Position numbers and translations under genes: made by a program | The notes under the pieces: generated by a model | What the model was told of the DNA's origin: nothing | Database searches by the model: none | Seen by the model: only the letters and a program-made list of their open reading frames with translations | Shown here: positions 1 to 64,000 of the stretch, piece by piece | Numbering within the stretch: the stretch's first letter is position 1 | Layout: every line of letters starts with the position of its first letter | Source of the DNA: Hexactinellida sp. DTS-2022 | Taxonomy: Eukaryota > Porifera > Hexactinellida | Direction of reading: 5' to 3' | Assembly: GCA_028753945.1 (NCBI GenBank) | Contig: JAPNXP010000001.1 | Span: forward strand, 14,870,501-14,934,500 | Length of the DNA: 64,000 bases

Positions 1-1249
1 CCAGATGCCGTGGGTATGTTTCTCTCTTCCATTGGCGGAGCTGTTAGAATTGGAATATTAAGAGTGTGAATGGCTACCGAAGGAATATCGATTCTGTTGT
101 TGAAAAAGTGTCGTATTCTTCTAAGAACAATGTCGTATATTGTCTTCAGCAGCACATCATCTTGGTTCTTATCAACAAGGTACTCGAGGCTCCGTGCGTC
201 TTTGTACAGATCTCTCAGTTCTGTGAAAGCGAAGTTTACTATCTCCTCAATTCTCAAATAAGAACCCTCAAACCATTTAAGATGTCTTTCCTTATCACTC
301 GCATTAGTATCTTCTAGCTTTCGAATCGCTAATGCAGTCTCTGTATTTACCCTATTTAGTCGTGTCTCGTATTCTTGACGGGATATCCCCCCGGGCAGTA
401 GGTCCCTATCGGACAGGTTCAGAGGTCTCATGTCCTCCTCTATTCCGGGATGCACGAAGAATATAAATTCTCCTTCTATCATGTGTGTCAGCCCCTGTCT
501 CATGTAATCTGAACACCAGGGCTCCGGTATGGGGTAGGTTCTTAACTTTAGAATCTCAACTTGCAGTTGTTTGATCAGTGACTGGTACTTGTTGATAACA
601 TTATCCCATATTATTGCCGGGAGAAAGTTATTAGTTGGGTGTTCTTTACTACGCTGACTCTTTTTTATTTTCTCCTTAGCAGTTTCACTCCACATGATCA
701 GGGTAGGTAGCGTATATAGCTTGGGCTCGGCTAGTGTGCTGTCTATTAGGAATATGCTATCTCTGAATTCATTTGGGAAACACTTGTTAATGAAGATATT
801 CGTAATTTCCTGATTTGGGAATCAAACTTTTCTAATAGAGTTTGTTTTATGGATTCCTTCATACTTTTGTTCAACTTAAACTTTTCAATCAATTCATTTG
901 CTCTCATAAGTGGTATTCCCATTTTTTTAAGTTCTTCATTTGTTTCTACATATTCTAGCTGTGAACACATCTTATCCATATCACGAGTAGCACTCGCTAT
1001 ATCTCTGTACAGCAGTATTGTCAGTCGATAGCTATCCTCTATAGAAGCTCGTGTCTGCTCTGACAGTATGGCAGCCTTTTTGCTGTACAGTGTATTTATT
1101 TCTAATTTAAACCCATCGCATAATTCTTCCATTCCTTCCGAACCAATTTCAGTTATGTCAATGGATTTAATCTCTCTCAGTCTCTGTTCGTACTGAACAA
1201 TCAGCTTCTCTGCTTTAGCATTTAATTTGGAACTTTGTTGTGTTGCCAT
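1..1249 (-). CDS. coiled-coil protein of unknown function, 3' end beyond window
   Basis: I do not recognise this protein. The ATG at 1249 (MATQQSSKLNAKAEK) opens a charged, helical, coiled-coil-like region of about 140 residues in one frame. That frame stops near 746. A second frame is open from about position 800 to the left window edge and encodes roughly 260 more residues of the same helical style (for example a segment ending PLNLSDRDLLPGG, then ISRQEYETRLNRVNTETAL). The frame change lies near 785-825 on the minus strand. It may be a short intron (a CAG acceptor-like site is present) or an indel; I could not fix the junction. The start layout recalls the coiled-coil starts of the NHL genes to the right (MATQ, MATN), but no NHL repeat is visible before the window ends. 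The gene is partial. Confidence 0.55.
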
Positions 1250-1447
1250 TTGTTTTATTTTCAGTTTTGTTTAAGTTTTGTTTCCTATTCTATCTCTCTA
1301 GTATATTTATATGTTTCAACTAGACTAGGAAACATGTTAGTTTCAATGACTTAATACAGAAAGATAGTAGGTATCATATATTGAAAGTTTGTATTCACAT
1401 TATTTTATTCTTTAAAACTGTATTCATTTTGAGTCTCCATGCTCGGC

Positions 1448-1780
1448 CATACCTGCCAACCGTACAGGGATTCCCTGTACAGTACAGGGATTTTAACCAT
1501 TTTGGCTGGACCGTACAGGGATTTTTAAATTTGTACAGGGTTTTTAGATAGAGAAAAATTCTTGATTGTGAGTCTATTAAAATACCTAAACATGTCTACA
1601 GCATGTAGATATAGCATCTGTTCCTATTCGAGCATACAGGGATTCCCTGTACAGTCTATATAACTAATGTTTTCACCTTTACAAGAAAGATTTTTGGGGG
1701 TGTACAGGGATTTTGGCCAATGTACAGGGGGAAATAGGAGCCTCGTACAGGGATATGTCTCAAATAAGTTGGCAGGTATG
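1448..1780. mobile_element. MITE with CATACCTGCCAAC terminal inverted repeats
   Basis: The ends are exact inverted repeats: CATACCTGCCAAC at 1448 and GTTGGCAGGTATG ending at 1780. The 333-bp interior is built of scattered copies of GTACAGGGATT in both orientations, including the palindrome TACAGGGATTCCCTGTA. It has no coding capacity. The flanks share TGCTC (TGCTCGGC left, TGCTCCAT right), possibly a decayed 8-bp target duplication. A degenerate relative lies near 57330-57385. Confidence 0.7.
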
Positions 1781-1904
1781 TGCTCCATTGCTTATATAGA
1801 AAGTGTATTAGTTACTGATTTCATATAGAAAGTGTATTATATACTTATTTCATATTGAAAGTATTTATTTGTGAAACTAAAAGAAAGCAGTTGTTCTTTT
1901 GAAA

Positions 1905-2862
1905 CAGAAAAGCGCAATTGTTGTGTTTGTTTGTGTGTTTGTCCAGAATTAATTGGAAAGACTACGAGTCCCAGAAAGCTGAAAAATTGTATACAGGGGT
2001 AAGAGAGATATTCACATTTAAAAGTGACAAAATATGTTAGCCAATTAATTGAGAGTTTGTTAGTATGGATCAACTAACTTATTCAATTAGTATAAATAGA
2101 CTGTGCATAATAAAAAGATTTTCTGAGGCTGCAATCTGATTTAGTGAAAATATATTCCTTTAACCAATCAATCATTTGTCTATTCTATTGTATGTTTTTC
2201 TTTTAGTATTATTTGGATTTGAGCTTTCTTATTGTGCAAATGAAATTTATTGAGCTACTAATGGGAGCATTTAAATTTCCCAAACAAATTACATTGTGTA
2301 GCCTTCTTATTAAGGGACTTTATGAGGAAACATTTAATACACCACAGAGATGTATAATTCTCAAGGTTGAAACCGCTCGAACCGAATATCAGTATTCATG
2401 AATAGTTGCCCTACCGAATATTGATACTGATATTCGGTTGCTTCAACCGAATACTGATAATGATAATATTTGGTTACGTCAACCAAATACGAAAACTATG
2501 AATTGATGATATTCGGTTGGTAGAACGAATACGAATACCGATAATCTTTGGTTGCCCTTACCGAATACGAATATACGTAATTTGAATATTCGGATGGAAA
2601 AACTAATATGAATACTGATAATATTCGCTCGGGAGACCGAATACCGAATAATGATATTCGTTTGGGCAACCGAATACTGAATAATGATATCAGGTTGGCA
2701 ACCGAATATATATCAACCAAATATATCAGTATTCGGTTGCAACCTTGAATAAATAAAATAATTAATTCTAAATGATTAGTTTCAAGGCGTAGTAAGGCCG
2801 CGCATTGAGGGGTGAAGCGCCGAACAGTCCAAAGCGACCGAGACCGAAGGGCTCGTACTATT
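1905..2862 (+). mobile_element. non-autonomous interspersed element, (GTTTG)n 5' block and GAAGGGCTCGT 3' end
   Basis: The 5' block reads GCGCAATTGTTGTG, a GTTTG-rich microsatellite and GTCCAGAATTAATTGGAAAG. The 3' block ends GACCGAGACCGAAGGGCTCGT at about 2862. Another copy lies in reverse orientation at 47530-47740 plus 51117-51400. That copy lacks the insertion at 2362-2747 and so shows the empty site. The 5' and 3' blocks are shared with the other interspersed elements in the window. Confidence 0.6.
2362..2747. mobile_element. MITE made of ACCGAATA/TATTCGGT motifs, nested insertion
   Basis: The ends are CAAGGTTGAAACCG and CGGTTGCAACCTTG. The interior is an array of degenerate short motifs around CCGAATATTCGG. 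Comparison with the reverse copy near 47575 shows host sequence joined directly across this point (GTTAATTCTAAATG), so the whole block is an insertion. The flanks ATAATTCT (2354-2361) and TTAATTCT (2762-2769) look like an imperfect 8-bp duplication. Confidence 0.65.
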
Positions 2863-2870
2863 AATAAAAC

Positions 2871-3061
2871 CAGTGTACCACAAAATGAAATTTTGATGGT
2901 TGCTAATTAAGCAACCACCTCACTTTCTCTGGTGACTAAAGGATATAATCCACAATTTATGGTGGTGGAATAGCTAAGCCACCAAAGGCAAAATTGATGG
3001 CTTAATTAAGAAGGATTTTTGTTTGCTAATGCCACCCAACCACCTAATTTGTCGTGCACTA
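2871..3061. mobile_element. small MITE, CAGTGTACCACAAA ends
   Basis: The left end CAGTGTACCACAAA is the approximate inverse of the right end TTTGTCGTGCACT. The interior repeats GGTGGCTTA/TAAGCCACC-like motifs. A related fragment starts at 7484 (CAGTGCACGACAAA). Confidence 0.5.
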
Positions 3062-3435
3062 GATACAGTTTATAACAATTCATAGATTTAACTAAATAAT
3101 ATTGTGACTGGTAATGCGTGTCCTGTACAAACCACATTGGCATTGCAAATTTAGTCCACTGATTTAGTTACAAATTCTCGTATTAACTAATTGCACATTA
3201 CACGTAGTACGAATTCCTATCACCAATTATTAAGCAGGTTGGTTGCAATGTATTATCAGCCATTTGTAAATACGCTCCTAATCCTGGTCTGATCCAATTT
3301 TAATACGCCTAAATCACAAATTAATGTTACGGTTTTGGAGAGGATTCCAAATTTTCACGCTCCTAAATTCAAATTTTCCAAAAATTATACTCCAAAAGGA
3401 GCGTCTCGCGCTCCTGGATAATTCCTTGAACTTGG
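3062..3435. other. AT-rich intergenic DNA, nothing recognised
   Basis: There is no open frame, clear repeat or RNA gene. A TTGCTAG acceptor-like site sits just before the hydrophobic reading frame that follows. Confidence 0.5.
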
Positions 3436-3852
3436 TTGCTACTTGCTAGTATCATATTGCACCTTTTAGAACTTCTAATTTCAATGATAACTTCATTTCC
3501 ACTGCTAGCATTTCTGGGACGCTCAGCTATCGAGTTCATAGTTAAAATATTAAACTTGCAAAGCACCAAGTGGCATAAGCTAAGCAAGCTCTCAGTTAAC
3601 CATGGACACACACAACTGTTCAGACTTATCCTTTCTGTGTTTATTCTAAGCCTGTTATTAGGCTTGTTTCTCCCGAGCATTCAAGTGATTAAAACTCCCA
3701 TTGGAGGCGTAGTGGCCATGTTCTCTATCGTATCCCCTGGCTTCCTAACGCTTAACTATGCTATTCGTAAGCACACTAACAAGCGATCTTTGTGGAAAGA
3801 AATCCCAATCTCAGCTTTTGTTAATACTGTATCACCAATTCGGATAGATTAA
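3436..3852 (+). pseudogene. fragment of an SLC38-like amino-acid transporter (C-terminal membrane segments)
   Basis: The reading frame is 138 codons and has no good ATG start; it begins after an in-frame TGA, close to an AG acceptor-like site. The peptide is strongly hydrophobic, with three likely membrane segments (about residues 4-30, 62-82 and 86-106). The segment MITSFPLLAFLGRSAIEF and the later pair of helices resemble the last third of Aa_trans-family proteins such as SLC38 sodium-coupled neutral amino-acid transporters, where a TSFP...R motif precedes the final helices. No matching upstream exon is visible in the preceding 370 bases. It is either a last exon or, more likely, a 5'-truncated pseudogene. 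The family call rests on motif memory only. Confidence 0.35.
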
Positions 3853-4120
3853 CTACAATCAACTCCCGTTATAACGTTATAACCAAGTCGGATATAATAA
3901 AGTTCCTGTTTATAACGAAGTAGTTCAATGATTCGGAAATCCTTCTATCCATAGCCTATGTTCTATCTTATTACATTATTAAAAGGATATAATGAATATA
4001 ACGAAATTCCGCTTATAACGAAGTCATTTATTATAAAATATGATATTATAGCCTCTAAGCTATTAATGTAACTCCGGTTACAACGAAATCCGTTTGTAAT
4101 GAACTCTTTTAAGATCGAAC
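3853..4120. repeat. degenerate pogo/Tc1-like MITE (TATAACGAAG motifs)
   Basis: CAATCAACTCCCGTTATAACG at the left and several TATAACGAAGT/ACTCCGGTTACAACG motifs in mixed orientation mark a decayed element. It is related to the one in the intron at 8935-9088. Confidence 0.45.
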
Positions 4121-4380
4121 ATACCAGCCACAAGAACATATATCAATGGTTGCTGGACATTATAATTGTCGTCTTTTCTCCAGCTGTTCTCTTAGGAAGG
4201 AGAACTGTTAGGTCCGTAATAAGAAGAGAACATATTCGAGAGGCGTACGGTATACCTGGTATACGCTGATTTGTCATGTTGTATTAAAAGCGCTGTAATT
4301 GGTAGATAAGTTAGTATTTAATATGGATAATAATAATATATACACATAGAGAAGATGAAAAGAATTAAACACAGCAGCTA
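4121..4380. other. intergenic spacer, nothing recognised
   Basis: AT-rich, no open frame. This is the 3' flank of the minus-strand RAB3GAP1-like gene. Confidence 0.4.
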
Positions 4381-7300
4381 TCAGAAGAGTCTGAGGTCTT
4401 CAGACACAGCAATAGCAATGCGTGTCTCGTCCTGAGAGAGACCCGCGTACAGTCTGTGGTGACAGGTGGTTGAGTAGGACTGTGGGTTCGGACAGATTGT
4501 ACGCAACACATATTCGCGGAATATCGGCTTCCCGAAAGTAGGCGGCGCCGAATTCAACAGCCCGCCCCCTTCTAGCCCCATCTTCCTCTTGAGAGGACTG
4601 TGACTAGAGAGAACAGACTTGAACACGCCGCGTATCGCTTGTCCCTGTACAGACCCGGCCGCTCCCTCTATCTCTATCCCCTCAGAGGCAGTCTTCTGCA
4701 GACGGGCAGCCAGCCCCAGGAGCTCCTCGCTCACGTCTTGGAAGTGAGTGCGCATCTCTACGTCATTGAGTGCGTGGTATCCGTGCATTAGGTAGTTGTA
4801 TATAGCCTGCAGGGAGCAGAAATGTGCATCTATACGTGCGAGCAGAGAGAGACACTCTCTGTAGAACTTAACAGAGTTCTCCGCGCACTCAATCCCCAGC
4901 TGTTCCACCTCCCCGAGCCGGGTCTGCAGATCCCCTATATACTCGGCGCAGCGCCGCTCAGAGGCCACTGGTAGCGAGGAGAAGTGGGATAGCGCCGCCT
5001 GCAGCAGGTTGGGGAATATGAGACAGGCCAGCTCACTGGGACTGAGAGTAGACAGGAACTGTAGTATCTTCTCCGCCTCTTTTGTGTCGTCAAACAGTCT
5101 CTTCTGTCTGTGTGCTGGGACTGACTCTGCGTCTCGCCACGCCTGCAGCCACGTGCTGTCGCTGCCTCGGATGCGCGTACTCAGTCTCCCCTGCACATAC
5201 ACCATAGTCTCTCTATTCTGTGCTGTGTCGGTTGAACTAGCTGTAGGCACATCTGCGCCTATATCTATAAAGGCATCAGCAGCATCCGGTTGAGCTCCGA
5301 GGGAGTATACAGCAGGCTTGTTGGTGGGGGTGTCCAGACTGCTGACGGCAGACCCGTAGCTGGTGGAGGGAACAGAGCCCTGTCCCAGCGGGGACTGCTG
5401 CTCCATTGAGGAGAAGCTACTGTCCAGCGGTATGAAGTCCCGCGGCGAATACCAGCGTATGAAGTCCTCCAGCACACAGCCTGGGTTGGCAGCCTTGAAG
5501 GCAGACATGTCGGAGCGTAGCGTCACGCTCTGCATGGCGGCTCTGAGGAGGGAGGCTTCCTGGGAGCAGCCCAGCTGACTCATGAGCTCTGTCTGCGCCC
5601 GAAGCGCGTCCTCTGTTAGCGGGGCGTGCTCCTGCGTGACGGGGATGTACATGGGGTCTCCGGTGAGCATGAGGAGCTTGCCGGCCTCGCGCTCTCTCCC
5701 GGAGCCCTCCAGGGAGGAGCAGCTCTGGAAGAGACTCAGCTCTCCCTCCGAGTCGGGCGCGGGGAGAGCCTCGCTGGCCTCGTAGAACTCGTCGGAGTCC
5801 GAGGTACCCGGGGACCCGATGTGCACCAGGCCCTCCTCCTTGGAGAACTTGACCTCCGTCCCTAGGGCGGGGGCGGGGCGCGGCGAGAAGGCTGCCTCCT
5901 TGTGTCTGATGCAGCACTGCAGCATCTGCAGCTTCTGGTGCAGCAGTCCGAACTGGAAGTCCGGCATGTCCCCCTCGGTGTCCGGCAGCGGCTCGCCAGT
6001 CTCCCAGGCACGCCGGAGCTCCGATATGACGTCATGCCAGAGCTGCAGCAGCCCAGGCAGCCCCCCGTGGCTGAACATGACTGCGGCGGCGCAGAGACAG
6101 AGCCGCTCCGTGAGGCTCCCGGCCGGGGCGGTCTTGTGGTCCGGCCGGCCCTGGGGGCCCGGGGGGGCGGGACAGGGCCGGAAGAGGAAGCTCATCATGC
6201 TCTGCAGCGTGCTCAGCTTTAGGGGCGTGTCTGCGTCGCGCAGGGACCGCGGCCTGGGCTCGGTCCGACCGGTGACGTGCTTGAGTGCGTTCTTAAAGCG
6301 GGGCTGCTCCTCTGCGGGCTGCTGGTAGGCCCCGGGCACCAGTCGGTCGAGGAGAGCGGATATGGAGTCCGTGTGTCGGAAGAGCCCCGAGAAGGTCTCG
6401 AGACAGGAGGAGAGGTAGCACTCGTTGTCGCCGGGGGCGGAGCAGGAGACCAGCCAGCGGCGCGCCTCCAGCGGGTTCAGATCCGAGAAGGATTGGTTGT
6501 CCCGCACCAGGGACTCGTCGCGAGTGGGCCAACAGACGCTGAGGGTTAGCGAGGATATGGGAGAGGTCTTGGAGCCGTATGGGAGTCTGTCCCACTGTGA
6601 GGGGGCGGGCTGGGAGCAGGGGAAGTAGCGCATTAGAGAGGAACAGTCGGCCCGGTAGGTGTTCTTAATAGCCACCTGTACCTTAATGCTGGGGAGAGCG
6701 GAGGTGGGCGATAGCTTGCCTTTGAAGAGCTCCACGAGTCCGGACAGGTACTGCAGGTTGGGCGGCACCTGCCGTATGTGCACCATCTCGAACCAGGTCC
6801 GTCTGTTGTCGTAGTGCCCCACGCCCACGTACATGAGTCTCTCGCCCTCCTGAGACCGAAAGAATATCGGGAGCTGGTAATGTGAGGCGTCCATGGCCGG
6901 CAGAAGAGAGCTGAAGAGGAACCGCGTCTGGGACAGGGTCCAGGTCTGCTGGTGTCTCGGGTCGTTTGGTGCCAGGAGCGCAAAGTTCTTGACTCCGTAC
7001 CAGCGCGTTACGGGGTGTGCGCGCAGGGGGAAATCCCCGGCCGGGTCCTCCGACATCATTTCGTGTGGATACGAGCAGAGCGGGATCAGCGCCTGGCCCT
7101 GGTGGTCCCCGTGCATGTAGAAAGAGAGGGAGAACATAACATCGTTATAGGTTAGGGTGGTGGATAGGAAAGTGCCGACTATGCTCGTGTTGCGCGTAAC
7201 CTTCATCTTGCTCCACTCCTGTAGTGTAGCGTCTAGCGAAGACACAAACACCTCCCAAGGAGTGACAGTTGTGAAGTCGTTAATCTCGAACACTTGCCCG

Positions 7301-7416
7301 TCTACGCCCCCCAGACAGTCTGTCTCCGGCAGGAAGAGAGCTCCGTCCGAGAGAGAGCGGAGACTGGAGGAGAGGGCGGGGCTAGGCTCCCCGGGCAGCG
7401 ACGCGTAGTCATCCAT
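4381..7416 (-). CDS. RAB3GAP1: Rab3 GTPase-activating protein catalytic subunit
   Basis: This is a single uninterrupted 1011-codon frame from an ATG at 7416 to TGA. Human RAB3GAP1 is about 981 residues, so it looks full length. Known role: with the RAB3GAP2 subunit it acts as GAP for Rab3 and GEF for Rab18 on membranes, in exocytosis and ER/lipid-droplet traffic. Diagnostic stretches are visible: TPWEVF (about residue 53), the central GSLTERLCLCAAAVMFSHGG plus LWHDVISELRRAWE (about 440-480), NPGCVLEDFIRWYSPRDF (about 645-660), and RQKRLFDDTKEAEKILQFL (about 765-785). The last lies in the region where the catalytic arginine of the human protein is found; I did not align it. Codons are markedly GC-rich compared with genes to the right, and there are no introns. 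Long open frames on the opposite strand are side effects of this composition. Confidence 0.93.
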   Translation of the reverse strand: MDDYASLPGEPSPALSSSLRSLSDGALFLPETDCLGGVDGQVFEINDFTTVTPWEVFVSSLDATLQEWSKMKVTRNTSIVGTFLSTTLTYNDVMFSLSFYMHGDHQGQALIPLCSYPHEMMSEDPAGDFPLRAHPVTRWYGVKNFALLAPNDPRHQQTWTLSQTRFLFSSLLPAMDASHYQLPIFFRSQEGERLMYVGVGHYDNRRTWFEMVHIRQVPPNLQYLSGLVELFKGKLSPTSALPSIKVQVAIKNTYRADCSSLMRYFPCSQPAPSQWDRLPYGSKTSPISSLTLSVCWPTRDESLVRDNQSFSDLNPLEARRWLVSCSAPGDNECYLSSCLETFSGLFRHTDSISALLDRLVPGAYQQPAEEQPRFKNALKHVTGRTEPRPRSLRDADTPLKLSTLQSMMSFLFRPCPAPPGPQGRPDHKTAPAGSLTERLCLCAAAVMFSHGGLPGLLQLWHDVISELRRAWETGEPLPDTEGDMPDFQFGLLHQKLQMLQCCIRHKEAAFSPRPAPALGTEVKFSKEEGLVHIGSPGTSDSDEFYEASEALPAPDSEGELSLFQSCSSLEGSGREREAGKLLMLTGDPMYIPVTQEHAPLTEDALRAQTELMSQLGCSQEASLLRAAMQSVTLRSDMSAFKAANPGCVLEDFIRWYSPRDFIPLDSSFSSMEQQSPLGQGSVPSTSYGSAVSSLDTPTNKPAVYSLGAQPDAADAFIDIGADVPTASSTDTAQNRETMVYVQGRLSTRIRGSDSTWLQAWRDAESVPAHRQKRLFDDTKEAEKILQFLSTLSPSELACLIFPNLLQAALSHFSSLPVASERRCAEYIGDLQTRLGEVEQLGIECAENSVKFYRECLSLLARIDAHFCSLQAIYNYLMHGYHALNDVEMRTHFQDVSEELLGLAARLQKTASEGIEIEGAAGSVQGQAIRGVFKSVLSSHSPLKRKMGLEGGGLLNSAPPTFGKPIFREYVLRTICPNPQSYSTTCHHRLYAGLSQDETRIAIAVSEDLRLF

Positions 7417-7483
7417 TGAATACAGCTACAGAGCGTAATACACCATGGATACTAACTTACAGTTAACTCTCGTTGGTTTAAAT

Positions 7484-7600
7484 CAGTGCACGACAAAAAG
7501 AAAACTTGATGGTTAAGCCACCGCCTCACTTTTTCTGGTGGCTAAAGAATAAAAAACGGTCGGTTTAACAAACCACTGATGGCTTAACAAAACTTTCTGA
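7484..7600. repeat. fragment related to the MITE at 2871-3061
   Basis: CAGTGCACGACAAA is followed by TTGATGGTTAAGCCACC and CTGGTGGCTAAAG, matching the other copy. The right end is unclear. Confidence 0.45.
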
Positions 7601-8256
7601 CTTGTGCCCACAAAAATACCCACTAGTATAATGCTTTAGTGCGGAAATGCCGCACCCATAAATTAACATCGCCGCACCTTCATTCAGGCCTAGCTACCAT
7701 GTATACTAACTTATACTGTCAGGTTTGTGTATTATGAACATTGGAGGAATCAAAAATTGTATTAATAATATATTTCATAATCATAATATGCGAACTCAAC
7801 TTAATAATACAAACCCTATGTATTTAAAGTTGTTAAATTGGGACCATAGGGCTTGTTTAGAATAAATTGTTTCATATTGATAAGAAAAGTTGTTCACAAT
7901 AATCAGAGTTGTCACTTGTCAGTATTAGTATTTCCCTGAATTAAAGAGGATTCAGTAGATTCGATCGTGTACACGCTACACGGTTCGATATAAATTAAGA
8001 AATAAGATTAATAATATGTAATGGAGAGTTTACTTAGAGGAGCTAGTCTCAAAGCTTAAAAAATATATTAAATCAGTTAAGTTGTTAATAGACATTAATA
8101 GAATGCTAAAACTATCCTAGTTACCTGAGTGGCAGATGGAATTAGAACCGAGTTAGACCATCTTCTAATCAGCGGAGACAAATATTAGATTCCATCAGTC
8201 ATCAAACAATAGAAAGAAACGTGTTATACATTAAAATAGAAAGTACAGCGAGATAT
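7601..8256. other. AT-rich intergenic DNA with a decayed MITE
   Basis: CTGTCAGGTTTGTGTATTATGAACATT near 7718-7744 is the end of a Tc1/pogo-like MITE also present near 8863 and 43257. Nothing else is recognised. This is the 3' flank of the coiled-coil gene. Confidence 0.4.
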
Positions 8257-9995
8257 TTAGTTCAGTTTATCTCTACTCTGGTTAATATTCAGTTGCAGTT
8301 TGCTAATCTGTGCGTCAAGTTGGTATAACCTATCTTCGAATTCAGACTCGTTACTAAGGGTACTACACACGGGTATAATCTGTTTAGGGAGTTTATCTGG
8401 TGTCTCTCTAACATAGCCGTTAATAGAGCTAACAGCTGATGAGTCAGTGACTCTCCCCTGCTGTATAAAGTTATCTAGCTCTCTCACGGTCTCGGTTACA
8501 TACCCCGGGGCGGATACGGTCCCCTCTCTGACGCTCCTAACGAGACTGCTGTGAGTGTGAGTCAGCATATCTCTATACTCGCCGCATCTCCGCTTAACAC
8601 GCCGTAGCTCCGCCTCCTTGGCTATTATAGTCTCCGAGACCTGAGACCCGATGCTCAGACTGTCCAGCTCGGGTCCGTGCGTGACGGAGGGCCCCAGCAG
8701 CTGTATGGAGCTCCCCAGGGAGCGGAGAGAGCAGCGGTAGAGATCTGTTCCTCGCTCCAGCTCAGCCGCGCTACTCCTGTAGAGCACTCGTTATAGGACA
8801 GTATAGCATACACGTTAATCTGGTATCAAAAGTAATATCTCTCTCTCTATATATATATACAGTCAGGTTCTTTTATTATGAACATTCAAGGGCCAAAAAT
8901 TGTGTTCATAATAGAGAGACTACATAATAAGCGAATGAACTCTCGTTATAACGAAGTGCTTGAGACTTGTAAAATTCCTTCATTATATCCTGATATTCGT
9001 AATAAGCGGATAATAAATAATTAATGCGTTCAATGCTCTGGGGGAAAATCTCCATTTCGTTATAAGGTATAACGGGAGTTCACTGTATTGGATATACCCT
9101 ACAATTCTCGCTACAATTAATTCCTCTCACTATACCTGTTTCTGTCCTCGAACTCGCAGAGCTCTGTCTTCAGCTGCTGCAGAGTGCCGCTGAGAGAGTT
9201 CCTCTGTCGCTTCGTATCGGACAGCTGTTGCGCCAGATCGTCCCTGTTGCTCCTCAGGCGCCGGAGACAGCTCTCCAGGCGCTGGCACTGCTCCGAGAGG
9301 GTCCGCTTATCCTCCGATACCCTCAGCAGCTCCTCTCTCAGGTCCCTCTCCACCCCCACAGCCGGCCGGTCCGTGCCAGTGCCTATCTCGTGTCGGACCA
9401 GCTGTGAGTAGGAGTGCGCTCTCAGGTCGGAGGCGCAGAGGGGGCGGGGCTCAGAGGGCGGAGGCAGCGGACTCGGGTTGGTGGCGTCGATAAGCTGTAT
9501 GACTGCCATGAGCTGAGGCAGCAGGGCCTGGCATTCGGAGGGGAGGGAGCCCTTGGTGGGATCCAGCCTGTGGGCTAGCGATTGCATGAGTCTCTGTGTG
9601 GCGAGAGAGAGCAGGTGAGAACTGGTCTGCGAGCTAAAGGGCCGGCTGTTGTCTGTTGCCGTAGACTGTATTGTGTCGTCAGAGCGCGTGGGAGATAACT
9701 TGGTGGGTAAGTCATCGGGTTTTTGTTTGCCGGAGAGAGGGAGCGCGGTCTGTTTGGACACAACTCGACTGGATGTGGCCTGTCGCTTGGCGGGGGGCGG
9801 GTTCTGAGTAACGGCGACTTTCTTCCTATGTTGTCTCGACTGTGTCTTGTCGGCTGTGGGCTCGCTGAGAACATGTTTGCGAGAATGTTTGCTCTGCTTC
9901 TGATCCACCTCCAGCAGGGAGTATACAATCTCGCTGCACTTCTCCATGTCGGAGAGCAGGCGAGTCTGAGTGGGGCTCTTAGAGGGATTATGCAT
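8257..9995 (-). CDS. two-exon coiled-coil protein, unrecognised
   Basis: I join two frames into one gene. Exon 1 runs from ATG 9995 (MHNPSKSPTQTR) to 9136 and ends at a good donor (AACAG|GTATAGT). Exon 2 starts at 8776 after CTCTACAG and ends with TAA at 8257. Exon lengths 860 and 520 sum to 1380 bases, so the phase-2 junction preserves the frame and gives 459 residues. Residues about 1-110 are basic and low-complexity, about 120-190 mixed. About 205 to the end is coiled-coil (ERDLREELLRVSEDKRTL, then across the splice EFEDRN-R-SSAAELERG). Composition is GC-rich like the RAB3GAP1 neighbour, and both are on the minus strand. Exon 2 alone has no ATG, which supports the join. A centrosomal or cytoskeletal role would be a guess. 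Confidence 0.65.
8777..9135 (-). other. intron of the coiled-coil gene, filled by MITE remnants
   Basis: GT-AG intron of 359 bases. It holds the end of a Tc1/pogo-like MITE (CAGTCAGGTTCTTTTATTATG near 8862) and a second element at 8935-9088 with GAACTCTCGTTATAACG and AACGGGAGTTCACTG ends. Confidence 0.6.
8935..9088. mobile_element. pogo/Tc1-like MITE in an intron
   Basis: The inverted ends are GAACTCTCGTTATAACG (left) and TATAACGGGAGTTCACTGTA (right). The interior is AT-rich and non-coding. The outermost bases of the left end are lost where another MITE fragment abuts. Confidence 0.55.
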
Positions 9996-10229
9996 TCCTA
10001 AGTATACTCTCAATTAGTGTAGCTATTCTAAGCAGTGAGCACAGAGAATCCGACATTTTCAACCGTGGAACAAACACCAAACATTCTGTGGTCACCCTCC
10101 CATTGCCCATAAATACAAATTGGACCCTCCACTGCCGTCAGTAGAACCGAAGGGGCATTAGTATATACACACCCTGGTACTAAATAACTTATTAGAGTCA
10201 ACTAAGTAGCGGCTGTATAGCTATTTTAT
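9996..10229. other. intergenic spacer upstream of the coiled-coil gene
   Basis: No open frame or repeat recognised. It probably holds the promoter and 5' UTR of the minus-strand gene. Confidence 0.4.
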
Positions 10230-10392
10230 GGGGCATGCCTAATTTCCGGGACGGGACGGAACCGTCCCGGAAAATCCAGGTACCTAAAGTACGGGACGGG
10301 ACAGGTAGTAGTAAATTATTAATTACGATTACATGGGCTAAAACAGTAGTTCTTAACTGGTGGGGAATGGATCCTTTCAGAGATGGAACCGG

Positions 10393-10605
10393 TGTAGCAG
10401 CCCAGATTAACCCCCACCCAGTTTAATCCCTGGGATAAACTAGGCTAGCCCAGATTAACCCCCGGGGTTAAACTGGGCTAGCCTAGTTTATACCCCAGAG
10501 GTTAAACTAAAGCTAGCCAAGATTATACCCCCAGAGCCTATTTTAACCCCTGGGGGTTAAAATAAGCTAGCCTATTTTACGGCCCTAGTTTATCCCGTGT
10601 AAATC
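10393..10605. repeat. left terminal inverted repeat of Ginger1
   Basis: It begins TGTAGCAGCCCAGATTAACC. Internally it repeats GCTAGCC and TTAACCCC in alternating orientation, so it can fold on itself as well as pair with the right TIR. Confidence 0.8.
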
Positions 10606-10709
10606 ATTACCAATGAAATTATAGTGATTAATAATTCTTCTAAATCAGCTGCTAATACAATAATGAATCTAAGGTACTAATTAACAGATAGGAAAAATTG
10701 TCTATGCTT

Positions 10710-12885
10710 CTAGAATAATTGTATATTGATGACTACGTTGAAGTGTTCAGCTAAATTTTCCAGATACAATGCAGTTTCTGTATTTTTTGTCAATGTAAAA
10801 GATGCGGGATATGTAAGCCATTCCATAGAATCCCCACTCTTTGCATAAACAACGATATCATGTTGAATAAGATTAGCTGTGGCCAGTATTTCTGCCTCGG
10901 TTGCCCAAACACCACTGGAGTCAATGGCACTTTCGCTGACATAATTGGAAACCGTTTGAGAAAGATACTTTCTTAGTGTTTCACTCAAACTACCACTCAT
11001 GTGATGGACGACTTTATTACGAATTATAATATGGCTATCTTCTGATCCTGTTAGGATGTAGCTTATTGATCGGAAATAGCAATTACCATCACCTTTAGTT
11101 CTGTATATCCGTGCGGGTTTAGATAGGTAGCCAGATTTTCCAAAGTATTGGGTCTTGCATATATTCAAGTTGAAAACTTTGGCAACTTTTTTTCTAGATT
11201 CAGCGGAAATTGGAGAAAACAGTCTGTTTGGGTTGAATTGTTTAACTTCAATTAAAACTAGCTCATCCGTACACTCAAGTTTCTTAATCTTAGAATGTGA
11301 TATTGAAGTTCTTCTCTTTTTCTTTGATTTACCATCTTCAGCTTTATTATTTGAATCATAAACCTTCAAATTTGCAATATTATATATATTTTTTAGTTTC
11401 TTTCCTGTGTTGATATTCTCTAGGATTGCACGACCTTTATCTAGCAACTCAATGATTTTATAAGGACCTATCCAGCGTGGTTCCATTTTCGATCCCATTC
11501 GATGTATTCGCTTCCTGTTTTTTATGTACACAGTCGCGCCAGGTGATAACACTTTACTATTATAATGACGGTTATCAAAGTTGCGTTTTTGGTGTTTCTG
11601 TGCGTTTGTGATATTAAGATCAATTTTGGCGTTGATAGATTCACGCATCACGTCAAGCACCTGTAAAACTTTTTAGTTCACCTGCTCAATTGATTTTGGA
11701 GGTTTAATGGACAAATCAATTGGTAGCTTCGCACTACGACAATACATCGCTTGAAATGGAGTACATTTCGTAGAAGCATGAATGCTTGTGTGATAAGCAA
11801 ATAGTATTCCTGGGATATAAATATCCCAATCATCACCTCTTTCATTTACCAATTTCGCCAATGCAGATTTCAGGGTACGGTTATCTCTTTCCCGTTGTCC
11901 ATTTGTTTCAGGATCATAAGCAGAAGAAATTCGATGCTCAGTCTGCAGAATGTCAAGAAGATAATCAATAACTCCGTTCACAAATTCTCTTCCTTGATCA
12001 CTTATCAGTGTGTCCATACATCCCAATCTGCAAACTACTATGTATAGAAAATCAGCTACAGATTTAGAAGTTTTGTCAGGAATGGCAGTAGCTTCTGACC
12101 ACTTGGAAAAGTGGTCTGAAATAGATACAATATATTTGTTGCCACGTATAGTCTCCTGTAAGGGCCCAATGAGATCAATTCCTACAAGACTCCATACTTG
12201 AGATGGTACGCGTATCGAAGACAGCGGAGGTCGGTCCATTTTAAGTTTTGGGTTGACTTCAAAACACTTGATGCATTGTTTACAATATATTTCAATTTCT
12301 TGCTTCATACCTAAAAAAACATTTGGCAATCACATGAAACTTTGTGAAATTTGTCTGTTACAAATTACAATTCCGAATCTTGAGAAATTTGACAACACCT
12401 ATTGCAAAATAAACCCAGCTGTATTAACAACGGTCTAACAATTGAAATTGATTGTAGGTAAGTTAGCATCGCCTAATTAAGGAATTTACGTAAGCTTTAA
12501 TATGCCAACAGTTGTATTGCGCTACCCATTAGGTGCGAAAGTTTGCTCCCGGATTGAATGTTAAATTAAGTATTAGTAAATATTTACCTTTCCAGTAGAA
12601 TCTTGATGCGATCTTCTGGTAGGTTTTGTCACGACCAAAATGACCACCGGTTACAGGGTTATCATGACACATTTTGAGTACTGCATCCACTCCACTTTTT
12701 CGTAACACTTGCTTTTCAGCATGCATCAGAATCCCATCCTTCAAAGTATATGGCTTAACAGTTTGTCGGAATGATTTTTTCGCATTGACTCGTTTTTCAG
12801 GTGGAAGTTTATAGATCTCTTCTGGATATTTGTTTTCGTTAGATATAAAAAAATGCAATATTTGATTGTAGAGTTGATCATCCAT
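10710..12885 (-). CDS. Ginger1 transposase: integrase with C-terminal OTU protease, one in-frame stop
   Basis: Two exons: 12885-12588 (donor AAAG|GTAAATA) and 12310-10710 (acceptor TTTTTAG). Together they are 1899 bases, 633 codons including a TAA at 11673-11675. Order of domains: HHCC zinc-binding module completed across the splice (GGHFGRDKT ... YCKQCIKC); integrase core with DDE residues in VGIDLIGPL, ISDQGREFVN and NGQRERDNRTLKSAL; GPY/F module (RWIGPYKIIE); OTU protease with the catalytic GDGNCYFRSIS and a late histidine in LAEHFNVV. The internal TAA sits in a stretch that otherwise reads as continuous helix, so CAA to TAA is likely. A 21-base GT-AG intron (GTGAAC...TTTACAG) is a less likely alternative. 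The reaction is cut-and-paste transposition in the nucleus; the OTU domain presumably removes ubiquitin. Confidence 0.85.
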
Positions 12886-13044
12886 CAAAACAATGTAGTA
12901 AATACATTTGGTAGATCAAACAAGTAATTATGCTCTTCTATATTTATAGTAGTTGAAACAGCAATATAGACATTGTAAGTGTCGCCGCCACACGCATTGC
13001 TGGTATTCTATAAACAAATAACATCATAATTTGCTGACCATTAA

Positions 13045-13276
13045 CTCCTGGGTATAGTCTGGGCTAGCCCAGACTATACCTGGGGTTAATTTAGGCTAGT
13101 CCAGATTAACCCCCAAAAGGGGGTTAATCTGGGCTAAAGGGTATATTCTGGGCTAGCCTAAATTAACCCCGGGGCTTAATATGGGCTAGCCCAGTTTATA
13201 TGTGGGGGTTAATCTAGGCTAGCCCAGATTATCCCTGGGGTTGAACTGGGTGGGGAGGTTAATCTAGGCTGTTACA
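13045..13276. repeat. right terminal inverted repeat of Ginger1
   Basis: Imperfect inverse of the left TIR, ending GGTTAATCTAGGCTGTTACA. The inner boundary is approximate. Confidence 0.8.
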
Positions 13277-14103
13277 CCGGTCGGGATTTTCATGACCCGA
13301 CCCGACCGGTGCAGTTGGAAATTTGACCCGACCCGACCGGTCAATCATAGCTAGCAATAATTTATAAATAATAGAAAACAAATTATGATATTATGATATC
13401 GAATAGATCATATAGAGATCTCGACCGGCCGGTCAGGGTTCGACCGGCCGGTCAAGATTCCGACCGGTACCCGACCCGACCGGTCGACCGGTTCCGTCTC
13501 TGGATCCTTTGTATAAAATATAATTTCTGAGAAATATTTTATATAAATTCTACGTGCTATAGTATTATTGTCGAGCCTCCTCACGATTATGATCAAAGCT
13601 AAGTTCGAAACAAATTAGAGGAAAACACTTTCACTGGTCCTCACATTCATTTTTATGTTGTGAATTAAGTTCATATTTAGGTGGGGAGTCGAGTATCTAT
13701 CTGGGTCACCCAATATAGGAAATTGCACAGAAAAGGTTAAAAAAAACACATCAAAATAACCTCACCCAAGTTTTAATATTTTCTGGTTCTATTTTATTCA
13801 CGATACGTGTACGTATTAAACTCGTATTTGTTTAAGTTACGCGAATTATACAAGGTAGATATGTAAATATATTAAGAATGGTCTCCCTGGCAGTTTAGGA
13901 ATTTGTAAGGATATATAAGATTTATAGAAGCCTATAGCTATACACATTAGGTGATCTATATGGGAGGTTTCGCACTGTCCCGTCCCGTACTTTAGCTACC
14001 TGGATTTTCCGGGACGGTTCCGTCCCGTCCCGTCCCGTCCCGGAAATTAGGCATGCCCATTTTGGGTTTATGTAAATATCGTCATTGTCAAAATAGTGTA
14101 GTC

Positions 14104-14741
14104 ATCTGGAAATGACTACACTATTTGCTGTGGCTAAAATAGAACGATCGGAGGAGACAAATACTAAACTATTGAAAGAGGTAAACCGATTAACTGATAA
14201 GTTGGAACAATCTGACAGAAGAATGGAAGACTTGGAGAGACAGACTATGAATCTGAAACAGGATGCAGAGAAGCAATCAGCAATAATAGAGAGTCTATCA
14301 TATCCAGTCGTGCTACGAGATAAAATAAAGGAGAGTTATTTGAGTTTAATGAATATCCTTACCAGATTTGAGATTTCGTGGTGCAGTAATAATCTGATAC
14401 TCATATTTAGAAATCTAAACCGAGAAGGCATATATGTGTCTATAACTATGGAATCTAGCAAAGTGATGTCTCCACTAGCAAAATATGCAAAATGGGCTTT
14501 TGAAGGAAGATTCAAGTTATCAATAATAGATAGAGTAAACACAAACAATTCTCCTGTCTATGAATCACCTGTTGTGAAACTACAACCATAACTAGGTTCC
14601 AAATTTAAGGAACAATACCCTAATCATTGCGAAATAGCTGCAATACCTAAAGACCTCCTCCTCGAGGACAGATTCATAACAGAGAGAGGAGAAATAGAAT
14701 TCACACTACAAGTACAAGTAGCAGAACATGTAGGATTATAG
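14104..14741 (+). pseudogene. TRAF-like protein, 5'-truncated, coiled coil plus MATH domain
   Basis: The frame starts with a coiled coil (MTTLFAVAKIERSEETN, LLKEVNRLTDKLEQSDRR) matching the TRAF-like paralogue at 16026-17101. It continues into a MATH/TRAF-C-type beta domain (EGIYVSITMESSKVMSPL, AKWAFEGRFKLSIIDRV). An in-frame TAA at 14589-14591 interrupts it, but the frame then continues (LGSKFKEQYPNHCEIAAIPK, DRFITERGEIEFTLQVQVAE) to TAG at 14739-14741, so the intact gene ended there. The RING and zinc-finger part is missing; homology begins about 14104, just 45 bases right of the outer mobile element. TRAF-family adaptors link receptors to ubiquitin signalling in the cytoplasm; this copy is unlikely to work. 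Confidence 0.7.
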
Positions 14742-15060
14742 ATCCAATCACAGATCTGATTAGAAAGAACTTCCCTAACTGACTAACTATTTAGTTATCT
14801 TAAACATTTTAATACCCCTAGTTAGTGTCTGATATTACCCTCTAGAGTTGAAGTAGTATCTCACTATTATCCTTCTTGGAGTTAGTTTTATATCTTATAT
14901 ACAAATTAATGGCTATTAATCTCTCTTTTACAACTTAATATTGTAGGGAATACATTTAATTATGATACTACAAAAATTATTTTCAGAAAAAATATCAATT
15001 GGATCACACAGTCTATGGATCCCTAGCTGCATAAATAATTAGAGTTTAATTGAACAAAGC
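14104..15060 (+). repeat. segmental duplication, copy 1 (other copy 16732-17720)
   Basis: The coiled-coil coding part and about 320 bases of 3' flank are repeated at 16732-17720 (for example ACTGACTAACTATT, CCCTAGTTAGTGTCTGATAT). Copy 1 keeps the MATH coding region that copy 2 has lost. Copy 2 carries an extra MITE. Confidence 0.85.
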
Positions 15061-15149
15061 ATTTATGATTTCGAATAATAAAACAAGTTAACTATGAAAA
15101 TCTTGTAGGATATATATAAAGTCCCTTTCACCATTTTCAATGGCAGAAA

Positions 15150-15236
15150 GTGTGAAGAGTAAGGCCGCAGAGCGGCCGTTAACTTGAGATGCGTAGGACC
15201 AATCCGTCCCAAAGCGACCGAGACCGAAGGGCTCGT
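15150..15236 (+). repeat. solo 3' end of the GAAGGGCTCGT interspersed element
   Basis: GTAAGGCCGCAGAGCGGCCG (a hairpin) is followed by GCGACCGAGACCGAAGGGCT and CGT, the common 3' block of the interspersed elements in this window. Confidence 0.7.
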
Positions 15237-15494
15237 ATAATATATTTCTCGATTTATCCAGATAGTACTTGCATTTATTTCAATGAGTAGGAATACAAAA
15301 TGACATCGCAGATTCATATGATTGAAAACATACTCGAGACTATTGTAATTTGAATATACCAAGAACATAATACGCTGAAACTCAATAGTATTGATAGCCG
15401 AAAATCATGCAGACGTATCTCAAACGTTTAGCTTCAGGGGGCATGATTACATAAAGCATTCCCCAAGTTGATAAGTGGGAGATATATCCCCACC

Positions 15495-15648
15495 CAGTGG
15501 CGGGTTAAGCTCTTTCGGCGCCCCACGCAAAATGTATCTTGGCGCCCCTCGTTTTCCATCAAATACGAATTTAATATGTAATTTTCGCCCCATAAATCAT
15601 GGCGCCCCACGCGGTTGCTTGTCTTGCGTGTGCCTAAAGCCGGCCCTG
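15495..15648. mobile_element. hAT-like MITE with perfect 8-bp duplication TCCCCACC
   Basis: The left end is CAGTGGCGGGTTAAGC and the right end is GCCTAAAGCCGGCCCTG. TCCCCACC flanks both sides (15487-15494, 15649-15656). It is 154 bp and non-coding. Confidence 0.85.
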
Positions 15649-15656
15649 TCCCCACC

Positions 15657-16025
15657 GATAACTAGGCTCCTGGCCTGGATAAATGGTGTACATCCTTGGA
15701 CTGTTGGCAGGTATGCATTTAATTGGAGTGGGATTAAAACTGAATGAAGTAATAAAATAGACCAATTGAATGACCCACCAAGATAAAACAGTTAAAAATA
15801 CTGTAGTATTAGTTGATGAGAAGCCAGCTGAGAATAATCTGAAATTCGAATGCATGCGATTGTATATAGCTACACCTGCTAAGGTGACTAGAAATATCCG
15901 GGAATTAAAATGGTCACACAACACCACAAAATTTGATGAGGGGAATTATGAATATGCATGTAGGTATCTGGTTACCTCAGCATATATGCATAAATAGAGA
16001 CACAACACAGATAGAATAATTCGGG
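15657..16025. other. intergenic DNA between the TRAF-like copies
   Basis: Open frames here are short, start with non-ATG codons and resemble nothing known. No repeat is recognised. Confidence 0.4.
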
Positions 16026-17101
16026 ATGGCAACAGGCAAGACATACAACTCAATAGACTCGAAAGAACAGCTGATACTGGTACAGACCGGCAAAGGGAAG
16101 TTCGGAGGGTACAAACAAGATTTGTTAGTTAACACATTGAATGAAATGGAATTATAATTCTATGTCTGCACTCAATGCAAAGGAGTTATGCGTAGCGCTT
16201 GTCAGGTAGGAAAGGAACAGATTTGTGTTTGTGAAATGTGTACCGAATGGTGGATGATGAAAGCAAGTCCAATGATGAAAACAAGACAGAAAATACCCCA
16301 ACTGAATGCAAACTGTCCCCTAGCAACAAGAGGATGCCAATGGAATGCTACACTATCTGAGATACAGACGCATCTAGATGTGTGTGGGGAATTCGTAGTT
16401 AAATGCAACTTTTCCTGTGGAGTTATTCTCAAAAGGTGTGAACTGAATAACCACTGTATCAACGATTGTTTGAGCAGAGAAGTCAGCTGTGAGCATTGTC
16501 TCAGCAAGACAGTGTACAGAGACCTCAAGCGACATTATGAAGCGTGTCTGGAATTCCCACTTTTGTGTCCGAACAGCTGTGGAGCTAACCTCAGACGGAA
16601 ACAAACAGACTCACACATCGAGACAGACTGTCCCAACACAATAGTGAAGTGTCGCCATGAGAGATTTGGATGCAAAGAAGTGATCAAAAGGTGTGAAATG
16701 GAGGAACACAACAAGACAAACGAAATAAAGCATCTGGAAATGACTACACTATTTGCTGTGGCCAAAATAGAACAATTGGAGGAGAATAACACTAAACTAT
16801 TGAAAGAGGTAAACAGATTAACTGATAAGTTGGAACAATCTGACAGAAGAATAGGAACACTCGCACAAGGTATGGAAGACTTGGAGCGAAAATCTGAGAT
16901 TCGTTTTGCAAATATAGAAAGTTTGGAGTGTCGGAAGAAAGAAAGAGAAAATGTAAATAATCCCAATAAACTAGAGAAGCAATCAACAACAAGACACATT
17001 TCTAGGTGGACTGAATATACTAATAGGAGTTGCTGGACAGAATTAGAACAGAGAAATGAGAAATAGAATTCAAACAAGTAGCAGAACATGTAGGATTATA
17101 G
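16026..17101 (+). pseudogene. TRAF-like RING and TRAF-type zinc-finger protein, broken
   Basis: ATG at 16026 (MATGKTYNSIDSKEQ) opens a frame stopped by TAA at 16155-16157. The same frame then continues FYVCTQCKGVMRSACQVGKE, a RING-like cysteine pattern, so the stop is a nonsense change. Next come TRAF-type zinc fingers (CPLATRGCQW, CNFSCGVILKRCELNNHC, CPNSCGANLRRKQTDSH, CRHERFGCKEVIKRCEMEEH), then a coiled coil (LLKEVNRLTDKLEQSDRR). The frame ends with TAG at 17066 because most of the MATH coding region is deleted: sequence jumps to the last codons of copy 1 (GAGAAATAGAATTC ... GTAGGATTATAG). The intact protein would be RING, zinc fingers, coil, MATH, as in TRAF2/3/6-like adaptors. Two lesions make function unlikely. 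Confidence 0.75.
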
Positions 17102-17720
17102 ATCCAATCACAGATCTGATTAAGAAAAAACTTCCCTAACTGACTAACTATTCAGTTATCCTTAAAACATTTTAATACCCCTAGTTAGTGTCTGATATTA
17201 CCCTCTAGAGTAGAAGTAGTATCTCACTATTATCCTTCTTGGAGTTAGTTTTATATCTTATATACAAATTAATGGCTATTAATCTCTCTTTTACAACTTA
17301 ATATGTAGGGAATACATTTAATTACGATACTACAAAAATTATTTTCAAAGAAAATGCCAATAGGATCACACAGTCTATGGATCCATAGTCGCAAAGTTTT
17401 ACAAGTCTGAGGTTAAAGTTGGGGGCGCGGAGCGAGTGTAGCGAGCGATTCTTTGGGGGTCTGGGGGGCTTGCCCCCCGAAAAAATTGATTGCTACAAAT
17501 GACATTTTTTAAATGAATTATACGTATATTTTACTATCCTGAATTATATTGAACATTTTATTTTTATCCAGAGGGCACTGTAACACAAGCATACATTATG
17601 CTTCAAATTTTTACGTGGGGGGCGCACGTCCCCCCGCGCCACCCCCCTATTTGCGCCACTGTATGGATCCAAGGCTGCATAAATAATTAGTGTAATTGAA
17701 CAAAGCAAGATGTATAACTA
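16732..17720 (+). repeat. segmental duplication, copy 2
   Basis: Matches 14104-15060 apart from the deletion of the MATH region and the insertion at 17385-17661. After that insertion the match resumes (GGCTGCATAAATAATTAG). Confidence 0.85.
17385..17661. mobile_element. hAT-like MITE, TATGGATCC duplication, empty site known
   Basis: The right end is TTTGCGCCACTG; the left end ATAGTCGCAAAG is its decayed inverse. TATGGATCC flanks both sides (17376-17384, 17662-17670). The paralogous segment near 15012-15030 reads straight through a single TATGGATCC, giving the empty site. The interior has C/G runs near both ends (GGGGGTCTGGGGGGC, GGGGGGCGCACGTCCCCCC). Confidence 0.85.
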
Positions 17721-17934
17721 TTCAAAGTTTAGGTATTGTGAAGTTGAAAAACACAGTAAGTTGTTCCAATTAAAACCCTTGGATATGACAAAATTAATAT
17801 GCCATAATCGGATTCATCAAACTTCAATTCGACATACAGACAGATGGTCACAATAATAGAAATAGCTGATCATAAAATATAGTTTATTCTTGATATTCTA
17901 GTCTAGTGTTTGAATATAATCTATCTTATATATT

Positions 17935-18905
17935 AAATCACAATGATTTTTGTTTGTTTGTTCAGAATTGATTGAGGAACTGGTAAGAGCTACAGATTTG
18001 AAATTTGGCAGGGGGATAGGAAATGGTGTATCTAGAAACAAGTTCTAATATCTAAGAAAAACATTCGCATCTTCCCTCCCTAAAGGTGACAAAACTTTTA
18101 GCCTATTAAATTCAAGGGTTTTTCAGTATGGATTAGCAGCTAGCATTCAATTCGTATAAAAGGATTTTAGTGTCTCTATCAATTGTTAAGTGTGCATTAT
18201 AGGATGCCTATCTGAGACTGTGATTTAAATTTAATTGGTCGAAGGAAGTTCATTAATCCAATCAGTTATTGTGTTCCCTCTGTCTACCCATATATTTCTA
18301 AGTTGTACAGTTCCTTAGTGATATTTAATTAATTTTCTATTTGGAGTTGGTATATTATTATACACGGACATGCGTTAATATCTAGAAAATTGTCAGTTCT
18401 AATTAGCATAATATTCAACAGTACAGCCGCTGATTAGTATTCCCAATTTATTTTTTCTGTCCATATACGTATATACCTATGGCTAGGGCCCATTGATATA
18501 GCTTAGGGGGCACAACTCTGAAACAATAGCATTACTGTTACGTGTGTCATTAGCGGTCACCTAAATATTACCCATATGATTCCCGTAATATAATGAACCT
18601 GTGCATAGGGCCTTTGAATTTAAGTAATGCCAAGGGGTAAGTATTTCAGCCCGTCCTTTTTTTAATAAAGAAATGGCAAAAAGCGAGTTGTAGGGAGGGG
18701 GTATAGAATTTTTAAAATTTTTCGTTACATAACCGACATTTTCTTATAGGCGCCTAGATTCAGTTTGAGCTCAATCATGCACATACATTACTCAATTTGC
18801 ATTACGTCTATTGGAGTATGTAATTAAATACAACCGACATTTAATTTGAAAGGGCATGGTTTTAAATACAAGCGAGGGCCGCAGGCCCGAGTGCAAGTTG
18901 TAAGA
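17935..18905 (+). mobile_element. approx. 970-bp non-autonomous interspersed element, + copy
   Basis: The 5' block has GTTTGTTTGTTCAGAATTGATT. The 3' end has the hairpin GAGGGCCGCAGGCCCGAG. A second copy lies inverted at 26375-27870 with an extra MITE. No coding capacity seen. Confidence 0.65.
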
Positions 18906-18934
18906 ACGCGCGTAGCGCGGACGAGCATCTTGTA

Positions 18935-19125
18935 TTTATTAAATCTCGATTGTTGTGTGTTTGTGTGTTTGTTTGTTTGTTTGTTTGTTTGTCCAGATTG
19001 TATTAAAGTGATGGGGGAATAGAAACCGAATTTATATATGAGATATAAACTAACTTTCAAATGATACAATAGGTAAACAAGTATGCTGATTTCGAATTTC
19101 GCATTTATGAATATCTAATATGAAT
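18935..19125 (+). repeat. 5' fragment of the 142-bp-core interspersed element
   Basis: AAATCTCGATTGTTGTGTG, a (GTTTG)n tract, then GATTGTATTAAAGTGATGGG and the start of one core unit (GGTAAACAAGTATGCTGA). The rest is missing. Confidence 0.7.
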
Positions 19126-19236
19126 ATTGGTTGTTGCGTGACCTTCGTTATATAAGGCCTACTACTGAGCAGATTTTGCTGGACCATGGATTACTTAAAG
19201 GCCATTGATTATTAGCTAACATATCTTTATCTCAAT

Positions 19237-19421
19237 CAGGCTTTCATCCAGGCAAAATTTTCGACGCGCCTAGATTAAGTTTGAGCTCGCTCACACGCGC
19301 CTAAAATACTCAATTTGTAACACGTCTATGGGAGCATCTGTCGATTTTCGCGCGACTAGAAAAATTTCCTTCCAAAATTAGGCGCCTGGAGGCGCGTCGC
19401 GTACGCCTAGATGAAACCCTG
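19237..19421. mobile_element. hAT-like MITE with perfect duplication ATCTCAAT
   Basis: The ends are CAGGCTTTCATCCAGGC and GCCTAGATGAAACCCTG. ATCTCAAT is present on both sides (19229-19236, 19422-19429). The interior has inverted CGCGCC/GGCGCG motifs. It is 185 bp. Confidence 0.88.
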
Positions 19422-19429
19422 ATCTCAAT

Positions 19430-19747
19430 AGCTAGTATTGACAGACCTGAGAAATGCATTATAATTGTATAGGAAGTTAGGAACATGATATCAAGGCATA
19501 CATAACACCTTTTAGAATTAAAACTCCCGCTTTTTTGGAAATTGTTCCTATATTTAGATTTTATGATAAATAAGTAAAATAACTGGATTTTTTTGCAAAA
19601 ATTAGTCTAGATACGAGTACCAAGTTTTGTTCTACTCATATACTTGTAAGTTAGTTAAGATTCTTTAGCCCCCTTATTATTACACTGTACTATTATTTTT
19701 TAATTCGAATTTGGAAGAAATTCTTAAAAATATCCCAGGATGTTTAC
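19430..19747. other. AT-rich DNA, nothing recognised
   Basis: No reading frame, repeat or RNA gene visible. Confidence 0.4.
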
Positions 19748-19755
19748 ATCCTCCA

Positions 19756-20221
19756 CAGAGATGCAGCGGTCCGGAAATTTCATGGACCGGACCGGACCGT
19801 CATGATTTTTTTCTGGACGGTCCGGACCGGTCCAGACCGTATGATAAAAATATTGGATCGGTCTGGATCGGTCTGGACCGGTCCAGACCGATCCAATATT
19901 TTTATCAATGGTCCAGACCGTTATATCCCTTATTTGGACAGTTACAGACCACATAGTAGAGTGGCTAATTATATCCACTTGTATTTATTAGATACTTATT
20001 ACTTATGTGCTTGTAAACAATAGGAAATAACGGATTGGAGCCTAATCGTTTGTCCAATCTAGGATGAGTCCAGACCGATGAACCGGTCCAGACCGTTATA
20101 TCGTTAATTTGGACCGGTCCAGACCGCACTTGAAAATAAGCGGACCGGACCGACCTGAGACCGGTCGGTCCGGCCCGGTCTCGGTCTGGACCGCAGTCCG
20201 GTCCAGACCGCTGCATCTCTG
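19756..20221. mobile_element. hAT-like MITE of GGTCCGGACC motifs, perfect duplication ATCCTCCA
   Basis: The ends are CAGAGATGCAGCGGTC and GACCGCTGCATCTCTG. ATCCTCCA lies on both sides (19748-19755, 20222-20229). The interior is largely GGTCCAGACC/GGTCTGGACC palindromic repeats, with a unique AT-rich centre. Same end motif class as the MITE at 10378-13502. Confidence 0.9.
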
Positions 20222-20229
20222 ATCCTCCA

Positions 20230-20599
20230 GAAAGCTGTTATACCAGATATGATGCTGAATTTTTTCTCGTTTAGTTTATATGTCGATCAATGCAACCACG
20301 GGTGGAATAAGCTTTACAACACATTTAGAAATTTGATCGCCTATTCCTCGAAATCTCTAGAAAAATGTCCATAAATAACGAGAACTTTTGAAGATATTTA
20401 AATCTGCTACATCTAATAAAATCTAATAAAGAAACTTACTTTGTAAAAAAATTATAATTCAATAATCTAGCTATTTCGTTTTGTTGTATTATTGCATAAG
20501 AAATTTGATAGATGGAACTTGAAAAATAAGCGTTTCCTAATTGTAGATATTCAAACTGTTATGAGATGAGGCCACGTACTAGTATGAAGACTAGACGCT
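20230..20599. other. AT-rich DNA, nothing recognised
   Basis: No reading frame or repeat visible. Confidence 0.4.
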
Positions 20600-20797
20600 C
20601 TAGCTGACCCCATCCCATAGGGATGTTAAGTGTGTGGTTTCGTCCCATTGCAGGGACTCATCAGGAGGGTAACCCTCGACCACCATGCGTACTGCCGCAC
20701 CTCTCGCTCCAGCCCGTGGCTCCTGCGAGTGCCGTACTTCCCATGTATCCATAGTCCTAGACTATGGTTACCAGTCGTACTGCCGGACTATCTACAG

Positions 20798-23176
20798 CAG
20801 GGGTTCTCAACCTGGGGTACGCGTACCCCTAGGGGTACGCCAGGTGTTTTTCTAGGGGTACGCCAGATGATTTCGAGGAGTACGCTGAACCAACTTTAAA
20901 TGTCTAGAAGTACTATGAAATTATGTCTGGTAATTACTTCTGATTCGAGACCTGTCAAAGGTAAACCGTAATTATGACAGTACGTCTTCTTTGGTTAATT
21001 TTGTAAGGTTGCTAATTACCAGTGTATATTTTGACACGAATTTATGAATGGACAAATAAAAGTTCGGTGGATACTATTTATGAACTTCATTTCACTATAC
21101 CATTTTAGGGTTTCAATTTCTAGTATAAAATCTAAAAATAAATTGTTATTTCACATAATTTCAGATCAATATAAAATTTGAACAGTTACTCAAATGGCAA
21201 ATTCATTACTTAAGGAATCGGGGAAAAAACGAAAATATAATGATAATTATATTCAACACGGTTTCACACTTATGCTGAAAAATGGACGCGAACTACCACA
21301 GTGCGTAGTGTGCTTTAAGGTACTTTCTGATCAATCGATGAAGCCAAGCTTACTCAAGAGGCATCTTAGCGGATGTCATCCAGAGTTTGTAGATAAAGAT
21401 GCTGCATTCTTCAAACGAATGGAAATCGGAGTGAAGAAGGTGCGTTTAGATAAGAGTGGTCAGGTAAATCAAATAAATCAAGCAAGCCTTCGTGCCTCAT
21501 ACATGGTTGCTCTGAGAATCGCTCAAGAGAAAGCTCCACATACAATCGCTGAGAAGCTCATACTACCATGTTGCAAGGACATCGTTCGCTGTCTAATTGG
21601 AGATGATGGAGAAAAGAAGATCAGTTATGTGCCTCTCTCCAACGATACAATTCATCGGCGAATATGTGATATTGCAGAAGATATTGAACAGCAGGTAGTA
21701 ACAGAAATACGTGGTGCACCTCTGAACAAATTTGCAATCCAGCTAGACGAGTCGACTGATGTATCTAGTTGCGCACAGCTTCTTGTTTTCGCACGGTACA
21801 TTAAGGATGGAGACTTTAAGGAAGAATTCCTGTTTTGTCATTGTCTGGAAACCACTACAAGAGGAGAGGATGTTTTCACGGAGGTTTCTGAATATTTTGA
21901 GAAAAGAGGACTTTCATGGAACAATGTAAGTGCGTGCACCACTGATGGGGCTCCTGCCATGCTTGGCATTCGTTCAGGATTTCGGGGACGAGTGAAAGCA
22001 GTCAACCCTGATACTAAGCATATCCACTGCATGATACACCGATATGCTCTGGCATCTAAGACGCTACCTTCTGAGCTAAAAGCAACCCTTGACGATGTAA
22101 TCAATATGGTTAATTTCATCAAGTCAAGCGCTCTCAATACTCGTCTCTTCCGATTATTATGCCAAGAATTTGATGATGAACATAATACGCTGCTCTTTCA
22201 CACCGAGGTTCGTTGGCTTTCTCGCGGAAACATGTTGTCTAGAGTGCACTCTTTGAGAAAAGAGATCGCAGAATTCTTTGAGCGCAACGACCGAGCCAAA
22301 TCAAGAGTTTTTTGCGACAAGTTGGCAGATAAAGCATGGATTATTAGACTTTCTTACTTAGAGGATATTTTCTCACGCTTAAATTTCCTAAACAAGTCAC
22401 TTCAAGGAAAGTTCACAACTGTAATTGATTTCATTGATAAAATTCGAGCTTTCATAATGAAGTTGGAATTATGGGAAAGAAAAGCCAAGGACGGAAATCT
22501 AGAAATATTTGAAAATGTCATAACTCTTCTTGATGGAGAAGAAATGAAAAAGGACATAATAGAGCTAGTGCAAGCGCACCTTTCCAGCTTGAAAGAAGAG
22601 TTCAAATTATACTTCCCAGATCTGAGTGAGTTGGATCTTAAGTTGATTCGAAATCCGTTCATTGTAGACGTGCGTTTAATACCCAACAATGTGCAGGAAG
22701 AATTCATTGAATTTTTGAACGATTCTACAGTACGAGATGCATTTGAAACTTTGCCATTAATGAAGTTCTGGTCTAGAATGAGTCAACATTTCCCTAGTCT
22801 CGCTGCTATGGCTGTGAGTGGGCTGCTGATGTTTCCAAGTACATATCTCTGCGAACAAGGATTCTCGGCACTGTTATATATTAAAAACAAACATCGTGCT
22901 CGTTTATGCGTAGAGCCTGACCTCCGTGTATCTTTATCTAAAACCCAACCAAGAATTGATGAACTTGTAAAAGCAAAGCAGGCCCAGCCATCTCATTAAA
23001 CTTTATCCTAATTATTTAACTTTTTCTAAATACGTATATCATGTTGTGTTCATCATTTACAAATTATATCAACATAAAATAATTTAGCGGAATCTTGCTA
23101 GATATGAATCGAGGGTACCTGGACTTTGCCTTTCGCATCAGGGGGTACGCAGTTCGTAAAAGGTTGAGAACCCCTG
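20798..23176 (+). mobile_element. complete Buster-type hAT transposon, perfect duplication ATCTACAG
   Basis: The ends are CAGGGGTTCTCAACCTGG and, inverted, AGGTTGAGAACCCCTG. ATCTACAG lies on both sides (20790-20797, 23177-23184). The duplication fits the nnnTAnnn rule published for the Buster group of hAT elements. It is 2379 bp with one intact transposase gene and no visible lesion. Confidence 0.93.
21194..22999 (+). CDS. hAT (Buster-group) transposase, intact
   Basis: 601 codons from ATG 21194 to TAA, without introns or stops. The N-terminus carries a BED-type zinc finger (CVVCFKVL ... LLKRHLSGCH, about residues 36-65). The catalytic RNase-H-like fold shows LDESTDVSSCAQLLVF (about 183), CTTDGAPAMLGIRSGF (about 248) and IHCMIHRYALASK (about 276). 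The C-terminal hAT dimerisation region shows TYLCEQGFSALLYIKNKHRA (about 553). Domain order and wording match ZBED5/SCAND3/FAM200-like Buster transposases. It would bind the subterminal repeats and perform cut-and-paste transposition. With perfect TSD and an intact frame the copy looks young, and it could supply transposase to the CAGNGNTC-ended MITEs nearby. Confidence 0.92.
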   Translation: MANSLLKESGKKRKYNDNYIQHGFTLMLKNGRELPQCVVCFKVLSDQSMKPSLLKRHLSGCHPEFVDKDAAFFKRMEIGVKKVRLDKSGQVNQINQASLRASYMVALRIAQEKAPHTIAEKLILPCCKDIVRCLIGDDGEKKISYVPLSNDTIHRRICDIAEDIEQQVVTEIRGAPLNKFAIQLDESTDVSSCAQLLVFARYIKDGDFKEEFLFCHCLETTTRGEDVFTEVSEYFEKRGLSWNNVSACTTDGAPAMLGIRSGFRGRVKAVNPDTKHIHCMIHRYALASKTLPSELKATLDDVINMVNFIKSSALNTRLFRLLCQEFDDEHNTLLFHTEVRWLSRGNMLSRVHSLRKEIAEFFERNDRAKSRVFCDKLADKAWIIRLSYLEDIFSRLNFLNKSLQGKFTTVIDFIDKIRAFIMKLELWERKAKDGNLEIFENVITLLDGEEMKKDIIELVQAHLSSLKEEFKLYFPDLSELDLKLIRNPFIVDVRLIPNNVQEEFIEFLNDSTVRDAFETLPLMKFWSRMSQHFPSLAAMAVSGLLMFPSTYLCEQGFSALLYIKNKHRARLCVEPDLRVSLSKTQPRIDELVKAKQAQPSH

Positions 23177-23253
23177 ATCTACAGACTACTCATGTAGTGT
23201 CCCGTACTTCCACCTAGTGCCTTTCCCAAGGACACTACTCCTGAAGGCTCTAG

Positions 23254-23589
23254 GTGATACTCGTCACAAAACTTAAAAATTTATCATATTCTATCGTTCT
23301 ATTCAAAGAAATAGTATATATTTTGAGTCTCCCGCTTTTTCATCTTCGATTTTTTGGTAAACTCCCGCCAAAAAATGGCAAACCTCCCACTTTTTGGTTT
23401 TCAGAGGTTGGCATCCCTGGTTTATCACACACTTGTATACCCAAATATCCTGAATGAACTGAAAAGACATGAAATGACGTGAAGTCCTGAAAAAGACCCG
23501 AAAAAGACGAAAATTTCTTGAAAATGACCTGAGGACCTGGTACCAAAATCTTTTCCAAAGGACCTGAACAGACCTGACGGGATATCTTT
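23254..23589. other. AT-rich DNA with scattered GACCTGA motifs
   Basis: GACCTGA and AGACCCGAAAAAGACG-like motifs recur around 23480-23580. No coding evidence. A pogo-like end (AACGAGGTTTTTCTG) lies at about 23600. Confidence 0.35.
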
Positions 23590-24087
23590 TTTAACGAGGT
23601 TTTTCTGTATTCTGAAATTTGGGCTAAATACATAATTTTATCGTAATTCTACAATAATGATAAATTCTGGGAGCAAAGTGAATATGAGATGGATTTTGGG
23701 TAATCTTATTTATAAAATCATAGTCAGTTAATTAATTGCTAAAGTATCCATTGGATGTTTAATATAATACGATGCCCAAAAAAAATAGCCAGGTATAATA
23801 GTGATAGCTATATATTTTGATGTAATCTCAATTATACAATGTATTCAGTTAAATAAAAACTAAAGTATCTATTTAATGTGAGTACAATACGACCCCAATA
23901 AAATAGGAGGCAATTCATTTGATGTAAGTATCATATGCCTTTAGTGTAATTATGTAGGTAACATTATCAGGATTCAAGATGAAAGTACAAGAAAATATTC
24001 TCAGGGTTGGTAGCGACATGATCTCCATAAATTCATGTTCATCGGAGCAGTTTTTGATTTCATCTATCATCTAAAATTAAAAGCACA

Positions 24088-24465
24088 ATTGTTGTCTGTG
24101 CATTTGTATGTTGTCCAGTACTAATAGGAAAGACCACAAGCTCTAGAGATCTGAAAATTTGCATGCTGGAGTAATTTTACACGCTGACAACGATCTATTG
24201 GTTTTCTAAACAAAATAACTGGAATATGACGTCATAAAATCACATACTTAGGAATAACTCTTTCGGTTTTTACACGATTCGCCCACAATTTTAAGACACA
24301 CATATACCGATTTCTGGGATTATGACGTCACGTAAGATTTAATTTGGTATTAGTCATATTTTGAGGAGGTGTAAGCCCGCGAAGCTGCCGATAATTGTGT
24401 TGCGTAGTGTCTAACACGAACGAACAAAGGTCGCGAAGCGACCGAGACCGAAGGGCTCGTTGGAT
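24088..24465 (+). mobile_element. interspersed element, CTCTAGAGATCTGAAAATTTG type
   Basis: The 5' part (TTGTTGTCTGTGCATTTG, then ACAAGCTCTAGAGATCTGAA) and the middle (ACAACGATCTATTGGTTTT, TGACGTCA) match the reverse copy at 47245-47530. The 3' end has GCGAAGCGACCGAGACCGAA then GGGCTCGT. Confidence 0.65.
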
Positions 24466-24888
24466 TAATTTTCAACTCAGAAAAACATTTATTAAAAAAG
24501 TCTAGATTAGGCCACATAAGATAAATTACTTGTTTATCATCCATCTTTTTTTGAGAAAATTGAGAGGGGAGGCGGCATTTATTTAACTTATTAAATATTG
24601 GCTAATATTAAATTGTTCATTAACTTACAAGAGATTGACACGAGATATTTTATTGGACAGTATAGAATTATTTATCGACAAGTTATTAGCATTTAATTAT
24701 ACTATATTATATTAGACTATTAGTAAAAGTTGACATTTTTATGAAGGATGAGGGAACGCGAAGTATTTAATAATATATGAAATTGTATGTAGTAGGTCTC
24801 TTCTTTCTAGGTAGTATGTCTTTTAAGATTGGGATCTCATATAAAAGGATGCATAGAGCTCAAAGATAGTTATTGGAATAATAAGGAA

Positions 24889-26199
24889 ATGAAAGAAGCA
24901 GCAACATACTTCGCCGTAGCTTCGAGCTATATCGGAGCATTGTCGATCACATTTATGAATGGGTTTTATTCTTCAACTCAAAAACAATTACTCGATGAGA
25001 ATATTTTAAATTACCAAATGCTACCAATTTTCGCGTCTCTTGGATTTATTACAAGAGTTCTTGGCTTAATTGCGGCACCTCTCCTAGTTCAACTGAGTTT
25101 GAATCTCAAAACATTAACAACAGTGAGCTGTCTAATAGGTGGAATTGGATATTTATTGATCATTATGGCTAATTCAGCAGTGTATGTAATAACTGGTATT
25201 GCTTTAGTGGGATTTTTCACAGGTATAATTACTATTTGGATAAATACCTATGTATCGGAGGTTGCACTAACTAACCAGAGGAAAATATTGAGTGGTGGAA
25301 TCGGATTTTGTTACAGAATTGGATTATTGATGGTATTTTTAGCAGGAATTTGGCTGTCATTTAGATGGTTGGCGGTAGTAGGATTGTTGTTGATATGCTT
25401 GTATTGCATTTTGCTACAATTAAACCCTATCTCTCCAGTATGGTGTGTGCAACAAGGATTAGATGAGAAAGCAAAAACAACACTTCAGTACCTGCATGGT
25501 AGTCACTTTGATACTGATACTGAAATACAAAAGATTAGGTCTGAGACACTCAGCAATACAATCAGTTGGATTGAAAGTTTGAAAGCTTTAAAAGACTGGA
25601 AAGTATTAAAGCCTATCTTGTTAATGGGTGTCATTTCATTGTTGAAAGAGTTAGGAGGTCATGAAGCAATGGTGGCATACTCATCACACATTCTAGAGTC
25701 TCAACAAGCTATGGATCCTAAAGTAGCATCTCTCTTCTATCCAATTTGTATGATACCGGGAGCAATCGTTTCTATCAGTATAGTTAACTACTGCAAACTC
25801 AAATGGATTATCATATTCGCATCTGTCTTTCAAGCCATTTCTCACATTTCAATGGCATTCTATTTCCTAATTTCTGATAATTATCTCCACTGTATGACAC
25901 AATACTCAGACATGTGTCTCACGATATCATTCTGGCCAATATTCAACATCGCATTATTTGCTTTCTCATTTGCACTTGGATGGACTGTGGTGTATTTCAC
26001 GTTGATTGGAATAGTATTCACAATACATAGGGAATCCTCTACTGCCATTGCTTCAATAATTGCACAAAGTAGTACCTTTATAGCAATCTTGGCCTTCTTT
26101 TATATGCTGCATACTATTGGAGGATTTGCAACTTTCCTTATTTTTTCCGGGAACTACTTTATTGCTATTGGATTTGTGTATTTCTTCATCAATATTTAA
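24889..26199 (+). CDS. sugar-porter-like MFS transporter (Tret1/SLC2-like), copy 1
   Basis: 436 codons from ATG 24889 (MKEAATYFAVASSYIGALS); the frame is open 80 bases further upstream to a TAG in an acceptor-like TTCTTTCTAG, so an upstream exon is possible. About twelve hydrophobic segments are visible. YVSEVALTNQRKILSGGIGF matches the sugar-porter YxSExA..xxRG motif after helix 4. SPVWCVQQGLDEKAKTTL corresponds to the PESPRWL...A..L motif before the central loop. The usual GRR loops and the C-terminal PETKG are not seen, so substrate is uncertain; family relatives move glucose or trehalose across the plasma membrane. It converges with a near-identical inverted copy at 31819-33063. Confidence 0.75.
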   Translation: MKEAATYFAVASSYIGALSITFMNGFYSSTQKQLLDENILNYQMLPIFASLGFITRVLGLIAAPLLVQLSLNLKTLTTVSCLIGGIGYLLIIMANSAVYVITGIALVGFFTGIITIWINTYVSEVALTNQRKILSGGIGFCYRIGLLMVFLAGIWLSFRWLAVVGLLLICLYCILLQLNPISPVWCVQQGLDEKAKTTLQYLHGSHFDTDTEIQKIRSETLSNTISWIESLKALKDWKVLKPILLMGVISLLKELGGHEAMVAYSSHILESQQAMDPKVASLFYPICMIPGAIVSISIVNYCKLKWIIIFASVFQAISHISMAFYFLISDNYLHCMTQYSDMCLTISFWPIFNIALFAFSFALGWTVVYFTLIGIVFTIHRESSTAIASIIAQSSTFIAILAFFYMLHTIGGFATFLIFSGNYFIAIGFVYFFINI

Positions 26200-26374
26200 A
26201 CTTACTATTTTGCACAAATTATAAAAATATTTGAATTTAACCAGTTGAAATATACTCATCAATTATGTTGTTTTTCACAGTTACAAAATCATGACCCACC
26301 TATTACTAGTGTGGAATATTAAAAGCACTTCGTTTAGTCAATATATTCAAAATTTAAAGGTTCAACTTACAGTA

Positions 26375-27870
26375 ATCTAGCCTGCGGGCCCTCGCTTGTA
26401 TTTAAAGCAGATACCTTTTCAAATAAAATGCCGATTGTATTTAATTACATACTCCAAATAGACGTAATGCATATTGAGTAATGTATGTGCATGATTGAGC
26501 TCAAACTGATTCTAGGCGCCTATAAAAAAATGTCGGTTATGTAACGAAAAATAAAAAATAAATATATACCCCTCCCTACACAATGCTTTTACCATTTTTT
26601 TATAAAAAAGGACGGGCTGTAACACTTACCCCTTGAGTATTACTAAAATTCAAAGGCCCTATATACAGGTTGATTATATTACGGAGAATCATATGGGTAA
26701 ATTTAGGTGACCGCGAGTGACCCACGTAAAAGTAATATATTTGTTTCAGAGTAGGGATGTGTCCCCATAAGTTGTTTATCCATGGGCCCCGCCATAGGTA
26801 TATACGTATAAGGGCAAGGCAAAAAATACTAATCAGCGCCGGTACAGTTGAATTTTTATGCTAATTAGAACCTTAGTTTGCTTACTTGTTTAATACGTCT
26901 TTTATTGGATACGTATTATATGTATACTTTATTTATAATATCTCGCTCATAGAATTTGCTTTGAACAACTTTTGGCTAAATCGTTTTTCTTTTATCGTTA
27001 ATCGGCTCCTAGTATTGACAGTATAGTTCAAACTTGATTATTTGCTAGAATATTCTATTTACATAAAGATTTAAAAATTTACTACGACTGAATTTATTTC
27101 GAAAACATCCCTGGTTGATCATAGATTTAGCATATACAGAGGTGTTCGGCTAATAGCAAGTCGCATTTTGCTTGAAATTTGCTCTCTAATAGGCGAACTT
27201 GCTATTAGAGGAACAAAACTAACATTAAATCCTCGCCTGGGGACAGAAAATAACTTGCTAATAAAGCAATATTGCTATTAGAGCAATTGCTATTAGGCGA
27301 ACACTACTATAAAACGTACTGATGATAGCGTATTAGGTATAATACGCAATAAGCAATATGCGTATTAATCAATTTAGATTACAATTGATAGCTTTGTTGT
27401 GTATAATATTATACCAATTCAAATAGAAAATCAAATATCACTAAGTAACTGCACAACTTTGTGGACCCCTAACTTTGGGCTGTGAAGAATTTATTGAATT
27501 GATTGGTAATTATTGGATGTCAAATAGACACAATATAGAAATGTATGGGTAGACACACGAAACACAATTGACTGATTGGATGAATGAACTTCCTCTCGAC
27601 CATTTAAAGGCATTCTATAATGCACACTTAACAATTGATAGAGACACTAAAATCCTTTTATACTAATTGAATGCTAGCTGCTAATCCATACTGGAAAACC
27701 CTCGAATTTAATAGGATAAAGTTTTGGCACCTTTAGGGAGGGAAGATGTGAAGATTTTTCTAGATATTAGAACTTATTTCTAGATACAGTATTCCCCACC
27801 CCCTGCCAAATTTCAAGTCTGTAGCTCTTACCAGTTCTCAATAAATTCTGAACAAACAAACAAACAAACA
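26375..27870 (-). mobile_element. inverted copy of the 970-bp interspersed element
   Basis: Reverse complement of 17935-18905: CCTGCGGGCCCTCGCTTGTA hairpin end at the left and CAAACAAACAAACAAA with AATTCTGAACAA at the right. It carries an extra MITE (27137-27308) and a further short insertion absent from the + copy. Confidence 0.65.
27137..27308. mobile_element. small MITE, GTGTTCGGCTAATAGCAA ends
   Basis: CAGAGGTGTTCGGCTAATAG at the left is the approximate inverse of TTGCTATTAGGCGAACACTA at the right. The interior repeats TGCTATTAG in both orientations. Confidence 0.7.
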
Positions 27871-28212
27871 AAAACAAAACAAAACCCCTCACAGACGGGA
27901 TGGGAGTGTGCTTCTTCTGGTTGCACAAGCCGCACCCAATGTTTGATTCAAATATAATTTCAATATTCAAATTACAATTCATCTTAATTTAAAATATACT
28001 TTTTTTGAATTGTAAAGATTTCAAATCTTTAATTAATAAAGTAAGATTATTACAAATAGAAATAGGAATAAGTGAAGTATATTTACTTTACTATTTTGAA
28101 TAATAGAATTGACATCATCAACTGTAAAATGTTCCAAGTGTTTTAATTTTGTATGAATCACAGCTTCTTTACAAATTACAACCAATTAAATAACAGTCAT
28201 TATGTAATATCT

Positions 28213-28912
28213 AATACGAGCCCTTCGGTCTCGGTCGCTTTGCGACAGATCGGTGCTACGCACCTCAAGTTAACGACCACTACGCGGCCTTACTCCTCAC
28301 TAAACAATTGATTACATAGTTAGTGATATTTTGTCATTGTTATATACTTATAATAGGCGTTGAAAGCTAGCTTCTACGTTGATTTTGAATTTTCATTAAT
28401 TTGTTTACCTATTTTGTGTAAACAACAACAACAAATATTCATATTATAAATTTATAAATGCGAAATTCGTGTTCAGCATACTTGTTAACCTATAATACCC
28501 GTTGAAAGCTAACTTCTAGGTTGATTTTGAATTTTCATTAATTGTTTACCTATTTGTGTAAACAACAACAACAAATATTCATATTATAAATTTTTAAATA
28601 CGAAATTCGAGTTCAGCATACTTGTTTACCTATAATACCCGTTAAAAGCTAACTTCTGGTTTGATTTTGAATTTTCATTAATTTGTTTACCTTTTGTGTA
28701 AACAACAACAAATATTCATATTACAAATTTATAAATGCGAAATTGGTGTTCAGCATACTTGTTTACCTATTATATCATTTGTTTACCAATTTTTACATTT
28801 GACAGTTAGTTTATTTCTCATATATTAATGCGGTTTCTATTCCCCCATCACTTTAATATAATCCGGACAAACAAACACACACACACACAACAATCGAGAT
28901 TTAATAATAATC
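28213..28912 (-). mobile_element. interspersed element with about 142-bp tandem core, minus copy
   Basis: The 3' end ACGAGCCCTTCGGTCTCGGT lies at the left. There are about three core units (TTGTTTACCTAT ... CGTTGAAAGCTAACTTCTA), then the 5' block with CCCCCATCACTTTAATATAA and a CAAACAAACACACAC tract, ending CAATCGAGATTTAATAATA. Confidence 0.75.
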
Positions 28913-29332
28913 TAATATGTTCAAAAGATACTATAGTGTAATTCTAATTACAACATGGAGAAGATTGCTGATTTACGTAAAAACGTTAATAAAACGTAGA
29001 ATTGATTAGCGACCTATTCATTTTAATTGATGTATAGAAAGAACATCTTAGGAGAATACCACCTCTATATTTTCAATTCTAATTCGAATTGGCGTAGAGT
29101 CACTGACCAGATCACAAATTTCGATATAACTGACGAACAAAGTCAAAATTGAGAATTCATGCTTCAATGTGATCATCTCTAGGAAATTATCTATCCCTTG
29201 TCTAAATTTCAAATCTCTACCACCAATGGTTTAGTCAGGCTATCGCATACGGCCGGACGTCCAGTATAAAACTTTAGTAGCTATAACGTTATTTACTAGA
29301 AGAAGCACACTAAAAATCATTGTGATTTAATA
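28913..29332. other. AT-rich DNA, nothing recognised
   Basis: No reading frame or clear repeat. Confidence 0.35.
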
Positions 29333-29503
29333 TACAGTACATAATAGATATAGTGATAATGGATATAGTGATATATTGGATATAGTGATAATTTTGCAGC
29401 TTTAGGTGCGTCCCCCGAGCAAATCCCATACAATTTTATTGGTTATAGCGTGACCTACGGTTATAGTGATATCATTATTGGATATAGTGATAATTAGTGT
29501 ACA
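29333..29503. repeat. MITE-like GGATATAGTGATAAT repeats
   Basis: GGATATAGTGATAAT recurs four times in direct orientation between 29350 and 29500, with an ACAGTACATAATAG start. A related block with both orientations lies at 54365-54440. Confidence 0.5.
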
Positions 29504-30402
29504 GATTACACAAGAATATTTAATTTTTGACCTTCCTTGGACCCCATAATTTCATATTTTACAGTATAAATATCGTTACCACTTGATGTTTTATTTTGAC
29601 CTCAATTAGAGTGAAATAGAATGTAGAGCTAGAGATCCTAATAAGGTTGTTCTAATTAACTAATATCCTGACATGTCTTTTTGATTGTTTTTCCATCAGC
29701 CTATAAAATGGTATCAGAGTATAGTCCTGTTTGTTGTCATTAAATTTCCCCAGGGAATACAATGTACTTTATTTGATATTTCTTTTCGACCAATTTTTTC
29801 TCAGCTATTTAATGGAAGAAACTATAATTAGAAAATTGTAGTCGTTTTTCTGTTAAACCTATTTTCTCGCCCTGTCCTCTTTCAATTGTTCTCCCTGTTC
29901 GATCTCGTATTCTCTATTACCGCAATTTCGATGCGTTAGGTTGCGTGTAATACCACCGGTTACATTTGAAAGCTTATTCAATATAGAATCGAATAGTCTT
30001 AATTCAGATTGCCACAGGGTGACCCAAGTGTAAATTTTGCCTTTTTAATCCGCCGGTTTCGATAATTAATTTCCACAAATATTAACGTAAATTTATGTTT
30101 CCATGTCCAGGATTTATTCAATAGCCTATTCACTCCCTAAGCATATTTATTGTATATTGGGTAATTTACGTGCCTCGGGAAAAAATTCTAGCTTTTGGAA
30201 AGGATTCACACCATTTATGGGGCTATGAGGTAATTTCACCTTTATAAATCCGGAAATCGACTAATTTTGCACAACTCACCCAATATTTTTGATAATTAGT
30301 TCTAAATTCAACCAGATGTGGAGAGAAATAATATCTCCCTGTCCCAATAAATAAAATCAATTTTTATTTATTTATTGGGTACTTACTCTCATTGATCAAA
30401 AA
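29504..30402. other. AT-rich DNA, nothing recognised
   Basis: No reading frame, RNA gene or repeat I can support. Confidence 0.35.
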
Positions 30403-30858
30403 TACAAATATAAAGTTGAAATAATCCACCGCAATTTAGCTATCATTTTGCGTATCATGAATTCTAGCGAGAAAATTGATACAATCAAACTCGAAGTCTT
30501 TTGTAAAGATACATACGAATACATAATTATTAGTTTCCCTTGGGTTAGCATAACTCCAACATTACACAAGTTACTTGCACATCTAGTGGAGTTAATTAGA
30601 GATCAAAACGAGTGTTATATAATTCTATAAGGCTTAAAGAACTTCTCTGAGGAGGATTTGAAAGCAAGTAACAAATACATTCGTCGCTTTAGAGAGAATA
30701 TTGCCAGGAAAATATCTTACCATGACAACATCAGAGACGTAATTGTTCGTTTAGGAGAGTTTAGTGATTATGGTAAACTTCACTATAGGCTCTTAACTCA
30801 AACAAATGCAAGTCTCGCAAACCTCAAAGCACTCAGAAATCCGAACAAGATATAATTT
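30403..30858 (+). pseudogene. fragment of an unrecognised, probably transposon-related protein
   Basis: One frame is open from about 30403 through 30858 apart from a TAA at 30628-30630. It reads VEIIHRNLAIILRIMNSSEK, then FPWVSITPTLHKLLAHLVEL, and after the stop NFSEEDLKASNKYIRRFREN and IARKISYHDNIRDVIVRLGE. The HKLLxH ... SEExxxAxNKxxRxxREnxARK pattern is one I associate with repetitive uncharacterised proteins of invertebrates, but I cannot name the family. There is no complete start, and no neighbouring domain or terminal repeat was found. It is likely a decayed piece of a larger gene. Confidence 0.45.
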
Positions 30859-30942
30859 TTACAGCTTATTGTTGGATAGTGACTCACTACTCTAACTTAC
30901 TTAATATTTTTAGTTTCCACATACTATTACTATATTTAACGG

Positions 30943-31720
30943 ATCTTTCTCGAAAGGAAATGCCTACTTCCCATGATAATAAGATTTGCACAATTTTATG
31001 ATGACGTCATAACCAATAAACCTGAAGCCATACAAATTTTCTGACTTGTCCAATCGATTTATGATGTGCCATATACTATATACCGATAATACATTTAGTA
31101 GGTCTAACTCGAAAGGAAATGCCTACTTCCCCTGAATTGACCTTTTGAACCACTGTGGTATACGCTTGTCTCGAAATATTATTGGTCCGGCCGGAATCTC
31201 AGATTCTAAAAAGTGGTTTAATTGGACTCGCAATGGTTGATTAGCCCATATTCAATGTAAATTATGCCAATAGGAAGCATAGTTTAGCTTTGCTAATTAT
31301 GCATTTCTTAATCCTGGGTTTATTTACTATAACAAATGAAGTGCTAATTTGAATAACTTGCATAACATAATTCCCCTAACAAATCACATCCGGATATATT
31401 CACAATCCTGAATAATTGGTAAATTGAGCATAGCTACGGATTTAAACTTGAGGTACACAGAAACGAACTTCACGAGGAATATATAATATTTAATACACGA
31501 CAGATAATTATGCATCCAAATTAATTAGGCTAGTGGCGGAGTAAGAGGTAAACTAATGCCTCCCAAGTCTTACTGACCCAATGTTTAAACAGTGGCGAAC
31601 GACCTAATATATTACGTGGGTCACCAAAATTCCATAGTTTTGGGATGCTAATAAAATAATTATATATCAACACTCAAATTTCCAGGGTAAAATATATAAA
31701 GATATTTTCTTATTTTACAA
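30943..31720. other. intergenic DNA with short direct repeats
   Basis: TCGAAAGGAAATGCCTACTT occurs twice (about 30952 and 31111). The block 31192-31300 (CTCAGATTCTAAAAAGTGG, CAATGGTTGATT) is repeated in the same orientation at 42243-42343. Nothing else recognised. Confidence 0.5.
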
Positions 31721-33965
31721 AAGTAATTAGTTACAAATGATTTGTAACTGTGAAAAAAAATTACTGAGTCTAACTGGTTTAATTCAAATAATTTTATAAT
31801 TTGAGCAGAAATGTAAACTTAAATATTCATAAAGAAAAACACAAATCCAATAGCAATAAAGTAGTTCCCGGAAAAAATAAGGAAAGTTGCAAATCCTCCA
31901 AAATCATGCAGCATATAAAAGAAGGCCAGGATTGCTATATAGGAACTAATATCATTGATGGTTGAAACGATGGCAGTAGAGAATTCCCTATGTATTGTGA
32001 ATAGTATTCCAATCAACGAGAAATACACCAGGCCCCATCCAAGTGCAAATGAGAAAGCAAATAATGCGATGTTGAATATTGGCCAGAATGATATCGTGAG
32101 ACACATGTCTGAGTATTCTGTCATACAGTGGAGATAATTATCATAAATTAGAAAATAGAGTGCCATTGAAATGAGAGAAATGGCTTGAAAGACAGATGCG
32201 AATATGATGAGCCATTTGAGTTTGCAGTAGTTAACTATACTGATAGAAACGATTGCTCCTACTATCAGGCATATTGGATAGAAGAGAGAGGCTACTTTAG
32301 GATCCATAGCTTGTTGAGATTCTAGAATATGTGAGGAGAATGCCACCATTGCTTCATGACCTCCTAACTCTTTCAACAATGAAATGACACCCATTAACAA
32401 GATAGGCTTTAATACTTTCCAGTCTTTCAAAGCTTTCAAACTCTCAATCCAACTGATTGTATTGCTGAGTGTCTCAGACTTAATCTTTTGTATTTCAGTA
32501 TCAGTATCAAAGTGACCACCATGCAGGTACTGAAGTGTGGTTTTTGCTTTCTCATCTAATCCTTGTTGCACACACCATACTGGTGAGGTAGGGTTTAATT
32601 GTAGCAAAATGCAATACAAGCATATTAACAACAATCCTACTACCGCCAACCATCTAAATGACAGCCAAATTCCTGCTAAAAATGGCAACAATAATCCAAT
32701 TCTGGCACAAAATCCGATTCCACCACTCAATTTTTTCCTCTGGTTAATTAGTGCAACCTCCGATACATAAGTATTTATCCAAATAGTAATTATACCTGTG
32801 AAAAATCCCACTAAAGCAATACCAGTTATTACATACACTGCTGAATTAGCCATAATGATCAATAAATATCCAATTCCACCTATTAGACAGCTCACTGTTG
32901 TTAATGTTTTGAGATTCAAACTCAGTTGAACTAGGAGAGGTGCCGCAATCAAGCCAAGAACTCTTGTAATAAATCCAAGAGACGCGAAAATTGGTAGCAT
33001 TTGGTAATTTAAAATATTCTCATCGAATAATTGTTTTTGGGTTGGAGAATAAAACCCATTCATAAATGTGATCGAGAACACTCCAATATAGTTGGAGGCT
33101 ACGGCGAAGTATGTTGCTGCTTCTTTAATTTCCTTATTTTCTAGTATGTTTGAGCTCTATTAATCCTTTTTATAAGATCCCAATCCTACTACCAAGTATC
33201 AAGAGACCTACTACTTACATACCATTTCTTCTGGTTAACAAGAAGAAGTCTTCATATTTAATGGATTTAGTTAGCCTGGTAAGCATGGCGAGAAATCGAA
33301 TCATAACTGTAGACCGTAGACTCAAAACAGTACCAACCCCACCCTTGCTAAGAATTCTCCAGTTTGCAAACAATGAAACCAACTAATGTTAATAGGATAA
33401 TCCACTCAATTAATTACCTCCACACTAATGCTAATGGTAAATATTATATTCCAATAGATCATATACGTATGTCTCTTATCTGTTGAGATGTGACCCAATA
33501 AGTATATATTTGGGTAATTTATTAATTATTTATTAATTCACTAATTAATTGCGTAATTAATTTTATTGTACTTTCATCTTGAATCCTGATAATGTTACCT
33601 ACATAAATGCACTTAAAGTCATATGATACTTACATCAATGAATTGTTGCCTATTTTATTTGGGCATCGTATTGTACTATTCAACAGATACTTTAGCAATT
33701 CATTAACTGAAGACGATTTTATAATTGAGATTACATCAAAATGAATTTCTCCTTGTTTTATTAGGGCATCGGATTATACTAAACATTCAATATATACTTC
33801 AGCAATTAATTAACTGAATACGATTTTATTATTGAAATTACCCAAAATCCGATCCCATATTCACTTTGCTCCCAGAATTTATTATTATTCCAGAATTACG
33901 ATAAAATTATGTATCTTGCTCAAATTTCAGAATACAGTAAACCTCGTTAAGTATGCATTCCTTAA
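31720..33965 (-). repeat. right arm of large inverted duplication
   Basis: Reverse complement of 23590-26310 without the interspersed element. The outer boundary lies at a pogo-like end (ACAGTAAACCTCGTTAAG). Confidence 0.85.
31819..33134 (-). CDS. sugar-porter-like MFS transporter, copy 2, start codon lost
   Basis: More than 90 percent of residues equal those of the copy at 24889-26199 over the whole shared length, with the same end (FFMNI). The ATG used in copy 1 (GAAATG) is ATT here (GAAATT at about 33133), and a few bases upstream are missing. The frame is therefore open without an ATG until 33063, within the first membrane helix. Differences from copy 1 are mostly amino-acid changing (S/P, L/F, T/I, I/K, Y/A). 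It may be a pseudogene at an early stage, use a non-AUG or upstream start, or be spliced differently. Substrate and role as for copy 1. Confidence 0.65.
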
Positions 33966-34069
33966 TGGTTAAATGGCTACTAAGGATTAGCAAACATGAG
34001 GACATATTTACAGATTTTATTAGTTAGTAACTAGAAGCAAATAAACACATTATATAGCAGCAATTAAGC

Positions 34070-35320
34070 TCAAAATATTTGGAGTCCAAATTTCCTATTT
34101 TCAGATAAACATACGAGTTTGTTGTTGTTGTTGATTGCTATGCCAGTAGGGCGGGAAAACAATCCAGCTTCATGTCCTGGTCTCCCTATGGTGTGTAGTA
34201 GGTCTCCTTCTGGAGAGAATACCTTGATATTGTGTCCGTAGTTGTTGCTAATGACGATGTTATTGCGTTTGTCCAAACAGAAGAATAATGAGCGGTCCAC
34301 TTGCATTCCATCACCATTGGTAACTATGGAGCGGGACTTCTCTCCTGATAGTGTAAACACGTGGATACAGGGATTGTCTCCATCGCTTAACACAAACATT
34401 TCACTGTTTGTGAATTTAACATCAACAGGTAATGTCATAGTTTGATGTCGTAGCGAGTCTTGGAAAGCTAGATCTGTAGACAAGGTTTGGACTCTGTTGT
34501 TGTTTTCATCTGGCACGTGGAGGAGTTGATTGGGAGAGATGGCGAGTTGTTTCGGATAATTGAACTCTTCATTTCCAGACCCTCCCTTCCCTACTCGCTT
34601 TACCATTGTGAGATCTGGAAGCTTGAATAGGAAGATAGCGTGTTGGCCTGTATCCGTGACATAAATGCTATCCTGATGGATTAATATGCCCCATGGCCAT
34701 ATCAGGTATTGTTGTCCGAATCGGTTGAGACAGTCTCCTGTCTCTGAGAATATTTGGATTCTTTTGTTGTTCATATCCGCCACATAAATGTGTCCAGATT
34801 CCGTATCGATTGAGACACCTGTTGGTTCATTCAACTCCCCAGGAGCTGATCCTAATTTCCCAACAGCAACAATGGGCTGTTGGAATGTGGCATAGTTTGG
34901 TATTGCTGGCACAGTAGGGATGGGAGGAGTCTCGAGTTGTAGAATCTCTCCAAGACGGGAGATACGTTCCTCTAGGTCCCGTGTGTCGCAGAGGTAGCTT
35001 ACTTCTTGAAGTGGTGCTGCCAATTGTAATTCTGCCATTTTGGCTTCCAAATCTGTTACTATTTTCACCTGAAAGGAATGCAGCAAATTGTGAGTCATTT
35101 GGCCTTCCAAAAATGCGCGGGTTTCTGTTATTTGTTGTTCCATTTGTTGACGCGCCACCCGATTGGCTCTGATTTCCTCCCGTCTGTCCCTTAAGTCGGT
35201 CAACAGCTGGTGCCTTCTCTGCTCGAGAGAGAGTATCAACCTGTCTATCGATTGGTTGATTTGTATCGACACGGGGTCTACGATTGGCACCGGGATTAGT
35301 TCAGGTATTTGAGTCGCCAT
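34070..35320 (-). CDS. coiled-coil plus NHL-repeat protein (MATQIPEL type), copy 1
   Basis: 416 codons from ATG 35320 to TGA, intronless. Residues 1-140 are a coiled coil (RLILSLEQRRHQLLTDLRD). Residues about 150-416 are six NHL blades, e.g. GVSIDTESGHIYVADMNNKR, then IQIFSETGDCLNRFG, and the last blade GLFSRPTGIAINNNNKL. NHL propellers in TRIM-NHL proteins bind RNA or proteins. Here RING and B-box are absent, so no ligase activity is expected. Closest relative in the window is the copy at 48000-49259, which differs by scattered substitutions. Function unknown; a cytoplasmic binding or adaptor role is inferred. Confidence 0.85.
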   Translation of the reverse strand: MATQIPELIPVPIVDPVSIQINQSIDRLILSLEQRRHQLLTDLRDRREEIRANRVARQQMEQQITETRAFLEGQMTHNLLHSFQVKIVTDLEAKMAELQLAAPLQEVSYLCDTRDLEERISRLGEILQLETPPIPTVPAIPNYATFQQPIVAVGKLGSAPGELNEPTGVSIDTESGHIYVADMNNKRIQIFSETGDCLNRFGQQYLIWPWGILIHQDSIYVTDTGQHAIFLFKLPDLTMVKRVGKGGSGNEEFNYPKQLAISPNQLLHVPDENNNRVQTLSTDLAFQDSLRHQTMTLPVDVKFTNSEMFVLSDGDNPCIHVFTLSGEKSRSIVTNGDGMQVDRSLFFCLDKRNNIVISNNYGHNIKVFSPEGDLLHTIGRPGHEAGLFSRPTGIAINNNNKLVCLSENRKFGLQIF

Positions 35321-36078
35321 TTGTGAATATTTGAAATGTATTTGAGTTTTATGTTTGTTTCAGTTTAAACTTAATTTATAGTTCCATCCAATAACTACTC
35401 TCATTTCTGAGTAACATAGTTAATATTAGATACTTTAACTCTGAATTTATTGCATATTTAGATTAGTGGTTGTATTGTGGTTGTTATTTCAATGAAATAA
35501 CCAATTTGAGTAATTTCTGCAATTCCATCAAATTCCTTTGAACCACTAAAGTAAATTAATCTACCCTTTAAAGAAAATTGACTTTTCAATAATAAGATAC
35601 TTTCGTTCGCTAAACATAGTTCCAATTTATACCTACATTGGACCCTCGTTAACATGAATACACATTTTAATTCCCCTATCCTACACAAACCCATTCAGGT
35701 CACATCAGTATTTGAACTCGCGACGGGTAGCTGGTGAAACTCCTTAATTAGTACATTGGTAATAGGTGCTACAGTTAATGATTCTAGATTACTAAGTCAA
35801 AATTCCAAGAGTTATGAGCATCCGTTTGATGAAAAGGTGTGCGACCTGTGTTCGTACCTAAGCAATCGACCGTAAAAGGAATTAATGCTGCCTTATGTAA
35901 TTGATCCCAGTGCAATAGATTGGTTGTCTGTATTTAATAATAAGTCTGCATGTACATGGCATAGTGATCCGATCGTGTATCACATCTAGACAAGTATTTG
36001 AATTATTGTCGACCTTTGGAAGTCTTGAATTATAATCATTTGTTTTTGATGTTTTATTTGTCATACTATCGCTACATG
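35321..36078. other. intergenic DNA, nothing recognised
   Basis: It contains the NHL gene promoter side. Short open frames are not convincing. Confidence 0.35.
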
Positions 36079-36334
36079 CTGTCTGCACAGGTGTAACTTT
36101 AGATTTGTTTTTTTGTTTGTTGGCCCCATGACACTGACCCTCTCCAGTACAGTGTGTGCTCCTAAATGCAGTGGGGTTGCTATATTAGCAACTCGGGTTT
36201 TCTCTAATACCCCTTATAGGTGCCCCCCGAAAACTGGGTTTTCGGAGAGGGGGAACTATTTTCAGCTCATTATATATAAAGGTGTGACCAGGGCACGTTG
36301 TACGGTTAAATCTAAAATTACAGCTGTGCCGACA
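36079..36334. mobile_element. MITE, TGTCTGCACAGGTGTAAC ends
   Basis: TGTCTGCACAGGTGTAACTT at the left pairs with AAAATTACAGCTGTGCCGAC at the right. A second left end of the same family starts at 36403 (TGTCGGCACAGATGTAATTT), so two copies or a copy plus a fragment lie side by side. Confidence 0.65.
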
Positions 36335-36402
36335 CAAAGTCCTTTGGGGGCACTATATTTAGGTTGTTTGGATGATTAATAATAGCGCCTCTAAAACAAA
36401 AT

Positions 36403-37179
36403 GCTGTCGGCACAGATGTAATTTTAGATTTTATTATTATTATTGGTCCGTAGATCCTCCACCACAAACCAAAGTTTTATTAACTAAGAACCCAAATTGT
36501 CAGGACAGGTGTCTCATGGGTTACAGATGTGCACCTGGGGTCACGATTTTTGATTAAATTTTTTGGACACATTTTTACACCTGTTTAATGTTACAACAGG
36601 AACAATAAAAAGTTCCCGAATATTCAATTTATATGGCCCTTTGAATTTGTCGCTAGAAAAAAGTTTGCCCAAAGTTTCGAGACCGGCATGGGAGCTTAAA
36701 TCGCGAGATATACCCTAAAGTATCAGAATCAGGCATAAAACTTAACTTGCCAGAGGTTGGTCACGGAATCTTAGATTTTGACCCTACTAATGTTATTGGT
36801 AATCTGTTTCAGCACTATACAGTGTCTTTTAGGATGCGGGCGGGCTTAGTGTATAATCTGCTTTGTAAATCTAATGTATGAGTGAATTTGTGTTTAGAAT
36901 ATTTAATTGTTAGGTTATAGTGCTGGGAATATACGTATGCTGTTAATCTTGTAATGAAATTGACAAAAATGCAATAAAGTTCGATAAGTAAACTATGATG
37001 ATAGTATTTAGCAAGTAGTAGTGTTCGATCTTGGAGATTTATTAAGTGAGATGTCCATAAATTAGCCAGACCCAAATCCTCACAATGAAGAATAGATACA
37101 TGTAATTGCATTGTAAATTCAAATAATATAAAAAGTAGATAATATAAAAAATAAATAATATAAATAATAAGAGTCTTGT
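36403..37179. other. second MITE fragment and 3' flank of the ABCC gene
   Basis: The left part is the MITE end noted at 36403. The rest is AT-rich, with no supported gene. Confidence 0.35.
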
Positions 37180-40100
37180 TCATATAAATGTAGATGCAGA
37201 GTAACTTCTTTGAGCTAAATTTCTCATCTTCAATTGAGAAAATCGATCAAGATGAGTCATCAAACTACTCAAGTAGCTGTTCTCCTTCTCAAGCATAAAG
37301 AGAGGAATATCGAATTCAATTAACCCACCTTTGTTCAGGACAATTATTCTATGAGAATCAATAATAGTTTCAATCCTGTGAGCTATGGTCAGTACAGTGC
37401 ATTCACTGAAGTTAGTTCGTATTGCCTGCTGTATCAACAAGTCTGTGTGCAGATCTACATTGGCTGTAGCCTCGTCAATCAGTATTACCCTATTCTTCCT
37501 GAGAATAGCACGGGCGAGACAGAGCAGCTGTCTCTCCCCTGTAGAGAAGTTACGTCCGTCTTCCTCAACACGCGACATCAGCTGATCAGGCAATCTCCCC
37601 ACCATCTCCTGAAGATGACAGCTGTTAACTGCTGTCCAGATCTTCTCACAGCTGAACTCATCAAACGGATCCAAGTTATACCGCAGTGTCCCCGAGAAGA
37701 GAACAGGATCTTGTGGGATAACCGACAATCTCTTCCTATGCGCATAGAGATTCAGCTTTGATATGTCAACTCCGTCAATCAAAATACAGCCTTCCGATAC
37801 CTCGTTCATTCGACTCAGAGCATTGAAGAGAGAAGACTTGCCAGCCCCAGTCCTACCAATAATTCCTACCTTTTCACCAGCTTTGATACGGAGAGACATA
37901 TTAGTGAGGGAGTATGGGAGCTCTTCTGAGTATTTGAAAGATACATTTACAAACTCTATTTCGCCTCCTCTCGCACAGGAGTCCAGAGAGGGTAGTTGGA
38001 ATGTCACAGGGCGGTATCTTCTAGAATTAGACTGCAATATTTCATAATACGATCTACAGACACCATCAGAAGTTCTACGTCACAACTCCTCCGAACCAAG
38101 TACTGGAAAGAAGTTGGAATAGAAAGAAGCAATGGAAGGGAGAAACCGACCAATTGGTACCACCCCAATATGTAGTGGGAGAATAATGCGAGAAATACAC
38201 CAGAAATAGACATCAATGAAGCTAACAAGTTAAGTCTACTTTCAAACCATCTACTGCACATAGCGAAATTATACCAAGCAGTGGAATCATCTGGAATGTC
38301 TGTCTTGGAAGTAATGAAAGTCTCGAGTCATTCTCTCCTCATTCCTGAGAGCATGGATAGTCGAGAGACCCTGCAGGGAGATAGATATGTGCGAGTAGAG
38401 AGGACTCCTAGCTACGCTCTCCAGTCGCTTCACCTGAGTAGATGTCTTTAGGTAGTAGTATCTCAGAGACAGGGTCAGGAATAGGGAGATTATGAATGGG
38501 ACAATCATTATGTACTGAGTAACACAACTTGCTATAGTAACAGCTATAATGTAGGATCCGTAGATCCAAAATACATAGAAAAAGAAAGGCAGCTGTTCAT
38601 CTAAAAATCCTAAATCCTTTGAAAATCTATTCAATATTCTTCCACTTGGGTTTGATTGGAAGAAATACATAGGACAGTACAGAACTTTGTGTAACATACG
38701 ATTGTGAAGACGTCTGCTGGCTTGAAGTAATATGTAATAGAAGGTGAAAGCGGAGAAACACATACAAACAGATCCTGCAAAAGTATGGAATGCCAATAGT
38801 GCTATTGACTCATAAGTGGAGCCAGAAAGGTACCATGGACAATCGGAAGATTGATTCGTGTTTACAAGATTAACAACAGATCCATTCTGATAAAGTATGT
38901 CGGAGCAGGTTGTAATAGACTGCATCCACCAGTAACTCAAGAAGAGTAATGCATTACTCGATACAGTTAATATCAATAAGAGTATAGTCATACACAATCC
39001 CCCTGTCCAGAAGTAATGTATATACGTCATGAAGCTACTAGAATTTGGTCTGTAATCCTCTTTGGTTAAAAATCTAGATAAAGGCTCGTTTCCACATACA
39101 CTCTCTTCATCCTCCTCTCCGTAAAGTTGATCAGACATTTCATTTGAACGATCAGAGCATGGGACAACAAAGACATTTCGTTCTTCAATCTTCTCCAAAT
39201 CACATAGGAACTCTCGACAGATTTCATTCTGAACAACACACTCATAGTGTCCATTACACACAACTGAACCTTCTTTCATCACTGCTATCTCTTCAGCTTG
39301 CTTGACATATTGAATGTGATGAGTCACCAACAGGACTATCTTATCAATCAGAAATCCCCTCACGCAGTTCTCGAATATATCCCTACCCACTTTCACGTCC
39401 ACAGCACTTAGAGGATCGTCCAACAGATAAATGTCAGCCTCTTGGTAGACAGCACGAGCTAGAGCCACCCGAGCCTTCTGTCCCCCACTCAGAGTCACGC
39501 CTCTCTCTCCTATCAGGGTTAAATCGCCCTCAGCGAAAGATCCAATGTCTTCCTCCAGGCTACAGGCTGCTACCACTTGTCGATAACGGTGTGAGTTGAG
39601 ATGACTACCAAACAGAATATTATTTCGAAATGTCCCGGAGAATATCCATGGGTCCTGTGCAGCATACGAGGTTGTGCCGATAATATTAATTTTCCCAGAT
39701 ACGCCGGGTAACTCATTTACAGCTCATGAGGAGACTGGACTTTCCAGAGCCGAGAGGACCTACAATAGCTACCAACTTAGCTCTATTAAATTTTAGGTTT
39801 ACTCGTTTCAGAACGAGATTATTGCTACAGTTGCTATCTTCTTCCCGATTCCACGAAGCTGTAAAGTTAATCAGCTCAATAGAAGGATGTTCTGTAGAAG
39901 AACAAGTAGACTGTGTGTGACAGCATTGAATACTCTCTGAAAGTTCTAGAATATTCTGAATCCTCTTCAGAGCAACGACAGACTCTCGCCCAGTCAGAAT
40001 GCCATTTCCATAATAGAGCACAGTATATGTTCTGACTATATTGAAAATGAGATATGCTAGAGCATGGCCTACTTAATATACGGCTATATATGTCGCCGAG

Positions 40101-42197
40101 AAGGCCATAAAACAAAGAGGCCAGTTTCTAATTTTCAAAATGGAGAATTGATCTTTATTCGAATAATTAGCAATGATAGAGCTGAAAAGTGTATTATAAC
40201 TATATAGGAATATGGTATCCAGGTATACATAGCACCCTCCAGAATTGTGATATGTCATCATCTGATGACGTTATGGTTATTTTGGTTGCGAATTATCTTG
40301 TTTTTCTAGCATACTTTTAACATAGTTAAACGCGTTATAAATGTTCAAAATTGGAACATGGTTATACCCAGAAGTAGTAGAATAAAATATATCGAAATTA
40401 TAAATGGAATGTTGACACATTCCTCGGTTGCCATGGAAAATGTGTATTTCCTAAAATGTGCCATAACTCAAAAACTATGAATGTTATGTAAACTAGACTT
40501 GTACTGATCTGTCCGGAATAGGTAACTTCCTATTTATCGATAATACATTTCATATGCCTAACTTCAATAATTTTTGAGATAATGGGATAATTAACACTTA
40601 ATTCATTATTAGGTAATGACTCACTGTCTCAAAAATTATTGTAGTTAGGCATATAAAATGTATTATCGATGAATAGGAAGTTACTTATTCCGGACAGATC
40701 AGTACCAGTCTAGTTTACATAACATTCATAGTTTAGGAGTTATGGCACATTTAGGAAATATACATTTTCCATGGCAACCGAGGAATGTGTCAACATTCCA
40801 TTTATAATTTCGATATATTTTATTCTACTACTTCTGGGTATAACCATGTTCCAATTTTGAACATTTATAACGCGTTTAACTATGTTAAAAGTATGCTAGA
40901 AAAACAAGATAATTCGCAACCAAAATAACCATAACGTCATCAGATGATGACATATCACAATTCTGGAGGGTGCTATGTATACCTGGATACCATATTCCTA
41001 TATAGTTATAATACACTTTTCAGCTCTATCATTGCTAATTATTCGAATAAAGATCAATTCTCCATTTTGTAAATTAGAAACTGGCCTCTTTGTTTTATGG
41101 CCTTCTCGGCGACATATATAGCCGTATATTAAGTAGGCCATGGCTAGAGCTAACTCAGATGATGTCAATGGGCTGTTTACAGCAACACCAAATGAGTATA
41201 TGATAAAGAGAGAGATAAACAAACTGTTATTATAGAAGTAGAATGTAGTGCTTTGAGTGAAACCTGCTAGACTGGCATAACGCACTTCTTTCCTTCTAAT
41301 CCTATTTACGTATTTTAGAAATGATTTCTCCCAGACATACAATTTTATGACACGCATACCTCTTATAATCTGGTCCATTAGATTAACTCGTTCATCTGCT
41401 GTTTTCGATTGTAGGTATCTGAAACGTCCGAATATATATCCTGTAATCATTTGCATTGGAATGTGTAGAGCTATATATGCAAAGCCTAAAAGACTAATTG
41501 GACCAATGTACACCAATGCTATTATCACAGATAGAACTGTCACTATTGGGGCTATCCAAATAAAATTCCAGTAAAACACACCAAACTCCAGCTTATAAAC
41601 GTCGTTAGATATCAAGTTGAGTACGTGTCCGATAGAGATTCTGTGTAGAGTTGCTTGTTGTAGTCTGATGACTTTCCTGTACACAGCCGTGGTACAAATT
41701 GTTCTCAATTGGATTCCTGCACTAAATGCATAGTTATCACAAATTGCTCGACTTAACACCATGTAGATCAGTATGAAAGAAATAAGTATTGCATACCCCA
41801 AAGACCAACCTATGTTATTGATATTTATTTTATTGATATTATTACCTTCGCCATTCTCGGTAAAAATGTTGGCAAAATACGAGACCAACACAGCTTGAAT
41901 TAGCAACAGTATAGCATCTATCAGCAATAGTACTCCACTGATAATAAATTGAGATTTCAATGTCTTAAAAAGAGCTATTTTGATGTCAGCTCCTCCTTTC
42001 TTAGCTAACTCTATTTCCCAGTACTTTTCAAACTTATCGAATAAATACTCAGAACATTGTTCCCTCGGACAAGGAAAGAGGTCCTCTTCAGTCAGTTTTG
42101 TTTTGATTCCTTTCAGGAAAAGTTTTTCGATCCAAAAATAGATGATTTGTGAAATCAAATTCCCTCTGTAATCCAAATTACTATGGTGTAAGTTCAT
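37180..42197 (-). pseudogene. ABCC4/MRP4-like ABC transporter, interrupted
   Basis: ATG 42197 (MNLHHSNLDYRGNLISQIIY) opens a full-transporter layout without TMD0: TMD1 (42197-40000), NBD1 with Walker A GPLGSGKSS, signature LSGGQKARVALARA and Walker B DIYLLDDPLSAVD; TMD2 (about 39000-38000); NBD2 with Walker A GRTGAGKSS, signature FSTGERQLLCLARA and Walker B VILIDEATANVD. It ends with TGA at 37180. Four breaks are visible: a 1080-bp palindromic insertion in TMD1 (40063-41142), and frame changes near 39720 (in a TG run, just after Walker A), 38298 and 38045. No GT-AG intron fits these three. All nucleotide-binding motifs remain readable, so loss is recent, or some frame changes are assembly errors. 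MRP4 relatives export organic anions and cyclic nucleotides at the plasma membrane. Confidence 0.85.
40063..41142. mobile_element. 1.08-kb foldback (palindromic) element in the ABCC coding region
   Basis: Two arms of about 510 bp, almost perfect reverse complements, are separated by about 50 bases (around 40575-40620). Both ends begin CATGGCCTACTTAATATACG. The flanks are GCTAGAG (40056-40062 and 41143-41149; eight bases, GCTAGAGC, if one end base is counted differently). Removing the element and one duplication restores the ABCC frame through SSELALAYLIFNIVRTY. The interior has no coding capacity. A solo end of the same family lies near 42400 (TATATAGTAGGCCATGG). Confidence 0.93.
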
Positions 42198-42590
42198 CCT
42201 TAATCATTTCTAAATTTAAATGGCTCCTAAACAGCTTAACCACAAATCTCAGATTCTGAAAACTGGTTCCATCGGACTTGCAATGGTTGATTGTCCCATA
42301 TGCAATGCAAATTATGTCAATAGGAAGCATAGTTTAGCTTAGAATAAAATTACAAAACTGGACTCTTGTTTTTTCTTATGATTCGGTAGAATGTGTAGCC
42401 TATATATAGTAGGCCATGGTGACAGCTAAATTACTTTAATCATATCGTTAAGTACATACATGTATGTTAAAGACTGGAATAACCTACATCGTATTCATAT
42501 CATTGAACAAGTCAGTATTTCAACTTGTGGATTGCATACGGATAAGACATACCTCGGATAGTACATACTTTTTCTTGTTTCCCTACTGTA
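42198..42590. other. ABCC upstream region with repeat fragments
   Basis: It contains the direct repeat shared with 31192-31300 (42243-42343) and a solo end of the foldback family near 42400. The promoter is not recognisable. Confidence 0.45.
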
Positions 42591-42592
42591 TA

Positions 42593-42777
42593 CAGTCGAC
42601 TCCGATTAATAGAGCCACCGCTTAATAGATTTCTCCGCTTAATGGGGTCAAAATTTCACAGGATTTATAGGACGGAATGACAGTTTGGCTTAAAATATTT
42701 TCGGTAAATAGATTACTCCGCTTAATCGAATCAAAGTAAACTGGTCCCGAGGTGAGTCTATTAAGCGGAGTCGACTG
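42593..42777. mobile_element. pogo/Tigger-like MITE, TA duplication
   Basis: CAGTCGACTCCGATTAATAG at the left and TATTAAGCGGAGTCGACTG at the right differ at one base in their first 20. TA lies on each side. Internal CCGCTTAAT motifs repeat the end sequence. Confidence 0.85.
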
Positions 42778-42779
42778 TA

Positions 42780-43256
42780 TAAAACACAACGTATGTCTTT
42801 GTCTGTCTGTCCCCGCATTTAATCTAAATGCCTGTACAAAACTTCGCATGTCAACCAGGCTTGTCAATAGTTCAGGTCATGATCTGAACTGACTTGAGTT
42901 TGAGTGACCTGAGGCAATTCATACCTATTATAAGATCTTTCATTAAGTATATCCTTGTTAAAAACTTTCGCGTTATCGTAGTTATGGTAAAAACGATACT
43001 CATCAACAAGTCACAAGGTGAATGATTAAATTGTGTAGTTGGTAATACTACCTTGGTATGTCACGAAATATTCGGTCAGTGTTGTTTTTGGTCCGGCAGG
43101 ACCGAATATTTCAGTAATATTTGGTCCGGGAGGATCAGAAAACAACACGGACAAATATTTCAGTAATATTTTAATCGGCCAGGCGAAATATTAACGCGGA
43201 CTAAAATTGTGTTCAATAGGGTAATATATTGTAGAAGATCAGATAAATACAGTCAG
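42780..43256. other. intergenic DNA with degenerate inverted motifs
   Basis: GGTCCGG and GAAATATTCGG/CCGAATATTTC motifs recur in both orientations at 43070-43200, resembling the interior of the motif-built MITEs, but no ends were found. Confidence 0.4.
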
Positions 43257-43356
43257 GTCTTTATTATGAACATTCAAGGGACTAAAGATTGTGTTCATAA
43301 TAGAGAGACTTCATAATAACTGAACTGAACTTAATACAAACCATATATAAGTTGTT

Positions 43357-43678
43357 AAAGGATTCACGTTCAACGAACTGAACAAACCGAACGAACTAAA
43401 CTGAATATTGATATATAATAAATACTGAATCATTAATCCATACATACAAATATTAATACATCACTACGAAAACAAATATTCATAGATCAACTAGTATCAC
43501 TACTCATATCTGCCCGCCATACCTAATAACTACCACCACCCACTCATCTGAACTGAACGAACTAACTGAACGAACGGAGGACTGGTGTTGAAGTTAGGAG
43601 GTGAACGTGAACGAATTGGACGTGCGTCAAATTTTAGATGAACTGAATTGGGTTTATTCAGTCAGTTCGTGAACCTTT
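43357..43678. mobile_element. MITE made of GAACTGAACGAAC motifs
   Basis: The left end AAAGGATTCACGTTCAACGA and right end CAGTTCGTGAACCTTT are approximate inverses. ACTGAACGAAC-like motifs flank an AT-rich centre. The target duplication is unclear. A Tc1/pogo-like end (CAGTCAGGTCTTTATTATG) lies just left at 43257. Confidence 0.55.
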
Positions 43679-44596
43679 CATTCTCTGGATTTGTTACATT
43701 CTCATGTTGTTATTCTTATTAATTAACGTTAGCAATTCCAGTATACTATAAGAGACAATAATTTATAGAAACTAGTTTACTCCATGTTTACAACTTCAAT
43801 AATATTCACGGCACACCAACCTGTCAAATAGCAATATTCAGTCATCTCATTATCATTGTCATTACCTCATTAATTGATAACTTTATAAATATGTATGCTT
43901 TTTTTTGAACTGCAAAATCTCAAAAAGTATGGATTACCTTATCAATTACCAGACTAGAGCCTATTTTGATATATAACTAATTAAGGTCAGTTTACTGTAC
44001 GTATATTAATTAAAGTCTTGAATATTTTAGTAAATTGTAATTTCAGTTAATTCAGTTTTTTGGAATTAACTGCCCGAAACTATACTTTCCTTAATAAACC
44101 TGATCAACTATATAGTATATAGGGTTTCATACAGGGGGTTCACTTGACCACTGCTCCTTTAAGTGCCCCCTAGAAAAGTCACTTACACAACGAAGTTTTA
44201 AGCATTTACAATCCCAGATTGTCTCCCTTGCATGTAAATCCTTTATGAATCACTGGTATATACATGTGCCTATTGCAAAAGCTTATTATTATAACAATTC
44301 TTTAGTTTAGGGGCGGCACTCCGGCATGGCAGGTACGCTGACGACCTACAACTTTTCTAACGGGTTCCCAAATATTGGGGTCTTTATTACTCAGACTGTT
44401 CTTAATTTTAAAGAACCAACTGCTGAAACAGAATATTTGCGGCACACAGGTACGGCTGTTAAGACAACTTTTCAAAAGGTTAATTAATGATATATTTATA
44501 CGAGCTCGGAAAAATGTGTGTAAATATCTTGAATTTATCTGTGCTGCGCATGTAAGTTAAAATAAAAGTTACTGAATTCCCAAATTATCCCAAATA
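43679..44596. other. AT-rich DNA, nothing recognised
   Basis: No supported gene, RNA or repeat. Confidence 0.35.
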
Positions 44597-44925
44597 CAGT
44601 AAAACCTCCTTAATACGAACAGGAGGGGACCGTCAAAAAGCGTTCCCCTTATCCTAATTCGTATTAACTAATAGAGACCATTCAAACGTTACGTTACGCT
44701 TCCAAGGGGGAGGGGATTAACAATGTGTGACAGACCACCCTTGTAATACAAAATGATCCAAAAAGCATGAAATGGGGAGGAGTGTGTAATTTTCTGAAAT
44801 TTGCGTTACTTAACGTTTGAAAGGCCCCATATCAACAATATAAAGGCTTCGAAGGGGACTGAAATAGTGTTCGTATTAACCGGGATTTAGTATTAACCGT
44901 GTTTGTACTAACGAAGTTCTACTCT
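44597..44925. mobile_element. pogo/Tc1-like MITE, CAGTAAAACCTCCTTAATAC end
   Basis: The right end (GTTTGTACTAACGAAGTTCT) is a degenerate inverse of the left. The internal block with AGGGGATTAACAATGTG and GATCCAAAAAGC is shared with 54255-54350 and, inverted, 58085-58200. Confidence 0.6.
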
Positions 44926-45454
44926 ATATGTATTGTTATATACGATATCTATTTTAGAATAACATGTCTCCTGACTTCCATCATTATATGTGAGAACTCC
45001 TGTGCTGTGACCGAATAACATGCAAAATAATTGGATAAAGATTGGATGAACTTTTGAAAGCGTTGATGAGAGACAAACTGATCAACAGTAGAGTCACCGA
45101 TAAATGTATCATATATTTATTAATTCTGTAAAACAGAGTTTATACAGACTTTATCATTTCTAAGTTCTTTCTTTTGTTCTTCTGCAAGCCTGGAAAATAA
45201 ATATTTTCGGTTTGATTTTACTCAAAATATTTATATGAGAGTAATGACACAAAAGTGTTATTCAAAGTTCAAACTACTGAGTCATTTAAAGCCAGAATAT
45301 ATTCTACACGAGGAAAATTCCTGAACACTGAAGTGCATAAGATAAACGGTTATACAATTTTGGTTCGAAAAACCCGATTCGCTTCAACGCATGGACAAAC
45401 GTTACGATTGAAACGGAACGGAATTTAGTAAATTTATATTATTAATTTAAACTC

Positions 45455-45912
45455 AATTATTTAGTGTGTGTTTACTTGTTTGTTTGTCGGATTGTATTAA
45501 AGTGATATATGGAATAGCATTTATAATTTAGATTGATATTAACTTCCAAATGTAATGATAAGTAAATAAATATGCTGAACACGATATACATTTAAAATGA
45601 TAGTATGAATAATTGTTGTTGTTTACAAAATAGGTATACAAATTGAGGGAATTCAAATAATCAGACTAGCTTTCAATGGATATTATAAGTAAACAGGTAT
45701 GCTGAATTCGAATTTGGTACTTACAATTTCTAATATCCAAAATTATTGGTGTTTTTGTAATAAAATTGGTAAACAAGTTGAAAAGTATTGGAATTACCTA
45801 AATGCTGAATAAATATTGTCTACTTGGAAATAAGGTCATATTTGCTATTGTTAAGTTGAAAATATCAAAATAATACATAAATTTTAATGAATAAAGTTAG
45901 AGCGAAGGGCTC
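45455..45912 (+). mobile_element. degenerate copy of the 142-bp-core interspersed element
   Basis: TTTGTCGGATTGTATTAAAG, two to three decayed core units (TAAGTAAACAGGTATGCTGA) and a GCGAAGGGCTCGT 3' end. Confidence 0.6.
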
Positions 45913-46015
45913 GTTGGTTATATCATAACAACAATAAACGACGGGACTTAGTATGAATTAGAATACGTATTTTATACCCTTGTGGTTAAGAGATTAAGGA
46001 GTTTAGGCATCAATT

Positions 46016-46145
46016 AAACGAGCCCTTCGGTTCGGTCGCTTCGAAGGGGTTTCTCACAAAGGTCGCTTCGCAACCTTTGTTTATTCGTGGTAGACACTAC
46101 GCAATGCAATTAACGGCTGCTTTGCAGCCTTACCCAACGTGTGGT
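46016..46145 (-). repeat. 3' fragment of an interspersed element
   Basis: ACGAGCCCTTCGGTTCGGTC, then CGCTTCGCAACCTTTGT and ACGGCTGCTTTGCAGCC: the 3' block of the type seen at 24360-24465, inverted. Confidence 0.6.
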
Positions 46146-46324
46146 GGAAAACAGAATAGAGATCTAAACTTATGCATATCTGTATGCTATTAACAAATAA
46201 CTAATAGAACTAACTAAACTGAAATCACGCAGGTGGAGTCAGCAGGTAATCACCAAACCTCAATATGGGCAGTGAATTTAATATGTGAATATGTGCAATG
46301 AATTTAAAGCAATAATAATAATCT

Positions 46325-47243
46325 ATATTATTAAATCTCGATTGTTGTGTGTTTGTGTGTGTGTTTGTTTGTTTGTCCGGATTGTATTAAAGTGATGGGG
46401 GAATAGAAACCGCATTTATTTATGAGATATAAACTAACTGTCAAATGTTATAATAGGTAAACAAGTATGCTGAACACGAATTTCGCGTTTATAAATTTCT
46501 AATATAAATATTTGTTGTTGTTTACACAAAATAGGTAAACAAATTAATGAAAATTCAAAATCAACCTAGAAGTTAGCTTCCAACGGGTATTATTGGTAAA
46601 CAAGTATGCTAAACACGAATTTCGCATTTATAAATTTATAATATAAATATTTGTTGTTGTTGTTTACACAAAATAGGTAAACAAATTAATTAAAATTCAA
46701 AATCAACCTAGAAGTTAGCTTTCAACGGGTATTATTGGTAAACAAGTATGCTGAACACGAATTTCGCGTTTATAAATTTCTCATATTAATATTTGTTGTT
46801 GTTGTTTACACAAAATAGGTAAACAAATTAATTAAAATTCAAAATCAACCTAGAAGTTAGCTTCCAACGGGTATTATAGGTAAACAAGTATGCCGAACAC
46901 GAATTTCGCGTTTATAAATTTATAATATTAATATTTGTTGTTGTTGTTTACACAAAATAGGTAAACAAATTAATGAAAATTCAAAATCAACCTAGAAGTT
47001 AGCTTCCAACGGGTATTATAAGTAAACAAGTATGCTGAACACGAATTTCGCATTTATAAAATTCTAATATGAGTATTTGTTGTTGTTGTTGTTTACACAA
47101 ATAGGTAAACAAATTAATGAAAATTAGAAAGATATCTAGCATTTCCATGGTAGAAAATGTGAGGAGTAAGGCCGCTCAGCGGCCGTTAACTAGAGGTGCG
47201 TAGCACCGATCTGTCGCAAAGCGACCGAGACCGAAGGGCTCGT
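46325..47243 (+). mobile_element. interspersed element with five 142-bp core units
   Basis: 5' block AAATCTCGATTGTTGTGTGT plus a GTTTG tract and GATTGTATTAAAGTGATGGG. Core units start at 46456, 46595, 46737, 46879 and 47021 (period 139-142). The 3' block holds the hairpin GGCCGCTCAGCGGCC and ends GACCGAGACCGAAGGGCTCG T. This 5' microsatellite / tandem core / 3' hairpin layout resembles Helentron-derived elements (DINE-1/HINE, bivalve Pearl). Confidence 0.75.
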
Positions 47244-47244
47244 A

Positions 47245-47530
47245 ATAATTAATTCCCACGTGACGTCATAAACCATATTTCATGTTGTCTTACCATCTAA
47301 AATTGTGGGCCAATCGGATAAGAACAGAAAGAGTTATTCCCAGATAAGTGTCTTTATGAAGTAATAGTCCCGCTATTTTGTTTCAAAAACCAATAGATCG
47401 TTGTCAGCGTATTAAATTAGCCTTGCATGCAAATTTTCAGATCTCTAGAGCTTGTGGTGTTTCCAATCAATTCTGGACAAACACACAAACACACACACAC
47501 ACACACACACAACAATCGAAATTTAATAAT
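47245..47530 (-). mobile_element. interspersed element of the 24088-24465 type, inverted
   Basis: It shares TGACGTCA, CAATAGATCGTTGTCAGCGT and CAGATCTCTAGAGCTTGTGG with that copy, and ends in a CACACAC tract and AACAATCGAAATTTAATAAT. Its 5' end abuts the 3' end of the next element without spacer. Confidence 0.65.
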
Positions 47531-47740
47531 ACGAGCCCTTCGTACTACGCCTTGAAACTAATCATTTAGAATTAACATCTTTGGGTGTATTAAATATATT
47601 CCTCATAGATAAGAATGCTATACAATGTAATTTGTGTTTGGAAATTCAAATTCTCATATTAATAGCTCAAAAATTTCAGTTTCACGATAAGGAAGCTCGA
47701 ATCCAAATAATACTAAAGAAAAATATGCAATAGAATAGAC

Positions 47741-47949
47741 CAGTGTTCGGCAACTTGGTTTCTCGGTGGTCCACTTTACAATAACAAAATGTCATGTGGC
47801 CCAGGTTTAATTTACATGAGTATTGTTTTTGTTACATGAGTATTGTTTTTGTTTCCCACAATATAAACATGTCAGAAGTTTCATGAGGCCCATACAAAAT
47901 AGCCTCGCGGCCTACAATTGGGTCGCGGCCCGCTGGTTTCCGATCACTG
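47741..47949 (+). mobile_element. hAT-type MITE, left copy of the unit
   Basis: The left end is CAGTGTTCGGCAACTTGG; the right end is CTGGTTTCCGATCACTG. The body (GGCCCATACAAAATAGCCTC) matches the right copy closely and has a short internal duplication (TACATGAGTATTGTTTTTGT). Confidence 0.9.
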
Positions 47950-47999
47950 TGTTATAGCATTTTTATTAAGCATTAATTAATTGAGCAAAATGTGACCAA

Positions 48000-49259
48000 T
48001 TATGCAGAAAATATTTGGAGTCCAAATTTGTTGTTTTGGGATACACATACGAGTTTGTTGTTGTTGTTGTTGATTACTAGGCCAGTAGGAGAGGAAAACA
48101 ATCCAGCTTCATGTCCTGGTCTCCCTATGGTGTGTAGTAGGTCTCCTTCTGGAGAGAATACCTTGATATTGTGTCCGTAGTTGTTGCTAATGACGATGTT
48201 ATTGAGTTTGTCCAAACAGAAGAATAATGGGTATTTCACTTGCATTCCATTACCACTGGTAACTAGGGAGCGGGACTTCTCTCCTGATAGTGTAAACACG
48301 TGGATACAGGGATTGTCTACACGGCTTAACACAAACATTTCATTTATTGTGAACTTAACATCAACAGGTTCTGTCATAGTTTGATGTCGAAGCGAGTCTT
48401 GGAAAGCTAGATCTGTGGACAGGATTTGTATTCTGTTGTTGGATTCATCTGGCACGTAGAGGCGTTGATTGGGAGAGATGGCGAGTTGTCTCGGATAATT
48501 GAACTCTTCATTTCCAGACCCTTCCTTCCCTACTCGCTTTACCATTGTGAGATCTGGAAGCTTGTATAGGAAGATAGCGTGTTGGCCTATGTCCGTGACA
48601 TAAATGTTACCCTGATGGACTAATATGCCCCATGGCAATATCAAGTGTTGATGTCCGAATTCGTTGAGACAGTCTCCTGTCTCTGATAATATTTGAATTC
48701 TTTCGTTGCTCATTTCCGCCACATAAATGTGTCCGGATTCCGTATCGATTGAGACACCTTTTGGCCATTTAAACTCTCCAGTAGCTCTTCCTTTTTTCCC
48801 AACAGCAACTATAGGCTGTTGGAATGTGGCATAGTTTGGTATCGCTGACACAGGAGGGATGGGAGGAGTCTCGAGTTGTAGAATCTCTCCCAGACGGGAG
48901 ATACGTTCCTCTAGGTCCCGTGTGTCGCAGAGGTAGCTCACTTCTTGAGGTGGTGCTGCCACTTGCATTTCTGCCATTTTCGCTTCCAAATCTGTGACCA
49001 TTTTCCCTTGAAAGGAATGCAGCAAATTGTGCGTCATTTGGCCTTCCAAAAATGCGCGGGTTTCGGTTATTTGTTGGTGTATTTGTTGTCGCGCCACCCG
49101 ATTGGCTCCCATTTCCTCCCGTCTGTCCCTTAAGTCGGTCAACAGCTGGTGCCTTCTCTGCTCGAGAGAGCGTATCAACCTGTCTATCGATTCATTGATT
49201 TGTATCGACACGGGGTCTACGATTGGCACTGGGATTAGCTCAGGTATTTGAGTCGCCAT
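48000..49259 (-). CDS. coiled-coil plus NHL-repeat protein (MATQIPEL type), copy 2
   Basis: 419 codons from ATG 49259 to TAA, intronless and undamaged. Residues 1-140 are coiled coil (RLIRSLEQRRHQLLTDLRD); residues about 150-419 form the NHL propeller (GVSIDTESGHIYVAEMSNER and later GRPGHEAGLFSSPTGLVINN). It is a close paralogue of 34070-35320 with in-frame differences only, including an extra Asn and a two-residue C-terminal extension (FSA). No RING, B-box or signal peptide. It lies inside the MITE-bounded unit, so it has probably moved as cargo. The propeller ligand is unknown. Confidence 0.85.
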   Translation of the reverse strand: MATQIPELIPVPIVDPVSIQINESIDRLIRSLEQRRHQLLTDLRDRREEMGANRVARQQIHQQITETRAFLEGQMTHNLLHSFQGKMVTDLEAKMAEMQVAAPPQEVSYLCDTRDLEERISRLGEILQLETPPIPPVSAIPNYATFQQPIVAVGKKGRATGEFKWPKGVSIDTESGHIYVAEMSNERIQILSETGDCLNEFGHQHLILPWGILVHQGNIYVTDIGQHAIFLYKLPDLTMVKRVGKEGSGNEEFNYPRQLAISPNQRLYVPDESNNRIQILSTDLAFQDSLRHQTMTEPVDVKFTINEMFVLSRVDNPCIHVFTLSGEKSRSLVTSGNGMQVKYPLFFCLDKLNNIVISNNYGHNIKVFSPEGDLLHTIGRPGHEAGLFSSPTGLVINNNNNKLVCVSQNNKFGLQIFSA

Positions 49260-49532
49260 TTGTGTTTTTTTAATCTTTACTTGTTTGTTTCAGTATATTT
49301 ATTATCTTACAATTTAGGATATCTTTATACTTTGCTTGCTAGTTATGTAATATGGAATTAATTCATATTAAGTCAGCACACATTTCTGATTAGAAAGTGT
49401 ATTATAATTATCTCATTTTCATTATTCCATCATTATTTTATGCGGCATAGTTAATACTATAATTATTTGAGCAAGTATTATAATTTGTGAATGCTTTTTG
49501 CCTAAATATACGTACAATGGTTGGGTAAAAAT

Positions 49533-50237
49533 CACAGGCGGCGCAAGCACTGCGAGCATTGCGAGCATGCTCGCACCTATATTTTCTCAGAAAATTTGGG
49601 CCTAACGATTTCCAAGGGCATCAACTGCATTTGTGATCATAATATTAAGATATTCTATTTGGGTTAAATAGATACAGTAGACTACGCTTAATAGAGCAAC
49701 TGGTTAATCGGATCAACCTGACTAATCGGGTCACTTGGCTAGAAGTAGAAACATGTAAATAGTGTTAAATTCCTCCGTTAATCGGGCCAACAGCTTTATT
49801 CCGCTTAATTGGCTCAAAATGGCCTGAACCCGACTCCCAAATTCCCAATGTGACCCTAATAAGCGGAATATTCTGTAAATTCTGTATTTACTATATTAAT
49901 AGTCACTTATGCAGCTATTATTTGGGCCTATTTTCTGTTTACAAATGATTTTGGCACATTAGAAAGTGTTAAATGAATTTATCGCAAAGAAGAGCTACCG
50001 GTCACAATTGTTGCGAATTTCTAATTGTATTGATCATGAATGTATAAGTAATTATTTAAACCTACTTAGAACTCTTACTGTGTGTTTCGTGTATTACAAA
50101 ATCTGTATTACAAAATTTTAAATATATTGCATTGATTTATTAAAAGAAAATTAATTTAAATTACACAGAATTTAAAGAAAATTTGGGCCTAAATGAGGAG
50201 TGCTCGCACCAACATCGAAATGCTTCCGCCGCCACTG
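49533..50237. mobile_element. hAT-like non-autonomous element, perfect duplication GTAAAAAT
   Basis: The left end CACAGGCGGCGCAAGCA and right end TGCTTCCGCCGCCACTG pair with three mismatches. GTAAAAAT lies on both sides (49525-49532, 50238-50245). Subterminal GCTCGCACC and TTTGGGCCTAA are inverted repeats. It holds a nested TA-flanked MITE. Confidence 0.85.
49675..49875. mobile_element. pogo/Tigger-like MITE nested in the hAT-like element
   Basis: CAGTAGACTACGCTTAATAG at the left, CCTAATAAGCGGAATATTCTG at the right, TA on both sides. Internal GTTAATCGG motifs. Confidence 0.7.
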
Positions 50238-50922
50238 GTAAAAATAGGCTTGTCCAAGTTTCAGATTTTAAATAGTTAATTATTGCTATTTAGATTCTGT
50301 TCATAACTTCATAGTTAATCCTATCCAAATTTGGCTACGAACAGTGACCTTACTTTGAAAGTAGGTGTAATATTGGAAATAATGACAATATTCGTACGGG
50401 AGTGAAATCTGACGCGGTCGGTCCAATCAAGACAAACTAGATTTCAACTAACAGTGGTCTTACCTCATAATTATTTATGAAGGAATATTTTAGTTATTCT
50501 GCTATGCAAATACAGTCAGGTCTGCTTATTGAGAACAATTTGCATAAATTCTGGTAAAGACTATTCAAATTTCAAAAAAATTAGATTTAGACATGGTTCT
50601 TTACTCTCTATCAATTCAATCATAAAATTATTTTTTTCAAAAATTTTGATGATGACGTAACATAAAAGTGACATCTGCCACTTCGATGCCACATTAATTA
50701 TCGAAGAGAAAATGTAAAATTTGGGCTGTGCTAATCAGTGTTGTAAAGCAATTAAATGTATTTTGTACCTTTTTGAGATATTTGGTGGTGTAATTATAAA
50801 ATTGTTGGACAAATGAGGCATTTGTTTGGTAGGTTTGTTGGTTGTCGGTTTTAGTCAGTGAAATGATAATTTATGTTTGTAGTAGCATTCAACCTAACTG
50901 GTAACATTCGATTGTGTTATAG

Positions 50923-51116
50923 CAGTATTCGGCAACTTGGTTTCTCGGTGGCCCACTTTACAAGAACAAAATGTCATGTAGCCCAGGTTTAATTTACATT
51001 AGTAGTGTTTTTGTTTTACGGTCCACAATATAAACATGTCAGAAGTTTCATGAGGCCCATACAAAATAGCCTCGCGGCCCACAATTGGGTCGAGGCCCAC
51101 TGGTTGCCGATCACTG
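50923..51116 (+). mobile_element. hAT-type MITE, right copy of the unit
   Basis: CAGTATTCGGCAACTTGG to CTGGTTGCCGATCACTG. Same orientation as the left copy. Confidence 0.9.
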
Positions 51117-51663
51117 GAATAGACAAATGATTGATTGGTTAAATGAATATATTTTCACTAAATCAGATTGCAGCCTCAGAAAATCTTTCTATTATGCACA
51201 GTCTATTTATACTAATTGAATGAAGTATAGCTAATCCATACTAACAAACCCTCAAATTTAATTGGCTAATATATTTTGTCACCTTTAAATGTGAATATTT
51301 CTCTTAAAAAACAATAGATCGTTGTCGCAGTACAAAATTACCCCTGTATACAAATTTTCAGCTTTCTGGGACTCGTAGTCTTTCCAATTAATTCTGGATT
51401 ATATAATATAGCGATTCACTTGAGACAATAGCTAATAGTATAGTAGTTTACTGATACTTAGCAGCACTGGGCGTTCCAATCCATTTCAAAGTGACACCTA
51501 GCAACTGAAATACTAATGTAAGAAATAAAACATGTGCGGATATGAATACAATCGATTGGATAAATAAATAAATAAAAAAGTCAATTCAACATACATTATA
51601 ACTACTACACAAGCACACAAACTAAAAGATATAGAAAGATTCAATTCAAACCAGAAATCATGA

Positions 51664-52899
51664 TTAGAACATCTGAATACAATGTCCAGGGTTTCGAGAC
51701 ACAACTATAACTCTACCTTCTCTGTCCGTAGCTATCCCAGTAGGAGAGATAAGGTCTCCTCTTCCCTCTCCTCTCTTCCCAAACTTGTGTAGCAGTTCTC
51801 CGCTGATAGAGAATATGAGAACAGAATTAGCTGAGAAGTCAGTCAATAGAATATTGAAATCTCTGTCGAGACAGAAGCAATAAGGGCAAATCACTTGATT
51901 ACCTTCTCCTTTCGTTATTATCTCTCTAATTAGCTGATGAGAGTAGTCATATAAACGAATGCATGGATTTCCAAATGCCAGTACAACGATAATTTGTGGA
52001 GTTAGCTTGATATCAATCGGAAAGCTACAATTAGGAATGAATGTATTGAAAGTTAAATCCAAATTCAAACATTGAATGCGATTGTTGTTCAAGTCACAAA
52101 TGTAAAAAAGATTCCTCACAGTTGATATAGCTATTCCACTTGGATTTTGAAATTCCATTTCTTTCTTGCCTCCTCTCCCAACTGACTGTATGTATCTACC
52201 TTCGGTAGAGTATACAGTGATATAATTAGCTCCATACTGTGTGACATATACTTTGTTAAGATGGATACAGACACCAGTTGGTTCATCCATCTTCTCACTG
52301 AAAGCGAATAAAAATTCAAAACATTCAGTAAAGACTTGTACCCGATTATTACCGTCATCACAAATATACATAACATTCGTTTGCGAGTCAATAGCAATTG
52401 AACCAGGCCATTTGAACTCTCCAGGAGTTGGAGTGGTATCGTCTCTATGTTTCCCAGCTACCTTTATAGGATTTCCTTTCTCCTTGTAGTCCGCTTCTCC
52501 TCTCACTCGAATCGATCCTGTCCTACTCAGTATTCCTTCTAGGTTTGTATCCCACTCCAGCTCCACTCGTCTCATCCTATCTCTAGCTGTCTCCAGACTA
52601 GCTTCTAGCTCTCTCATGCGGGCATCCAACTGTGCTATAATCTGTTGGAGAAACTCTTGATTTTCATTATCCGTAAGAGTAGCAATGTTTTGCTCTTTCG
52701 TTATTCTCAGCTGATCAATCTGTTTACCAACTTCCTCTCCCCTGTAGACATCCTCTAGCTGCTGCAGCTCTGACAGCAGTGCTGTCTCTCTCTCTCGCAG
52801 CACCTGATGAGCTCTGGCTACTCTCTCCCGTAGCTCTACTCGCACCCTCTCTATCTGTGTCAGGAATGGATTCTCTGCTGGCACATTAGCACTAGCCAT
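51664..52899 (-). CDS. coiled-coil plus NHL-repeat protein (MASANV type), copy 1
   Basis: 411 codons from ATG 52899 to TAA, intronless. Residues 1-125 are a coiled coil (VRVELRERVARAHQVLRERE, LQQLEDVYRGEEVGKQIDQL). Residues about 140-411 are six NHL blades with repeated signatures such as MYICDDGNNRVQVF, KVYVTQYGANYITVYSTEG, LFYICDLNNNRIQCLNLDL and GEGRGDLISPTGIATDREGR. No RING, B-box or membrane segment. The gene and both flanks are duplicated at 58.9-61.5 kb and 62.0-63.5 kb. Function unknown; the domain pattern suggests a cytoplasmic binding protein or adaptor. Confidence 0.87.
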   Translation of the reverse strand: MASANVPAENPFLTQIERVRVELRERVARAHQVLRERETALLSELQQLEDVYRGEEVGKQIDQLRITKEQNIATLTDNENQEFLQQIIAQLDARMRELEASLETARDRMRRVELEWDTNLEGILSRTGSIRVRGEADYKEKGNPIKVAGKHRDDTTPTPGEFKWPGSIAIDSQTNVMYICDDGNNRVQVFTECFEFLFAFSEKMDEPTGVCIHLNKVYVTQYGANYITVYSTEGRYIQSVGRGGKKEMEFQNPSGIAISTVRNLFYICDLNNNRIQCLNLDLTFNTFIPNCSFPIDIKLTPQIIVVLAFGNPCIRLYDYSHQLIREIITKGEGNQVICPYCFCLDRDFNILLTDFSANSVLIFSISGELLHKFGKRGEGRGDLISPTGIATDREGRVIVVSRNPGHCIQMF

Positions 52900-53474
52900 C
52901 TTGTGTAACTTGATTCTAACTAGAGTATTCCTATCATTACAGATATAAATACTAAATTACGATATTAAATTCAGCCTAATTCCTAGTCAACTTAATCTAC
53001 TAAAGCGGACAGTAGTATTTGAACCACTCTATGCATAATTACTGCTAATTTTCATATTTAGCTTTAGGGGTTGTGCAGTTAATTTCGCTCATTTAGTGCA
53101 AGTATTCCATTTTTCACGTTCGATAAATTATCTTACAATCTAGAACTTGGAAGTTGGAACTAACAAAATACTTAATAATCTGTATTGTCTAGTTATCTTG
53201 TCGAATATGACGGACTTAAATATTCATTTTTCAAGCTTGTAGAAGAATAGAAGAACAAACTACAGAAACTAGTATACGTATATATATTACGCAATAAGTT
53301 GAATACCTATTAGCTATTCGTACAGTTTATTATAGCCTGCACGAATGGCTAATACGCGTTCTCTTCTTCAAAACTCTAAAATATATCGAAATATCGATGT
53401 GATTTCATCCGAGATTCTACTGTTGATCAGTTCGCTTCATATCGAATCCATGCGAAAATTAATTCTGTAGTGTT
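52900..53474. other. 5' flank of NHL copy, duplicated
   Basis: Matches 60440-61140 (AAATTCAGCCTAATTCCTAG, CTACTAAAGCGGA), so it belongs to the duplicated module. No gene seen. Confidence 0.6.
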
Positions 53475-53642
53475 ATGCTACAACAGAGAACTCATACGTT
53501 TATGATGGAAGTAAGAAGACAGGTTTTTCTCAAATACAGAAGACACCAACTTCAGGAACCTATAACCTATGCACCAGTAGAGATACTACCGTTTAAGGAG
53601 CGTAGACTCGGGAGAGGGAATGGTAGGGTTTATGGGCTATGA
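53475..53642 (+). CDS. possible 55-codon small gene upstream of the NHL gene
   Basis: ATG 53475 (MLQQRTHTFMMEVRRQVFLK, then YRRHQLQEPITYAPVEILPF) to TGA. The paralogous segment at 61137 keeps the same frame with mostly mild replacements but stops early (after PVERLP). In that copy a different frame, 61100-61168, begins with a signal-peptide-like MRKLLLTLILVVLCC. This may be one short secreted-peptide gene read in pieces, or chance. Divergent from the NHL gene. Confidence 0.2.
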   Translation: MLQQRTHTFMMEVRRQVFLKYRRHQLQEPITYAPVEILPFKERRLGRGNGRVYGL

Positions 53643-53859
53643 GTTACCAATGGTAGACACTTTTGACGGAATTTGCATTATGATTAATAGAAATACTACC
53701 GCTTGTAAATTATTGATATGGGCATGGCCCTACCAACCTTACCATGCTATGCCGTTTAAATTTAAAGTGCTTTGTTTATGAGAACAAATCTATACTAGTT
53801 ATAGTGATGTTTGGTGTGTGGAAATTATATGATATTTATCATAATATTGTCTAATTACA

Positions 53860-54110
53860 TTGTTTTTGGCCTTTCAGTCAAGATAAATCCCTGCATGATA
53901 GCTTATAAATCCATGGATATTGGTTCATTTCTTGGACACTTTTCTAGGCCTCGAACGTATCATAATTTCGCTCGCTCGGTGTTAATTGAGACATGTACAT
54001 GTATGTTAAGAAATATATTTATGTGGCCATTCATTTAGTTGCTGTTACGAAATATATTTTTAAGAAAATGGATGCAAGGAAATCGCTGGGCAGTACGAAT
54101 AATTACAGTT
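53860..54110 (+). repeat. inverted repeat pair, left copy (right copy 57475-57725)
   Basis: GGACACTTTTCTAGGCCTCGA, TTAATTGAGACATG and GGCCATTCATTTAGTTGCTG match the reverse complement of 57475-57725. In the right copy a short frame (GHFSKWLEPLKIALDRML) hints at a decayed coding element. Confidence 0.6.
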
Positions 54111-54156
54111 TATTTGACAAACCAAAATGTATAACTATGAACTAAATATATTAATC

Positions 54157-54217
54157 AAGAATTAGGTAGTTTGAAGTTCAAACAAAATTTGTTTGAACTT
54201 CAAACTACCTAATTCTT
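54157..54217. repeat. 61-base perfect hairpin
   Basis: Arms of 30 bases (AAGAATTAGGTAGTTTGAAG ... CAAACAAA and its exact complement) around one central A at 54187. No mismatches. No flanking duplication recognised. Confidence 0.9.
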
Positions 54218-54254
54218 GTGCAAATAGAGTAAATCTCTAGACAGTAGGCAGGTA

Positions 54255-54450
54255 TGACCTTTAGGTCGTTCAAACATTACGTCACGCTTGCAAGGGGAGA
54301 TGTTAAATAATGTGAACAAATCATCCTTACGTATTATAAAAAGGTCAAAAAGCGTGATACTGTATATAATGGATATAGTGATAATGGGGAGGACATGGGA
54401 TTGGCAAAATTATCACTATATATCCAATAAATCACTATATCCACTGTGTC
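54255..54450. repeat. fragment of the 44597-44925 MITE family plus TATAGTGATA repeats
   Basis: GTTCAAACATTACGTCACGC and AAAAGGTCAAAAAGCGTGA match the MITE interior. ATAATGGATATAGTGATAAT and its inverse follow at 54365-54440. Confidence 0.5.
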
Positions 54451-54689
54451 ACTGATCTAATATATGACCTTATAGTACATTGTCAATATTTCTCAAAAGT
54501 ATTCCTAAAAGTATAATCAAATTGAATCGAATTCAACTGGTAACGATATTAATACTGTAAAATATGTAATTATTGTACAGTATATATAATGAGATGTGTA
54601 TGATTTCGAGAAATTGCGTTACTTACCGTTTGAGTGCCTTTTGTCTCCAAAAATAAATAGTATTTCTGACAACTGATTTAGACATAATA

Positions 54690-55257
54690 ATGGGTATAGA
54701 ATTTTGGAAGCTATTTATATTAACTCTCTGCCTATTGTCTGTTTTGGCGCCTATTTCGCATTGTTGCTCCAGATCCTATTCGAAAGAGCTAGAACAATTC
54801 TGCAGCAAAAAGGAATTATAAAATTTCTCGCTTTATATAACATTCCTGAGGGCTGTCCTCTTAAACCAACCAATGACATCTTCGGGTTACAAGAAGAGCA
54901 CAAGTATGTACTATGATTCTATGAACCAATGGGGTTGTAGCTTTTGTGGGAAATTCTTTGCTTCGGAACAATTTTTAGATTTACATTTCGATCGTAAACA
55001 TGACCATGAGAGGAAAAGTGACCCAAAAGTTGCATGTTTGGCTGATTTTTGTGAGATTTTGAGTTGTGACATTGTGAATGAGTATATTTACAGGCTAGTT
55101 ATTGGGAAATGGCACTTTGTGTTGAATCTAAATTCGATAGATTGAAACAGAAATGTATAAGGTCTTTAGAAAATTGCTTGGTTACGAGTTTAGATGAAAG
55201 GAATGTTGAAATATTCCTGAACACAATACTTTTTATGTTCAGATTTGAGGTGTGAAA
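54690..55257 (+). pseudogene. secreted C2H2-like zinc-finger protein, apparently broken
   Basis: ATG 54690 gives a clear signal peptide (MGIEFWKLFILTLCLLSVLA). The frame hits TAA at codon 44 (54819-54821) but continues in phase to a single C2H2-like finger (C83, C86, H99, H104 in CSFCGKFFASEQFLDLHFDR) followed by VACLADFCEILSCD. A further frame change near 55100 leads into ALCVESKFDRLKQKCIRSLE and NCL, whose cysteines suit the same family, to TGA at 55257. I recall conserved eukaryotic proteins with one such finger followed by a CLADYCD-like motif, but cannot name them. No convincing GT-AG introns explain the breaks, so pseudogene is preferred; very short introns remain possible. Confidence 0.45.
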
Positions 55258-55596
55258 AGTATCATAATATACACAAAGATTCTGTGACAGATTTTTGTTA
55301 AATTTTTGAGGCTCGACCACCATTAGAAAAAAAATTACCTTCATTAATTAAGTTTTATTGCTTTCTTCGGAAGCTCTATATGTTGTGTATATTCCCTGCA
55401 AATTTCATCCAGAAATATTAAATTCTTTAGGAAATATGGTACCGGAACTAAATTATCTCCAATACAAATGGCCTAATTTTAGAAATCATTTTTTGAGCCG
55501 CAAAGACGTCCCAACATGTACACGCCTCTAGAAATGTATCAAGTATTTGATGATTTAATAGACTTAATGAATAGACAGATTACAAATACAAACAAA
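55258..55596. other. AT-rich spacer, nothing recognised
   Basis: 3' flank of the NHL gene on the minus strand. Confidence 0.35.
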
Positions 55597-56832
55597 TTAG
55601 AAACATTGCAGAGGATAATTAAAATTATGGGACACAACACAAATAATTCCTAATTTGGAGATACAAACTCCATAGGGCCTGATAAACTCTCCCCTTCCCT
55701 CTCCTTCCCTTCCCAAGGTGAGAATATGCTGTCCGGATTCAGAATATACCTTGATGGCATTACTCAAATGGTCGCTAATGATGATATTACCAGCTGAGTC
55801 CAAACAGAAGAAGAGAGTCTTAGCGACCAAACTGTCCTCTGTCCCTTGAGAGACACAGGAGCTGAGGGGGTGACCTTCTCGAGAGAAGAAATGGACACAT
55901 TCGGGACTCCTGTCTAGCACCACGATTCGATCAGCTGACAACTTAACGTCTTTAGGTTCATACAGCTGTCCTATTCCGATACAGGACTTGAATTTGAGGA
56001 GTTTCGAGTATACGCACACTCTGTTGTTGTTGCTATCTGCAACTAACACATCTCCGTTTGTGTCGATACAGAGTCCATGGGGACAGTCCAACTCTCCTTC
56101 TTTGGTGCCTTTATTTCCAGTTCTGTTCATGAGTTTGCAATCTTTCTTTCGGAACTGTAACAATACATGGTGCAATGGGTCGGTTACGAAAATGGACTCA
56201 TTATTGACAACTATTCCCCATGGACTCCCTAGCTTATCATTCCTGATCTGCGTCACAAACTCTCCCTTTAACGACACTATTTGCACACGATGGTTCCAAT
56301 AATCTGCTATGTACATTAGCTCAGTGGATTCATCGAATGCTATTCCTGCGGCATTCAATTCATTAGCACCTGCACCTAACTTCCCAGCTGTTAATACCGG
56401 TTCTCGCTTGAGAGAATAGTCCGGTATCTCACACGGGACTATCTCTCCTAGCTGGGATATCAGCTGTCGGATTGTGTCCCTATTTTCACACCTGATAACG
56501 GGACATAGGAATGTGGCAGATGGTCCCAGTTTATTAATGCCCTGTTGGTAGGCTTGTTTGGCCTGTTCATGGAACTCTAGGTTTGGATTAACCTTTATGC
56601 TCAGTTCCATCATTTGTTGCTGTACCCTTTCCAGTTCTTCTATGGCAGCGATACGAGTGGCCTCTTTGTTCGTGTGGTCCTCTCGCAGCTCACGGACCCT
56701 CTGGAGGAGAGCGTCCCTCCTCGCGATCAGCTGAACGATTAGGGGATCAAATGTTTGGAGGATGATAGTAGCAACATTGTCGAATTGGGCCATTTTATCG
56801 AAAGTTACATTTGTAGGCATATTAGTGGCCAT
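55597..56832 (-). CDS. coiled-coil plus NHL-repeat protein (MATNMP type)
   Basis: 411 codons from ATG 56832 to TAA, intronless. The coiled coil (residues about 20-120, RRDALLQRVRELREDHTNKE) is followed by six NHL blades (LMYIADYWNHRVQIVSLKGE, SIFVTDPLHHVLLQF, GDVLVADSNNNRVCVYS, IIISDHLSNAIKVYSESGQ). It is a third subfamily, clearly divergent from both the MATQIPEL and MASANV types but with the same length and architecture, so the cluster is an old family plus recent copies. No RING or B-box. The NIIISDHLSNAIKVYSESG blade matches the penultimate blade of the others. Confidence 0.85.
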   Translation of the reverse strand: MATNMPTNVTFDKMAQFDNVATIILQTFDPLIVQLIARRDALLQRVRELREDHTNKEATRIAAIEELERVQQQMMELSIKVNPNLEFHEQAKQAYQQGINKLGPSATFLCPVIRCENRDTIRQLISQLGEIVPCEIPDYSLKREPVLTAGKLGAGANELNAAGIAFDESTELMYIADYWNHRVQIVSLKGEFVTQIRNDKLGSPWGIVVNNESIFVTDPLHHVLLQFRKKDCKLMNRTGNKGTKEGELDCPHGLCIDTNGDVLVADSNNNRVCVYSKLLKFKSCIGIGQLYEPKDVKLSADRIVVLDRSPECVHFFSREGHPLSSCVSQGTEDSLVAKTLFFCLDSAGNIIISDHLSNAIKVYSESGQHILTLGREGEGRGEFIRPYGVCISKLGIICVVSHNFNYPLQCF

Positions 56833-58299
56833 TTTAAATTTAGGTATGAATTGAGTTTATTGAAATAAATTTTCAAATAATACAATTAATCTATTACAGA
56901 TCTTTCTTATACTTGTGTAACTTGAGAATACCAATGTACGTCAATGGTTGCTATGGTGATACCTGGAAAGTTAGGGAATTTTTCTTGGTTAATTGTGTCT
57001 ACTGTGCACAATAGAATAATCTGGAATTTTTTATCGGTTTAAAGTTGTATTCTATAAGTTCTATAAAATTCCCTTTTTGCCACAAACAATTCCAGTTCTT
57101 ATCTTACAGACATTATTGCGTTTTGCAAAACATAGATTCGTGATTAGAATTATACGCGCCTAAATACTTGGCGCCTAATTTTGTTCACTTAATATATAAT
57201 TTTGTATGTTTGTATCTTCCCGCCTAAACACTATTACATCACAATATATTGGCGCATAAATTGATTATACGTATATATGGAATGGCGCCGTTCAAACTCC
57301 AATTTCTGAAATTTAACTCCCTCATAGGCTCATACCTTCCAACTATGCAGGGATTTATCCCTTTGTCCACGCGTACTGGGATTTCCAGTTGAAACTAACA
57401 AACCTTGTTTCAACTTCCAAATACACAATTCGTGATTTTATATTTATTGCATAGTTATACTCTTGGTTTGTAAATAAACTGTAATTATTCGTGCTTCCAA
57501 GGGATTCCCTGGACATCCATTTTCATAAAAAGATAATCTATAGCAGCAACTAAATGAATGGCCACATAATTTGACATAAATATATTTCTCACTATGCATG
57601 TCTCAATTAACATCCGATCGAGCGCAATTTTGAGAGGTTCGAGCCATTTAGAAAAGTGTCCAAGAAAATAAACCATTATCCAAGGAATTCTTAGCTATTT
57701 TTGCAGGGATTTATTTCGACTGAGTTATAAATAAGCAACCTGGTCCCGAGGTGACTCTATTAAGCGGAATCGACGTAGTAAAAACAGATAGCCATTAGTT
57801 ATCAGTTCAGATCCATATAAGAGTCAGGTTCTTTGCAATGTACACAAATATTCTATGACAGATTTTCTGTTATATTATTGAAATATGTATGGTTTATTTG
57901 CCATTTGTATACGTATATATTAGTTGTTTACATGAAGTGTTGTTATGTCAAAATTTATCAAATGGAAAAGTTGGAAAGAAGTAAGCACACGAAAGAAAGT
58001 TGAATTTGTTGTTGTTGGTTTGTTTGTTTATTAATTATTCCGATAGTTTACTTTGTGTTTACGTAATTAATTGTGCAATTATACACTCCTCCTTATGTCA
58101 CGCTTTTTGACGATTTTGTAAAATAAAAAGATGGTCTGTCATACATTGGTTAACCCTCTCCCCTTGAAAGTGTTGCGTAACGTTTGAACGAACCTTATAG
58201 AGAATTTAGTTTCTGGTTAATGTTCGAATATAGTAGAACCCCGTTAGGAGAACACGGTTAATACTAATAGCACTATTCAGTCCCCTTCAGAGCCTTTTC
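56833..58299. other. gene-free region with repeat fragments
   Basis: It holds a decayed relative of the 1448-1780 MITE (about 57330-57385), the right copy of the 53860-54110 inverted repeat (57475-57725), a pogo-like end (CCCGAGGTGACTCTATTAAG at about 57753) and an inverted piece of the 44597-44925 family (58085-58200). No supported gene. Confidence 0.5.
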
Positions 58300-58549
58300 A
58301 ATGGTAATTAATGTTATTAGATGAATTGGTGAGCCATTAGAGAGAAAGATATTAGTGGATACCTTGTTTACTCAAATACTAACCCTAAGACAGTGGTTCC
58401 CAACCTGGGGTCCACGGTTGAAAAGGTTCGGAATCGCGGTCCTAAGGGCTGTTTTATCGCGAATAAATACTAAATATATCCACACCTCCTAGGAACTGAA
58501 ATCCGGGATTAAATGCAATCCGAGTAAATACGGTATTATTAATTAATGG

Positions 58550-58838
58550 TATTATAAGTAACAAGTATGCTGAACACGATTTTCGCATTTCTAATTTTTA
58601 ATAGAATATCTATTGTTATTGTTTACACAAATAAGTAAACAAATTAACGAAAATTCAAAATCAACCTAGAAGTTAGCTTTCAACGGGTATTATTGGTAGA
58701 CTAAATAAAATTTGGAAAATGGTAGAAAGGGTGGTATATAAAAATATAGAAAGGGTGAGGAGTAAGGCCGCAAAGCGGCCGTTAAATAGGGTATGTAGCA
58801 CCGATCCGTCGCAAAGCCACCGAAATCGAAGGGCTCGT
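58550..58838 (+). mobile_element. interspersed element, one core unit and 3' end
   Basis: One 142-bp-type core unit (AACAAGTATGCTGAACACG) is followed by GGCCGCAAAGCGGCC and GAAGGGCTCGT. It is absent from the corresponding place in segment 3 (about 61930-61950). Confidence 0.7.
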
Positions 58839-59199
58839 AGCAAATAGATACATGTTAATACCTTGCTTGTTCGTAAATAAATAGGAACTTTACAAGGAAC
58901 GTCATTTTTGCCTGATAAAATTGGAAAATAAGAATATATAGCGATTCACTTGAGACAATAGTATAGTAGTTTAATGATACTTAGCAGCACTGGGCGTTCC
59001 AATCCATTTCAAAGTGACACCTGTTAATACGACGTCGAGTGTAAGAAATAAAACTGTGGTGTATATGAATTATGAATACAATCGATTGGATGAATAAATT
59101 AATAAAATGAGTCAATTCTACATACATTATAACTACACAAGCACACAAACTAAAAGATATAGAAAGATTCAATCCAAATAAAGAAACCAGACATCATGG

Positions 59200-60431
59200 T
59201 TAGAACATCTGAATACAATGTTCAGGGTTTTGAGACACAACTATAATTCTACCTTCTCTATCCGTAGCTATCCCAGTAGGAGAGATAAGGTCTCCCCTTC
59301 CCTCTCCTCTCTTCCCAAACTTGTGTAACAGTTTTCCTCTGCTAGAGAATATCACAACAGAATGAGCTGAGAAGTCAGTCAGTAGAATATTGAATTCTCT
59401 GTCGAGACAGAAGTAACAAGGGTTAATCACTTGATTGCCTTCTTGCGTTATTAACTCTCTAATTAGCTAACGAGAGTAGTCATAGTAACTAATGCATGGA
59501 TTTCCAGCTGCCAGTACAACGATAATTTGTGGAGTTAGCTTGATATCAATCGGAAAGCTACAATTAGGAATGAATGAATTGAAAGTTAAATCCAAATTTA
59601 AACATTGAACGCGATGGTTGTTTACTTCACAAATGTAAATTAGATTATTCGCAGGTGAAATAGCCACCCCTCTTGGAAATTGAAATTCCAGTTCTTTTGT
59701 GCCTCCTCTCCCAACTGACTGTATGTATCTACCTTCGGTAGAGTATACAGTGATGGAATTAGCTCCATACTGTGTAACGTAGACTTTGTTAAGATGGATA
59801 CATATACCAGTTGGTACATTCATCTCGTCACTGAAAGTGAATAAGAATTCTAAAGATTCACTAAAGACTTGTACTCGATTATTACCGTCATCACAAATAT
59901 ACATATTATTCGTGTTAGAGTCAATAGCAATTGAACGAGGCCATTTGAACTCTCCAGGAGTTGAAGAGGTCTCCTCTCTGTGTTTCCCAGCTACCTTTAT
60001 AGGATTTCCTCTCTCCTTGTAGTCGCTACTCCTCTCACTCGAATCGATCCTGTCCTACTCAGTATTCCTTCTAGGTTTGTATCCCACTCCAGCTCCACTC
60101 GTCTCATCCTATCTCTAGCTTTCTCCAGACTAGCTTCTAGCTCTCTCATGCGGGCATCCAACTGTGCTATAATCTGTTTGAGAAGTTCTTGATTTTCATT
60201 ATCCGTGAGAGTAGCAATGTTTTGTTCTTTCGTTATTCTCAGCTGCTTAATCTGTTTACCAACTCCCTCTCCCCTGTAGACATCCTCTAGCTGCTGCAGC
60301 TCTGACAGCAGTGCTGTCTCTCTCTCTCGCAGCACCTGATGAGCTCTGGCTACTCTCTCCCGTAGCTCTACTCGCACCCTCTCTATCTGTGTCAGGAATG
60401 GATTCTCTACTGGCACATTAGCACTAGCCAT
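59200..60431 (-). pseudogene. NHL-repeat gene (MASANV type), copy 2, broken
   Basis: The start at ATG 60431 and the coiled coil (VRVELRERVARAHQVLRERE) are intact. A one-base deletion near 60022 (GTAGTCGCTACTCC against GTAGTCCGCTTCTCC in copies 1 and 3) shifts the frame before the propeller. A TAG at 59467-59469 replaces the Gln codon of the other copies (HQLI/RQLI to R-stop-LI). A three-base in-frame loss follows. The remaining blades are otherwise readable to the usual C-terminus (HCIQMF). Two independent lesions make it a pseudogene, and a MITE sits about 55 bases upstream of the start. Confidence 0.88.
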
Positions 60432-60485
60432 CTTGTGTAACTTGATACAAATATTAACGGAGTATTCCCATCAGTACCAGATATA

Positions 60486-60586
60486 CAGTCAACATCCGGT
60501 AACTCGAATGCCCGTTAACTCGAACATTCGTTATCTCGAACGGATTTTTCATTCCCCTGAGGGTTCGAGTTACCGGATGTTGACTG
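60486..60586. mobile_element. 101-bp pogo-like MITE, TA duplication
   Basis: CAGTCAACATCCGGTAACTC at the left and GAGTTACCGGATGTTGACTG at the right are exact inverses. TA lies on both sides. The equivalent place upstream of NHL copy 1 (about 52945) lacks it, giving the empty site. Confidence 0.9.
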
Positions 60587-60599
60587 TATACTAAATTAC

Positions 60600-61454
60600 G
60601 ATTAATAAATTCAGCCTAATTCCTAGTCAACTTAATCTACTAAAGCGGATAGAAATATTTGAACCACTCTATGCATAATTACTGCTAATTTCCATATTTA
60701 GCTTTAGGGGTTGTGTAGTTAATTCGCTCATTTAGTGCAAGTATTCCATTTTTCACGTTAGATAAATTATCATTACAATCTAGGACTTGAAGTTGGAACT
60801 AACAAAATACTTAATATTTTGTATTGTCTAGTTATCTTGTCGAATATGAGGGACCTAAATATTTTTGAAGAAACTCAATGAAAATAGCTGTTAGTGTTTA
60901 TCGAAAATTTAACAAAATTTGATTGTTAAAACATTGAAGGAGAGAATGCCTATTAGCTATCCATACAGTTTATTATTTATTATAGACTACACGAATGGCT
61001 AATTGGCGTTCTCTTCTTCAAAACTCTAAAATATATCGAAATATCAATGTGACTTCATCCGAGATTATACTATTGCCCAGTTCGCTTCATATCGAATCCA
61101 TGCGAAAGCTTCTTCTTACATTAATTCTTGTAGTGTTATGCTGCAACAGAGAACTCATACGTTTATGATGGAAGTAAGAAGACAGGTTTTTCTCAAATAC
61201 AAAAGACACAAATTTGAGGAACCTATATCTTATGCACCAGTAGAGAGGCTACCATAGACTCGGGAGAGGGAATGGTATGGCTTAAGGGCTACGAGTTCCC
61301 ATTGGAAGACACTTTTGCCGGAATTTGGATTATGATTAATAGAAATACTACCTCTTGTAAATTATTGATATGGGCATGCCCCTACCAACCTTACCAGAGC
61401 CTATCCTTATGAGGTTTATATTTTATAACTGATAAACATAACTATATATTTATA
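60600..61454. other. 5' flank of broken NHL copy, duplicated
   Basis: Matches 52950-53780. The possible small reading frame at 61100-61168 (signal-peptide-like) is described under 53475-53642. Confidence 0.5.
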
Positions 61455-61540
61455 GTTGTTAGTTTATGGACATGCCTGGTGTATCCCCGTGCACAGTAGT
61501 GTACCCGCGTGCACACCAGGACTTTCCATAAACTGCAACA
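61455..61540. repeat. short foldback insertion
   Basis: AGTTTATGGACATGCCTGGTG and CACCAGGACTTTCCATAAACT are near-exact inverses around GTGCAC motifs. The block is missing from the paralogous place near 53790. Confidence 0.75.
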
Positions 61541-61609
61541 TAGTGATGTTAGGTGTGTGAAGATTAAATGATATTTACCCGATTTACCAAAATATTTTGT
61601 AATACTGGT

Positions 61610-62265
61610 AATTAATGTTATTAGATGAATTGGTCCGTTCTTAGTGTGTGTTCATACTTTATTTACTCGAATACTAGCTAGCCCTAAGGCAGCGACTTCC
61701 AACCTTTTTAAAAGTGGACCTCCTATAGAAATATCAGACATTCTGTGGACCCCCTCGCATTGACATAAATTATGATTTATAATGAATGATGGTTCAAAAA
61801 ATTCTGATCGTGAATTTCCCGTTAGAAATGGGCTCAAAACATGTTTTGTTAGGCGTGATTTACTTAAATGAGAGACTCAAGATTTTAACTGAATTTTGAA
61901 ATGGGAATAGATCAATAAACCAAAATCAAAATTAGGAATATTCTTAAATAAATAGGAATTTTACACGGAACGTCATTTTTGCCTAATAAAATTGGAAAAT
62001 AAGTAGATATAGCGATTCACTTGAGACAATAGTATAATCTGCGTAGTAGTTTACTGATACTTAGCAGCACTGGGCGTTCCAATCCATTTCAAAGTGAGAC
62101 CTGTTAATACGAGTGTAATAAATAATACTGCGGTGTATATGAATAGAATCGATTGGATAAATAAATAAATAAAAGAGTCAATTCAACATACATTATAACT
62201 ACACAAGCACACAAACTAAAAGATATAGAAAGATTCAATCCAAATAAAGAAACCAGACATCATGG
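61610..62265 (-). repeat. 3' flank of NHL copy 3, duplicated segment 3
   Basis: It matches 58300-58540 and 58860-59200. It carries a decayed hAT end at 61690. No other gene. Confidence 0.6.
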
Positions 62266-63501
62266 TTAGAACATCTGAATACAATGTTCAGGGTTTCGAG
62301 ACACAACTATAACTCTACCTTCTCTATCCATAGCTATCCCAGTAGGATAGATAAGGTCTCCTCTTCCCTCTCCTCTCTTCCAAAACTTGTGTAACAGTTT
62401 TCCGCTGCTAGAGAATATCACAACAGAATGAGCTGAAAAGTCAGTGAATAGAATATTGCAATCTCTGTCGAGACAGAAGTAACAAGGGTGAATCACCTGC
62501 TTACCTTCTCCTCGTGGTATTATCTCCCTAATCAGTTGACGAGAGTAGTCATAGAAACGAATGCATGGATTTCCAAGTGTCAGTACAACAATATTCTGTG
62601 GAGTTAGCTTGATATCAAAGGGACTGTTACTATCAGGAATAAACGAATTGAAAGTCAAATCCAAATTCAAACATTGAACGCGATTGTTGTTCACGTCACA
62701 AATGTAAATTTGATTATTCACAGTTGATACAGCTACCCCTTTTGGATATTGAAATTCCAGTTCTTTCTCTCCTCCTCTCCCAACTGACTGTATGTATCTA
62801 CCTTCGGTAGAGTATACAGTGAGAGAATTAGTTCCATACTGTGTGACGTAGACTTTGTTAAGATGGATACAGATACCAAATGGTTCATTCATCTCTTCAC
62901 TGAAAGTCAATAAGGATTCTAAAGATTCACTAAAGACTTGTACTCGATTATTATCTCCATCACAAATATATATATTCTTCGTGTCAGAGTCAATAGCAAT
63001 TGAACGGGGACAGTAGAACTCTCCAGGAGTTGAAGAGGTCTTCTCTCTATGTTTCCCAGCTACCTTTATAGGATTTCCTTTCTCTTTGTAGTCCGCTTCT
63101 CCTCTCACTCGAATCGATCCTGTCCTACTCAGTATTCCTTCTAGGTTTGTATCCCACTCCAGCTCCACTCGTCTCATCCTATCTCTAGCTGTCTCCAGAC
63201 TAGCTTCTAGCTCTCTCATGCGGGCATCCAGTAGAGCCACACTCTGTTCGAGGATCTCTTGATTTTCGTTTTCTGTAAGGGTCGCAATGTTTTGCTCTTT
63301 CGTTATTCTCAGCTGATTAATCTGTTTACCAACTCCCTCTCCCCTGTAGACATCCTCCAGCTGCTGCAGCTCTGACAGCAGTGCTGTCTCTCTCTCTCGC
63401 AGCACCTGATGAGCTCTGGCTACTCTCCCCCGTAGCTCTACTCGCACCCTCTCTATCTGTGTCAGGAATGGACTCCCTACTGGCACATTAGCACTAGCCA
63501 T
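62266..63501 (-). CDS. coiled-coil plus NHL-repeat protein (MASANV type), copy 3
   Basis: The ATG at 63501 gives MASANVPVGSPFLTQ, matching copies 1 and 2; an open stretch upstream has no ATG. 411 codons to TAA, intronless and undamaged. Coiled coil residues 1-125, then six NHL blades (IYICDGDNNRVQVFSESLE, VYVTQYGTNSLTVYSTEG, IYICDVNNNRVQCLNLDL, GEGRGDLIYPTGIAMDREGR). The N-terminal half of the coiled coil is nearly identical among the copies. Differences concentrate at propeller loop positions and around residues 100-110 (ENQEILEQSVALLDARMREL). No RING or B-box. Confidence 0.87.
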   Translation of the reverse strand: MASANVPVGSPFLTQIERVRVELRGRVARAHQVLRERETALLSELQQLEDVYRGEGVGKQINQLRITKEQNIATLTENENQEILEQSVALLDARMRELEASLETARDRMRRVELEWDTNLEGILSRTGSIRVRGEADYKEKGNPIKVAGKHREKTSSTPGEFYCPRSIAIDSDTKNIYICDGDNNRVQVFSESLESLLTFSEEMNEPFGICIHLNKVYVTQYGTNSLTVYSTEGRYIQSVGRGGEKELEFQYPKGVAVSTVNNQIYICDVNNNRVQCLNLDLTFNSFIPDSNSPFDIKLTPQNIVVLTLGNPCIRFYDYSRQLIREIIPRGEGKQVIHPCYFCLDRDCNILFTDFSAHSVVIFSSSGKLLHKFWKRGEGRGDLIYPTGIAMDREGRVIVVSRNPEHCIQMF

Positions 63502-63534
63502 CTTGTGTAACTTGATTCCTAGCAAATATCTATA

Positions 63535-64000
63535 TTATTAAATCTCGATTGTTGTGTGTTTGTGTGTGTGTTTGTTTGTCCGGATTGTATTAAAGTGATG
63601 GGGGATAAGAAACCGCAATTAATATTGGGATATAAACTAACTTTCAAATGTTATAATTGGTAAACAAATGTTATAATAGGTAAACAAGTATGCTGAACAC
63701 GAATTTCGCATTTATAAATTTATGATATGAATATTTATTGTTGTTGTTTACACAAAATAGGTAAACAAATTTATGAAAATTCAAAATCAACCTAGAAGTT
63801 AGCTTTCAACGGGTATTATAGGTAAACAAGTATGCTAAACACGAATTTCGCATTTATAAATTTATGATATGAATATTTATTGTTGTTGTTTACACAAAAT
63901 AGGTAAACAAATTTATGAAAATTCAAAATCAACCTAGAAGTTAGCTTTCAACGGGTATTATAGGTAAACAAGTATGCTAAACACGAATTTCGCATTTATA
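63535..64000 (+). mobile_element. interspersed element with 142-bp tandem core, cut by window end
   Basis: AAATCTCGATTGTTGTGTGT, a GTTTG tract, then core units starting at 63679, 63821 and 63963 (period exactly 142). The last two visible units are almost identical, which suggests recent tandem amplification. Confidence 0.8.

Follow-up and report, generated by a model that had tools for sequence, protein, structure and literature searches.

An NHL-repeat gene and two sibling hAT MITEs in a glass sponge genome: probable movement as one composite transposon

How did a host gene come to lie between two short hAT elements whose adjoining octamers pair across the whole block and not across each element? 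The window, i.e. the whole stretch of 64,000 nucleotides that was analysed, harbours a MITE-NHL-MITE unit (U1) on contig C1, with the order GAATAGAC-MITE-TGTTATAG-[NHL segment]-TGTTATAG-MITE-GAATAGAC, exact to the base. An earlier note had described this pattern, in which outer octamer equals outer and inner equals inner around two MITEs, and its coordinates and ends proved correct throughout. All comparisons below come from one genome assembly, in which a second such unit (U2) is also found on C1. They suggest that the MITE pair and the NHL gene probably moved together as one composite (macro-) hAT transposon. The features of U1 and its cargo are as follows.

47733..47740, + strand: left outer target-site duplication (GAATAGAC), found once at the aligned position in three uninterrupted repeat copies
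47741..47949, + strand: left MITE, a nonautonomous hAT of 209 bp (CAGTG...CACTG), one of 24 copies in the genome
47950..47957, + strand: left inner octamer (TGTTATAG); U2 has an identical octamer at the equivalent place
47950..49344, + strand: cargo part B, the NHL gene region; four MITE-free copies have part A immediately before it
48000..49259, − strand: NHL-repeat gene frame, intact and intronless, 419 aa (Pfam NHL, E 5.4e-20)
49260..49532, + strand: gene-upstream DNA, first piece, ending in the left 8-base GTAAAAAT duplication of a later insertion
49533..50237, + strand: later hAT-like insertion of 705 bp in the cargo, with GTAAAAAT on either side (49525-49532 and 50238-50245)
50238..50820, + strand: gene-upstream DNA, second piece (Bup), starting with the right 8-base GTAAAAAT duplication and reaching to the B|A joint
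50821..50922, + strand: cargo part A, found on the opposite side of the gene (A|B) in four MITE-free copies
50915..50922, + strand: right inner octamer (TGTTATAG)
50923..51116, + strand: right MITE, 194 bp, in the same orientation as the left one
51117..51124, + strand: right outer target-site duplication (GAATAGAC)

The evidence from the octamers is their position, abutting the MITE ends; the count of either in the window is by itself unremarkable (GAATAGAC, 4 against 2.4 expected; TGTTATAG, 3 against 3.8 expected). At the local base composition, two unrelated octamers match at all eight positions with a chance of about 2.4e-5. Two such matches occur in U1, and the outer pair of U2 provides a third independent one; the inner pair of U2 is inherited and so is not counted.

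The MITEs themselves have the properties of a nonautonomous hAT family. Short terminal inverted repeats starting with CAGTG are typical of hAT elements, and both MITE ends carry a repeat of this kind, CAGTGNTCGGCAAC. Its exact matches in the genome number 34, of which 20 make up ten inverted pairs (nine 176-204 bp long and one of 951 bp). The 8-bp target duplications expected of such elements are seen at most of the 20 family copies outside the units: 11 have identical octamers and five are one base off, with none found at the other four. In both units, two elements of this family in direct orientation enclose host DNA.

The genome search for further MITE-NHL-MITE units that the earlier note called for yielded one, U2. 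It lies at C1:14744577-14749663, about 169 kb from U1 and inverted relative to it, so that the block is present at more than one site, as a macrotransposon requires. Its cargo is of the same kind and its inner octamers are again TGTTATAG; the outer duplication is CACTAGAG, different from the GAATAGAC of U1. Since this second unit has its own target duplication on the same contig, the two MITEs and the gene very probably moved as one large composite transposon. The claim that an intact gene was carried to a new site holds for U1; it fails for U2, where the cargo has further insertions and the NHL reading frame is broken.

The surroundings of the two units are also distinct. Their immediate flanks are unrelated over the 1 kb compared on each side, which, together with the differing outer octamers, rules out U2 as a segmental duplicate of U1 plus surroundings. 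The sole match between masked flanks is an inverted one of 68 bp, in a gene of the NHL family at the unit-distal end of the right flanks; without masking, additional short-repeat matches of 23-39 bp appear. To the right of both units lies an NHL gene of another subfamily, in opposite relative orientation:

51667-52956: NHL gene frame right of U1, other subfamily, with its 3' end towards U1
L039 1176-2411: NHL gene right of U2, other subfamily, with its 5' end towards U2

The distance from U2 to this next gene is 166 bp.

If the whole block inserted as one piece, its border should be one target duplication that is single in an empty site. U1 interrupts an interspersed repeat, and an uninterrupted copy of this lies in the window itself:

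1905..2862, − strand: uninterrupted copy of the repeat hit by U1, with GAATAGAC once, at 2178-2185, the aligned position

This agrees with the earlier reading of that copy as carrying the outer octamer once. Two more uninterrupted copies (L043 and L044) likewise have GAATAGAC once at the aligned position; L044 has another GAATAGAC 0.8 kb away from it. For U2, one uninterrupted copy of the site has CACTAGAG once (L072, 91%), and another has CACTAGTG, with one mismatch (L073, 80%). Each block is thus bordered by a duplication that is single in uninterrupted sites, which are paralogous, not allelic.

The U1 cargo consists of the NHL gene and its surroundings. The gene has named relatives in the glass sponge Oopsacas minuta. 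After the stop of the gene frame there are 42 bp. The gene-upstream DNA measures 1.7 kb today and about 1 kb without the 705-bp insertion, which is absent from U2 and from locus L046 and has a second copy at C1:5217496-5218212 (89%). Bup is common to L046, L070 and, in part, L069. Pairwise dN/dS between the U1 gene and the four copies in A|B order is 0.69-0.83, a weak result from which no conclusion on selection is drawn.

This cargo is not arranged as in the four MITE-free copies, where part A is found on the opposite side of the gene, so that the U1 segment is permuted head to tail. Both joints of such an arrangement exist without a MITE. Four loci have A|B, which reads ATTGTGTTATAGCATTTT at C1:17.144 Mb and differs little from this at three places on C15; two loci on C1, L069 and L070, have B|A. 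A search with the B|A joint gave 13 matches; apart from U1 and U2, two fragments that lack the gene are the only ones to cover the joint well. In the fragment near C1:14048783, the 2 kb upstream have no match to window positions 47000-52500; near C1:14101542, gene-upstream DNA is present, with no gene in the stretch read. In a tree of 19 B regions, the cargoes of U1 and U2 are sisters (support 0.999), and together with the four A|B-order copies they form one clade (support 1.000).

The earlier note had proposed that a MITE-segment-MITE unit from a tandem array moved as one piece. Movement in one piece is strongly supported by the different outer duplication of U2, the uninterrupted paralogous sites and the two kinds of MITE-free head-to-tail joint. 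A search for a tandem array of the NHL segment found none; with no locus reading B-A-B in a row, the array is deduced from the two kinds of half-joint. The donor locus sought alongside it, TGTTATAG-MITE-TGTTATAG, is likewise absent, as none of the 24 MITE copies has TGTTATAG on both sides. An old donor locus could have been lost since, and parts of the genome may be missing from the assembly.

The four unit MITEs share one base that sets them apart. At position 6 of the left end, all four have T and the remaining 22 of 26 family ends have G, a count restricted to the 22-base family list, which does not contain two ends on C9 that are exact over 14 bp and have T at position 6, and leaving aside the CAGTGTTCCGCAAC places, which differ at position 9. 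A base common to the four and absent from 22 other ends indicates descent from one MITE. The left and right MITEs differ at 15/194 positions in U1 and at 2/175 in U2; the U1 pair is clearly the more diverged. An 18-bp stretch of the right MITE of U2 is missing from the left one; deletion between direct repeats explains this loss, and exchange with a short-form family member may be an alternative source of the gap.

Taken together, these observations are most probably explained by a sequence of three steps. A nonautonomous hAT of about 176-209 bp would have inserted at TGTTATAG, the A|B joint of a head-to-tail NHL-gene arrangement. Unequal exchange, a tandem duplication or a circle would next have repeated the MITE-carrying unit head to tail, so that MITE-TGTTATAG-[B-Bup-A]-TGTTATAG-MITE arose. 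Finally, a hAT transposase acting in trans would have treated the two outer ends, left on the left MITE and right on the right MITE, as those of one element. In this way the block in its entirety, including the gene and some 1 kb of upstream DNA, would have reached new sites; each insertion would have made its own 8-bp duplication, GAATAGAC for U1 and CACTAGAG for U2. We infer the array as source, the order of the first two steps and the transposase from the products. A circle may have been an intermediate in making the head-to-tail unit.

Candidate relatives of an autonomous partner are two decayed copies, L067 and L068, which share the first 70-84 bp of the MITE and have transposase remains inside. 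A hAT dimerisation domain occupies C10:3200659-3200829, 409 bp inwards from the end of L067; such domains are abundant in the genome (150 places scored out of 638 candidates). The interior of L068 includes a GTF2IRD2/ZBED5-like piece: a protein search with the L068 pieces returned names of this type, comparison with Pfam gave nothing convincing, and there was no match among solved structures. The top protein match of L068 (87%), labelled Escherichia coli on a 525-base contig, is taken for contamination. The right end of L068 was not found within the about 4 kb followed. No full-length autonomous element occurs among the 34 exact-end matches in the genome, nor among the matches listed of 345 with one mismatch in the end.

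Other routes to the same structure have to be weighed against movement as one composite element. The octamer pattern would equally be produced by homologous recombination between a circle, made up of TGTTATAG-MITE-TGTTATAG-[cargo], and a single MITE already resident between two copies of GAATAGAC, as the earlier note had also envisaged. Circular hAT forms have been reported (PMC2803484), and both joints of the segment exist, as they would in a circle. Two units call for two such events, however, at two resident MITEs (in GAATAGAC and CACTAGAG) of a family with 24 found copies, and both resident left ends would need the T at position 6, seen in 0/22 other ends. The outer ends thus do not look like those of another resident copy, although in a variant of the model the resident may be a recent copy of the same MITE. 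Two independent events and a rare base make recombination with a resident MITE much less likely than a composite move, and we consider it very improbable.

A less remote option is a Composite Insertion by replication-coupled alternative transposition of the type described for Ac/fAc in maize, the product then moving again as a macrotransposon. In this model, one reaction where the MITE originally lay exchanges the order of its two flanks, fuses them at a new joint and sets them between two MITE copies elsewhere. The change from A-MITE-B to MITE-B|A-MITE fits, and TTTGTTT/TTTATTT microhomology is present at the B|A joint. Against this, the joint is also found without a MITE at L069 and L070 and so was probably not made by transposition; moreover, in maize the reaction involves two elements close together whose ends are reversed; here a single MITE would have to serve. 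This origin is therefore unlikely. Two MITEs may well insert near one gene, but simple independent insertions are ruled out, as the octamers to the left and right of each unit MITE disagree at 4-5 of 8 positions and match only as outer/outer and inner/inner. Adding gene conversion of the octamers hardly helps: coincidental octamers (about 2.4e-5 per unrelated pair) and an identical A|B breakpoint on both sides would still be needed. Misassembly is opposed by the second unit at an unrelated site, and neither of these is a credible account.

If U1 and U2 moved as composite elements, an early-branching animal offers two natural cases in which a single block, composed of sibling MITEs and a host gene unit, was inserted, and uninterrupted paralogous sites exist for both. 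On this evidence, hAT elements that are nonautonomous and very short seem able to act as ends for moving whole genes; whole-block movement between hAT ends has been described for Ac/Ds in maize (PMC9910405, PMC3260210). The match of outer with outer and inner with inner octamers is a simple signature by which unrecognised composite moves could be sought in other genomes. It is conceivable, if doubtful, that the NHL family spread partly by composite hAT units and head-to-tail or circular intermediates, with MITE-NHL-MITE as a gene-carrying mobile element; such units would then be one source of the large dispersed NHL repertoire of this sponge.

Among known systems, the maize Ac/Ds macrotransposons are similar in that two close hAT elements serve as the ends of one large transposon, which takes the intervening DNA along, with 8-bp duplications. 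Units of 10.3 kb and 28 kb, whose excision leaves a modified 8-bp TSD, are described in one account (PMC9910405), and movement of up to 100 kb in another (PMC3260210). In contrast, the ends of the sponge units are MITEs of less than 210 bp that go back to a single MITE; a complete gene unit, delimited by its own head-to-tail joint, forms the cargo, in a glass sponge genome; and movement is deduced from two copies in one assembly. Maize Composite Insertions, formed by reversed-ends transposition, have switched flanks fused at a new joint between two element copies, an 8-bp TSD and macrotransposon structure (PMC4270019). In the sponge units, too, the order is switched between two element copies and there is an 8-bp TSD, but their B|A joint also exists without a MITE, so that the flank switch need not come from transposition. 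In bacteria, identical MITE copies flank cargo in structures likened to a composite transposon (PMC6382973); there the cargo is integron or plasmid DNA, while the sponge unit joins a eukaryotic hAT MITE to a host gene. Finally, EPSPS of Amaranthus palmeri has MITE-like sequence on both sides with a 3-bp TSD-like motif, and its authors state that they cannot conclude that MITEs caused the amplification (PMC3677901). The sponge gene, too, has a MITE on either side; unlike EPSPS, it lies in a unit that is enclosed as a whole by an 8-bp duplication, at two sites.

The unit at 47741..51116 (U1) carries an NHL gene between two directly oriented MITEs (short nonautonomous hAT elements). The arrangement claimed in the earlier note, GAATAGAC-MITE-TGTTATAG-cargo-TGTTATAG-MITE-GAATAGAC, matches the window exactly:

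47733-47740, outer octamer GAATAGAC, left
47741-47949, left MITE (U1L)
47950-47957, inner octamer TGTTATAG, left
48000-49259, minus strand, NHL gene frame of 419 aa with NHL repeats
49533-50237, hAT-like insertion inside the cargo, 705 bp, GTAAAAAT on each side
50915-50922, inner octamer TGTTATAG, right
50923-51116, right MITE (U1R)
51117-51124, outer octamer GAATAGAC, right

Neither octamer is rare across the 64 kb; they are informative because they lie flush with the MITE ends. The stop codon is 42 bp from the inner octamer, and 1663 bp of upstream DNA precede the start codon, including the 705 bp inserted later. The final 102 bases of the cargo (50821-50922) are here termed A, and the remainder, the gene followed by its upstream DNA (Bup), is termed B.

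The window spans C1:14870501-14934500 of a genome of 112.4 Mb in 18 contigs. A query made of the left MITE and 151 bp of cargo gave 49 candidates in this genome, 40 of which were scored. One further site among these has a MITE adjoining the cargo, and it is a second MITE-NHL-MITE unit (U2), of the kind for which the earlier note proposed a search:

C1:14742001-14752000, reverse strand, locus carrying U2 (L039)
C1:14744577-14749663, U2 block, 5087 bp

U2 reads CACTAGAG-MITE-TGTTATAG-[NHL cargo]-TGTTATAG-MITE-CACTAGAG; the inner octamers and the joint from B into A are identical to those of U1, whereas the outer octamer differs. The units lie 169 kb apart in opposite orientations. The U2 gene frame is interrupted, and its part A is split by another small element, with GGCCATATAAAATAAATAAC termini and duplicated TAA (L039 ~3157-2799, reverse strand). 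The 705-bp insertion is missing in U2 and in L046, a MITE-free cargo copy, and is thus probably younger than the split between U1 and U2.

Over 1 kb per side, the flanks of the two units share a 68-bp inverted match, located distally in the right flanks, inside the NHL gene adjoining each unit; unmasked comparison gave short repeat matches of 23-39 bp. These neighbouring NHL genes have opposite relative orientation, which rules out the flanks being one duplicated region. The neighbour of U1, an open frame at 51667-52956 (minus strand, ~0.54 kb to its right), belongs to the same subfamily as that of U2, a different one from the cargo gene's; a 411-aa NHL frame has its start codon 166 bp beyond the U2 end.

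The joined flanks of U1 are aligned straight through by the window copy at 1905-2862 and by two further loci (L043, L044), with GAATAGAC once at the joint; the outer octamer is indeed single in the copy at 1905-2862, as had been stated. With the joined U2 flanks as query (40 of 173 candidates scored), two copies continue across the joint: C1:14733784-14734057 (91% overall) has CACTAGAG once, with 5 bp missing right beside it, and C2:724033-724390 (80%) has CACTAGTG, with one mismatch. The uninterrupted sites of both units are paralogous copies, not alleles.

In the genome, 24 copies of the MITE were found (all 24 candidates scored), four of them in U1 and U2. Flanking octamers of the other 20 are identical in 11, differ by one base in five and were not found in four; single copies that gave a result thus carry their own octamer pairs and show the pattern of simple hAT insertions. 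This does not hold for the four unit MITEs: the two octamers of each mismatch at 4-5 of 8 positions, while the two outer octamers of a unit match each other, as do the two inner ones. All four have T at left-end position 6, where the other 22 of 26 ends have G (the same pattern read backwards gave 0 matches); judged by this shared T, they very probably descend from one progenitor. Differences amount to 2/175 plus an 18-bp gap between U2L and U2R, 7/193 between U1R and U2R, 9/176 between U1L and U2L, and 15/194 between U1L and U1R, with the excess on U1L.

Three of the five one-mismatch copies are neighbours on C11 (9009881, 9019284 and 9028880; spacing 9.4-9.6 kb) with the same octamers and surroundings 71-89% equal without gaps, as if a segment containing the MITE had been repeated in tandem. 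A family member of 951 bp (L062, C8:2035057-2036007) has exact GTATATGT duplications.

A runs directly into B, with no MITE, at four places:

C15:3546198-3544716, minus strand
C15:3540450-3538957, minus strand
C1:17144193-17142710, minus strand
C15:240268-241754

At the joint the C1 copy has TGTTATAG and the C15 copies have close variants of it, TATTATAG in two and TATTATTG in the third, so that the donor sequence predicted earlier exists in substance. Bup also runs directly into A without a MITE, as in U1 and U2, at C1:14048783 and C1:14101542; both diverge from A beyond its first two thirds, and no NHL gene turned up in the sequence read around them. L046 (C15:240268-242632) has the order A-gene-Bup and both its ends at the B-A joint point, where there is TTTGTTT/TTTATTT microhomology. 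The occurrence of both joints without the MITE suggests that head-to-tail copies, as array or circle, existed independently of it.

Searching with the U1 NHL protein gave 535 matches. Among the 120 listed, the best have 80% identity and the named relatives are all from the glass sponge Oopsacas minuta (best-scoring 64%), which suggests that the genome is that of a glass sponge; the best eight relatives measure 410-419 aa. The gene is one of a large family scattered through the genome, with 685 candidate places at first look, of which 40 were scored; many lie on C1 and C15. A tree built from 19 B regions (that of U1 with the best 18 of 38 other gene-region rows) places U1 and U2 as sisters (support 0.999), differing by 5.6% over 1364 sites; together with the four A-B copies they make up a clade (support 1.000). 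We read this as a MITE-bounded cargo that would have been made in one event and then reached two sites. Bup distances from U1 are 0.095 (U2), 0.083 (L046), and 0.105 and 0.077 (L070 and L069, the two MITE-free loci with the B-A joint), with 0.043 between L069 and L070; the five copies are about equidistant, so this stretch, shorter than B, does not fix their branching order.

Most likely, a MITE would have inserted at TGTTATAG within the A-B joint, the MITE-bearing unit would have duplicated head-to-tail, and the block would then have moved by its outermost MITE ends, as seen at U1 and U2. Recombination of a circle with a resident MITE is disfavoured, since it would have to occur twice, with residents that carry the rare T at position 6. 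Composite Insertion by re-replication is possible: in the relevant passages of PMC4270019 (also PMC9910405) it predicts switched flanks, a new joint and products structured as macrotransposons, but the B-A joint is also present elsewhere without the MITE.

Block transposition would draw on transposase supplied in trans. Two decayed loci, L067 and L068, have the MITE's first 70-84 bp in common (88-93%) and are 89% alike over their first 220 bp. L067 encodes a hAT dimerisation domain (E 3.7e-8) 409 bp inside its end; such domains are common in the genome (150 places scored of 638 candidates). L068 has reverse-strand coding pieces, one of which (221 aa) resembles GTF2IRD2-like and ZBED5-like proteins, which we take to be hAT-derived. 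No intact element with the MITE ends was found by an exact-end genome pattern, nor among the matches listed for a one-mismatch pattern.

No donor locus for either unit was found among the 24 MITE copies, and the matches listed from the open-licence literature include no sibling-MITE pair around a complete host gene in any animal. Composite elements bounded by foldback elements occur in Drosophila. In structure, in target duplication and in the occurrence of the block at two sites, U1 and U2 resemble the Ac/Ds macrotransposons, as these are described in the relevant passages of PMC9910405 and PMC3260210, and they appear to work like them.
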